NCBI GenBank assembly: GCA_020723165.1
Contig: DYJK01000025.1
Location: forward strand, 1-37,207
Length of the DNA stretch: 37,207 nt
Origin: Melioribacter roseus
GTDB taxonomy: Bacteria; Bacteroidota; Ignavibacteria; Ignavibacteriales; Melioribacteraceae
Reading direction: 5' to 3'
Within the stretch, counting starts at the first letter, position 1. Each line of letters opens with the position of its first letter. Below, in pieces: positions 1 through 37,207 of this stretch. The translations under genes were made by a program, and so were the position numbers. Under the pieces are notes generated by a model that searched no databases, was not told the DNA's origin, and saw nothing but the letters and a program-made list of their open reading frames with translations.

Positions 1-523
1 CTTCAACAGCTTTAGAAGAATCTCTGGCAATGTCTTGGATGATGCTACCGCTGAGTGGTTTATTTACTTTCTCTGTAATATTGGAATCTATAGTATCCGT
101 TACTCCAAGAAATGACTTGCATGCAGTAAAGAGTGCAGCCATCACTTTATTTGAATCAATTGGGATTGCAAATGTTGATGTATTTGTAGAAAAACCGGGC
201 AAGGATGATTCGCCGACTATCCGCCAATTTTCGTCGTAAAAAAGGTTGCCTATAACGGTATATTTTTTAGAAGATAGATCAAAAAGCAATTGTGATTTTA
301 TACTTGATACATTTTTATTAATAGAGTTAACCAATACCGGGGTCTTAAATTTAGATAAACTTAGTGCGGTGATTTGTAACTCAACTTTTTTAACACTCGT
401 TGTATCAAGAAAAACTGTCTGGTCTTCCAGTTCTAATATAGTTTTCCATTTTTGACTTGGGGCTTGAGCATATAGGCTCGTTGCAATAATTAATACAATC
501 GTTAATGTGAAAATCGTTTTCAT
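1..523 (-). CDS. Secreted protein of unknown function, 5' part only
   Basis: An open frame runs from an ATG at 523 off the left edge of the window, giving 174 codons without a stop. The N-terminus (MKTIFTLTIVLIIATSLYAQ) is a textbook Sec signal peptide with likely cleavage after an alanine before Gln20, so the product is probably periplasmic or outer-membrane associated. After it comes a beta-rich stretch with the pattern Trp, acidic/Tyr-like strand, 'FLDTTSVKK', 'SQLLFDLSSKKYTVIGNLFYDE' split over two strands, and a short helix containing Cys. This loosely resembles the small 'surface-adhesin protein E' type domain, but I do not claim that family. No strong Shine-Dalgarno is visible. It is divergent from nuoA and shares a 192-base intergenic region with it. 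Being an open-ended frame it is easily missed. Confidence 0.7.
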   Translation of the reverse strand, partial: MKTIFTLTIVLIIATSLYAQAPSQKWKTILELEDQTVFLDTTSVKKVELQITALSLSKFKTPVLVNSINKNVSSIKSQLLFDLSSKKYTVIGNLFYDENWRIVGESSLPGFSTNTSTFAIPIDSNKVMAALFTACKSFLGVTDTIDSNITEKVNKPLSGSIIQDIARDSSKAVE

Positions 524-663
524 TTTATTTCTGAGTTTTTGATGGTTGAATTTAATGAATTATGTCTTAAGGGTAAAACCAACTTGAGGATAAAAAATTT
601 TCTGGATTGTGGGGATTTTCTTATAAATATTAAACTTGTTCGATGTTAAGTTCCATCATATTC

Positions 664-692
664 TTGACAATCGTACATCTAAGTATTATTTT
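664..692 (+). promoter_or_regulatory. Possible promoter of the nuo operon
   Basis: TTGACA at 664-669 is followed 17 bases later by TATTTT at 687-692, 23 bases upstream of the nuoA start. The spacing fits a sigma-70-like promoter. It lies in the divergent intergenic space between the secreted-protein gene and nuoA, where the operon must start. An alternative -10 (TATTAT, 684-689) overlaps. This is pattern matching only. Confidence 0.4.
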
Positions 693-715
693 CACGACAA
701 CTTTTTTGAAAGGTC

Positions 716-1144
716 ATGCTTACTGAATTCGGAAAGATCCTCATCTTTATCATACTTGCAATAGTTTTTATTGTTGTAACACTTTTCATAAGTAAATTGA
801 TAAGACCAAACAGACCAACTTATGAGAAGAAAAAAGTATACGAATGCGGTGAAAATCCTGAGGGTTCACCGTGGGTTAAATTCAATATCAGGTTCTATGT
901 TGTTGCCCTAATCTTTCTAATTTTTGATGTAGAAGTAGTTCTCTTATTCCCTTGGGCTTTGGCATACAAAGATTTTGGCTTTTATGGATTTATCGTTGGA
1001 TTGATATTTCTACTTATACTTGGATTAGGGATGGCATATGAGTGGCGTAAAGGTGATTTAGAATGGGCTAGGCCACAAATCAAACCTCTTAAATTGGATG
1101 ACATACTAAATCCAAAATCGGAAAAACATATCAACTCAAACTAA
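716..1144 (+). CDS. nuoA: NADH-quinone oxidoreductase subunit A (NuoA)
   Basis: Small membrane subunit of respiratory complex I at the junction of the peripheral and membrane arms. The 142-residue length is normal or slightly long for the family. Three hydrophobic helices are visible (about residues 8-28, 58-80 and 88-110). The family signature is clear: the loop containing ECG and NPEGSPW, followed by a segment with RFYVVALIFLIFDVEVVLL and FPWA, which carries the conserved acidic residues and the Cys of the switchable loop. The start ATG at 716 is preceded by GAAAGG at 708-713, a close but usable ribosome site. It is the first gene of the nuo operon and is 9 bases from nuoB. Confidence 0.96.
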   Translation: MLTEFGKILIFIILAIVFIVVTLFISKLIRPNRPTYEKKKVYECGENPEGSPWVKFNIRFYVVALIFLIFDVEVVLLFPWALAYKDFGFYGFIVGLIFLLILGLGMAYEWRKGDLEWARPQIKPLKLDDILNPKSEKHINSN

Positions 1145-1153
1145 CGTGGTATA

Positions 1154-1645
1154 ATGGGTCTACTCGATAAAGAATTTTCAGATGGCAACATTGTAATTGT
1201 AAAAGTTGATGATCTGTTTAATTGGGCACGGCTCTCATCAATTTGGCAATTAGGATTCGGGCTTGCATGCTGCGCTATCGAAATGATGGCAACGTCCGCC
1301 TCGCACTATGACTTTGACAGATTTGGTGTAATACCAAGGAACACTCCGCGTCAAGCTGATGCTATTATTATTTCAGGTACAGTAACATTGAAAATGGCTA
1401 CCCGTATTAAAAGATTATATGAGCAGATTCCTGATCCAAAATATATTATATCGATGGGCAGTTGCTCAAATTGCGGAGGTCCCTATTGGGAACATGGCTA
1501 TCATGTTCTAAAAGGTGTGGATCGTGTAATTCCGGTTGATGTTTATGTGCCCGGATGCCCGCCAAGACCTGAAGCTTTATTAGAGGGTCTTCTAAAATTG
1601 CAAGAAAAAATCCGTAACGAATCCCTTAGAAAAAAATCGGCATGA
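1154..1645 (+). CDS. nuoB: NADH-quinone oxidoreductase subunit B (NuoB), carries cluster N2
   Basis: Peripheral-arm subunit that holds the terminal 4Fe-4S cluster N2, which passes electrons to quinone. All four expected ligands are visible: the tandem Cys39-Cys40 in GLACCAIEM, Cys104 in [12 protein letters not shown] and Cys135 in [10 protein letters not shown]. The length, 163 residues, is typical. The '[15 protein letters not shown]' region matches the quinone-site part of the family. The stop overlaps the nuoC start by four bases (ATGA at 1642-1645), implying translational coupling. Confidence 0.97.
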
Positions 1646-2172
1646 AAAACGCAGAAGAAATTTTTGATTTACTAAAAAAAGAATTCAGTGATTCAATATT
1701 TAGTTTGGATAAAGATACTCCAACAGAACCGATTATTTCTGTTGATCCACTACTGGTTCATAAGATTTCAGGATTTGTAAGAGATAACGAAGAACTGAAA
1801 TTTGATAGTTTGATGTGCTTATCCGGTGTTGATGATGCAAATGGTTCAAAGGTTAAGGATGCTGACGGCTTGGAATCAATTCAAGGCGGAACGTTAAGTG
1901 TTTATTATCATCTTTATTCTGTTTCACTCAAACATAAAATTACAATTAGAACTGCTACGCCAAGGGAAGAACCAAAAGTTGAATCCGTTGAGAATGTTTG
2001 GAAGTGTGCCGATTGGCACGAACGAGAAGCTTATGATATGTATGGAATAATTTTTTTAAATCATCCCGATCTAAAAAGAATATTAATGCCTTATGATTGG
2101 GAAGCCGGTTATCCATTGCGTAAAGATTATAAAAATCCTGAGTTTTACCAGGGAATGAAGGTTCCGTATTAG
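1642..2172 (+). CDS. nuoC: NADH-quinone oxidoreductase subunit C (NuoC, 30 kDa)
   Basis: Peripheral-arm subunit of complex I. The C-terminal signature of the 30-kDa family is intact: [12 protein letters not shown], then [14 protein letters not shown], then YPLRKDY. The 176-residue length is normal for a stand-alone NuoC, so NuoC and NuoD are not fused here. It overlaps nuoB by four bases. Its stop codon (TAG, 2170-2172) coincides with the first bases of the inverted repeat that separates it from nuoD. This suggests that the element inserted right at the end of the gene or replaced its last bases. Confidence 0.96.
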
Positions 2173-2595
2173 TACTGAGTACTCAGTATTGAGATTTATT
2201 TGAGAACTCAATGCATAATTATAAAGAATTAAAAGTCTGGCAAAAAGCAAGAGAGTTAGTAAAGTTCATTTACAATTTGACTTCTAAATTTCCAAAAGAA
2301 GAAATGTACGGTTTGATCCAGCAAATGAGATGAGCTGTTATATCCATCGCTTCAAATATTTCTGAAGGAGCCGGACATTCTTCAAAAAAAGAGTTTATAA
2401 GATTTTTGGAAATATCAAATTCGTCATCATGCGAGTTGGATACTCAATTAATCCTCTCACATGATTTGGATTATACTAATGAAACGGAATTAAACGAAGG
2501 CAATAAAAGAATAATTGAGATACAAAAGATGTTAGACGGTTTAATTAAATCACTCAGTTAAAAGTCTCATATCTCAGTACTCAATACTTAATACT
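2171..2595. repeat. Inverted-repeat-bounded element inserted between nuoC and nuoD
   Basis: The arms 2171-2195 and 2571-2595 are inverted copies of each other. By hand 20 of 25 positions match, and two more would be G-U pairs in RNA, so 22 of 25 could pair. The left arm contains a perfect 16-base palindrome, TACTGAGTACTCAGTA, at 2173-2188. The arms enclose the broken S23-type gene. The element starts inside the nuoC stop codon and ends nine bases before the nuoD ATG. The plan (inverted repeats around an S23 gene) is that of the intervening sequences found in some 23S rRNA genes, but here it sits inside an mRNA operon. Confidence 0.75.
2211..2561 (+). pseudogene. Broken S23-type four-helix-bundle protein (23S rRNA intervening-sequence protein family)
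   Basis: An ATG at 2211 opens a frame that reaches TAA at 2559-2561 (117 codons) but is interrupted by an in-frame TGA at codon 41 (2331-2333). On both sides the translation fits the S23/IVP four-helix-bundle family: MHNYKELKVWQKARELV, 'FPKEEMYGLIQQMR', then after the stop AVISIASNISEGAGHSS and KKEFIRFLEIS. Family members usually have a second Arg at the stop position ('QMRRA'), so a single CGA-to-TGA change explains the break. The rest of the frame shows no shift, so decay looks recent. The function of the family is poorly defined; relatives are encoded inside rRNA intervening sequences, and the Avd protein of diversity-generating retroelements has a similar fold. Confidence 0.85.
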
Positions 2596-2604
2596 ACAAA
2601 ATCG

Positions 2605-3720
2605 ATGGCATTAAAAACCGAACATATGGTATTGAACATGGGCCCCCAGCACCCTTCTACACATGGTGTGTTGAGGTTGGAACTTGAACTCGAAGGTGAA
2701 TTAATAAAAAAAGTAGTACCCCACATTGGTTATCTCCATCGTTGTTTTGAAAAACATGCCGAAGCGATGCAGTACAACCAGATCATCCCCTATACTGATA
2801 GAATGGACTATCTTGCATCCATGTATAACAACTTCGGTTACGTTATTGCTGTTGAAAAACTACTCGGTATTGAAGTACCGGAACGGGTGCAGTATATCCG
2901 GGTGATTATGGGCGAACTTCAAAGAATTGCATCTCATCTTGTCGCTCTCGGTACTTACGGATTGGATATCGGTGCATTCACACCATTTCTCTATTTATTC
3001 CGCGACCGCGAGAAAATTTTGACACTCTTTGAAATGACATGCGGTGCAAGACTTTTATATAATTATATGTGGGTTGGCGGTTTGTCGCATGATATACATC
3101 CCGACTTCCAGCGTATGACAAAAGAATTTGTCAATTATTTCAAACCAACCATAGTTGAACTAGACAATCTACTCAGCTACAATAAAATTTTTATTGAAAG
3201 AACAGCCAACATCGGAATATTGCCGATTGATACTGCCATTAATTATGGCGTTACCGGTCCTATGCTAAGAGGCAGCGGAATAAAATTCGATTTGCGCAAA
3301 GATGATCCTTATTCTATTTATGACCGATTCGATTTTGATATACCGGTTGGTAAAGGTATATACGGTACAGTAGGTGATTGCTGGGATCGATATTATGTAC
3401 GCGTTCGTGAGATGGAACAGAGTTTAAGAATTATTGAACAAGCAATCGATAATATTCCGGAAGGCGATGTTCAATCTGCAATACCAAAAAGAATAAAGCC
3501 GCCGAAAGGAACAGTATACACTCGTGTAGAAAATCCGCGCGGTGAACTTGGATATTTTATCATCAGCGATGGGAATACAAATCCGTTTAGAGTGAAAGTA
3601 CGCGCTCCTTCATTTGTTAATTTGGAAGTAATGGGAGAGTTGTGCAAAGGGCATCTTGTTGCTGATGTAATTGCAATTCTTGGAAGTGTAGATATTGTAT
3701 TAGGAGAAGTAGACAGATAA
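2605..3720 (+). CDS. nuoD: NADH-quinone oxidoreductase subunit D (NuoD, 49 kDa)
   Basis: Quinone-binding 49-kDa subunit of the complex I peripheral arm. Conserved blocks are present from end to end: [20 protein letters not shown], the quinone-site loop with [12 protein letters not shown], '[12 protein letters not shown]', the middle block with [17 protein letters not shown], and the family-typical ending containing [13 protein letters not shown]. The 371-residue length is at the short end of the family but complete. No Shine-Dalgarno is seen before ATG 2605; the bases immediately upstream are the right arm of the inverted repeat. The stop overlaps the nuoH start (TAATG). Confidence 0.97.
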
Positions 3721-4787
3721 TGTATCAATACTTTTACAATTTGCTTGGTAATGAAATTGCAGCAACACTTATTACAGCAGCAGTTCCTTTAGTGAATGTT
3801 CTGCTTGTTGCTTTAATTGGTGTTTATCTCGAAAGAAAAGTTTCTGCACACATGCAAGATAGGCTAGGACCAATGCGTACCGGCTGGCATGGTGTATTTC
3901 AGACAGTGGCAGATTTCATAAAGATGCTGCAAAAAGAGGATGCTGTTTCTACAGAGATCGATAAAAAATTATATAACATTGCACCGGTATTAGTGTTTAC
4001 CGGTACATTTGCTGCGTATGCTGCTATACCATTTTCAAGTCAACTAATAGGAAGCGAAGCTGAGGTTGGGATTTTTTATGTTGTTGCAATTTCCAGTTTA
4101 GTAGTTGCCGGTATTCTAATGGCTGGCTGGTCATCGAATAATAAATATTCATTACTCGGTGCAATGCGTTCTGCTGCACAAATTGTCAGTTATGAAATTC
4201 CAACCGCAATTGTAATTTTATCGATGGTAATGCTAACCGGAACATTAAGTTTGGATAAATTCAGCCAGATGCAAACAGCTTACTTTTGGAATTGGAATAT
4301 TTTTGGAGGCGCCGAATTAGGTTTAGTGAAATTTCTGCTGATACCCTTTATGGTTGTCGGTTTTATAATTGTCTTTATTAGTACACTAGCTGAAGTAAAC
4401 AGAACACCATTTGATATTCCCGAAGCAGAATCCGAATTAGTTGCCGGTTATTTTACAGAATATTGCGGAATGAAATGGGCCATGTTTATGCTTTCAGAAT
4501 ATGGGAACATGTTTGCAGTTTCAGCAATTGTTACAATTTTATTTTTCGGCGGATATCAATCCCCCGTTGGATATGTTGGTGATTTAGTAGGTGCCGATTG
4601 GATGATTCCACTCGAACAAGGTTTTTGGTTCCTTGCCAAAGGTTGGTTCTTCATCTTTGTTCAAATGTGGTTAAGATGGACATTACCAAGACTTCGTGTT
4701 GATCAGCTTATGAGCTTGTGCTGGAAATATTTAATTCCTTATGCTTTCGTTAATTTAATTATCATTGGATTTATATCGTTAATATGA
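3720..4787 (+). CDS. nuoH: NADH-quinone oxidoreductase subunit H (NuoH)
   Basis: Membrane subunit forming most of the quinone chamber, with about eight hydrophobic helices in 355 residues. Diagnostic motifs are ERKVSAHMQDRLGPMRTGWH with QTVADFIKML near the N-terminus, EVNRTPFDIPEAESELVAGY in the acidic loop 5, and WLRWTLPRLRVDQLM near the C-terminus. The start overlaps the nuoD stop by one base. nuoG, which often lies between nuoD/F and nuoH, is absent, so nuoD runs straight into nuoH. It overlaps nuoI by four bases. Confidence 0.97.
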   Translation: MYQYFYNLLGNEIAATLITAAVPLVNVLLVALIGVYLERKVSAHMQDRLGPMRTGWHGVFQTVADFIKMLQKEDAVSTEIDKKLYNIAPVLVFTGTFAAYAAIPFSSQLIGSEAEVGIFYVVAISSLVVAGILMAGWSSNNKYSLLGAMRSAAQIVSYEIPTAIVILSMVMLTGTLSLDKFSQMQTAYFWNWNIFGGAELGLVKFLLIPFMVVGFIIVFISTLAEVNRTPFDIPEAESELVAGYFTEYCGMKWAMFMLSEYGNMFAVSAIVTILFFGGYQSPVGYVGDLVGADWMIPLEQGFWFLAKGWFFIFVQMWLRWTLPRLRVDQLMSLCWKYLIPYAFVNLIIIGFISLI

Positions 4788-5344
4788 AACAATATTTCAA
4801 AGATACGTGGGATGGAATTTGGACCGTACTGATCGGGATGAAAATTACATTTAAACATCTCTTCACGCCGGCAGTTACTATTCAATATCCAGATGTAAAA
4901 GTTAAATTACCGGACCGCGTTCGCAATAGATTATATGTTAATATAGATGATTGTATCGGCTGTGATCAATGTTCAAGGGCTTGCCCGGTTAGCTGTATCG
5001 AAATTGAAACCGTAAAAGGTGTCCCGGGTGAAGATTTAGGGACTACATCGAATGGCAAAAAGAAAGCTTTATGGGTTACAAAATTTAATATTGATTTCGC
5101 TAAATGCTGTTATTGCCAGCTCTGCGTTTTCCCGTGTCCAACAGAATGTATCTATATGACAGACATATATGAATTCTCTGAATACGATAGAAATAATTTT
5201 GTTTACAATTTCTCTGCTTTAACAAAAGAAGAAATAAATCAAAAGAAAACCAATTTTGAAAAATTCCAAGCGGAAAAAGAAGCACAGAAAGCAGCAGCAG
5301 CCGCTAAACCTAAAACCGATACTCCGCCGGCTGCTCCAAATTGA
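4784..5344 (+). CDS. nuoI: NADH-quinone oxidoreductase subunit I (NuoI), two 4Fe-4S clusters
   Basis: Ferredoxin-like subunit carrying clusters N6a and N6b. Two full CxxCxxCxxxCP motifs are present: Cys57/60/63/67 (CIGCDQCSRACP) and Cys108/111/114/118 (CCYCQLCVFPCP). The N-terminal amphipathic segment with 'WTVLIGMKITFKHLF' anchors it to the membrane arm. The last 25 residues or so form a Lys/Ala/Pro-rich tail that looks disordered and is not needed for cluster binding. The gene overlaps nuoH by ATGA. Confidence 0.97.
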   Translation: MKQYFKDTWDGIWTVLIGMKITFKHLFTPAVTIQYPDVKVKLPDRVRNRLYVNIDDCIGCDQCSRACPVSCIEIETVKGVPGEDLGTTSNGKKKALWVTKFNIDFAKCCYCQLCVFPCPTECIYMTDIYEFSEYDRNNFVYNFSALTKEEINQKKTNFEKFQAEKEAQKAAAAAKPKTDTPPAAPN

Positions 5345-5367
5345 AAAGTAATTATTAAGAAATATAA

Positions 5368-5865
5368 ATGGATTTCTATAACATAGTATTTTATTTGTTT
5401 GCGTTAATCACTGTTGTATCGGCGGCATTTGTCGTTACGACTAAAAATGTAATTCACTCGGCATTCTTTTTATTGTTTACATTTTTTGGAGTTGCCGGTA
5501 TCTACGTTTTACTCGGCGCAGATTTTATTGCAGTCGTTCAAATAATGGTATATGTAGGCGGAATATTAATACTTCTGCTTTTCGGCGTGATGCTTACTAA
5601 CAAAATTACCGATGTTGAAATAAGAACCGGCACTATTCATCTGTTACCGGCTGCAATAGGTGTTGGGGTTTTCATGGGCGCCTTAATTGCTGTGATGGTT
5701 TGGACGAACTGGAAATCAGTGCCAACAGAGATCCCGTTAACAACAACAAAAACTTTGGGTAATCTGTTAATAACAGATTACGTTTTAATTTTTGAGCTGC
5801 TCGGGATTTTATTATTAATTGCACTAATTGGTGCTGCTTCAATAGCACGGAGAGATAAAGAATAA
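5368..5865 (+). CDS. nuoJ: NADH-quinone oxidoreductase subunit J (NuoJ)
   Basis: Hydrophobic 165-residue membrane subunit with about five transmembrane helices. The conserved third-helix region 'GADFIAVVQIMVYVGGILIL' followed by LLFGVMLTNK is diagnostic of NuoJ, including the Tyr/Gly-rich kink. It ends with a short basic segment (ASIARRDKE), as in relatives. It lies 23 bases after nuoI and is separated from nuoK by 62 bases of repeat DNA. Confidence 0.95.
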   Translation: MDFYNIVFYLFALITVVSAAFVVTTKNVIHSAFFLLFTFFGVAGIYVLLGADFIAVVQIMVYVGGILILLLFGVMLTNKITDVEIRTGTIHLLPAAIGVGVFMGALIAVMVWTNWKSVPTEIPLTTTKTLGNLLITDYVLIFELLGILLLIALIGAASIARRDKE

Positions 5866-5920
5866 CCACCCCCATATCCCTCTCCTTAATAAGGAGGGGG
5901 GATGTCTTTGATAAAGGAGG
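5866..5920. repeat. C/G-rich hairpin repeat between nuoJ and nuoK; supplies nuoK ribosome site
   Basis: The stretch contains CCCTCTCCTT followed by a three-base loop and AAGGAGGGGG, a ten-pair stem with one G-U. It resembles the hairpin cores of the larger element at 25831-25959, so it is probably a truncated or related dispersed repeat. The end of the block, AAAGGAGG at 5913-5920, is a near-perfect Shine-Dalgarno sequence just before the nuoK start. The G-rich 3' arm of the hairpin carries a second, sequestered anti-SD-like copy. Confidence 0.6.
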
Positions 5921-5927
5921 AGTATTG

Positions 5928-6236
5928 TTGCAAGTTGGTTTAACACATTTTTTAGTTGTAAGCGCAATTCTTTTTTCTTTCGGTATATACGGAATTGTAA
6001 CGCGTAAAAATGCTGTTATGGTATTGATGGGAATTGAATTAGTGCTGAATGCAGCAAATATAAATTTTATTGCCTTCGCCAAATACGGCAACTTTGGTTT
6101 CAGCGGACAGATGATTGCTTTATTTGTAATCATACTTGCTGCTGCCGAAGCAGCAATTGCATTGGCAATTGTATTAAATATCTACAAAACTTTTCTTAGT
6201 GTTAATGTTGACGAAATTGATCACTTAAAAGAATAG
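5928..6236 (+). CDS. nuoK: NADH-quinone oxidoreductase subunit K (NuoK)
   Basis: Small antiporter-like membrane subunit with three helices. The conserved acidic residue in helix 2 is visible in VLMGIELVLNAANINF, and the helix 3 Glu lies in 'AAAEAAIALAIVLNIY'. The gene must start with TTG: two in-frame TTG codons lie at 5925 and 5928 and no ATG precedes the first helix. AAAGGAGG at 5913-5920 is seven bases from the second and four from the first, so 5928 (102 residues) is preferred, with 5925 as the alternative. It is three bases from nuoL. Confidence 0.94.
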   Translation: MQVGLTHFLVVSAILFSFGIYGIVTRKNAVMVLMGIELVLNAANINFIAFAKYGNFGFSGQMIALFVIILAAAEAAIALAIVLNIYKTFLSVNVDEIDHLKE

Positions 6237-6239
6237 ATC

Positions 6240-8333
6240 ATGAGCGAAAGTTTAATAATCAATCTATCAGTTTTAATTTTATTTCTTCCTCTTTTTGGAT
6301 TTACCACGGTAATTTTTCTTGGCAAAAAATTTCCAAAGCTCTATCTTTTTGAAGTTGCCATTTTAACTTCAGCATTACTTCTCTCTATTTTTGTTCTTTA
6401 TGCTAAGCTCACATTTTTTAATGTAAAAGATATAATTGCTGAGTTCACGTGGATCAGTATGAATAACCTTCCCTTCGGCGATGTAATCAATATTAATCTT
6501 GGAGTTAAGATTGATAACGTTGCCGCTATAATGTTATTTGTTGTTAACCTAATTAGCGCACTCGTACATATTTACTCAATTGAATACATGCGTGGGGATC
6601 GGTATTACACACGTTACTTTGCATACCTAGGGCTTTTTACATTTTCGATGTTGGGGATTGTAATAACGCATAATCTTTTGATGATGTATATTTTCTGGGA
6701 ATTAGTTGGTCTCTCATCTTATTTATTGATTGGTTTCTGGTTCCATAAAAAATCTGCTGCTGATGCCGGTAAAAAAGCATTCATTGTAAACCGCATCGGC
6801 GATATTGGGATGTTCATTGGAATATTAATTCTGTTTACCAATTATAAAACTTTCACGTTCGATGTTATCTTTGAGCAAATAGCCGCCGGCAATTTACCAT
6901 TTGGAAGTGAAGCATGGTTAACTGCTGCCGGCATACTCGTTTTTATGGGTGCGGTCGGAAAATCGGCACAGTTTCCCCTTCATGTTTGGCTGCCTGATGC
7001 AATGGAAGGTCCTACACCGGTTTCTGCATTAATACATGCTGCAACAATGGTTGCCGCCGGTGTTTTTCTTGTTACAAGAATATTTGTTATGCTTACAGCC
7101 GATGCGATGTTAGTTATAGCTGTCATCGGTGCTTTCACTTCTCTCCTCTCTGCAACAATCGCTCTAACACAAAATGATATCAAAAAAGTTTTAGCTTACT
7201 CAACCGTAAGCCAATTAGGTTACATGATTATGTCTTTAGGTGTTGGTGCTTATGTTTTTGCTTTCTTCCATTTGGTTACCCATGCCTTCTTTAAAGCATG
7301 TTTGTTTTTGGGTTCAGGTTCAGTTATTCATGCAATGCACCACGAACAAGATATACAGAAGATGGGCGGACTGAAAAAGAAAATGCCAATAACATACTGG
7401 ACATTTTTAATCTCGACACTTGCAATTTCAGGAATACCGCTCACTTCGGGTTTCTTAAGTAAAGATGGAATATTAGCCGGCACGCTTGCATTCGGTAAAC
7501 TTACCGGGCATTGGTTGATTCCAATTACCGGTTTTACAGTTGCAGCATTGACAGCATTCTACATGTTCCGTTTGGTTATTCTAACATTCCATGGCGAACC
7601 GAAAGACCATCATAAATTTGAACATGCACACGAAACCCCATGGGTAATGACAGCACCGTTAGTAATTCTATCAGTGTTATCAATTTTTATTTTCTACACA
7701 CCAAATCCAATTTCCCCCGATGCCGGATGGTTTATGAAAAATTGGGTTAAGACACCGACCCAGGTTGTCCCAGATAATACGAGATACCATCACATGGTTG
7801 AAAGTACTGAAGAAGCCAAAGCGGAAATTCACGGGGAGATTGTTCATTCGGTTGAGTATACCGAAACAATGCATTGGGCACATTATCCAGCTATGTTGAT
7901 GTCTCTAATTGTTGCCGGGTTCGGAATCTTAATAGCATTAATTTTTTACACCTGGAAAAAAGTTAATGCTGATAAACTTGCAGATAAATTGAAGTTGCTT
8001 TATAAAGGATCGTTAAATAAATGGTACATAGACGAACTGTATGATAAAACTGCAATTTCGGGTACATTAAATTTCAGTTCAATCTTAGCATGGTTCGATC
8101 AAAAAATTATTGATGGCGCTGTAAACGGTTCGGCATGGCTAACAAGGGTTGTTTCTAAATTCAGCGGATGGTTCGATACTTTTGCTGTTGATGGTTTGGT
8201 AAACTTTACAGCTTTCTTTAGCGGTTTCGTAGGATTCTCATTTAAGAAACTTCAGACCGGTAAAGTTCAGACGTATATAGTTTTTGTAATTTTCTCTGTT
8301 ATTATTTTGTTGTTGTTATTTAAACCATTTTAA
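6240..8333 (+). CDS. nuoL: NADH-quinone oxidoreductase subunit L (NuoL)
   Basis: Largest antiporter-like membrane subunit, thought to form the distal proton channel and the long lateral helix. Conserved blocks include FWELVGLSSYLLIGFWFHKK, 'GKSAQFPLHVWLPDAMEGPT' followed by PVSALIHAATMVAAG, and ALTQNDIKKVLAYSTVSQLG with the key Lys and His residues. The 697-residue length is normal to long; the C-terminal third holds the long amphipathic helix and a last hydrophobic anchor at about 678-695. A hydrophilic insert near residues 505-540, rich in Glu and His, seems variable. The stop is followed by a palindromic repeat before nuoM. Confidence 0.96.
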   Translation: MSESLIINLSVLILFLPLFGFTTVIFLGKKFPKLYLFEVAILTSALLLSIFVLYAKLTFFNVKDIIAEFTWISMNNLPFGDVININLGVKIDNVAAIMLFVVNLISALVHIYSIEYMRGDRYYTRYFAYLGLFTFSMLGIVITHNLLMMYIFWELVGLSSYLLIGFWFHKKSAADAGKKAFIVNRIGDIGMFIGILILFTNYKTFTFDVIFEQIAAGNLPFGSEAWLTAAGILVFMGAVGKSAQFPLHVWLPDAMEGPTPVSALIHAATMVAAGVFLVTRIFVMLTADAMLVIAVIGAFTSLLSATIALTQNDIKKVLAYSTVSQLGYMIMSLGVGAYVFAFFHLVTHAFFKACLFLGSGSVIHAMHHEQDIQKMGGLKKKMPITYWTFLISTLAISGIPLTSGFLSKDGILAGTLAFGKLTGHWLIPITGFTVAALTAFYMFRLVILTFHGEPKDHHKFEHAHETPWVMTAPLVILSVLSIFIFYTPNPISPDAGWFMKNWVKTPTQVVPDNTRYHHMVESTEEAKAEIHGEIVHSVEYTETMHWAHYPAMLMSLIVAGFGILIALIFYTWKKVNADKLADKLKLLYKGSLNKWYIDELYDKTAISGTLNFSSILAWFDQKIIDGAVNGSAWLTRVVSKFSGWFDTFAVDGLVNFTAFFSGFVGFSFKKLQTGKVQTYIVFVIFSVIILLLLFKPF

Positions 8334-8338
8334 AATCG

Positions 8339-8416
8339 TAATCCTGAGCAGTAAGAGGGATCTCAATCTTTTGGGTTTGCAGATTCTTCACAGTCCCGAT
8401 GGGACTCCTCAGAATT
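8339..8416. repeat. Dispersed palindromic repeat between nuoL and nuoM
   Basis: The 78-base block begins with AATCCTGAG-like sequence and ends with CTCAGAATT, an imperfect inverted repeat. It contains a perfect hairpin AGTCCC-GAT-GGGACT at 8392-8406. The wording (CCTGAG..., GGATCT, AGATTCTTCAC...) matches a class of non-coding repeat common between genes in this group of bacteria. It is outside any reading frame and lies inside the operon, so it would be transcribed. Confidence 0.6.
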
Positions 8417-8439
8417 AAAAAATAAACATAGGTTAGTGT

Positions 8440-10041
8440 ATGGTTGGATTTCCAATTCTTTCGTTAATAACATTTCTCCCCGTGCTTGGAATGATTGCAA
8501 TACTATTTTTTCCAAAAGAACAAGTTAAGCCGGTAAAATATTTATCGCTTGTAATTACTGCAATCCAGGTTGTTCTTGCAATCGTTCTTTTATCAAATTA
8601 TAATTACTCAGCAGCGGGCGTTTATGATGAAAAATCTTTTCAATTCATAGAAAAGTTTAGATGGATTAACATCACCGGTTTATCATGGTTGGGAAATGTT
8701 AAGATTGATTATTTCATGGGTGTTGATGGTCTAAGCACACCTATGGTTTTATTAACAGCTATTATTTCTTTCATTGCAACTTTGTCTTCATGGACAATCA
8801 ATAAATCTGTTAAAGGTTATTTCGCTTTATTCTTACTGCTTGATGCCGGTATGATGGGTGTGTTCGTTGCTCTTGATTTCTTCTTGTTCTACATCTTCTG
8901 GGAATTGATGTTATTACCTATGTATTTCTTGATCGGTATCTGGGGCGGACCACGCAAAGAATATGCAGCTATTAAGTTTTTTATTTACACTTTGTTAGGT
9001 AGTGTTTTTATTCTTCTCTCGATGATCGGTCTCTATTTCAGCACAACTGAAACTTTAGCCGATGGTTCAAAAGTTTATACATTCAATATGCTTGCAATGA
9101 TGAACCCGGCAAATTCTACACAAGATGGAATTCTTTCAATTCTTAATCCTAACAATTTAAGATTCGCAGCATACATTGCGTTGTTTGCCGGATTTGCAAT
9201 TAAAATACCGATGTTCCCCTTCCATACATGGCTTCCCGATGCACACGTTGAAGCGCCGACACCGATATCAGTTATTCTTGCCGGTGTACTTTTGAAAATG
9301 GGTACTTACGGAATTTTGAGAATCAACTATCCCATGTTCCCGGAAATTACACGACAGCTAATGTGGTGGATTGCTCTTTTCGGAATGATAAATATTATTT
9401 ACGGAGCTCTTGTTGCACTCGCACAAAAGGATTTTAAGAAGCTGATCGCTTATTCATCTGTATCACACATGGGATACGTTCTGCTAGGAATGGCATCGCT
9501 TTCCACGTCTGGTATTAATGGTGCAATCTTCCAGATGTTTAATCACGGTACAATTACTGCAATGCTCTTCTTGATTGTAGGCGTAATTTACGATCGTGCC
9601 CATACAAGAGGATTAAATGATTTTGGCGGCCTCGCTGCACAAATGCCGGTTTACACCGGGTTTGTTACAGTAGCTTTCTTTGCAGCTATCGGGCTTCCAG
9701 GAATGAGCGGATTTATTTCCGAAGCGCTGGTATTTGTAGGATCATTCGGTGTTGAACTTACAAGAATATTAGCAATGGTTTCTACTCTTGGAATTTTGCT
9801 GGGCGCTGCTTATATGTTGTGGACGTTACAAAGAATTTTCTTCGGTCCGCTGAACGAAAAATGGTCATCGCTTACTGACCTTGATAAACGCGAATACGCA
9901 ATGCTGGTACCTTTAGCCTTAATAATAATTTTTCTAGGAGTATATCCATCAGCAATGCTGGATATTATGAATACATCTGTTAATTCACTCGTAAATTTTG
10001 TATCAGGAAACATCGATTCATTAACAATAAGCGGATTATAA
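8440..10041 (+). CDS. nuoM: NADH-quinone oxidoreductase subunit M (NuoM)
   Basis: Antiporter-like proton-channel subunit of complex I, 533 residues with about 14 helices. Diagnostic blocks are FYIFWELMLLPMYFLIGIWG (with the conserved helix 5 Glu), 'KIPMFPFHTWLPDAHVEAPT' followed by PISVILAGVLLKMGTYG, and ALAQKDFKKLIAYSSVSHMG. The ATG at 8440 has only a weak AGG upstream at about 8430. It is separated from nuoL by 106 bases, mostly repeat, and ends ten bases before nuoN. Confidence 0.96.
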   Translation: MVGFPILSLITFLPVLGMIAILFFPKEQVKPVKYLSLVITAIQVVLAIVLLSNYNYSAAGVYDEKSFQFIEKFRWINITGLSWLGNVKIDYFMGVDGLSTPMVLLTAIISFIATLSSWTINKSVKGYFALFLLLDAGMMGVFVALDFFLFYIFWELMLLPMYFLIGIWGGPRKEYAAIKFFIYTLLGSVFILLSMIGLYFSTTETLADGSKVYTFNMLAMMNPANSTQDGILSILNPNNLRFAAYIALFAGFAIKIPMFPFHTWLPDAHVEAPTPISVILAGVLLKMGTYGILRINYPMFPEITRQLMWWIALFGMINIIYGALVALAQKDFKKLIAYSSVSHMGYVLLGMASLSTSGINGAIFQMFNHGTITAMLFLIVGVIYDRAHTRGLNDFGGLAAQMPVYTGFVTVAFFAAIGLPGMSGFISEALVFVGSFGVELTRILAMVSTLGILLGAAYMLWTLQRIFFGPLNEKWSSLTDLDKREYAMLVPLALIIIFLGVYPSAMLDIMNTSVNSLVNFVSGNIDSLTISGL

Positions 10042-10051
10042 GAAAATAGAA

Positions 10052-11560
10052 ATGGCAAACTTATACCAATCATTAGAATTAATACTTCCTGAAATTGTTC
10101 TATCGCTTGCACTTGTTGTTTTGGTTACATCCGATCTGATCCTTCATAAAGATAAAAGGTTGATCCCTTACATTGCCGGATTAGGAATCGCTGTAACCGG
10201 GGCATTTGTTATCAACCAATTCAACTTCAGCGGATTTGCTTTCCAAACCTCATCAAATACACTTCGTAATTATGGTATGGTTGCTGTTGATCCTTTCGGA
10301 GTATTTTTCAAATTGATTGTTATCGCTTCTTCTATTTTAATCGTATTCTTCTCTTATTCATCGGAAGAAATTAATAAAACAATAGACCGCCTCGGTGAGT
10401 ATTACGCACTGATTTTCGGTATGATGCTCGGAATGTTCTTTATGATTACTGCGACGGATTTTATTTTAATCTATCTCTCGCTTGAACTACTTTCCCTATC
10501 ATCATATGTTCTTTCAGGTTTTACTAAATTAAGAGACCGCAACAGCGAAGCGGCATTAAAATATTTATTGTACGGGGCTGTCTCGTCAGGATTAATGTTA
10601 TTTGGAATTTCACTGATATACGGTTTGACCGGTAGTACAAACCTTTACGTAATAAATTCACTGCTGCAAGTAAATAGCTTTAATGGTTTTACATTTTCAT
10701 TTGCAGTGATTTTAGTATTTGCCGGTATTGGTTACAAAATTTCTTCTGCCCCATTCCATTTTTGGACGCCCGATGTTTACGAAGGAGCGCCGATTACTAT
10801 TACAGCATTTCTATCTGTTGCAAGCAAAGCAGCCGGGTTTGCACTTCTCATCAGATTTATCAAAACTACATTTGTTTCCTTTGTAGATGTAAATGGTGCA
10901 TGGGCATTAATAGAAATATTCGATTGGAAAACAATTCTTGTTGCAATTTCAATTCTGACAATGACGTTGGGAAATTTCTCGGCACTGTGGCAAGATAACC
11001 TCAAAAGAATGCTCGCTTATTCAAGCATTGCTCATGCCGGTTATCTTTTACTTGGAATAGTAGTCTTTTCCAATCAAGGTTTGATCGCGATGCTGGTATA
11101 CTTTGTTATTTACTTATTAATGAATCTTGGCGCCTTTTTAGTTGTAATGCTTGTTGCAAACAAAATCGGCTCGGAAGAAATAGATGATTACAACGGACTT
11201 GGTTATACATCTCCACTACTGGGAATATCATTTGCGATCTTTTTAATTTCTTTAACCGGTTTACCCCCAACTGCCGGTTTTATTGGCAAACTTTATTTGT
11301 TCATTGCATTAGTCGATGCAAAAATGATTACAGTTGCTGTTATTGCCCTTCTCAATTCTGTGGTATCGCTCTACTATTATATCCGGGTATTAAAACATAT
11401 GTATCTCATCAGAGCAACAGAATCAACTCCAGCGGTAGTCTCTTCATTCGGGAATAAATTATTGGTACTTATAATTGTTATACCGGTTTTGGTATTGGGA
11501 ATTTATTTCTCGCCATTGATTGATTTTGCCAAGAGAAGTATTACAATTTTAGGGTTATAA
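10052..11560 (+). CDS. nuoN: NADH-quinone oxidoreductase subunit N (NuoN)
   Basis: Third antiporter-like membrane subunit, 502 residues with about 14 helices. Family motifs seen are IYLSLELLSLSSYVLSGFTK (helix 5 Glu), 'YKISSAPFHFWTPDVYEGAP' and ALWQDNLKRMLAYSSIAHAG, then GLPPTAGFIGKLYLF. It is the last nuo gene; after it come about 130 bases with no clear hairpin terminator, then the next plus-strand cluster. With it the cluster encodes A, B, C, D, H, I, J, K, L, M and N, but not the NADH-dehydrogenase module E, F, G. Confidence 0.96.
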   Translation: MANLYQSLELILPEIVLSLALVVLVTSDLILHKDKRLIPYIAGLGIAVTGAFVINQFNFSGFAFQTSSNTLRNYGMVAVDPFGVFFKLIVIASSILIVFFSYSSEEINKTIDRLGEYYALIFGMMLGMFFMITATDFILIYLSLELLSLSSYVLSGFTKLRDRNSEAALKYLLYGAVSSGLMLFGISLIYGLTGSTNLYVINSLLQVNSFNGFTFSFAVILVFAGIGYKISSAPFHFWTPDVYEGAPITITAFLSVASKAAGFALLIRFIKTTFVSFVDVNGAWALIEIFDWKTILVAISILTMTLGNFSALWQDNLKRMLAYSSIAHAGYLLLGIVVFSNQGLIAMLVYFVIYLLMNLGAFLVVMLVANKIGSEEIDDYNGLGYTSPLLGISFAIFLISLTGLPPTAGFIGKLYLFIALVDAKMITVAVIALLNSVVSLYYYIRVLKHMYLIRATESTPAVVSSFGNKLLVLIIVIPVLVLGIYFSPLIDFAKRSITILGL

Positions 11561-11688
11561 GAGAATTGAAAGTCCTTCTTGCGTTTATACCAAAGCTTTT
11601 ATAGTTTTTTCACACATATTATTATACTTTGCATCGTTTTGAGTTTTTCAATATCTAATTCACATAAAATAATTCCCCGGTGACAAAT

Positions 11689-11985
11689 ATGAATCATTTA
11701 CAAGACTTGATTTCCCAAAAGGAAATTTTCATTAAATTTATGAAAGAAAAATACCCGTTATTCAACAATTCCAATATCTTTTTAAGGGATATCCAGTATG
11801 CGGTCAAGAGTTTCTTTGAGAAGAAGGATCGATTTTTAACATACGCGCAAACTGATATCATCTCCCAAGGATTTATAAAAAAGCTTGAGGAAACAAAAGA
11901 ATTTATTAATGTTTCAAAAAATACGTGGAAAGTGAATTTTTCTTTCGAAAAGGTTGTTAAAGAAAATGAACAAGCTCAAAATTAA
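11689..11985 (+). CDS. Small protein of unknown function next to Fe-S carrier gene
   Basis: I do not recognise this family. The 98-residue product is soluble, helical and charged, with no signal peptide, membrane helix or Cys cluster. The start is uncertain: GTG at 11680 would add three residues, while ATG at 11689 has GGTGA at 11679-11683 as a plausible ribosome site, so ATG is preferred. It ends 20 bases before the ErpA/IscA-like gene and probably shares its transcript, so a role in Fe-S or oxidative-stress handling is possible but rests on position only. Confidence 0.7.
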
Positions 11986-12005
11986 TATTGAGAAAGGATT
12001 TCACA

Positions 12006-12359
12006 ATGAGTGAACAAGCAATTCTGCAAAATGAGATCGATATAACTGAAAAAGCCATAAAACAAATTAAGAGAATAAAAGAAGAGAATAACATACCGGC
12101 TGAATATGGATTAAGGATTGGTGTTAAAGGAGGAGGGTGTTCCGGTTTGACTTATCAACTCGGGTTTGACGCCGAACCAAAAGAAATGGATACCGTTATC
12201 GAAAAAGAAGGACTTAAACTTTTTGTAGATGGTAAAAGTCTTTTTTATTTGTCCGGTACCATCCTTGATTTTAGTGACGGACTTAACGGGAAAGGATTTG
12301 TTTTTAATAACCCGAATGCAACCAAGACTTGCGGATGCGGCGAATCATTTGGAGTCTAA
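12006..12359 (+). CDS. A-type Fe-S carrier (ErpA/IscA/HesB family)
   Basis: Carrier that accepts Fe-S clusters from the scaffold and passes them to apo-proteins. The three ligand cysteines are present: one in [15 protein letters not shown] and two in the C-terminal [10 protein letters not shown]. '[17 protein letters not shown]' and 'FVFNNPNA' also match the family. ATG 12006 is chosen over an in-frame TTG at 11988 because AGAAAGGA lies eight bases upstream, giving 117 residues, the usual size. ErpA, IscA and SufA cannot be told apart from sequence alone; no isc or suf genes flank it. The stop abuts the superoxide dismutase ATG. Confidence 0.92.
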
Positions 12360-13082
12360 ATGAAAAGAAGAAATTTCATATCGTCTCTCGGATTAATTTC
12401 TTTTGGAGGCAGTTTAACAAAATTTGAAGCAATGACAAACAAATTAAATAATAAATTAGATTGGAGTAATAAAATGAGTAAGTTTGAATTACCGGCATTA
12501 CCTTATTCTTTCAATGCCCTGGAACCTCACATAGATGCACGTACAATGGAAATTCATCATGGTAAACATCACGCTGCTTACGTAAATAATTTGAATAATG
12601 CAGTGAATGGAACAGAACTCGAAGGGAAATCTTTGGAAGAACTGTTTAAGAATGTTTCCAAACTACCGGCGGCTGTAAGAAACAACGGCGGCGGTCACTA
12701 TAATCATTCTTTGTTCTGGAATATAATGGGACCAGATAAAGGCGGTCAGCCAACCGGCGCTTTGTCAGATGCAATCAACAGTACTTTCGGTTCGTTTGAT
12801 AAATTTAAAGAGCAATTTAACAATGCCGCTGCTACACGTTTTGGCTCTGGTTGGGCGTGGCTTGTTATCTCTAATGGTAAGTTAACCGTCTTATCAACAC
12901 CAAATCAAGATAACCCGTTAATGGATCTGGCAGATGTAAAAGGATTCCCAGTGATGGGATTGGATGTTTGGGAACACGCTTATTATCTCAACTATCAAAA
13001 CCGCAGACCTGATTACATCGCTGCATGGTGGAACGTAGTTAATTGGGATGAAGTTGCAAAACGTTTTGCTTCTGCCAAATAA
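12360..13082 (+). CDS. sodA: Fe/Mn superoxide dismutase with possible Tat signal
   Basis: Converts superoxide to peroxide and oxygen. The four metal ligands are visible: His in [16 protein letters not shown], His in [11 protein letters not shown], and Asp/His in [20 protein letters not shown]. Gly at the GGGH position together with the Gln of [10 protein letters not shown] favours Mn or cambialistic use over strict Fe. The N-terminal 38 residues are an extension: [16 protein letters not shown] has a twin-arginine motif plus hydrophobic core, as in Tat export signals. A second start at ATG 12474 (Met39, [11 protein letters not shown]) has its own GGAG eight bases upstream and would give an ordinary cytosolic enzyme of 202 residues. 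It follows the Fe-S carrier with no gap and ends at a strong terminator. The choice of sodA over sodB is tentative. Confidence 0.94.
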
Positions 13083-13124
13083 TTTTCAAAATATCATACA
13101 ATGCAAAAATTATTTTAAGCATTT

Positions 13125-13154
13125 AAAACCCCGGCGACGGGGTTTTGTTTTTTT
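13125..13154 (+). terminator. Rho-independent terminator after the sod gene
   Basis: AAAACCCCG at 13125-13133 and CGGGGTTTT at 13138-13146 form a perfect nine-pair stem with a GCGA tetraloop, followed by GTTTTTTT. It lies 43 bases after the sod stop and closes the small-gene/Fe-S carrier/sod unit. Confidence 0.9.
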
Positions 13155-13654
13155 AAAGATTCCATATCTATTGCTAAAATAATGATGTATGATAATACTT
13201 CCCGGCAGATTTACTATCCAATCGAGACAAATAAAAATGTAACTGTCCAACTTCCACAGCTCAATAACGCAATCAATTTGTACAGCTCTGCTTAATTGTA
13301 AGGTAGCTGTTCAACCAGTATTAAAATCTCAACCGTTTCGGAACCAACAGCACTAAAAAAATGTAGAAACACCGAGATACCGGCAACAATTGAAAAGTAT
13401 TATAACTTATGACTAGAGAAAGTTTACCGGCTATTTATCGTCTAACACCATTAGAAATTAAGAATAATCAATTAATATAAACGTTACTGTAATGTTTGAA
13501 TAAAATTCTTGCGGTTGTAACTCTTGAGTATGGTAGAACCTTCATCATCAAGAATATAGGTTTACTAATTAGAGACAATTGTATTCAAACAATTCCCTGA
13601 AACGATTTCATTAGATAAATTCATTGAGCGATAAATAAAAAGGTTATTCAACGA
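13155..13654. other. 500-base stretch without a convincing gene; possible decayed coding DNA
   Basis: No frame longer than about 40 codons with coding character is seen. The longest, ATG 13182 to TAA 13293-13295 (37 codons), has no ribosome site and no recognisable product. Between about 13574 and 13640, fragments in different frames read like the end of a receiver domain: 'LKRFH' (from 13597), 'DKFIER' (from 13614) and 'INK' (from 13631), each followed or split by stops. This fits decay of the N-terminal half of the LytTR gene that follows, but the match is short and may be chance. Confidence 0.4.
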
Positions 13655-14065
13655 TTGGGAAATTTTAAGGAATCTGCTGCGAAAAAACTGATATATATTA
13701 ATCCATCGGAACTGTCTAATGGAGAACCAAACAGAACAAATAAACCTGACAAATATTTATTTGTAAAAGTTGATTACAGTACTGTCAAAGTAAGTTTTGA
13801 CGAAATAAAATTTGTAGAGGGATTGAAAGACTATATAAAAATTCACATTAATGGAAAATTTGTTATAACTAAAAGCACTATTAAGAACCTGGAGAGCAAA
13901 CTACCGGCAGAACAATTTACGAGAGTGCACAAATCTTACATTATATCGATAGACAAAATTGATAAAATTGAATACAATCATATTTTCATAGGGCAAAATA
14001 AAATCCCCATCGGAATGCAATTTAAGGATTCTTTTTACGAAAGAATTAACAGTCTCAGACTGTGA
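13655..14065 (+). CDS. LytTR DNA-binding domain protein, perhaps remnant of a response regulator
   Basis: Residues 35-136 form a complete LytTR DNA-binding domain: YLFVKVDYSTVKVSFDEI, KFVEGLKDYIKIH, 'LPAEQFTRVHKSYIISIDKI' and NKIPIGMQFKDSFYERI. Residues 1-34 look like the linker that joins LytTR to a receiver domain in LytR/AlgR-type regulators, and 'YLFVKVDY' is typical of those linkers. No receiver precedes it in frame: an in-frame stop lies at 13625-13627. The only start is TTG 13655 with no good ribosome site. It may be a functional stand-alone LytTR protein or a degraded response regulator. There is no partner histidine kinase of the LytS type nearby. It is followed by hairpins that separate it from the convergent minus-strand pair. 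Confidence 0.7.
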   Translation: MGNFKESAAKKLIYINPSELSNGEPNRTNKPDKYLFVKVDYSTVKVSFDEIKFVEGLKDYIKIHINGKFVITKSTIKNLESKLPAEQFTRVHKSYIISIDKIDKIEYNHIFIGQNKIPIGMQFKDSFYERINSLRL

Positions 14066-14106
14066 GTTTAAAAATCATTTCTAACTGAAATTACTCATTT
14101 TAGTTA

Positions 14107-14231
14107 CACCCCGATTTATCGAGGTGAATTTGACAAAAAAAATAATTCTTCAACCGTTTTAACGGTTTATAAACTGTTAAAACAGTTTTAAATTTTTTCT
14201 TCTTTTTTGCTCACCGCAATGAATTGCGGTG
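14107..14231. repeat. Cluster of four hairpins between convergent genes (REP-like)
   Basis: Four palindromes follow one another: CACCCCGAT/ATCGAGGTG (14107-14126, one mismatch), AACCGTT/AACGGTT (14152-14167), AAACTGTT/AACAGTTT (14171-14188) and CACCGCAAT/ATTGCGGTG (14212-14231, perfect nine pairs). T-runs after 14188 make the second and third look terminator-like. The set separates the plus-strand LytTR gene from the minus-strand barrel gene and may terminate both. The doublet layout resembles REP elements moved by RAYT transposases, though no such gene is in the window. Confidence 0.6.
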
Positions 14232-14242
14232 TTAATACAACA

Positions 14243-14270
14243 CAAATTTGAGTTTTGAGTAACTCCAGTT
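14243..14270 (-). repeat. 28-nt dispersed repeat, copy 1 (inverted relative to copy 2)
   Basis: The reverse complement of this stretch matches 17084-17111 at 25 of 28 positions (hand alignment); both begin AACTGRAGTTACTCAAAA. A shorter third copy, 14 of 15 bases, lies at 14083-14097 on the plus strand. Copies 1 and 2 bracket the DUF4270/barrel pair. Confidence 0.65.
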
Positions 14271-14271
14271 T

Positions 14272-15546
14272 CTAATCAAATCGTGATCTGCTTGACCAAA
14301 GTTCAGGTAAAGAAAGGTTTAGGTAAAATTGCCAGTAACTATTCTTAATTAATCCTTTGCTCGTAGTTCCTTCTTCGCCATATTCAATTGAGAGATTAAT
14401 TGTACTTGTATAGTCGTACGGAATACCAACACCGAAACTTATTCCTTTAGAATTGATCGGCATGTTTTCTATTTTGAGATAAGAACTTTTGTAATTAGCA
14501 CCCAGTCTATAATATATTTCCTTAAACCATGAGTCATCCCTATCTTTACCGGGAAAATATTCTACCCCGATAGAAAACCGGTTACTGTTTTTTGTATCAA
14601 GGTTAGGATTAGAAAAATTTATGTTAGACCACTCCGACCATTCATAATCGAAACCGGCTCTAAAATTATTACCATTCTTAACAGCGATTCCAATGCCCAA
14701 CTTTTGAGGGATTTTTATGCTTGGTTGATCCTTTGCGTCCAAAGAAGTAGTTGTTCCTTCATACGTAAACTTAAGATCATCTTTTGTATTCAACTTTTTG
14801 CCCGTTCCGTAAATTAGACCAACAGTGTATTCCCAATCTTGTCCGTTTGTTGTAGGGTCGTCATCAACAATCGAATATTGTAAACCATAATCAAAATAGA
14901 GACTATATGCAGTGCGTTCATTTATGAGTTCATAACCGTTAAAACTTTCGTTACTTGCGGCAATTTCTGATTGGGTTATAGTACCAACTATGTATGAAGT
15001 GTTAAAACCAAGTGATAACCCATCAAATATTTTAAATGAGTTTCCCCAGTATAGCCGGTTAAATCCTCCGCTCCCTTTATAAGTTTTATCAAACGAGACA
15101 AGCTCGCCGCCAATTTCATCGTTTGAATTTATTTCATAATTAACTGAACTAAAAGGAACAAGACCAAAACTGCTTGTCCACCAATTTGTTAAGTAAAGAC
15201 TCGCGGAAAAATAACTTAAATTGATATCGCCGCCGGTTTGATAAGAATATTTATTCTCGGATTTGTAGTATGTACCATAAACGCCGACTTCCATAATAAA
15301 TGAACTGTTAGCTCCAAGATAAGACGCTGGATTTAAATTATTAATTGATCTCCCGGATTTGAAAGCTATCCCGGTCCCGCCCAAAGATCTATTAACGCCA
15401 TAACTATTATCATTCAACTGCCCAACACCAAACATAGAATATACTGAGTTACGAACTTGGGCATTTAATAATTGTGAAGAGCATAAGATGCAGAATGATA
15501 AAATAGAAACAATCCAAAGCCGATCTTTAGACCAACGCCTTTGCAT
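14272..15546 (-). CDS. Outer-membrane beta-barrel protein, partner of DUF4270 lipoprotein
   Basis: A 424-residue protein starting at ATG 15546 (an upstream in-frame TTG at 15576 would add ten residues but has no ribosome site). It starts with a basic stretch and hydrophobic core, then 'SSQLLNAQ', a Sec signal cleaved around Ala-Gln. The rest alternates short amphipathic beta strands rich in Tyr, Ser, Gly and Asn, e.g. YSMFGVGQLNDNSYGVNRSL and GGTGIAFKSGRSINNLNPAS near the N-terminus, a pattern seen in FadL-like/PorV-like barrels of Bacteroidota. It ends with strands closing in aromatic residues. It lies nine bases downstream of the DUF4270 gene and is surely cotranscribed. The ligand or transported substrate cannot be deduced. 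Confidence 0.8.
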   Translation of the reverse strand: MQRRWSKDRLWIVSILSFCILCSSQLLNAQVRNSVYSMFGVGQLNDNSYGVNRSLGGTGIAFKSGRSINNLNPASYLGANSSFIMEVGVYGTYYKSENKYSYQTGGDINLSYFSASLYLTNWWTSSFGLVPFSSVNYEINSNDEIGGELVSFDKTYKGSGGFNRLYWGNSFKIFDGLSLGFNTSYIVGTITQSEIAASNESFNGYELINERTAYSLYFDYGLQYSIVDDDPTTNGQDWEYTVGLIYGTGKKLNTKDDLKFTYEGTTTSLDAKDQPSIKIPQKLGIGIAVKNGNNFRAGFDYEWSEWSNINFSNPNLDTKNSNRFSIGVEYFPGKDRDDSWFKEIYYRLGANYKSSYLKIENMPINSKGISFGVGIPYDYTSTINLSIEYGEEGTTSKGLIKNSYWQFYLNLSLPELWSSRSRFD

Positions 15547-15585
15547 AAATATTATGTTATGTTTTTTGTTTGTCAAAAGATAGTC

Positions 15586-16905
15586 TCAATAAGACAAGTA
15601 ATATATTTTCAGTTTTGTATTTCGATTTTTAGCGTCAATAATTAATCGTTCAAAAGTTTCTTGCAAGCCGCTATCCTGGAGAAGTATTAGAAACCCTTTT
15701 TCGGGATCAACATAGGAATCGGATAGTTCATAACTTAGATATTCCGTGATGTCAAATAAATAGGCAGTTTGTTCATTATAAAGTTTATCAACATTCAGGG
15801 TTGAAGCAAAACTGAATTGTGATGCTGTAATTCGGTTTTGTTTATCCGTATCATAAACAACTAAATCCGATGGAAGATCGAAAACATTATAACTTCCGTT
15901 TGAAGGAGCAATTGATAACTGGGCTTTCACTATTTTCCCCCTATCGCGAAGTAATATTTCTTGGAGAGATGGAAAATCCACCCTTATCTCTAATCCTATA
16001 CCACCCTGGAGGAATGACAAACCGTCTGTTTTAGTATTTGATATTCCGCTTCGTTGTTCAGTAAGGGAATTCAACCGCGTCGATGTAAAATCATGTTTTA
16101 CATTATTGAATTGCCTGGTAGAATCTTCAAGCAGAAACTCGTAATTGAGTTCTTCATCTGACCCTCCGTTTCTACTTGTGTACAAAATTAATTTTGCGTC
16201 ATCAACACTAAAACCAATAATTGAACCCTCGTAAGAATCATCAGCCTTCAGCACCAATCCATGAAAATAGTTAATAAAACTTTCGTCGTCAGTTAGAATC
16301 TCCGATCCGTCTTTTAATTTGGTAAACAAGTCGAGACCGATTCCATCGCTGATTTTAATTGTTAAGGTATCGATTGAGTTATTTGGCCGGGGAGAGTAAA
16401 TTATTGAACCTACCAGTTCAGGATTGTAGTTAAACTCAGTATTGCTCGTAATAACATCGTTCTCATCGAGTTTGATATTCTCAGTCAATTGATGAACTAA
16501 TATTTTCTGGCTTTTAGTCGTATCACCGTAAAAATAATTATTATATCTAATAACCAATCTCAAAGAATCATACACATCATCATTATCAATTAAATCAGCA
16601 TTATCCGGCATCCCGATTTGGAAATAACTACTACTTGTTACTTTTCCGAAAATATCATCGCGATAATTACCTATCAGCAAACGTCCGGTTCCGGAGGTAA
16701 TAACAGTATCTAAAATTACAGTAGATAGACTTACCGAAAATGTATCGATTAAATTCAAATCCGTTTGGGACTCAACATATTCCTCCCCAAGCGTAAAGTC
16801 ATTCGGATTTTCTTGACAGGTATTAAAAAATAAACTAAGTAAAGAAATGATTAATACGGATAACCGAATGTTAGAATTCCAAAATAATTTGTTATCGGTA
16901 CTCAT
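15586..16905 (-). CDS. DUF4270-type exported (probable lipo-) protein
   Basis: A 439-residue protein with an N-terminal hydrophobic segment (SVLIISLLSLFFNTCQEN) ending in Cys30. The residue before Cys is Thr, not the usual Gly/Ala/Ser, so lipidation is likely but not certain. Family features of DUF4270 are visible: an Asp-rich mature N-terminus ('EENPN...GEEYVES'-like), 'SVILDTVITSGTGRLLIGNY', then 'DDIFGKVTSSSYFQIG', alternating beta strands and a final 'KGFLILLQDSG...NTKLKIYYLSY' region. These proteins are widespread in Bacteroidota with unknown function. It is the first gene of a two-gene unit with the downstream barrel, suggesting they form one cell-surface complex. Confidence 0.78.
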   Translation of the reverse strand: MSTDNKLFWNSNIRLSVLIISLLSLFFNTCQENPNDFTLGEEYVESQTDLNLIDTFSVSLSTVILDTVITSGTGRLLIGNYRDDIFGKVTSSSYFQIGMPDNADLIDNDDVYDSLRLVIRYNNYFYGDTTKSQKILVHQLTENIKLDENDVITSNTEFNYNPELVGSIIYSPRPNNSIDTLTIKISDGIGLDLFTKLKDGSEILTDDESFINYFHGLVLKADDSYEGSIIGFSVDDAKLILYTSRNGGSDEELNYEFLLEDSTRQFNNVKHDFTSTRLNSLTEQRSGISNTKTDGLSFLQGGIGLEIRVDFPSLQEILLRDRGKIVKAQLSIAPSNGSYNVFDLPSDLVVYDTDKQNRITASQFSFASTLNVDKLYNEQTAYLFDITEYLSYELSDSYVDPEKGFLILLQDSGLQETFERLIIDAKNRNTKLKIYYLSY

Positions 16906-17083
16906 AAATGTTTTATGGATTTCAGTAACCTTAATTCAAGCTTTGCAAATCAAATAGATTCTATCGACGTAAAAAAAATATTTATACCAATACAGCATAT
17001 TTGTAGACAAACAATTCTATATGATTGATAATCTTGTCACCCACTTTATTGTTTGTTGTAATGAAGAGTTGAATTGCATTAAT

Positions 17084-17111
17084 AACTGAAGTTACTCAAA
17101 ATTCATATTTG
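17084..17111 (+). repeat. 28-nt dispersed repeat, copy 2
   Basis: Matches the reverse complement of 14243-14270 at 25 of 28 positions. Within it ACTCAAA (17094-17100) and TTTGAGT (17108-17114) can pair, followed by ATTTTTT, so it also looks like a small terminator, although no plus-strand gene ends here. Confidence 0.6.
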
Positions 17112-17135
17112 AGTATTTTTTAATTGCCACGACCT

Positions 17136-17312
17136 TTACAGACTGTGTGAAAATTGTAGGTCGAAACTTGTCCGGCATGAGTTTGACGGGCGCTGTTTCG
17201 ACCATTTTGAGCAAATGCAATTGTGAATTCAATGAATATTTGCATGAGCGATGCTTGCCCGGCATGAGTTAGTCGGGCAGCAAATCACCCTACAAATTTA
17301 ATTTTCACACAG
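17136..17312. repeat. Structured 177-base element with nested hairpins and inverted ends
   Basis: The ends are inverted: CTGTGTGAAAATT...TGTAGG at 17143-17160 and its complement at 17289-17312 (the right arm has a five- or six-base insertion). Inside, GGTCGAAAC (17159-17167) pairs with GTTTCGACC (17195-17203), and TGCCCG/CGGGCA (17256-17279) forms another stem. Two loops share the phrase CCGGCATGAGTT, so the element contains an internal duplication. Bases 17136-17155 recur inverted at 25973-25992 with 19 of 20 matches. No coding potential is visible. The rest of the 16906-17479 gap is AT-rich and shows no other clear feature. A miniature mobile element or a structured RNA are both possible. 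Confidence 0.6.
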
Positions 17313-17479
17313 CATCTATTTGTTTTCATATTTTTTCTCACTGTAATTGCATTAATCAAGAGCATCGATTAAATAATTATGTTGGTCTATTATTTCTTCT
17401 ATTATATCTACAAAATTTTTTTGTTACCCAATCCAGAAATACTTTTGTTCTTAGTTTCATAATACTAAGAGTGAATACC

Positions 17480-18559
17480 ATGACAAAAGTGAAGTTCAAA
17501 ACCGTTTTTAACAACCTATCGATCAGCATGGTGGGTATTTTCTTAAAAGTCTTCGTTTTTTCTATTCTTCTTTTGCTGGTAGGCAGCTGCAAAGATGAAG
17601 AAAGCAGTGATGAAGAACTGGTTGGCAACTGGATTGAACTTTCCGATTTTGAAGGCGTTCCTAGATCTGACGCTGTTGCATTTACAATCGGTAATAAAGC
17701 TTATGTTGGTACCGGGTATGACGGCGAAGATAGATTGAATGACTTCTGGGAATACGATCCTCAATTAAACAATTGGACACGCAAAGCCGACTTCCCAGGT
17801 ATTGCACGGAGCGGAGCTGTTGGTTTTGGAACCGATACCAAAGGTTATATTGGTACCGGTTACGATGGAACGAATAAGTTAAATGATTTTTGGGAATACG
17901 ATCCGGCTACCAACACATGGACCCAAGTAGCGGATTTTGGAGGTTCGGCAAGGTACGGTGCTATTGCTTTTGCAATCGATAACAAAGGTTATGTCGGCAC
18001 CGGGTACGATGGTAATTCCTTGAAAGATTTTTGGCAGTATGATCCTTCAACAAATCAATGGAATCAAAAGATCAGTCTTAGCGGCGGAAAACGTCGTGAT
18101 GCTGTAGCTTTTGTAATTGATGGTAAGGGATATGTCTGTACCGGGATCGATAACGGAGTTTATGAAAATGATTTTTGGGAATACAATCCTATATCTAATG
18201 AGTGGAGTAAAAAACGTTCTATTGCCGATTTATCCGATGATGAATACGATGATGATTATACTAGTTTAACCGGAATTAATAAAGTTGCATTTTCAATTAA
18301 CGGGAAAGGATATATAGCAACTGGCGGTACAAGCAGTGCTGAAACACATGTTTGGGAATATGATCCTAGTTCGGATTGGTGGCAGAAAAGAACTTCGCTC
18401 GAAGCTTCAGCACGGGTTGAAGCAGTCGGCTTTGCCATTGAGGATTTAGGTTATATAACTACCGGAAGAAATTCGAGTTACTATTTTGATGATCTATGGG
18501 GATTTGAACCCGGGTCGGAACAAGTTGATCTTGACAAAATATCTATTGTAGCACCGTAA
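17480..18559 (+). CDS. Kelch-repeat lipoprotein
   Basis: An exported beta-propeller protein of 359 residues. The N-terminus has a hydrophobic stretch ending in LLLLVGSCKDEESS, a standard lipobox with lipidated Cys. Six Kelch-type repeats follow, each with a Gly-Thr-Gly turn and an Asp-Phe-Trp-x-Tyr-Asp-Pro phrase, e.g. KAYVGTGYDGEDRLNDFWEY and KGYIGTGYDGTNKLNDFWEY, which should close a six-bladed propeller. One blade carries an Asp/Tyr-rich insert around 'DLSDDEYDDDYTS'. No catalytic residues are recognised; such proteins usually bind sugars or proteins at the cell surface. The start may be GTG 17471 or ATG 17480; ATG is preferred. It is a single-gene unit ending in a two-way terminator shared with atpC. 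Confidence 0.85.
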   Translation: MTKVKFKTVFNNLSISMVGIFLKVFVFSILLLLVGSCKDEESSDEELVGNWIELSDFEGVPRSDAVAFTIGNKAYVGTGYDGEDRLNDFWEYDPQLNNWTRKADFPGIARSGAVGFGTDTKGYIGTGYDGTNKLNDFWEYDPATNTWTQVADFGGSARYGAIAFAIDNKGYVGTGYDGNSLKDFWQYDPSTNQWNQKISLSGGKRRDAVAFVIDGKGYVCTGIDNGVYENDFWEYNPISNEWSKKRSIADLSDDEYDDDYTSLTGINKVAFSINGKGYIATGGTSSAETHVWEYDPSSDWWQKRTSLEASARVEAVGFAIEDLGYITTGRNSSYYFDDLWGFEPGSEQVDLDKISIVAP

Positions 18560-18589
18560 ATAGAAAAATTGTTGAAGCAACATGATATA

Positions 18590-18626
18590 AAAAAGAAAAA
18601 CCCGTCATTACGGGTTTTTCTTTTTA
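18590..18626. terminator. Bidirectional terminator between the Kelch gene and atpC
   Basis: AAAAACCCGT (18596-18605) and ACGGGTTTTT (18610-18619) form a perfect ten-pair stem with a CATT loop, flanked by an A-run on the left and T-run on the right. It can stop transcripts from the plus-strand Kelch gene and the minus-strand atpDC unit. Confidence 0.92.
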
Positions 18627-18655
18627 CTCAAATCTCAATACTGATATCTAAGAAG

Positions 18656-20481
<1,826 letters not shown>

Positions 20482-20665
20482 TCACCTTATTTATCAAATT
20501 TTAGTTTGTAAAATTAAAAAGAAGCGGTATGATTTCCAAAGAAGACGGGCATAATATTTTGATTTAGTTAAACTACTCCCATTAAAAAATATTTTCTTAT
20601 GTGGATCAAAAATTTCATAAATGACCAAGATCAGTAAAAACTATTTTTCTAATTTGGTTCGTCTT

Positions 20666-23600
20666 TTATTTTTTCAATACTTCATCTAAAAGATTTTTTA
20701 AATCATCCAACAAAAATGGTTTTGATATATAATGAGTTATACCTTTGGACAGAAATTCATCCTTATCTTCCGGCTTAGCATATGCAGTCACTGCTATAAT
20801 GGGGACGTTATGATATTCATCAATATTTCTAATACGACCGGTCAATTCTAGTCCATCCATTCCACCACCTAAATTTATATCCATTAAAATTGCATCGTAA
20901 GAGCTCTTATGAATTTTTTGAATTGCTTTATCAGCACTTTCTGCAAAATCTAATTCACAAAAGTTTGATAATTTTATCCCAACAGCTTCCCTTGCATATT
21001 TATCATCTTCAATATAAAGTACTTTTTTAGTAATACCTTCGGGTGGTTGAACGCTGCTATTTTTATTCCCTTCCTCCATTTTACTCGATTTTAGTTCTTG
21101 CATATCAGGGACAATTTCGAAAGGAATTTCAACTATGAATGCAGAACCTTTGCCTTCTTCACTTTCTAAATGAATATTTCCATTCAATAACTCGACATAT
21201 TTTTTTGTGATAGTTAATCCAAGACCGGTTCCTTCAAAACTGCGGCTATGACCCTCACTTACTTGTCTAAATTCTTCCCAGATAATATCTTGCTTATGTT
21301 TTGGTATCCCTATGCCGGTATCAATAACTTTAATAATTAGATAATCTTTGTCGTTCTTTAAGACTTTATCCAAGATTATTTCAATCCCGCCGTGGTGTGT
21401 ATACTTTATTGCATTACTTAATAGGTTATTGATAATCTCCCATATCAGTTGTTCATCGGATCTAATTAAAGGCAGTCTGCACATAATATTTTTCTTAAAG
21501 AATAGTTTTTTCTTCTCGGCGGTTTTCTTAAAAAGTTTATACTCTTCGTCAACGATTTTTTCTACATCAACATTGACAAATTTTATTTCTGTTTTTTTGA
21601 ATTCAAGTTTAGTAACGTCCAAAATTTTATTTAATGTCTCGGTTAATCTCTTGGATGATTCATAAATACCTTCAGCTAATTCTTTATCTTCATGATTGGT
21701 AAGGTTCGCAGCTAAAATTTCTGCAAAGCCAATAATACCAACAAATGGCGTGCGGAGTTCATGGCTCATATTTGCGAAGAAATTAGTTTTAATTCTGTTC
21801 ATTTCTTCTGCTTTTTCTTTAGCAGCAATCAACTCTTTTTCCATAGCTTTCCGATCGGTAATATCACGAGCGACCGTAGAATATAATTCCACTTCGCCAT
21901 TTTGCGATTTATGAGCAATCATAATTTGAAGTACCGGTATTTCGTGTCCATCCCTATGTAGTAGGCTAGTCTCACCATTCCAAATTCCTTCTTGTGCTGC
22001 TTTAGGCAGAACCTCATTCATTATAAACGAACGCATCGATTCCGGGTGCCCTAATATGATAGGAAAGCCGGTTAAATCTTCTTTTTCGCCAATCCCCACC
22101 AAATTCCTACCGCCGCGATTAAGATAAAGTGCCATCCCATCCTTATCAGCCATGCCTACAAAATCGCTAGTTGATTCAAGAATGGCTATTAGTCTATTAC
22201 GTTCCTCTTGAGCTTTCTTTTGTAAAGTGATATCACGTGCAACACCTATCAGGGCAATAAATTTGCCATCTTTATCTTTAACAAGTGATGTAGAAAGCCA
22301 GATAGAAAACTCGGTTCCATCTTTTCGTTTATTGAGTAATTCACCTTGCCAACCGCCTTTTAAAGTTGCCGGAAGAATGGCACTAACAATTTCTTTTGGA
22401 TTACGGTCAGATCGAACCATCGTCATAGACTCCCCTTGCAACTCTTTTTGAGTATATCCATAAGTTTTTTCGAAAGCTTCATTAACGAAAATGAGGTTAT
22501 CATTTGCATCTGTAATGCTCACACATTCGTTTACACTTTGCACTGCATTGCTGAGGAGATGAAGAACTTTCTCGGTGCGTTCGCGTTCCTTTTCCGCACG
22601 TTTGCGCTCAGTGATATCAACCGCGGCTCCGAACAAGCCGATAACATTACCGGTTTTATCTTTCAATGGGAAATAACGGGTATCGAATGCAAGTTCGTTG
22701 GCTTCGGCAATAAATGAACACATTTCACCGGAGAGTGTTTTATTTATGTACTCCAATATTTCGGGATTATCACGGTACATATCAAAAACAGATTTCCCAA
22801 CAACCTCGCCTGGTTTCAAACCAAGTTTTTCTAATCCTTTCCCTTCCGATAAAGTAAATCTTCCGTCTTTATCTAGCGAAAAAAGAATAACCGGCACATT
22901 ATCAATAATTACACTCAATTGCTGCTGTGTCTTCTGTAATGATTCCTCTGCTCGTTTTCGTTCGGTAATATCACGAACTACAATGATTATAGCCGTTATA
23001 TTATTTGTTCCGTCCTTTATAAACGAAATTGTATGCTCGGTAGGGAAAATATCACCATTTTTTTTCTTGAAAAGAAATTCAAATCGTGCTGCTTCGTCTC
23101 TCTCAAAAGATTCAAATATTTTTTTGCCGAAAATATCATACTGTTCCCTATCAACATGCAAAATTTCCGTACTCTTATTACGAGCTTCATTTAATGAATA
23201 ACCGAACATTTCTTCAGCAGCAGTATTCATGTTCATAATTGTTCTATCTTTTGATATTACAAAGACAGCATCTTTTTGAGAATTAAAAACTGTATGAAAC
23301 CATATTTCAGATTCCATCAAAGCGGCGGTTCGTTCCCTAATCAGGTTTTCCAGATTTTCTATAAGCCACACCCGTTCTAAGGCAGTGCCTATTTGATTAC
23401 CAACAGCAAAAAAGGTATCCATTTCATCATCTGTAAACAAATCTTTTTCGGATCCGACAAGATTCATCACACCAAGAGTTTCTTCGCCGCTCCACAAGGG
23501 AACTGATGCGTGGTAAAATATACCATGTTGATATTTGTTTTTTTTCTGTAAGCGTTCGCACTCAAGAATATTTGTTACCCTATCTAATTCACCAGCGATA

Positions 23601-24367
23601 AGTTTTCGCCAACAATTACAATCAGATTCATAAAATTCATCAGTATCAAGTTCCGGCGGCAAACCTTTTTTAGCAGCTAACCTATGACTATCATTATTTT
23701 TTTTCAGGAGAATCCACCCGGCTTTAATACCCGGTAATTTTATTCCCTCTTCTAAAGCTTTATCCAAAACTTCTTGTTCACTTTTGCATTTATTTAGTTC
23801 TCTTGCAATATTGTATAATCCGCCTAGGGTGATGTTTGAGCGTTTTAATTCCCCGTTTATTTGTACGGCTTGTTCATATGTCGATATCAGCAAATCTAAT
23901 ATCTGCTGTCTCTCAGATGAAATAAAATGACGTTCACCGCCAAGAGATATTTCCATACCAAGCTGTACTTTTTCACTTTTTCTTAATTCTAAGTTGGTAA
24001 GTATATAATGGATACGTGCAAGCAGATACTTTTCATCATAAGGTTTCCTGATAAAACTATCTGCGCCGACTTGCAGACCATTAATTATATCCCTTGCTTC
24101 ATTAAGAGATGTGAGAAGTATTACCGGTATATGTTTTAAACGATTATCGGATTTTACTCTCTTGCAGAATTCATAACCATCCATAACGGGCATTATTATA
24201 TCGCTGATAATTAAAAGCGGTTTGTAGTCCTTTAAATATTCTAATGCTTCTACCCCGTTATTTACAATTGAGGGATTATACTGATTTTGTAAAAGAAAAT
24301 ATTTTAGTTTTTCAGCTTGGGTAAGACTATCTTCAACAATTAGTATATCTTTATTTTTAGCCGGCAT
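20666..24367 (-). CDS. Hybrid histidine kinase: REC-GAF-PAS x4-HisKA-HATPase-REC
   Basis: A 1233-residue soluble kinase with no membrane segment. Domains: receiver 1 (about 6-125, acceptor Asp56, Lys108 in IRKPYDE), a linker (about 125-175) like that of the neighbouring kinase, GAF (175-335), four PAS/PAC units (350-470, 480-590, 600-715, 720-838), HisKA with His869 in MSHELRTPF, HATPase with 'NNLLSNAIKYTHHGG' and GIGIPKHKQ, and receiver 2 (about 1108-1233, Asp in AILMDINLGG). The GAF domain has three cysteines (250, 252, 270) in a CxC...EC pattern. The N-terminal receiver could take phosphate from the cluster's CheA; the C-terminal one is a normal hybrid-kinase receiver. It is the last gene of the cluster, 47 bases downstream of the REC-kinase. 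Signal and final target are unknown. Confidence 0.9.
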   Translation of the reverse strand: MPAKNKDILIVEDSLTQAEKLKYFLLQNQYNPSIVNNGVEALEYLKDYKPLLIISDIIMPVMDGYEFCKRVKSDNRLKHIPVILLTSLNEARDIINGLQVGADSFIRKPYDEKYLLARIHYILTNLELRKSEKVQLGMEISLGGERHFISSERQQILDLLISTYEQAVQINGELKRSNITLGGLYNIARELNKCKSEQEVLDKALEEGIKLPGIKAGWILLKKNNDSHRLAAKKGLPPELDTDEFYESDCNCWRKLIAGELDRVTNILECERLQKKNKYQHGIFYHASVPLWSGEETLGVMNLVGSEKDLFTDDEMDTFFAVGNQIGTALERVWLIENLENLIRERTAALMESEIWFHTVFNSQKDAVFVISKDRTIMNMNTAAEEMFGYSLNEARNKSTEILHVDREQYDIFGKKIFESFERDEAARFEFLFKKKNGDIFPTEHTISFIKDGTNNITAIIIVVRDITERKRAEESLQKTQQQLSVIIDNVPVILFSLDKDGRFTLSEGKGLEKLGLKPGEVVGKSVFDMYRDNPEILEYINKTLSGEMCSFIAEANELAFDTRYFPLKDKTGNVIGLFGAAVDITERKRAEKERERTEKVLHLLSNAVQSVNECVSITDANDNLIFVNEAFEKTYGYTQKELQGESMTMVRSDRNPKEIVSAILPATLKGGWQGELLNKRKDGTEFSIWLSTSLVKDKDGKFIALIGVARDITLQKKAQEERNRLIAILESTSDFVGMADKDGMALYLNRGGRNLVGIGEKEDLTGFPIILGHPESMRSFIMNEVLPKAAQEGIWNGETSLLHRDGHEIPVLQIMIAHKSQNGEVELYSTVARDITDRKAMEKELIAAKEKAEEMNRIKTNFFANMSHELRTPFVGIIGFAEILAANLTNHEDKELAEGIYESSKRLTETLNKILDVTKLEFKKTEIKFVNVDVEKIVDEEYKLFKKTAEKKKLFFKKNIMCRLPLIRSDEQLIWEIINNLLSNAIKYTHHGGIEIILDKVLKNDKDYLIIKVIDTGIGIPKHKQDIIWEEFRQVSEGHSRSFEGTGLGLTITKKYVELLNGNIHLESEEGKGSAFIVEIPFEIVPDMQELKSSKMEEGNKNSSVQPPEGITKKVLYIEDDKYAREAVGIKLSNFCELDFAESADKAIQKIHKSSYDAILMDINLGGGMDGLELTGRIRNIDEYHNVPIIAVTAYAKPEDKDEFLSKGITHYISKPFLLDDLKNLLDEVLKK

Positions 24368-24414
24368 CTTTTACCCTTTCATTTATACATCCAAACTAAT
24401 AGATAGATATTGAT

Positions 24415-25671
24415 CTATTTTTTTAGCGAAAAGAAGAAAGTAGCACCGTTATCCGGGTAACCTACAGCCCATGTTAATCCACCATGACGCGCAATAATTC
24501 TGCGGACATTTGCAAGACCGATTCCGCTTCCTTCAAATTCTTTTTCGTTATGCAAACGCTGGAAAACACCAAAAAGTTCTTCGGCATAATCCATATTAAA
24601 ACCAACGCCATTATCTTGTACTGAAAAAACTATTTCACCATTTTTATTTTCATATTTAATACTGATCTCTGCTGTATCACGCTTTCTTGTAAACTTGACC
24701 GCATTACTTAACAAATTTTGGAACACAAGTTTTAGCAGTAAGGGATCAGCTTGAACATTTGGTAGTTGTTCAATATTCCAGTTTATTTTCCGGCCTACAC
24801 ACTGTGGACCTAATTCATTTATCACGTCACGTATTATTTCGTTTGGATCAAGCCCGGTAATATTAATCTTTGTTCTGCCGGTTCTAGAATATGAAAGGAG
24901 TGCATCAATTAAAGAATCCATTTTTTTTGCCGACCCGGATATAACAGACAGATAATGTTTTACCTCATCATCAGCTTGATCGTTTATCTTACCTTTTAAC
25001 AATGAGATAAATCCGTCGATGTGGCGCAACGGTGAACGCAAATCGTGGGAAACCGAAAAGGCAAATGTTTCCAGCTCTTTATTACTTTCTGCAAGCTGGC
25101 TATTTAATTTGCTAAGTTCATCTTTAGCCTTTTCGAGTTCACGATTTTTCTGTATAGCAGTTTCATAAGTAGACATTAATAGATCGATAATTTGTATTCG
25201 ATCCGATGTAATTAAATGTTTTTGCCCGGAAAAATAAATCTCTACACCTAGTTGAGATTGTCCGTGTTTTCTTAATTCAAGATTGGCTTGTATATATTCT
25301 ATCCTCGATAGTAGATATTCTTCATCATAAGGCTTTACAATAAAATTATTTGCGCCGCACAACAAACCGTTGATAATGTATTCCGAATCTGATAGTGATG
25401 TTAAAAGAATCACTGCTATATGGTTAAGCTTATCATCGGATTTGATAATTCTGCATAGCTCATAACCATCCATCCCCGGCATTAATATATCGCTTAAGAT
25501 GATAGAAGGATTAAGTTCGGGAATAATTTTAAGTGCTTCGTTTCCATTCGATGCAGTTTCAACTTGATATGATTTTGATTCTAAAAAATATTTAAGCTTT
25601 GCTGCTTGTGTTGGGCTGTCTTCAACAATAAGAATTGTAGGGTGATTATTTTTTTTGTAACCGGGCTTCAC
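24415..25671 (-). CDS. Receiver-histidine kinase (REC-HisKA-HATPase)
   Basis: A 418-residue soluble protein: receiver at about 12-130 (acceptor Asp61 in LSDILMPGMDG, Lys113), linker with LGVEIYFSGQKHLITSDR and 'LLMSTYETAIQKNRELE', a short coiled coil, HisKA with His209 in SVSHDLRSPLRHIDG, and HATPase with 'FQNLLSNAVKFTRK', VQDNGVGFN and GSGIGLANVRRI. The kinase core resembles the bacteriophytochrome-type HisKA group. The start is GTG 25671, with AGGAGG six bases upstream. The receiver plus linker (about 165 residues) is clearly paralogous to the N-terminus of the next kinase. A receiver in front of a kinase with no other sensor suggests that phosphorylation by CheA is its input; this is inference. 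A 439-base repeat-containing gap separates it from cheB. Confidence 0.92.
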   Translation of the reverse strand: MKPGYKKNNHPTILIVEDSPTQAAKLKYFLESKSYQVETASNGNEALKIIPELNPSIILSDILMPGMDGYELCRIIKSDDKLNHIAVILLTSLSDSEYIINGLLCGANNFIVKPYDEEYLLSRIEYIQANLELRKHGQSQLGVEIYFSGQKHLITSDRIQIIDLLMSTYETAIQKNRELEKAKDELSKLNSQLAESNKELETFAFSVSHDLRSPLRHIDGFISLLKGKINDQADDEVKHYLSVISGSAKKMDSLIDALLSYSRTGRTKINITGLDPNEIIRDVINELGPQCVGRKINWNIEQLPNVQADPLLLKLVFQNLLSNAVKFTRKRDTAEISIKYENKNGEIVFSVQDNGVGFNMDYAEELFGVFQRLHNEKEFEGSGIGLANVRRIIARHGGLTWAVGYPDNGATFFFSLKK

Positions 25672-25708
25672 TTAATCCCTCCTATATAATATACTTTATA
25701 AAACAAGT

Positions 25709-25992
25709 TGTGTGAAATAATTTATAAACCGTTCCGTCTAAATAACATCACGTAAGTGAACTGTTTTATTTCCTTAGAATTTTCATTAAACCATGGTTTA
25801 CAAGTTGTTTTAAAAAATCCGCTTTAATTATGAACTCACCCTAAATCCCTCTCTTAAACTAAGAGAGGGACTTTTCAAAACATCCCGGCACAACCCCTTC
25901 TCTTTCCCAATAGAAAACATCGGGACAAGTTTAAGAGAAGGGGTCGGGGGATGAGTTCAAATACATTGACATAATTTTCACACTGTCTGTAA
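25709..25992. repeat. Nested repeats in the gap between cheB and the REC-kinase gene
   Basis: An inner 129-base element (25831-25959) starts TGAACTCACCC and ends with the inverted TGAGTTCA. It holds two hairpins, CCCTCTCTT/AAGAGAGGG (25847-25869, perfect nine pairs) and ACCCCTTCTCTT/AAGAGAAGGGGT (25893-25944, perfect twelve pairs). Outside it, TTGTGTGAAAtaATT at 25708-25722 faces AATTTTCACACTGTC at 25973-25987, the same end sequence as in the 17136-17312 element. The whole gap 25672-26110 shows no coding frame. If the cluster is one transcript, these hairpins could lower expression of the two kinases relative to cheB. Confidence 0.65.
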
Positions 25993-26110
25993 TACCTTGG
26001 CTAATGAAAGTTAGCTTACGTTTTCATAACGCATTATCCATAAAAGTCATTTAGACCACAGCTTTTCATTTTTTTATTCACACATAGATTTGTTATATAA
26101 TCCATAACAT

Positions 26111-27196
26111 TTAACTGATAACATTTTTATTATAATTATGATCGGCAAGTATTTTAAGGATTACAGCAATCTTTTCAGGCGGTAAAACATAATCGACCCC
26201 ATTAAGTTTAATAGCTTTACCCGCCATTCCATGAACTATTGAACTTTCTTCGTCTTGTGCAATTGTTGCAGCGCCGCTATCCTTTAATAATTTTAATTCC
26301 TCGGCACCATCTGTTCCCATACCGGTAAGCAGAACACCAATTGAGTGCTTTCCGTAAACTTTGTTTATAGAACGAAACAAAAATGAAACTGATGGGCGAA
26401 GATTATTTTCCGGTTTGTCTTTGCTTAGTAAGATTCTATATGTATCGTCAATACCCATATGAAAGCTGTCGGGTGCAACATAAACGTTACCGGCTGTTAT
26501 CATCTCATAATGTGCTGCAATATGAATTGGCATACCGGTAGTCTGGGATAACCACTCAACAAATCCTTGAAGAAATCCCGTTGCGATGTGCTGTACAATT
26601 AAAATCGGCAAAGGAAAATCCTTACCTATAGAAGATAAAATTTTTTGTAGTACTATTGGACCGCCGGTTGAGGCCCCCATTGCAACAACCTGGTAAATAC
26701 CTTTTTCACTTTTTGATTTTGTTGTAGTTATAATTTTCTTAAAACCATTTGGAGACGTTTCAGATAGTTTTGATAAATGCGGCCACCGTCTTACAACTTT
26801 TACTTCAGACATAAGTTTTATCGTGTTAATTAATTCGGCAGAGGTAGAATGAAAATCGGGGTGACCGATACCGGCCGGACGCGGTAATACAGCAAGCGCC
26901 CCGGCTTCCATTACCTGGAATGTTTCGTTTATTTCTTCCCTTGCCAACGTACTGCTTACAATAATAATCGGGGTAGGCATTGTTTCCATTATTTTTCTTG
27001 TTGCTTTCAATCCGTCAAGTTTGGGCATATGCATATCCATAGTAATAACATCCGGATTTTTTATCTTCACCATTTCAATGGCTTCCACCCCATTATTTGC
27101 TATACCTATTACATGTATGTTAGAATCAGAACTTAGAATGTAAAACAACAATTCCTGAATAACGGGCGAATCTTCAACAATGAGAACTTTGATCAT
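26111..27196 (-). CDS. cheB: Chemotaxis methylesterase/response regulator CheB
   Basis: Removes methyl groups from receptor glutamates and may deamidate glutamines. The N-terminal receiver (about 1-120) has Asp9, acceptor Asp54 (ITMDMHMPKLDG) and Thr83. The C-terminal esterase domain has the Ser-His-Asp triad in MGASTGGP, VQHIATGF and LLTGMGTDGAEEL. The 361-residue length is normal. The conserved receiver Lys is replaced: the site reads VLPRPAG, with Arg106 where most family members have Lys. It lies 364 bases downstream of cheA across a hairpin-bearing gap and is read in the same direction. CheB with the partial CheR gives this cluster its own adaptation pair. Confidence 0.96.
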   Translation of the reverse strand: MIKVLIVEDSPVIQELLFYILSSDSNIHVIGIANNGVEAIEMVKIKNPDVITMDMHMPKLDGLKATRKIMETMPTPIIIVSSTLAREEINETFQVMEAGALAVLPRPAGIGHPDFHSTSAELINTIKLMSEVKVVRRWPHLSKLSETSPNGFKKIITTTKSKSEKGIYQVVAMGASTGGPIVLQKILSSIGKDFPLPILIVQHIATGFLQGFVEWLSQTTGMPIHIAAHYEMITAGNVYVAPDSFHMGIDDTYRILLSKDKPENNLRPSVSFLFRSINKVYGKHSIGVLLTGMGTDGAEELKLLKDSGAATIAQDEESSIVHGMAGKAIKLNGVDYVLPPEKIAVILKILADHNYNKNVIS

Positions 27197-27419
27197 AATT
27201 AGTTTCCAGTTTTTTGTTTTCTAGTTTCGAGCTCTAAGTTTTTTGTCTCAAGTTTATGGTTTCGTATTGATAATTATTTCCAGTCTTGATGCATTTTATA
27301 CTTTGAATCTTTAATACTTGTTTTCCTGGTATTACTCATCAGCCTACAAACTTACCCTCAGTTTTTTCCGAAGGAATGGCTTCGCCAAACTGATGGGATT
27401 ACAAAAAGAACGATTATGT

Positions 27420-27510
27420 TTTGGCTTTAGCCGTATTAGATTTGTGTGATAGGGCTAAAGCCCTATGTTTCACTCTCAGTCCTTATTCCGTCTGCTAAAG
27501 CAGACGGTTA
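27420..27510. repeat. Two REP-like hairpins in the cheA-cheB gap
   Basis: AGGGCT-AA-AGCCCT (27451-27464) and CCGTCTGCT-AA-AGCAGACGG (27488-27507) are perfect six- and nine-pair hairpins sharing a GCT-AA-AGC core; a related GGCTTTAGCC lies just before them at about 27423-27432. The rest of the 27197-27560 gap has no coding frame. These may be REP-type repeats, and they could act as a processing or attenuation point between cheA and cheB. Confidence 0.6.
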
Positions 27511-27560
27511 TTTAGAACTCATCACTCAAAACTCAACATTGTTACACTTTACCCATCGTT

Positions 27561-29813
27561 CTAAACCAACTGTTTTATTACATCCAGCAAATTCCCTTGG
27601 TCAAAACTGCTTTTTACAATATATGCATTTGCCCCTACATCAATGCCATGTTCCCTATCCTCACGCGTTTCAAGTGCAGTGACTAAGATTACCGGTAATT
27701 CGGAGAATTTTTTGTCGGAACGAATCTTCTGTGTTAAATCAAAACCACTCATCCTCGGCATATCAACATCAGAGACAACAATATCAAATTCGCCCGATCT
27801 AAGTTGTGTATATCCATCCACTCCATCAACAGCAGTTTTTACATTATAGCCGGAAGTTTCTAAAATATTTTTTAACAACGTACGTGCAGTTATAGAATCT
27901 TCAACTACAAGAACGGATTTCTTTGCTTCGGACTTTTTATCAGTCTCTGCTGCCGGTTGTATTTGAATACCACGCGCTTTAACAGCTGATTTCATTAAAT
28001 CGGTAATATTTAAAATAGGCACCACTTCACCTGTCCCTAAAATTGATACGCCGCTTATATTACGGACACGATCCAATTGGGAACCAAGCCGTTTCACTAA
28101 AACTTCTTGCTCACCTAAAATTTCATCAACTAAGAATGCAATCCGTTTTTCCGCCGAATTAACAATAAGTACGGGCACATACTTGTTTTCATCAGTCAAA
28201 GTATTTTTAGTTTGTATTTCTAGTACTTCACTTAAACGCACCAACGAAATAGTTTGACCGTAAAATAAAATTGTCTCCCTATTTTCAACGGTTTTAATAT
28301 CATCTCTATTAATCCGCAGTACCTTCTCGATATATATTGTTGCAAAAACAAAGAGGCGGTCACCGCTTCGAATTATTACGCCCCTGATAGTCGCAAGAGT
28401 AATTGGCAATTCCAATAAAAATGTAGTCCCAATATTTGGATTAGACTCAACTGAAACTGCCCCTCCAATTTTTTCAATTTTTTCTCGTACTATCGCAAGC
28501 CCTAGTCCTCTGCCAGATAAATTTGTTATAATTGTACTCGTTGTAACCCCGGATTGAAAAATCAACCCAAGAGTTTCTTGCTTGCTAAGTTTATCAAAAG
28601 AATCTTGTGTAATCATACCAAGTTTTAGCGCCGAATTTCTAGTCTTGCCAAGATCAATCCCGGCTCCATCATCGGTAATAATAATTTCAATTTTATTCCC
28701 ATGTTTTTGAACAATCTCAATTTTAATTGAGCCACGAACAGATTTATTTTTTGTCTGCCGCTCAGCCGGCGTTTCTATTCCATGGTCGATACAATTCCTA
28801 ACTATATGAATTAACGGATCTTTAATCTCCTCCAGAATCCGGCGATCTATTTCAATGCCCTCACCTTTAATGATTAAATCAACTTCTTTCCCTTGGTCCC
28901 TGGAAAGATCACGAACCAACTTTGGAAATATTTCAAGCAGAGTGGAAAATGGCATCATTAAAGTTTTTTTCATATCGGCAATAAGATTATCTACCATACT
29001 TGAAAGTGTTCTATGTTCCTTTGCCGAAAAAGTCTCCAGTGTTGTTAATTTATTTCCAATCATTTTCACAAAATCTTCGTTCCATTCAAGAAAATGGTTA
29101 ATCTGTTTTTTGCCGTTTGAAGCTTGAGTGTCTTTAGTTTTATTGTTTTTCTCTGAATAAAAATTAGATTTCGCTTTCGACCAATTCTTTCCCCACGATG
29201 AAATGGCCGTATTTATTTCATGCAGCTCACGTAGTTTTTGTGCCGATGATAATTTAGCTGCTAAAAATTCTTCAGATTGCAGTAAAACCGAATTTAATTG
29301 ATTAATTGGAATCCTTATAGTCTGTGCCGTAAGATGTTTTTCTTGTATTAATGTCTGTTCTTTTTTGATTGACTCGGATAATTGTGATAAATCCGGTTCC
29401 GCCGATATATTTTTGTTATCTATTTCTTTAGAGAGCTCGCCAACTTTGCGTTTTAATTCATCAAGTTTATTATTATCCTTAGTTGAAAGCAGATTGTCCA
29501 GATAATTAACAGCAAGGTGGAATAAGTCTAATAGCCCGGCAGTTACTTCGAGCTTTCGATTTTTTAATTTAGAAAAAACATTTTCAAGCGACTGGCACAA
29601 GGTTTCTATTTCCAAATTATTAACAGCGCGTGCAGCTCCTTTTAAGCTGTGTGCTTCCCTGAATATAGTTTCTATTACTTTTATCTTGTTATCAGGATTC
29701 GTTTCTTTTTCTAATTCTATTAATCCTGACGAAATAGTTTTTATATGATCTTCTGCTTCTATCTTGAACGTCGCCAATAATTTTTTTAGAAAATCATTTT
29801 CTTTTTTAGGCAT
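27561..29813 (-). CDS. cheA: Chemotaxis histidine kinase CheA fused to a receiver (CheA-REC)
   Basis: Central kinase of the array, 750 residues. Order: HPt domain (about 8-110) with phospho-acceptor His55 in REAHSLKGAARAVNN; a variable region without a clear P2 domain (110-250); dimerisation P3; HATPase P4 with 'IHIVRNCIDHGIETPAER', ITDDGAGID and LSGRGLGLAIVREKI; CheW-like P5 (about 475-615); and a C-terminal receiver (about 630-750) with acceptor Asp682 in IVVSDVDMPRMSG. The fused receiver marks the Wsp/Frz-like, non-flagellar type of system, where it can serve as output or phosphate sink. ATG 29813 has AGAGGA eight bases upstream. No separate cheY, cheZ, cheC or cheD lies in the window. Confidence 0.96.
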   Translation of the reverse strand: MPKKENDFLKKLLATFKIEAEDHIKTISSGLIELEKETNPDNKIKVIETIFREAHSLKGAARAVNNLEIETLCQSLENVFSKLKNRKLEVTAGLLDLFHLAVNYLDNLLSTKDNNKLDELKRKVGELSKEIDNKNISAEPDLSQLSESIKKEQTLIQEKHLTAQTIRIPINQLNSVLLQSEEFLAAKLSSAQKLRELHEINTAISSWGKNWSKAKSNFYSEKNNKTKDTQASNGKKQINHFLEWNEDFVKMIGNKLTTLETFSAKEHRTLSSMVDNLIADMKKTLMMPFSTLLEIFPKLVRDLSRDQGKEVDLIIKGEGIEIDRRILEEIKDPLIHIVRNCIDHGIETPAERQTKNKSVRGSIKIEIVQKHGNKIEIIITDDGAGIDLGKTRNSALKLGMITQDSFDKLSKQETLGLIFQSGVTTSTIITNLSGRGLGLAIVREKIEKIGGAVSVESNPNIGTTFLLELPITLATIRGVIIRSGDRLFVFATIYIEKVLRINRDDIKTVENRETILFYGQTISLVRLSEVLEIQTKNTLTDENKYVPVLIVNSAEKRIAFLVDEILGEQEVLVKRLGSQLDRVRNISGVSILGTGEVVPILNITDLMKSAVKARGIQIQPAAETDKKSEAKKSVLVVEDSITARTLLKNILETSGYNVKTAVDGVDGYTQLRSGEFDIVVSDVDMPRMSGFDLTQKIRSDKKFSELPVILVTALETREDREHGIDVGANAYIVKSSFDQGNLLDVIKQLV

Positions 29814-29917
29814 ATTAATTTCCTCTTATTAATAGAAATTAACTAAGGAACCTTGACAATATTAGTTTAGCCGCAATTTTATTTTTTAATCCCGGTTAAA
29901 ACCGTCTTACCTAGTTA

Positions 29918-31564
29918 TCATTTTTCCACAATTTTGAATTGCTCAACAAGCTGTTTTAGTTTTTTCCCTAAGCCGTGAATATTTTCCACCGCAGTTTCCA
30001 CTTGTTTGGTACCGGCTACATTCTGTGTACTGGCTTGCTTGATGTTCTCCATTGCACTCGCTATCTGATCCATTCCTACAGATTGCTGCTGACTCGATGC
30101 CGCTATCTGTGTAGCCGCTTGTGATGCCTCCGTTATACTATCACTTAGCATTCGTATCGCTTCACCCGATTCTTTTACTTGTTTTATACCGGCTTCTACT
30201 GCCTTACTGCCTTGCTCGGTCGACATTACTGCATTACTTGTTGCCTTCTGGATATCCAATAATATCGTTCTTACCTGACCAGTTGCTTGTTTCGACTGTT
30301 CTGCTAAACTCTTTACCTCCTGGGCTACTACGGTAAATCCTTTACCTTGTTCCCCGGCTTTGGCTGCTTCTATTGCTGCATTAACCGCCAGTAAATTCGA
30401 TTGTTCTGCCAAATCATTTACCGTTGCTATTATCTCTCCTATCGCCTGGCTCTGCTCGCTTAATTTTACTATGCTATCTGCTATCAATTCCATCTGTTCG
30501 TTTATTTTATTCATCTTTTCTATTGTTTCTTCCACTGCTCTCTTTCCGCTTTGTGATACTTGCGCCGCTTTCTGTGCACTCTCGGAGACGTACTTTGATT
30601 TTTGTGCCGAGAGCTGTGATGTCTGTTTCACTTCTTCTACCGTGGTAGTTGTTTCGCTTACTGCTGTTGCAGTCTCTGCAGCACCTGATGCTACTTGTGC
30701 GGTGGATGCCAATACTTCATTTGTTGAAACAGCCAACACATTCACTCCATCAAAGATTTCTTTTGTTACATTCTTCAGATTATCTACCATTACCTTAACA
30801 GATTTGATAAGAATGCCGACTTCATCATTACGATTACTTTGCTGCACTCCAACGGTCAGATCACCATCGGAAACACGTTTGGCAATTGCAGCAATTCCTT
30901 TAAGCGGATTTGCAATGATTCTATTTAGGTACAAAGTCATCATGATTGAAACAACAATTGAGATTATACCAATTATCACAAAGAGGATTACAGCATTCTC
31001 AACTTTCTGTCCTGATATCTGAACATCAATCAAAGCGTTTTTTTCAGCATTGCTGCCTAATTCTTCGGCTATACTTCGTATTTTTTTATATCGTTCTATT
31101 TGTACGCCGGTTACGATTGTTTTTGCTTCATCCAATTTACCGGCATGTATTAGAGGTATTATTTGTTCTTCTCTTGTCTTTGCAAATTCTTCTCTTTCAA
31201 TTATTAACTCCTCTAATTTTTTGATTGTAGCCGGTTCACCACTATATCGTTCAAGAAGTTTAGAAATAATATTATCAATAACTTCACTACGTTCTAATAT
31301 CTCTTTATGCCATTTGTTTTGTTCTTCTCTATTCGATTCTAACATCATATCAAGCAAAGCTGCCCTTACACCATTTTCGTTTGTTCTTAAGGTTAAGAGA
31401 TCTGTTGCATTGATAAAATCATTTTCATAAAGATTTTTTTGTGATTTTTGAATATCGCTAATTGTTAAATATGCTGTTGTTATAACAACAATTAGAAATA
31501 TTATCACAAAACCAAAACCAATAAAAAGTTTGGTCTTAGTAGTTATATTAGAGAACCAATTCAT
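29918..31564 (-). CDS. Methyl-accepting chemotaxis protein with HAMP
   Basis: Transmembrane receptor, 548 residues. Helix TM1 at about 12-34, a helical periplasmic domain (35-188) of four-helix-bundle (4HB_MCP-like) type, TM2 at about 190-212, HAMP at 213-263 (Pro220, 'DGDLTVGV', 'DEVGILIKS'), then a long coiled-coil signalling domain with the hairpin tip '[20 protein letters not shown]' followed by [11 protein letters not shown]. The signalling helices have no visible gap. Its last 235 codons, coding positions 29991-30700, are about 90% identical in DNA, without gaps, to the HAMP-less receptor at 34841-35550. It sits between the PAS receptor and cheA and should feed CheW/CheA. The ligand is unknown. 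Confidence 0.95.
   Translation of the reverse strand: MNWFSNITTKTKLFIGFGFVIIFLIVVITTAYLTISDIQKSQKNLYENDFINATDLLTLRTNENGVRAALLDMMLESNREEQNKWHKEILERSEVIDNIISKLLERYSGEPATIKKLEELIIEREEFAKTREEQIIPLIHAGKLDEAKTIVTGVQIERYKKIRSIAEELGSNAEKNALIDVQISGQKVENAVILFVIIGIISIVVSIMMTLYLNRIIANPLKGIAAIAKRVSDGDLTVGVQQSNRNDEVGILIKSVKVMVDNLKNVTKEIFDGVNVLAVSTNEVLASTAQVASGAAETATAVSETTTTVEEVKQTSQLSAQKSKYVSESAQKAAQVSQSGKRAVEETIEKMNKINEQMELIADSIVKLSEQSQAIGEIIATVNDLAEQSNLLAVNAAIEAAKAGEQGKGFTVVAQEVKSLAEQSKQATGQVRTILLDIQKATSNAVMSTEQGSKAVEAGIKQVKESGEAIRMLSDSITEASQAATQIAASSQQQSVGMDQIASAMENIKQASTQNVAGTKQVETAVENIHGLGKKLKQLVEQFKIVEK
29991..30700 (-). repeat. 710-bp signalling-domain block shared with 34841-35550
   Basis: Aligned with a constant offset of 4850 bases and no gaps, I count about 66 differences in 700 bases (about 90% identity, by eye). 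Similarity stops sharply at both ends: beyond 30700 (the QVASG codons) and below 29991 the two receptors differ. The PAS receptor between them encodes a similar protein but with far more synonymous differences. Confidence 0.75.
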
Positions 31565-31601
31565 AGTTTGTTCTTCCTAATTATTATTGTATTGTTTTAC
31601 C

Positions 31602-34600
31602 TTATGTTTTATATAATTCAACGAGCTGTTCAAGTTTTTGCCCAAGGTTATATAAATTTTTAGCCGCCGACTCAGCTTGCTGCGTACCGATTACATTTTG
31701 TGCACTTGCTTGTTTAATATTTTCCATCGCTTGTGCAACCTGGTCCATCCCAACTAATTGTTGCTGACTGGATGCGGCAATTTGTGTAGCTGCTTGTAAT
31801 GCCTCTGTTATATTATCTGCTAAAACACGAATTGATTCTCCAGCGTCAGTCGATTGTTTAACCCCGGTTTCAACTGCCTTAGTTCCTTGTTCGGTAGCCA
31901 TAACAGAAGAACTGATTGCACGCTGAACATCACTTAATATAGAACGGACTTGTGAAGTTGCTTGTTTTGATTGTTCAGCTAAACTTTTAACCTCTTGTGC
32001 AACAACTGAAAACCCTTTCCCTTGTTCACCGGCTTTGGCTGCTTCAATTGCCGCATTTACTGCAAGAAGATTCGATTGGTCAGCTATATCGTTAACCGTT
32101 GCTATTATTTCTCCAATCGCCTGGCTCTGTTCGCTTAACTTAATTATGCTTTCAGCAACAGATTCCATCTGACCTCGAATATTATTCATACCATTAATCG
32201 ATTCCTCAACTGATTTTTTACCCGTCTGTGATACTTGAACAGCTTTTTGTGCATTTTCAGAAACATACTTGGCTTTTTGAGTGGCTACCTGAGCAGTCTG
32301 TTTCACTTCTTCAACTGTTGTTGTTGTTTGGTTAACGGCAGTAGCTGTTTCGTTTGCACTGGCCGCAACTTGCGTAGTTACAGTTAAAATCTCATTTGAT
32401 GAGGATACAAGAATTTTTGCCGCTTCGGTGATCTCCCGTGTTTGTTTCATTAAATTATCTGTACGCTCTGTAATGCGTTGTTCAAGTGTTCTATTTAATT
32501 CTTTCAACTCTTCATCTATTCTTTTCCGTTCGGTAATATCGCGTGCTGCTGCAAAAATACCCAGGACTTTTCCTCCCACATCTTTATAAACCGAAGCATT
32601 ATATAAAACATGAATAGCTCTACCGGAAATGTGACGGAGTGTTAGCGGATAATCTGTAACAAATCCCTCCTTAAAAACACGCCGATATCCTTCGCGTGCT
32701 TTTTCAGGTTCTGCAAAGTAATCTGAAAAATCTGTTCCTATAAGATTTTCTCGCGATACACCCGTAGCTTTTATTGTTGATTCATTTACGTCTGTAATTT
32801 TACCTTCCGGGCTTATTGTTACAAGCGGATCGAGTGATGCTTCGATTAAACTTCTTGCGTATTGGGATGCTTGCTTCTGTTCTGTTACATCCCGGGCTGC
32901 TGCAAATATGCCTAATACTTTTCCTTCGATATCTTTATAAAGAGAGGCGTTGTACAAAACATGCATAACTTTACCGGATGCGTGACGAATTGTTAATGGG
33001 TAATCTGTAACAAATCCTTCTTTAAAAACACGTTGATATCCTTCACGTGCTTTTTCAGGTTGTGTAAAGTAATCCGAAAAATCGGTCCCTATCAATTTTT
33101 CGCGTGATACACCGGTTGCTTTTATCGTAGATTCATTCACATCTGTAATTTTTCCTTCCGGACTAATAGTAACAAGCGGATCAAGCGATGCTTCGATCAA
33201 ACTTCTTGCATATTGCGATGCTTGTCTTTGTTCTGTTATATCGCGTGCCGCTGCAAAGACACCGGAAACTTTTCCTTCCGCATCCTTAAATAATGATGCA
33301 TTGTACAAAACGTGCATCAACTTGCCGCTTGAATGCCGTATCGTTAATGGATAATCCGTTACAAATCCTTTTTCAAATACTTGTCTGTAACCGGCTCTCG
33401 CTTTTTCGGGTTCTGTAAAATAATTGGAAAAATCCGTCCCAATTAGATTCTCCCGTTTAATACCGGTTGCTTTTATTGTTGTTTCATTTACATCGGTAAT
33501 TTTACCATCAGGACTAATAGTAACAAGCGGATCGAGCGATGCCTCGATTAAACTACGAGCATACTGCGAAGCGAAGCGTAATTGCTCTTCAGCGTGTTTT
33601 CTCTCGGTTATATCATTGCTCATTAGTAAGTATCCAATATGATTACCCGAAGAATCGTTCCTTCGCGTAACAACTACGCTTGCAAAAAATCGGGAACCAT
33701 CTTTACGGATACGCTGGAACTCACCTTCCGCTATTCCTTTCTCCAGGGCAGTCTTTAATAATTTATCAACTGCTCCTGATTTTAGATCCTCCGGTGTATG
33801 AAGTATACTTGAATCTTTGCCTAAAATTTCTTCCGATGAATAGCCATAATTAAGTCTAGCGCCTTCATTCCAGGAAAGGATGCGGTGATTTAAATCTTTC
33901 CCGATCAGCGAATACTTTGTAGAACTTTGCAATATATTATCTAAAAAGTTTTTCGTCTCGGTGAATTCCTTCATCACCTTTTTGTTATCAGTTACATCTC
34001 TTGCAGCAGCAAATACTCCCAAGACATTTCCTTTCACGTCCCGGTAAAGAGAGGCATTATAAAGAACATCGGTTAGCTTACCATCTTTATGCTTTATTGT
34101 AAGAGGATAGTCAACTACATAACCTTTCGAGAAAACTTGTTTATAACCGGCGCGTGCTGTTTCAGGTTCTGTGAAGTAATTCGAAAAATCTGTACCGATT
34201 AAATTTTCCCTTTTTATCCCCGTGGCTTTAACTGTTGATTCATTCACATCGGTTATTTTTCCGTCCGGACTAATAGTAACAAGCGGATCGAGACTCGCCT
34301 CAATTAAACTTCGGGCATATTGCGATGCTTGTTTCTGAATTGTTATATCTCTTGCTGCCGCAAACACACCGAGTACTTTGCCTTTATTATCTTTGTAAAG
34401 AGAAGCATTGTACAGCACATCGGAAAGTTTACCTTCTTTGTGCCTGATTGTAAGTGGATAATCAACTACGTATCCCTTTGAAAAAACCATCTGGTATCCT
34501 TCGCGTGCTTTTTCAGGTTCGGTGAAATAATCAGAGAAATCTGTTCCGATTAAATTTTCGCGCGATACGCCGGTAGCTTTAGTTGTTGATTCATTCACGT

Positions 34601-34730
34601 CTGTTATTTTCCCTTCCGGGCTAATTGTTACCAGCGGATCTAAACTCGCTTCTATTAAACTACGTGCATACTGCGAAGAACGTTTCTGTGAAGATGTGAA
34701 AAGAGTCATTAAATTATCTCCGTCCCACAT
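31602..34730 (-). CDS. Soluble chemoreceptor with six PAS domains, five of them near-identical
   Basis: A 1042-residue cytoplasmic receptor without membrane segments. Residues 18-251 hold PAS repeats 1 and 2, 252-386 a divergent PAS ([20 protein letters not shown]), 387-740 repeats 3 to 5, then a coiled coil and a signalling domain (about 760-1040) with '[20 protein letters not shown]'. Each repeat is about 116-118 residues and begins [20 protein letters not shown]. They share almost every residue over the first 50 positions and vary mainly in 'GKxxxVLYNAS' strands. ATG 34730 has GGAGG four to five bases upstream. No heme- or flavin-binding residues can be asserted from sequence. PAS domains usually sense redox, oxygen, light or small molecules; which one applies here is unknown. 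Confidence 0.93.
32511..34679 (-). repeat. Five in-frame PAS repeat copies inside the soluble receptor
   Basis: Copies 1-2 lie at about 33978-34679 and copies 3-5 at about 32511-33572, separated by one unrelated PAS unit. The period is about 345-354 bases. The proteins are nearly identical, while the DNA copies differ at many third codon positions (compare the [10 protein letters not shown] codons near 32840, 33200, 33540, 34290 and 34640). The copies are therefore not a very recent duplication. Confidence 0.85.
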
Positions 34731-34785
34731 TGTTCCTCCCTCTTTTTATTACCTATTTTTTCACAAATTCTTAGAGTTCATTAAT

Positions 34786-36237
34786 TTATTTTTCAATCAT
34801 CTTTTTTAGTTTGCGGGATATCTCTTGCAAATTCTGTACTGCCGTTTCCACTTGTTTGGTACCGGCTACATTCTGCGTACTGGCTTGTTTGATGTTCTCC
34901 ATTGCACTCGCTATCTGATCCATTCCTACCGATTGCTGCTGACTCGATGCAGCTATCTGTGTCGCCGCTTGTGATGCCTCCGTTATATTATCACTTAACA
35001 TTCGTATTGCTTCACCCGATTCGCTCACTTGTTTTATTCCAGTTTCTACTGCCTTACTACCTTGCTCGGTTGCCATAACCGCTCCGCTCGTTGCCTTCTG
35101 GATATCCATCAATATCGTCCGTACTTGTCCAGTCGCTTGTTTCGATTGTTCTGCCATACTCTTTACCTCCTGGGCTACTACGGTAAATCCTTTACCTTGT
35201 TCACCGGCTTTCGCCGCCTCTATTGCTGCATTAACCGCCAGCAAATTTGATTGCTCAGCCAAATCATTTACAGTTGCTATTATCTCTCCTATTGCTTGGC
35301 TCTGTTCGCTCAACCTTACTATGCTTTCTGCTATTGATTCCATCTGCTCGTTTATTTTATTCATCTTTTCTATTGTTTCTTCCACGGCTTTTTTTCCGCT
35401 TTGTGATACTTGCGCTGCTTTCTGAGCACTCTCGGAGACGTACTTTGATTTTTGTACCGCGAGCTGTGATGTCTGTTTCACTTCTTCTACTGTGGTCGTT
35501 GTTTCGCTCACTGCTGTTGCAGTCTCTGCCGCTCCTGATGCTACTTGTGAGCTCATCGTTGATATCTCGGCAGACGAAGATGAAACCTGGTTAATACTTT
35601 CCCTTAGTTGTATTGAAATATTACGCGTAAGTAAAAATGCTATAACCATACCGCCGGCAAAACCGATCAATGAAATAATTGACATAAAGAGAATAGTACC
35701 ATTCACACTCGATTCAACATTTTTTATTCCCTCGCTTTCCATTTTCGTTTGCAGAGTTTTGAATTTTTCGGCATTATCGATTAGTTCTTGTGTGAGCGGT
35801 TTTAATTGGTTAAAGGCAATATCTAATGCTTCGGATTTTTTCCCTTCTAAAAACATGGTTATAGTTTTCCCTTGTATAGTCATATTATTTTCATGATGCT
35901 TCTCAATATCGTTTAATAAATCAATCTCTTCCGTTGTTGATACCAGGTTCTTCATTTTCTCCAATGCATCGGTAAATGATTTGTAGTCCTCTTTTAACTG
36001 GCTATTGAACGATTGCTGTTCATTGGGGTAAAGGAAAAACGCCCGGTAGTGCGCAACCTGATCGCGAATTTCAAAACGGAGTTTATTCGCGCCATCTGCT
36101 AATCTCTCGTTGACTTCAATTAATTTGTTATAAGATCTATTAATAAAATTAAATGAATAAAAAGCCACGGCGGCTATTACAACCAATATTGTTATAAGTA
36201 AGATGTAACCGCCAAATATTTTTTTACCAATAGTCAT
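34786..36237 (-). CDS. Methyl-accepting chemotaxis protein lacking HAMP
   Basis: Transmembrane receptor of 483 residues: TM1 about 9-31, a helical periplasmic domain (32-178, 4HB/CHASE3-like with '[12 protein letters not shown]'-type helices), TM2 about 180-203, then only about 28 residues ([20 protein letters not shown]) before the signalling coiled coil that starts at QVASG. The other membrane receptor here has about 76 residues in the same place, so a HAMP-sized piece of roughly 48 residues is missing. The tip reads '[20 protein letters not shown]' followed by [14 protein letters not shown] 36237 has GGAG six bases upstream. It is the first receptor after cheW. It is not a truncated gene: both ends and both helices are present. 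Confidence 0.94.
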
Positions 36238-36337
36238 ATAGACTCCGACTTTTAATTATTCTTAATTCAACTATCTTTTGATTACTATATCCGGTCATAC
36301 CCAAATTTTGGAATCATCAAATAGGATTTAACACCAG

Positions 36338-36958
36338 TCAGATTTCTTCGTTAATAATAATTTTTTTATCTGCAATCAGTTTGGAGCCATCAAGTATCGT
36401 AATCCTATCACTTGTAATTCCTTTAAGATACTCTTCGCGTATGCCGGTAAGTGTAGGCAGAGATGGTTGAAGTTCATCAAATACAAAATCTTTTACCCCG
36501 ATAATTGAATCAGCTAATATTCCAAATTCTAAATCATTGGATTGCAGAATTATAACTTTATTCAAGTCGGTTAAACCCTTTTCCGGTAAGTCAAAAAATT
36601 TTTTTATATCCATAACCGACATTATTTGTCCGCGTACATTGATTATACCCATTATATAATTTGCGGTTATCGGTAAAGGAGTTAATTCTTTGAGAGGATA
36701 AACCTCGCGGACAAATTCTAACTCTATACCGTATGTTTCATAAGCCAGCATAAATAATAAAACACTCCGGTAGTTTATATTTTCATCCTTCTTTTGGCTT
36801 ATGCCGGCAAAAAGTTTCGCACGTTCCTTAAGTATATTTTCTTTTTGTTCTTCCGTAAAAGCCCAACCTCGTTCGAGTAGTGAAAATGTTTTATTAATTT
36901 TATCATGAATTTGGTCCCAATCGATATTCTTTGGTTTACGGGTCTCGTTTTTAATCAC
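36338..36958 (-). CDS. cheW: Coupling protein CheW with N-terminal extension
   Basis: Scaffold that links receptors to CheA, 206 residues. The CheW fold covers about residues 62-200: YRSVLLFMLAYETYGIELEF, VREVYPLKELTPLP, then 'YIMGIINVRGQIMSVMDIKK' and 'VIILQSNDLEFGILADSI'. The first 60 residues are an extra helical segment containing NKTFSLLERGWAFTEEQKEN and ILKERAKLFAG; similar extensions occur in CheW proteins that sit next to CheR-TPR genes. The start is GTG 36958, set by a strong AGGAGGTG five bases upstream, inside the end of cheR. Two bases separate the genes. Confidence 0.94.
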   Translation of the reverse strand: MIKNETRKPKNIDWDQIHDKINKTFSLLERGWAFTEEQKENILKERAKLFAGISQKKDENINYRSVLLFMLAYETYGIELEFVREVYPLKELTPLPITANYIMGIINVRGQIMSVMDIKKFFDLPEKGLTDLNKVIILQSNDLEFGILADSIIGVKDFVFDELQPSLPTLTGIREEYLKGITSDRITILDGSKLIADKKIIINEEI

Positions 36959-36960
36959 GA

Positions 36961-37207
36961 TTACACCTCCTGGTGTGCAGTAGAGTTAATTATTTCTATC
37001 AACCGTTTTGCAGTCATTCCATCAGATTCCGGCAGTACAAAATCCGGGGGATATTGTTCTAAAAGTTTAATAACATTATTAAAACTTTTTCTTGAATCGG
37101 AATATCTACCAAGCTTCAAATAGATATTACCAAGGACAAAATGGCCAATTATAAAACTGCGGTTTAAATACAGCGCCCGTTTTATAGCCGTAATTGCTTC
37201 TTCAATC
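36961..37207 (-). CDS. cheR: Chemotaxis methyltransferase CheR with C-terminal TPR, 3' end only
   Basis: The minus strand is open from the right edge to TAA at 36961-36963, giving 82 codons of a C-terminus. It starts with a TPR unit (EEAITAIKRALYLNRSFIIG, HFVLGNIYLKLGRYSDS) and ends with LPESDGMTAKRLIEII. The ALYLNRSFxxxHFxLG...LPESDG-TA-RL arrangement is the hallmark tail of CheR proteins with C-terminal TPRs (WspC-like); the methyltransferase domain itself lies beyond the window. It is two bases upstream of cheW and heads the visible cluster. The lack of an upstream start means it is not seen as a complete frame. Confidence 0.88.
   Translation of the reverse strand, partial: IEEAITAIKRALYLNRSFIIGHFVLGNIYLKLGRYSDSRKSFNNVIKLLEQYPPDFVLPESDGMTAKRLIEIINSTAHQEV
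36964..36971 (-). promoter_or_regulatory. Ribosome binding site deciding the GTG start of cheW
   Basis: AGGAGGTG (read on the minus strand) lies in the last codons of cheR, five bases before GTG 36958. It is one of the strongest sites in the window, and ties cheW translation to the end of cheR. Confidence 0.85.

Follow-up and report, generated by a model that had tools for sequence, protein, structure and literature searches.

The window is the whole stretch of Melioribacter roseus DNA that was analysed, 37,207 nucleotides of a contig (C149) that ends at position 37207. Its minus strand carries a chemosensory cluster whose genes all run in one direction, in the order (by Pfam) end of cheR-TPR, cheW, three receptor genes (MCP1, MCP2 and MCP3), cheA, cheB and two histidine kinase genes, hk1 and hk2. 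Both kinases share an element following the N-terminal receiver, here termed LINK.

36962 to 37206, minus strand: CheR-TPR methyltransferase, C-terminal 81 residues only (translation), the remainder lost at the contig end
36338 to 36958, minus strand: cheW, downstream of cheR (Pfam CheW, E 9.9e-29)
34786 to 36237, minus strand: MCP1, receptor with a 4HB sensor and two predicted membrane helices (Pfam MCPsignal and 4HB_MCP_1; hydropathy)
31602 to 34730, minus strand: MCP2, receptor with six PAS domains (Pfam; home-built HMMs)
29918 to 31564, minus strand: MCP3, membrane receptor, 4HB-HAMP-MCP (Pfam; hydropathy)
27561 to 29813, minus strand: cheA-REC, with Hpt (His55), kinase, CheW domain and receiver (Asp682) (Pfam; residue check)
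26111 to 27196, minus strand: cheB, receiver (Asp54) and methylesterase (Pfam; residue check)
24415 to 25671, minus strand: hk1, receiver (Asp61), LINK, HisKA (His209) and HATPase (Pfam; residues; AlphaFold mean pLDDT 88)
25087 to 25266, minus strand: LINK of hk1, a predicted beta-hairpin (residues 140-157) and the start of a long helix (158-228)
20666 to 24367, minus strand: hk2, receiver (Asp56), LINK, GAF, four PAS, HisKA (His869), HATPase and a second receiver (Asp1163) (Pfam; home-built HMMs for the four PAS; residues)
23798 to 23977, minus strand: LINK of hk2 (LINK profile)

These genes and domains are as the original prediction described them, apart from the CheR domain itself, which is absent from the window; the 81-residue tail matches the CheR C-termini of relatives and is the sole part of the protein in the assembly. 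The aspartates named for hk1 (Asp61), hk2 (Asp56) and CheA (Asp682) proved correct on a residue check, and the H-, N- and G-boxes are present in both kinases, so that their catalytic residues are intact. Hydropathy found no membrane helix in MCP2 and Pfam found no P2 domain in CheA. Gaps of 364 nt (cheA to cheB) and 439 nt (cheB to hk1) interrupt the cluster, so separate promoters are possible and the cluster may not be co-transcribed. Promoter and terminator scans were uninformative: they gave 41 promoter sites where 35.3 +/- 5.5 were expected, and 9 terminator-like sites for an expectation of 5.8 +/- 2.1. We reject the possibility that either gap hides a gene of notable size, since open reading frames in or across them encode only 25 to 78 residues. 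The order of the cluster is no chance pattern, being shared by relatives and by members of other phyla.

By gene and domain make-up the cluster matches a described chemosensory class, that of "alternative cellular functions" (ACF). CheA has the C-terminal receiver that is typical of, though not exclusive to, this class; about 34% of CheA proteins are reported to carry one, mostly in classes F3, F5, ACF and Tfp (PMC10782961). In place of a single-domain CheY there are the multidomain regulators hk1 and hk2; no cheY was seen among the scanned open reading frames of C149 or at the end of contig C53 (below). Neither cheY nor a flagellar gene was found by Pfam among the 20 larger open reading frames of the window, to which the scan applied, in agreement with the original prediction. 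The full set of CheW-CheR-TPR-CheW, CheA-REC and CheB is complete in relatives; in the present assembly cheR is truncated and C53 is a probable continuation. The cluster had been called Wsp-like, a description that holds for the parts list and fails for the output, as Pfam finds in neither hk1 nor hk2 the GGDEF domain of the Wsp output regulator and thus no diguanylate cyclase. CheB and the gene order are also alike in the two systems. The Wsp system of Pseudomonas (WspA-F, WspR) further shares CheR-TPR, two CheW proteins, a CheA with a receiver and lacking P2, and a regulator with an output domain (PMC5907407). It differs in that WspR combines a receiver, a long helix and a diguanylate cyclase, whereas here there are kinases, and three receptors.

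Contig C53 starts with a cheW whose best matches are the cheW genes upstream of cheR in three relatives, G054 (49%), G021 (43%) and G065 (39%), and it therefore very probably continues the cluster. The next gene upstream reads, by eye, as an oxoacid-oxidoreductase subunit and not as a cheY. A dedicated cheY just outside the window, which the original prediction had named as evidence against itself, was not seen at this presumed continuation, and a cheY just upstream of the cluster is rejected on the C53 evidence, the join to C149 being inferred. With home-built HMMs, a receiver-only gene was found just before the first cheW in G021, G065 and G019 and in 11 of the best 80 of 451 GTDB loci, so a CheY-like partner is possible in general.

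A second cluster lies on contig C9, where two single-domain receivers sit beside its own cheR, cheA and cheB; its CheR is the genome's only PF01739 match. A flagellin match is present in the genome. Together these might suggest that a CheY-like protein of C9 is the real output and that hk1 and hk2 serve as phosphate sinks or scaffolds. We regard this as very improbable, because C9 has a CheA of its own, the CheA of the present cluster bears a receiver and shows no P2 match, and the catalytic boxes of hk1 and hk2 are intact.

LINK comprises about 60 residues after the receiver, predicted as a hairpin and then a long helix that runs into the kinase, and is common to hk1 and hk2. A profile (A3) was built from 57 of 58 chosen rows, leaving out the divergent row L079; in the genome of the window the LINK profile finds two copies, both in this cluster (107.6 bits in hk1, 86 bits in hk2). 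Pfam families each matched at most 3 of the 57 members (best E 0.0024). Against the PDB the best match of A3 reached only E 0.047, and profile A2 gave none at 0.001; a phmmer search with the first 190 residues of hk1 did hit chain 3gt7_A, over residues 8-152, a span covering the receiver and the beginning of the hairpin. The AlphaFold model of hk1 places a helix at 117-134, strands at 140-147 and 150-157 and a helix at 158-228, with block pLDDT values of 68-83 across the junction (131-180). The model has the arrangement receiver, signalling helix, DHp, CA of receiver-controlled histidine kinases of the LvrB type, and its best Foldseek match is Leptospira LvrB itself (PDB 8vc9; PMC13269768). 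LvrB differs in having a signalling helix that extends receiver helix 5 without a break; in the hk1 model the two are separated by the predicted hairpin. The main text of the LvrB paper contains neither "chemotaxis" nor "CheA" (PMC13269768). No published description of such a receiver-plus-linker unit was found in a search of open-licence papers, PMC9239204 among them.

The place of this unit in the genome is conserved. A REC-LINK gene stands directly after cheB in all nine close family clusters (CheA at least 41% identical) whose sequence continues past cheB; eight of these genes carry a kinase domain and the ninth is cut by a contig end. Cluster G037 (36%; L054) ends inside cheA and is outside this count. 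The original prediction would be refuted by kinases lying elsewhere in relatives; in the main this is not the case, and the exceptions are a genome of the same class (G146:C6), in which a LINK pair lies away from cheA and cheB, and two distant CheA-REC family clusters (L052 and L053; 32%), in which the receiver gene after cheB has no LINK. A wider set was formed by the best 80 of 451 GTDB loci matching the LINK region, with che-linked proteins as seeds; 18 of the 80 are titled Pseudomonas, and the set overlaps in part with the family set (L055 is G017:C11; L065 equals G023:C106 in length). Within these best 80, cheB lies within 10 kb of LINK in 71 loci, is upstream on the same strand at no more than 500 nt in 70 of 77 testable loci, and is separated from the LINK gene by a median of -3 nt (taking the first start codon as the start of the frame). 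Nine of the 80 lack cheB: three have no more than 549 nt upstream, L070 has cheA directly upstream and five have neither gene. Among 198 genomes sampled across the phylum there are 12 strong LINK loci (at least 100 bits), ten adjoining cheB, one (G248) directly after cheA and one outside any che cluster.

LINK is not strictly chemosensory, given the five of 77 loci with neither cheA nor cheB and the weak relatives outside che clusters, which have cyclase or kinase outputs (five examined of 22 weak matches). Those observations, with the displaced pair of G146, would fit a reading in which the N-terminal receivers answer to a different kinase, or to the kinase domain of the same protein, and the two genes simply accompany the operon. 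Such an arrangement is unlikely, as LINK keeps a near-fixed place after cheB, often overlapping it, in many phyla and in archaeal loci, and every family genome of the phylum sample that has LINK, five in all, carries the CheA-REC cluster.

What follows LINK varies. Of 87 LINK genes, 50 encode HisKA kinases, 20 GGDEF-EAL proteins, six GGDEF, two HD-GYP, one SpoIIE and one a HisKA_2 kinase, and seven have no output or are cut; REC-LINK is thus fused to varied outputs or stands alone, in bacteria and some archaea. The receivers form one lineage: in a 178-row tree a branch with SH-aLRT 88 separates all 46 LINK receivers, together with four others, from the rest, and three of those four are weak-LINK receivers. 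The acid pair, Thr/Ser and Lys are retained in 106 of 106 LINK receivers and the Asp in 105. A Ser adjoins the acid pair in 98% of 66 LINK, 100% of 25 CheA and 94% of 50 CheB receivers but in only 36% of 19 single-domain receivers, and Ser is the leading residue in neither the 39 C-terminal nor the 22 other hybrid receivers. Over 40 loci, REC-LINK distances correlate with those of CheA at r 0.43 and the attached kinase domains at 0.17; the value for CheB, 0.71, is well above that of REC-LINK. An H-box was matched by regular expression in 46 of 70 LINK kinases, and the other 24, read by eye, each have a His in a related box. Over all loci, 32 of 66 LINK kinases have a fused receiver and five have a single-domain receiver gene next to them; in L124 the gene after the LINK kinase encodes an OmpR-type regulator, a kind of protein that is a first candidate for the target of hk1.

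The best evidence that LINK receivers take phosphate from CheA is this constancy of the input end while the outputs are exchanged. The support for the original prediction that the N-terminal receivers are CheA outputs is comparative in kind: one conserved unit, mostly right after cheB, whose outputs change. The same pattern bears on a reversed flow, in which hk1 and hk2 would be extra inputs that tune the array by phosphorylating CheB or the receiver of CheA. The GAF and PAS domains of hk2 could sense signals of their own, and the CheA receiver needs a role. Yet in the same place REC-LINK carries GGDEF, GGDEF-EAL or HD-GYP domains, which are unable to phosphorylate CheA, and in Rhodospirillum centenum the kinase CheS3 is reported to have failed to phosphorylate the CheA3 receiver (PMC3868531). 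We consider reversed flow rather improbable.

The R. centenum Che3 system is a close precedent. As described in PMC3868531, it has a CheA with a C-terminal receiver, CheR, CheB, two CheW proteins, an MCP and a second kinase with an N-terminal receiver, and CheA3 phosphorylates the N-terminal receiver of CheS3. It differs in that CheS3 has two N-terminal receivers, a PAS domain and an HWE kinase, with its partner CheY3 within the cluster; here two REC-LINK kinases stand in tandem with no cheY seen. In the CheA3-CheS3 type the second kinase acts on a single-domain receiver encoded in the cluster; none was seen here, and hk2 has a fused C-terminal receiver. In a survey of cheR-TPR clusters, about 40% of the regulators have a HisKA-HATPase module and others have GGDEF, EAL, phosphatase, GAF or PAS domains; the portion of that survey available to us names no linker shared by them (PMC3447774). 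These two precedents show that circuits of this kind were already known, contrary to the original statement that there was no known well-described example with this exact set. What the present analysis adds is a shared receiver with a LINK of about 60 residues lacking a Pfam family, linked to cheB and joined to swapped outputs.

We propose, as the probable reading, that the cluster is an ACF-type chemosensory system with two dedicated outputs, the receiver-controlled histidine kinases hk1 and hk2. The three receptors and CheW would govern how active CheA is, CheR and CheB would tune the receptors by methylation, and the CheA receiver would probably drain phosphate. Phosphorylated CheA would hand its phosphate on to the receivers at the N-termini of both kinases, with CheS3 as precedent. 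LINK would join each receiver to the downstream part, and in hk1 the long signalling helix is predicted to run into the first kinase helix. Phosphorylation may then alter receiver packing and helix geometry and hence kinase activity, by analogy with LvrB. Transfer from CheA to a receiver and control of a kinase by its receiver through a signalling helix are both known from published relatives, and we infer them here. The reported effects on the kinase are opposite in the two precedents, CheS3 being inhibited (PMC3868531) and LvrB activated (PMC13269768). Finally, hk1 would phosphorylate an unlinked response regulator, and hk2 its own C-terminal receiver, possibly with onward transfer.

More broadly, we lean slightly towards REC-LINK being a general adaptor, so far undescribed, through which ACF systems reach their outputs. 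It would consist of a CheA-dedicated receiver and a hairpin-plus-helix element that evolution has moved between kinases, c-di-GMP enzymes, HD-GYP and SpoIIE proteins, so that the LINK profile would predict the array-controlled protein across bacteria and some archaea. Many non-motility chemosensory systems still lack a known output; should REC-LINK prove to mark the phosphate acceptor of CheA, outputs would become readable from sequence in many phyla. One assay would then serve all of them, as the same input end is found on kinases, c-di-GMP enzymes and others, and the family would offer a natural series of domain swaps in which to study how very different outputs are driven by one receiver and linker.

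The che cluster lies on the minus strand of contig C149, which is the window, as follows.

20666-37207, minus strand: che cluster, in the order cheR-TPR tail, cheW, three receptors, cheA-REC, cheB, hk1, hk2
31602-34730, minus strand: MCP2, the PAS-repeat receptor of the three
24415-25671, minus strand: hk1, REC-kinase
20666-24367, minus strand: hk2, REC-GAF-PAS4-kinase-REC

ATP synthase beta and epsilon genes come after hk2. This reading agrees with the gene list of the original prediction and with its residues Asp61 (hk1), Asp56 (hk2) and Asp682 (CheA). The genome (3.8 Mb) lies in 193 contigs, and the window stops at a contig end (37207); a search of the genome's own assembly found no CheR domain for this cluster. 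Another contig, C53, starts with cheW, and since the best matches of this gene in three other genomes (G054, G021, G065) are cheW directly upstream of cheR, the full order is very probably cheW-cheR-cheW-MCPs-cheA-cheB-hk1-hk2, matching relatives. A dedicated cheY just outside the window would have spoken against the original prediction; none was seen at the end of C53, the presumed upstream continuation. Contig C9 carries a separate cluster comprising a cheR, two single receivers, a cheA and a cheB of its own, and flagellin is encoded in the genome; motility is therefore probably served by its own chemosensory system.

Several local features were also recorded. A perfect 8-bp hairpin, CCGTCTGCTAAAGCAGACGG, lies in the cheA-cheB gap (window 27488-27507) and is a possible terminator or attenuator. 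MCP2 has six PAS domains and no predicted membrane helix, and five of the six share an 11-residue string (residues 28, 145, 397, 514, 631). Locus L009, on contig C172 of this genome, carries two near-identical cheW genes (L009 666-1154 and 4929-5417) either side of a receptor gene, apparently a recent duplication.

The window's cluster belongs to an already known kind of system. The original prediction's view that no well-described example exists is not supported, as two papers describe CheA transfer to the receiver of a kinase (PMC3868531) and, in the ACF class, multidomain regulators, about 40% of those in cheR-TPR clusters carrying kinase modules (PMC3447774). Our search of open-licence papers found no description of the linker discussed below (LINK) as a common input end.

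The proteins hk1 and hk2 resemble each other for ~190 residues from the N-terminus, past the end of the receiver. The added stretch, LINK, has the consensus GxEIxFxGxKHFITSxRxQILDLLLSTYExAxQKNxEL. No Pfam family matches it in hk1, and none does so consistently among 57 relatives; its profile finds no PDB chain better than E 0.047; the solved receiver 3gt7 matches hk1 up to residue 152, so covering the first part of a predicted hairpin. In an AlphaFold model of hk1 built from 33 sequences (mean pLDDT 88, pTM 0.63), receiver helix 5 (117-134) is followed by two strands (140-147, 150-157; pLDDT nearby 68-83) and a single long helix (158-228) containing the kinase His209. The top Foldseek match is LvrB; once its receiver is phosphorylated, the signalling helices assemble into a coiled coil and the kinase domains are released (PMC13269768). 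There the signalling helix directly continues receiver helix 5, whereas hk1 has the predicted hairpin between them.

We propose that receptors and CheW set CheA, that CheA~P would charge the receivers of hk1 and hk2, and that LINK would carry the receiver change to the kinase, by analogy with LvrB. The precedents are opposite in sign: CheS3 is inhibited by CheA3 (PMC3868531), whereas LvrB is activated. hk2 may relay to its own C-terminal receiver, while the target of hk1 may be an unlinked regulator. The window, family, phylum and best 80 of 451 GTDB loci, with two loci entering twice, give 66 LINK kinases: 32 carry a C-terminal receiver in the same protein, five have a single-domain receiver gene next, eight another REC-bearing gene next and 15 neither; six are cut. 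The next gene in three loci (L122, L124, L130) encodes a regulator of 225 aa; Pfam assigns that of L124 to the OmpR type, and the other two are near-alike. Because a further kinase gene adjoins this regulator, it may serve that kinase. Six loci (L060-L064, L068) have a LINK kinase with three C-terminal receivers, then a separate REC-kinase gene without LINK, which suggests a longer relay.

The gene order is conserved among close relatives. A search of 79 family genomes gave 11 close CheA-REC clusters (identity 41% or more), the window's included. A REC-LINK gene directly follows cheB in 9/9 others running past cheB, one truncated by a contig end (L051) being counted; the tenth (G071) stops before cheB, and G037 (36%) is cut inside cheA. 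The conservation does not extend to the distant clusters of G046 and G044 (32%), where the REC gene after cheB lacks LINK. In a GTDB contig scan with the LINK region (best 80 of 451 relatives, 18 titled Pseudomonas, at least two loci, L055 and L065, shared with the family set), cheB lies within 10 kb in 71/80 loci and at most 500 nt upstream in 70/80. Of the nine without it, three have at most 549 nt upstream and one has cheA directly upstream, leaving five true exceptions (L083, L097, L120, L129, L132). Among 198 genomes of the phylum, 10 of 12 strong-LINK loci adjoin cheB, one follows cheA (G248) and one is away from both (G146:C6). The last holds tandem REC-LINK and REC-LINK-kinase genes (L136, 8788-10983), and elsewhere in its genome a LINK gene does follow cheB (L137). 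Five of the 22 weak matches in this sample were examined together with their neighbouring genes: all five lie outside che clusters, and two (L139 7064-8359, L140 7331-8635) consist of a receiver, a weak LINK and a class III adenylate/guanylate cyclase, their linker being a distant branch of LINK.

The attached outputs vary. The best 80 of 451 loci hold 87 LINK genes: 50 HisKA kinases, 20 GGDEF-EAL, six GGDEF, two HD-GYP, one SpoIIE (L120) and one HisKA_2 kinase (L129), the last two belonging to the five loci that lack both cheA and cheB; individual examples of the outputs were identified with Pfam. Of the other seven, four are short proteins without an output domain and three are cut at contig ends. 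They span 15 named phyla, one archaeal, many loci being from metagenome-assembled genomes, so that single-phylum assignments may err. Stand-alone REC-LINK proteins of ~230-260 aa, in which no output domain was recognised, occur at L107 6540-7298, L112 9653-10441, L125 2769-3542, L091 7856-8602 and L137 11145-11840; the clusters of L107, L125 and L091 also contain a REC-LINK kinase gene.

Distances of REC-LINK correlate with those of CheA at r 0.43, against 0.17 for the attached kinase domains; CheB tracks CheA much better (0.71; 40 loci), and all correlations exceed 500 shuffles. A Ser beside the acid pair occurs in 98% of LINK, 100% of CheA and 94% of CheB receivers versus 36% of single-domain receivers, a pattern common to the three that is suggestive only. 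In a 178-receiver tree (LINK receivers thinned from 106 to 46; 113 columns only, many inner forks unresolved), a branch of SH-aLRT 88 separates the 46 LINK receivers, together with four others, from the receivers of CheA and CheB and from C-terminal ones. Taken with the varied output domains, the tree therefore shows a single receiver lineage in which the linker is kept, the place is mostly kept and the output has changed.
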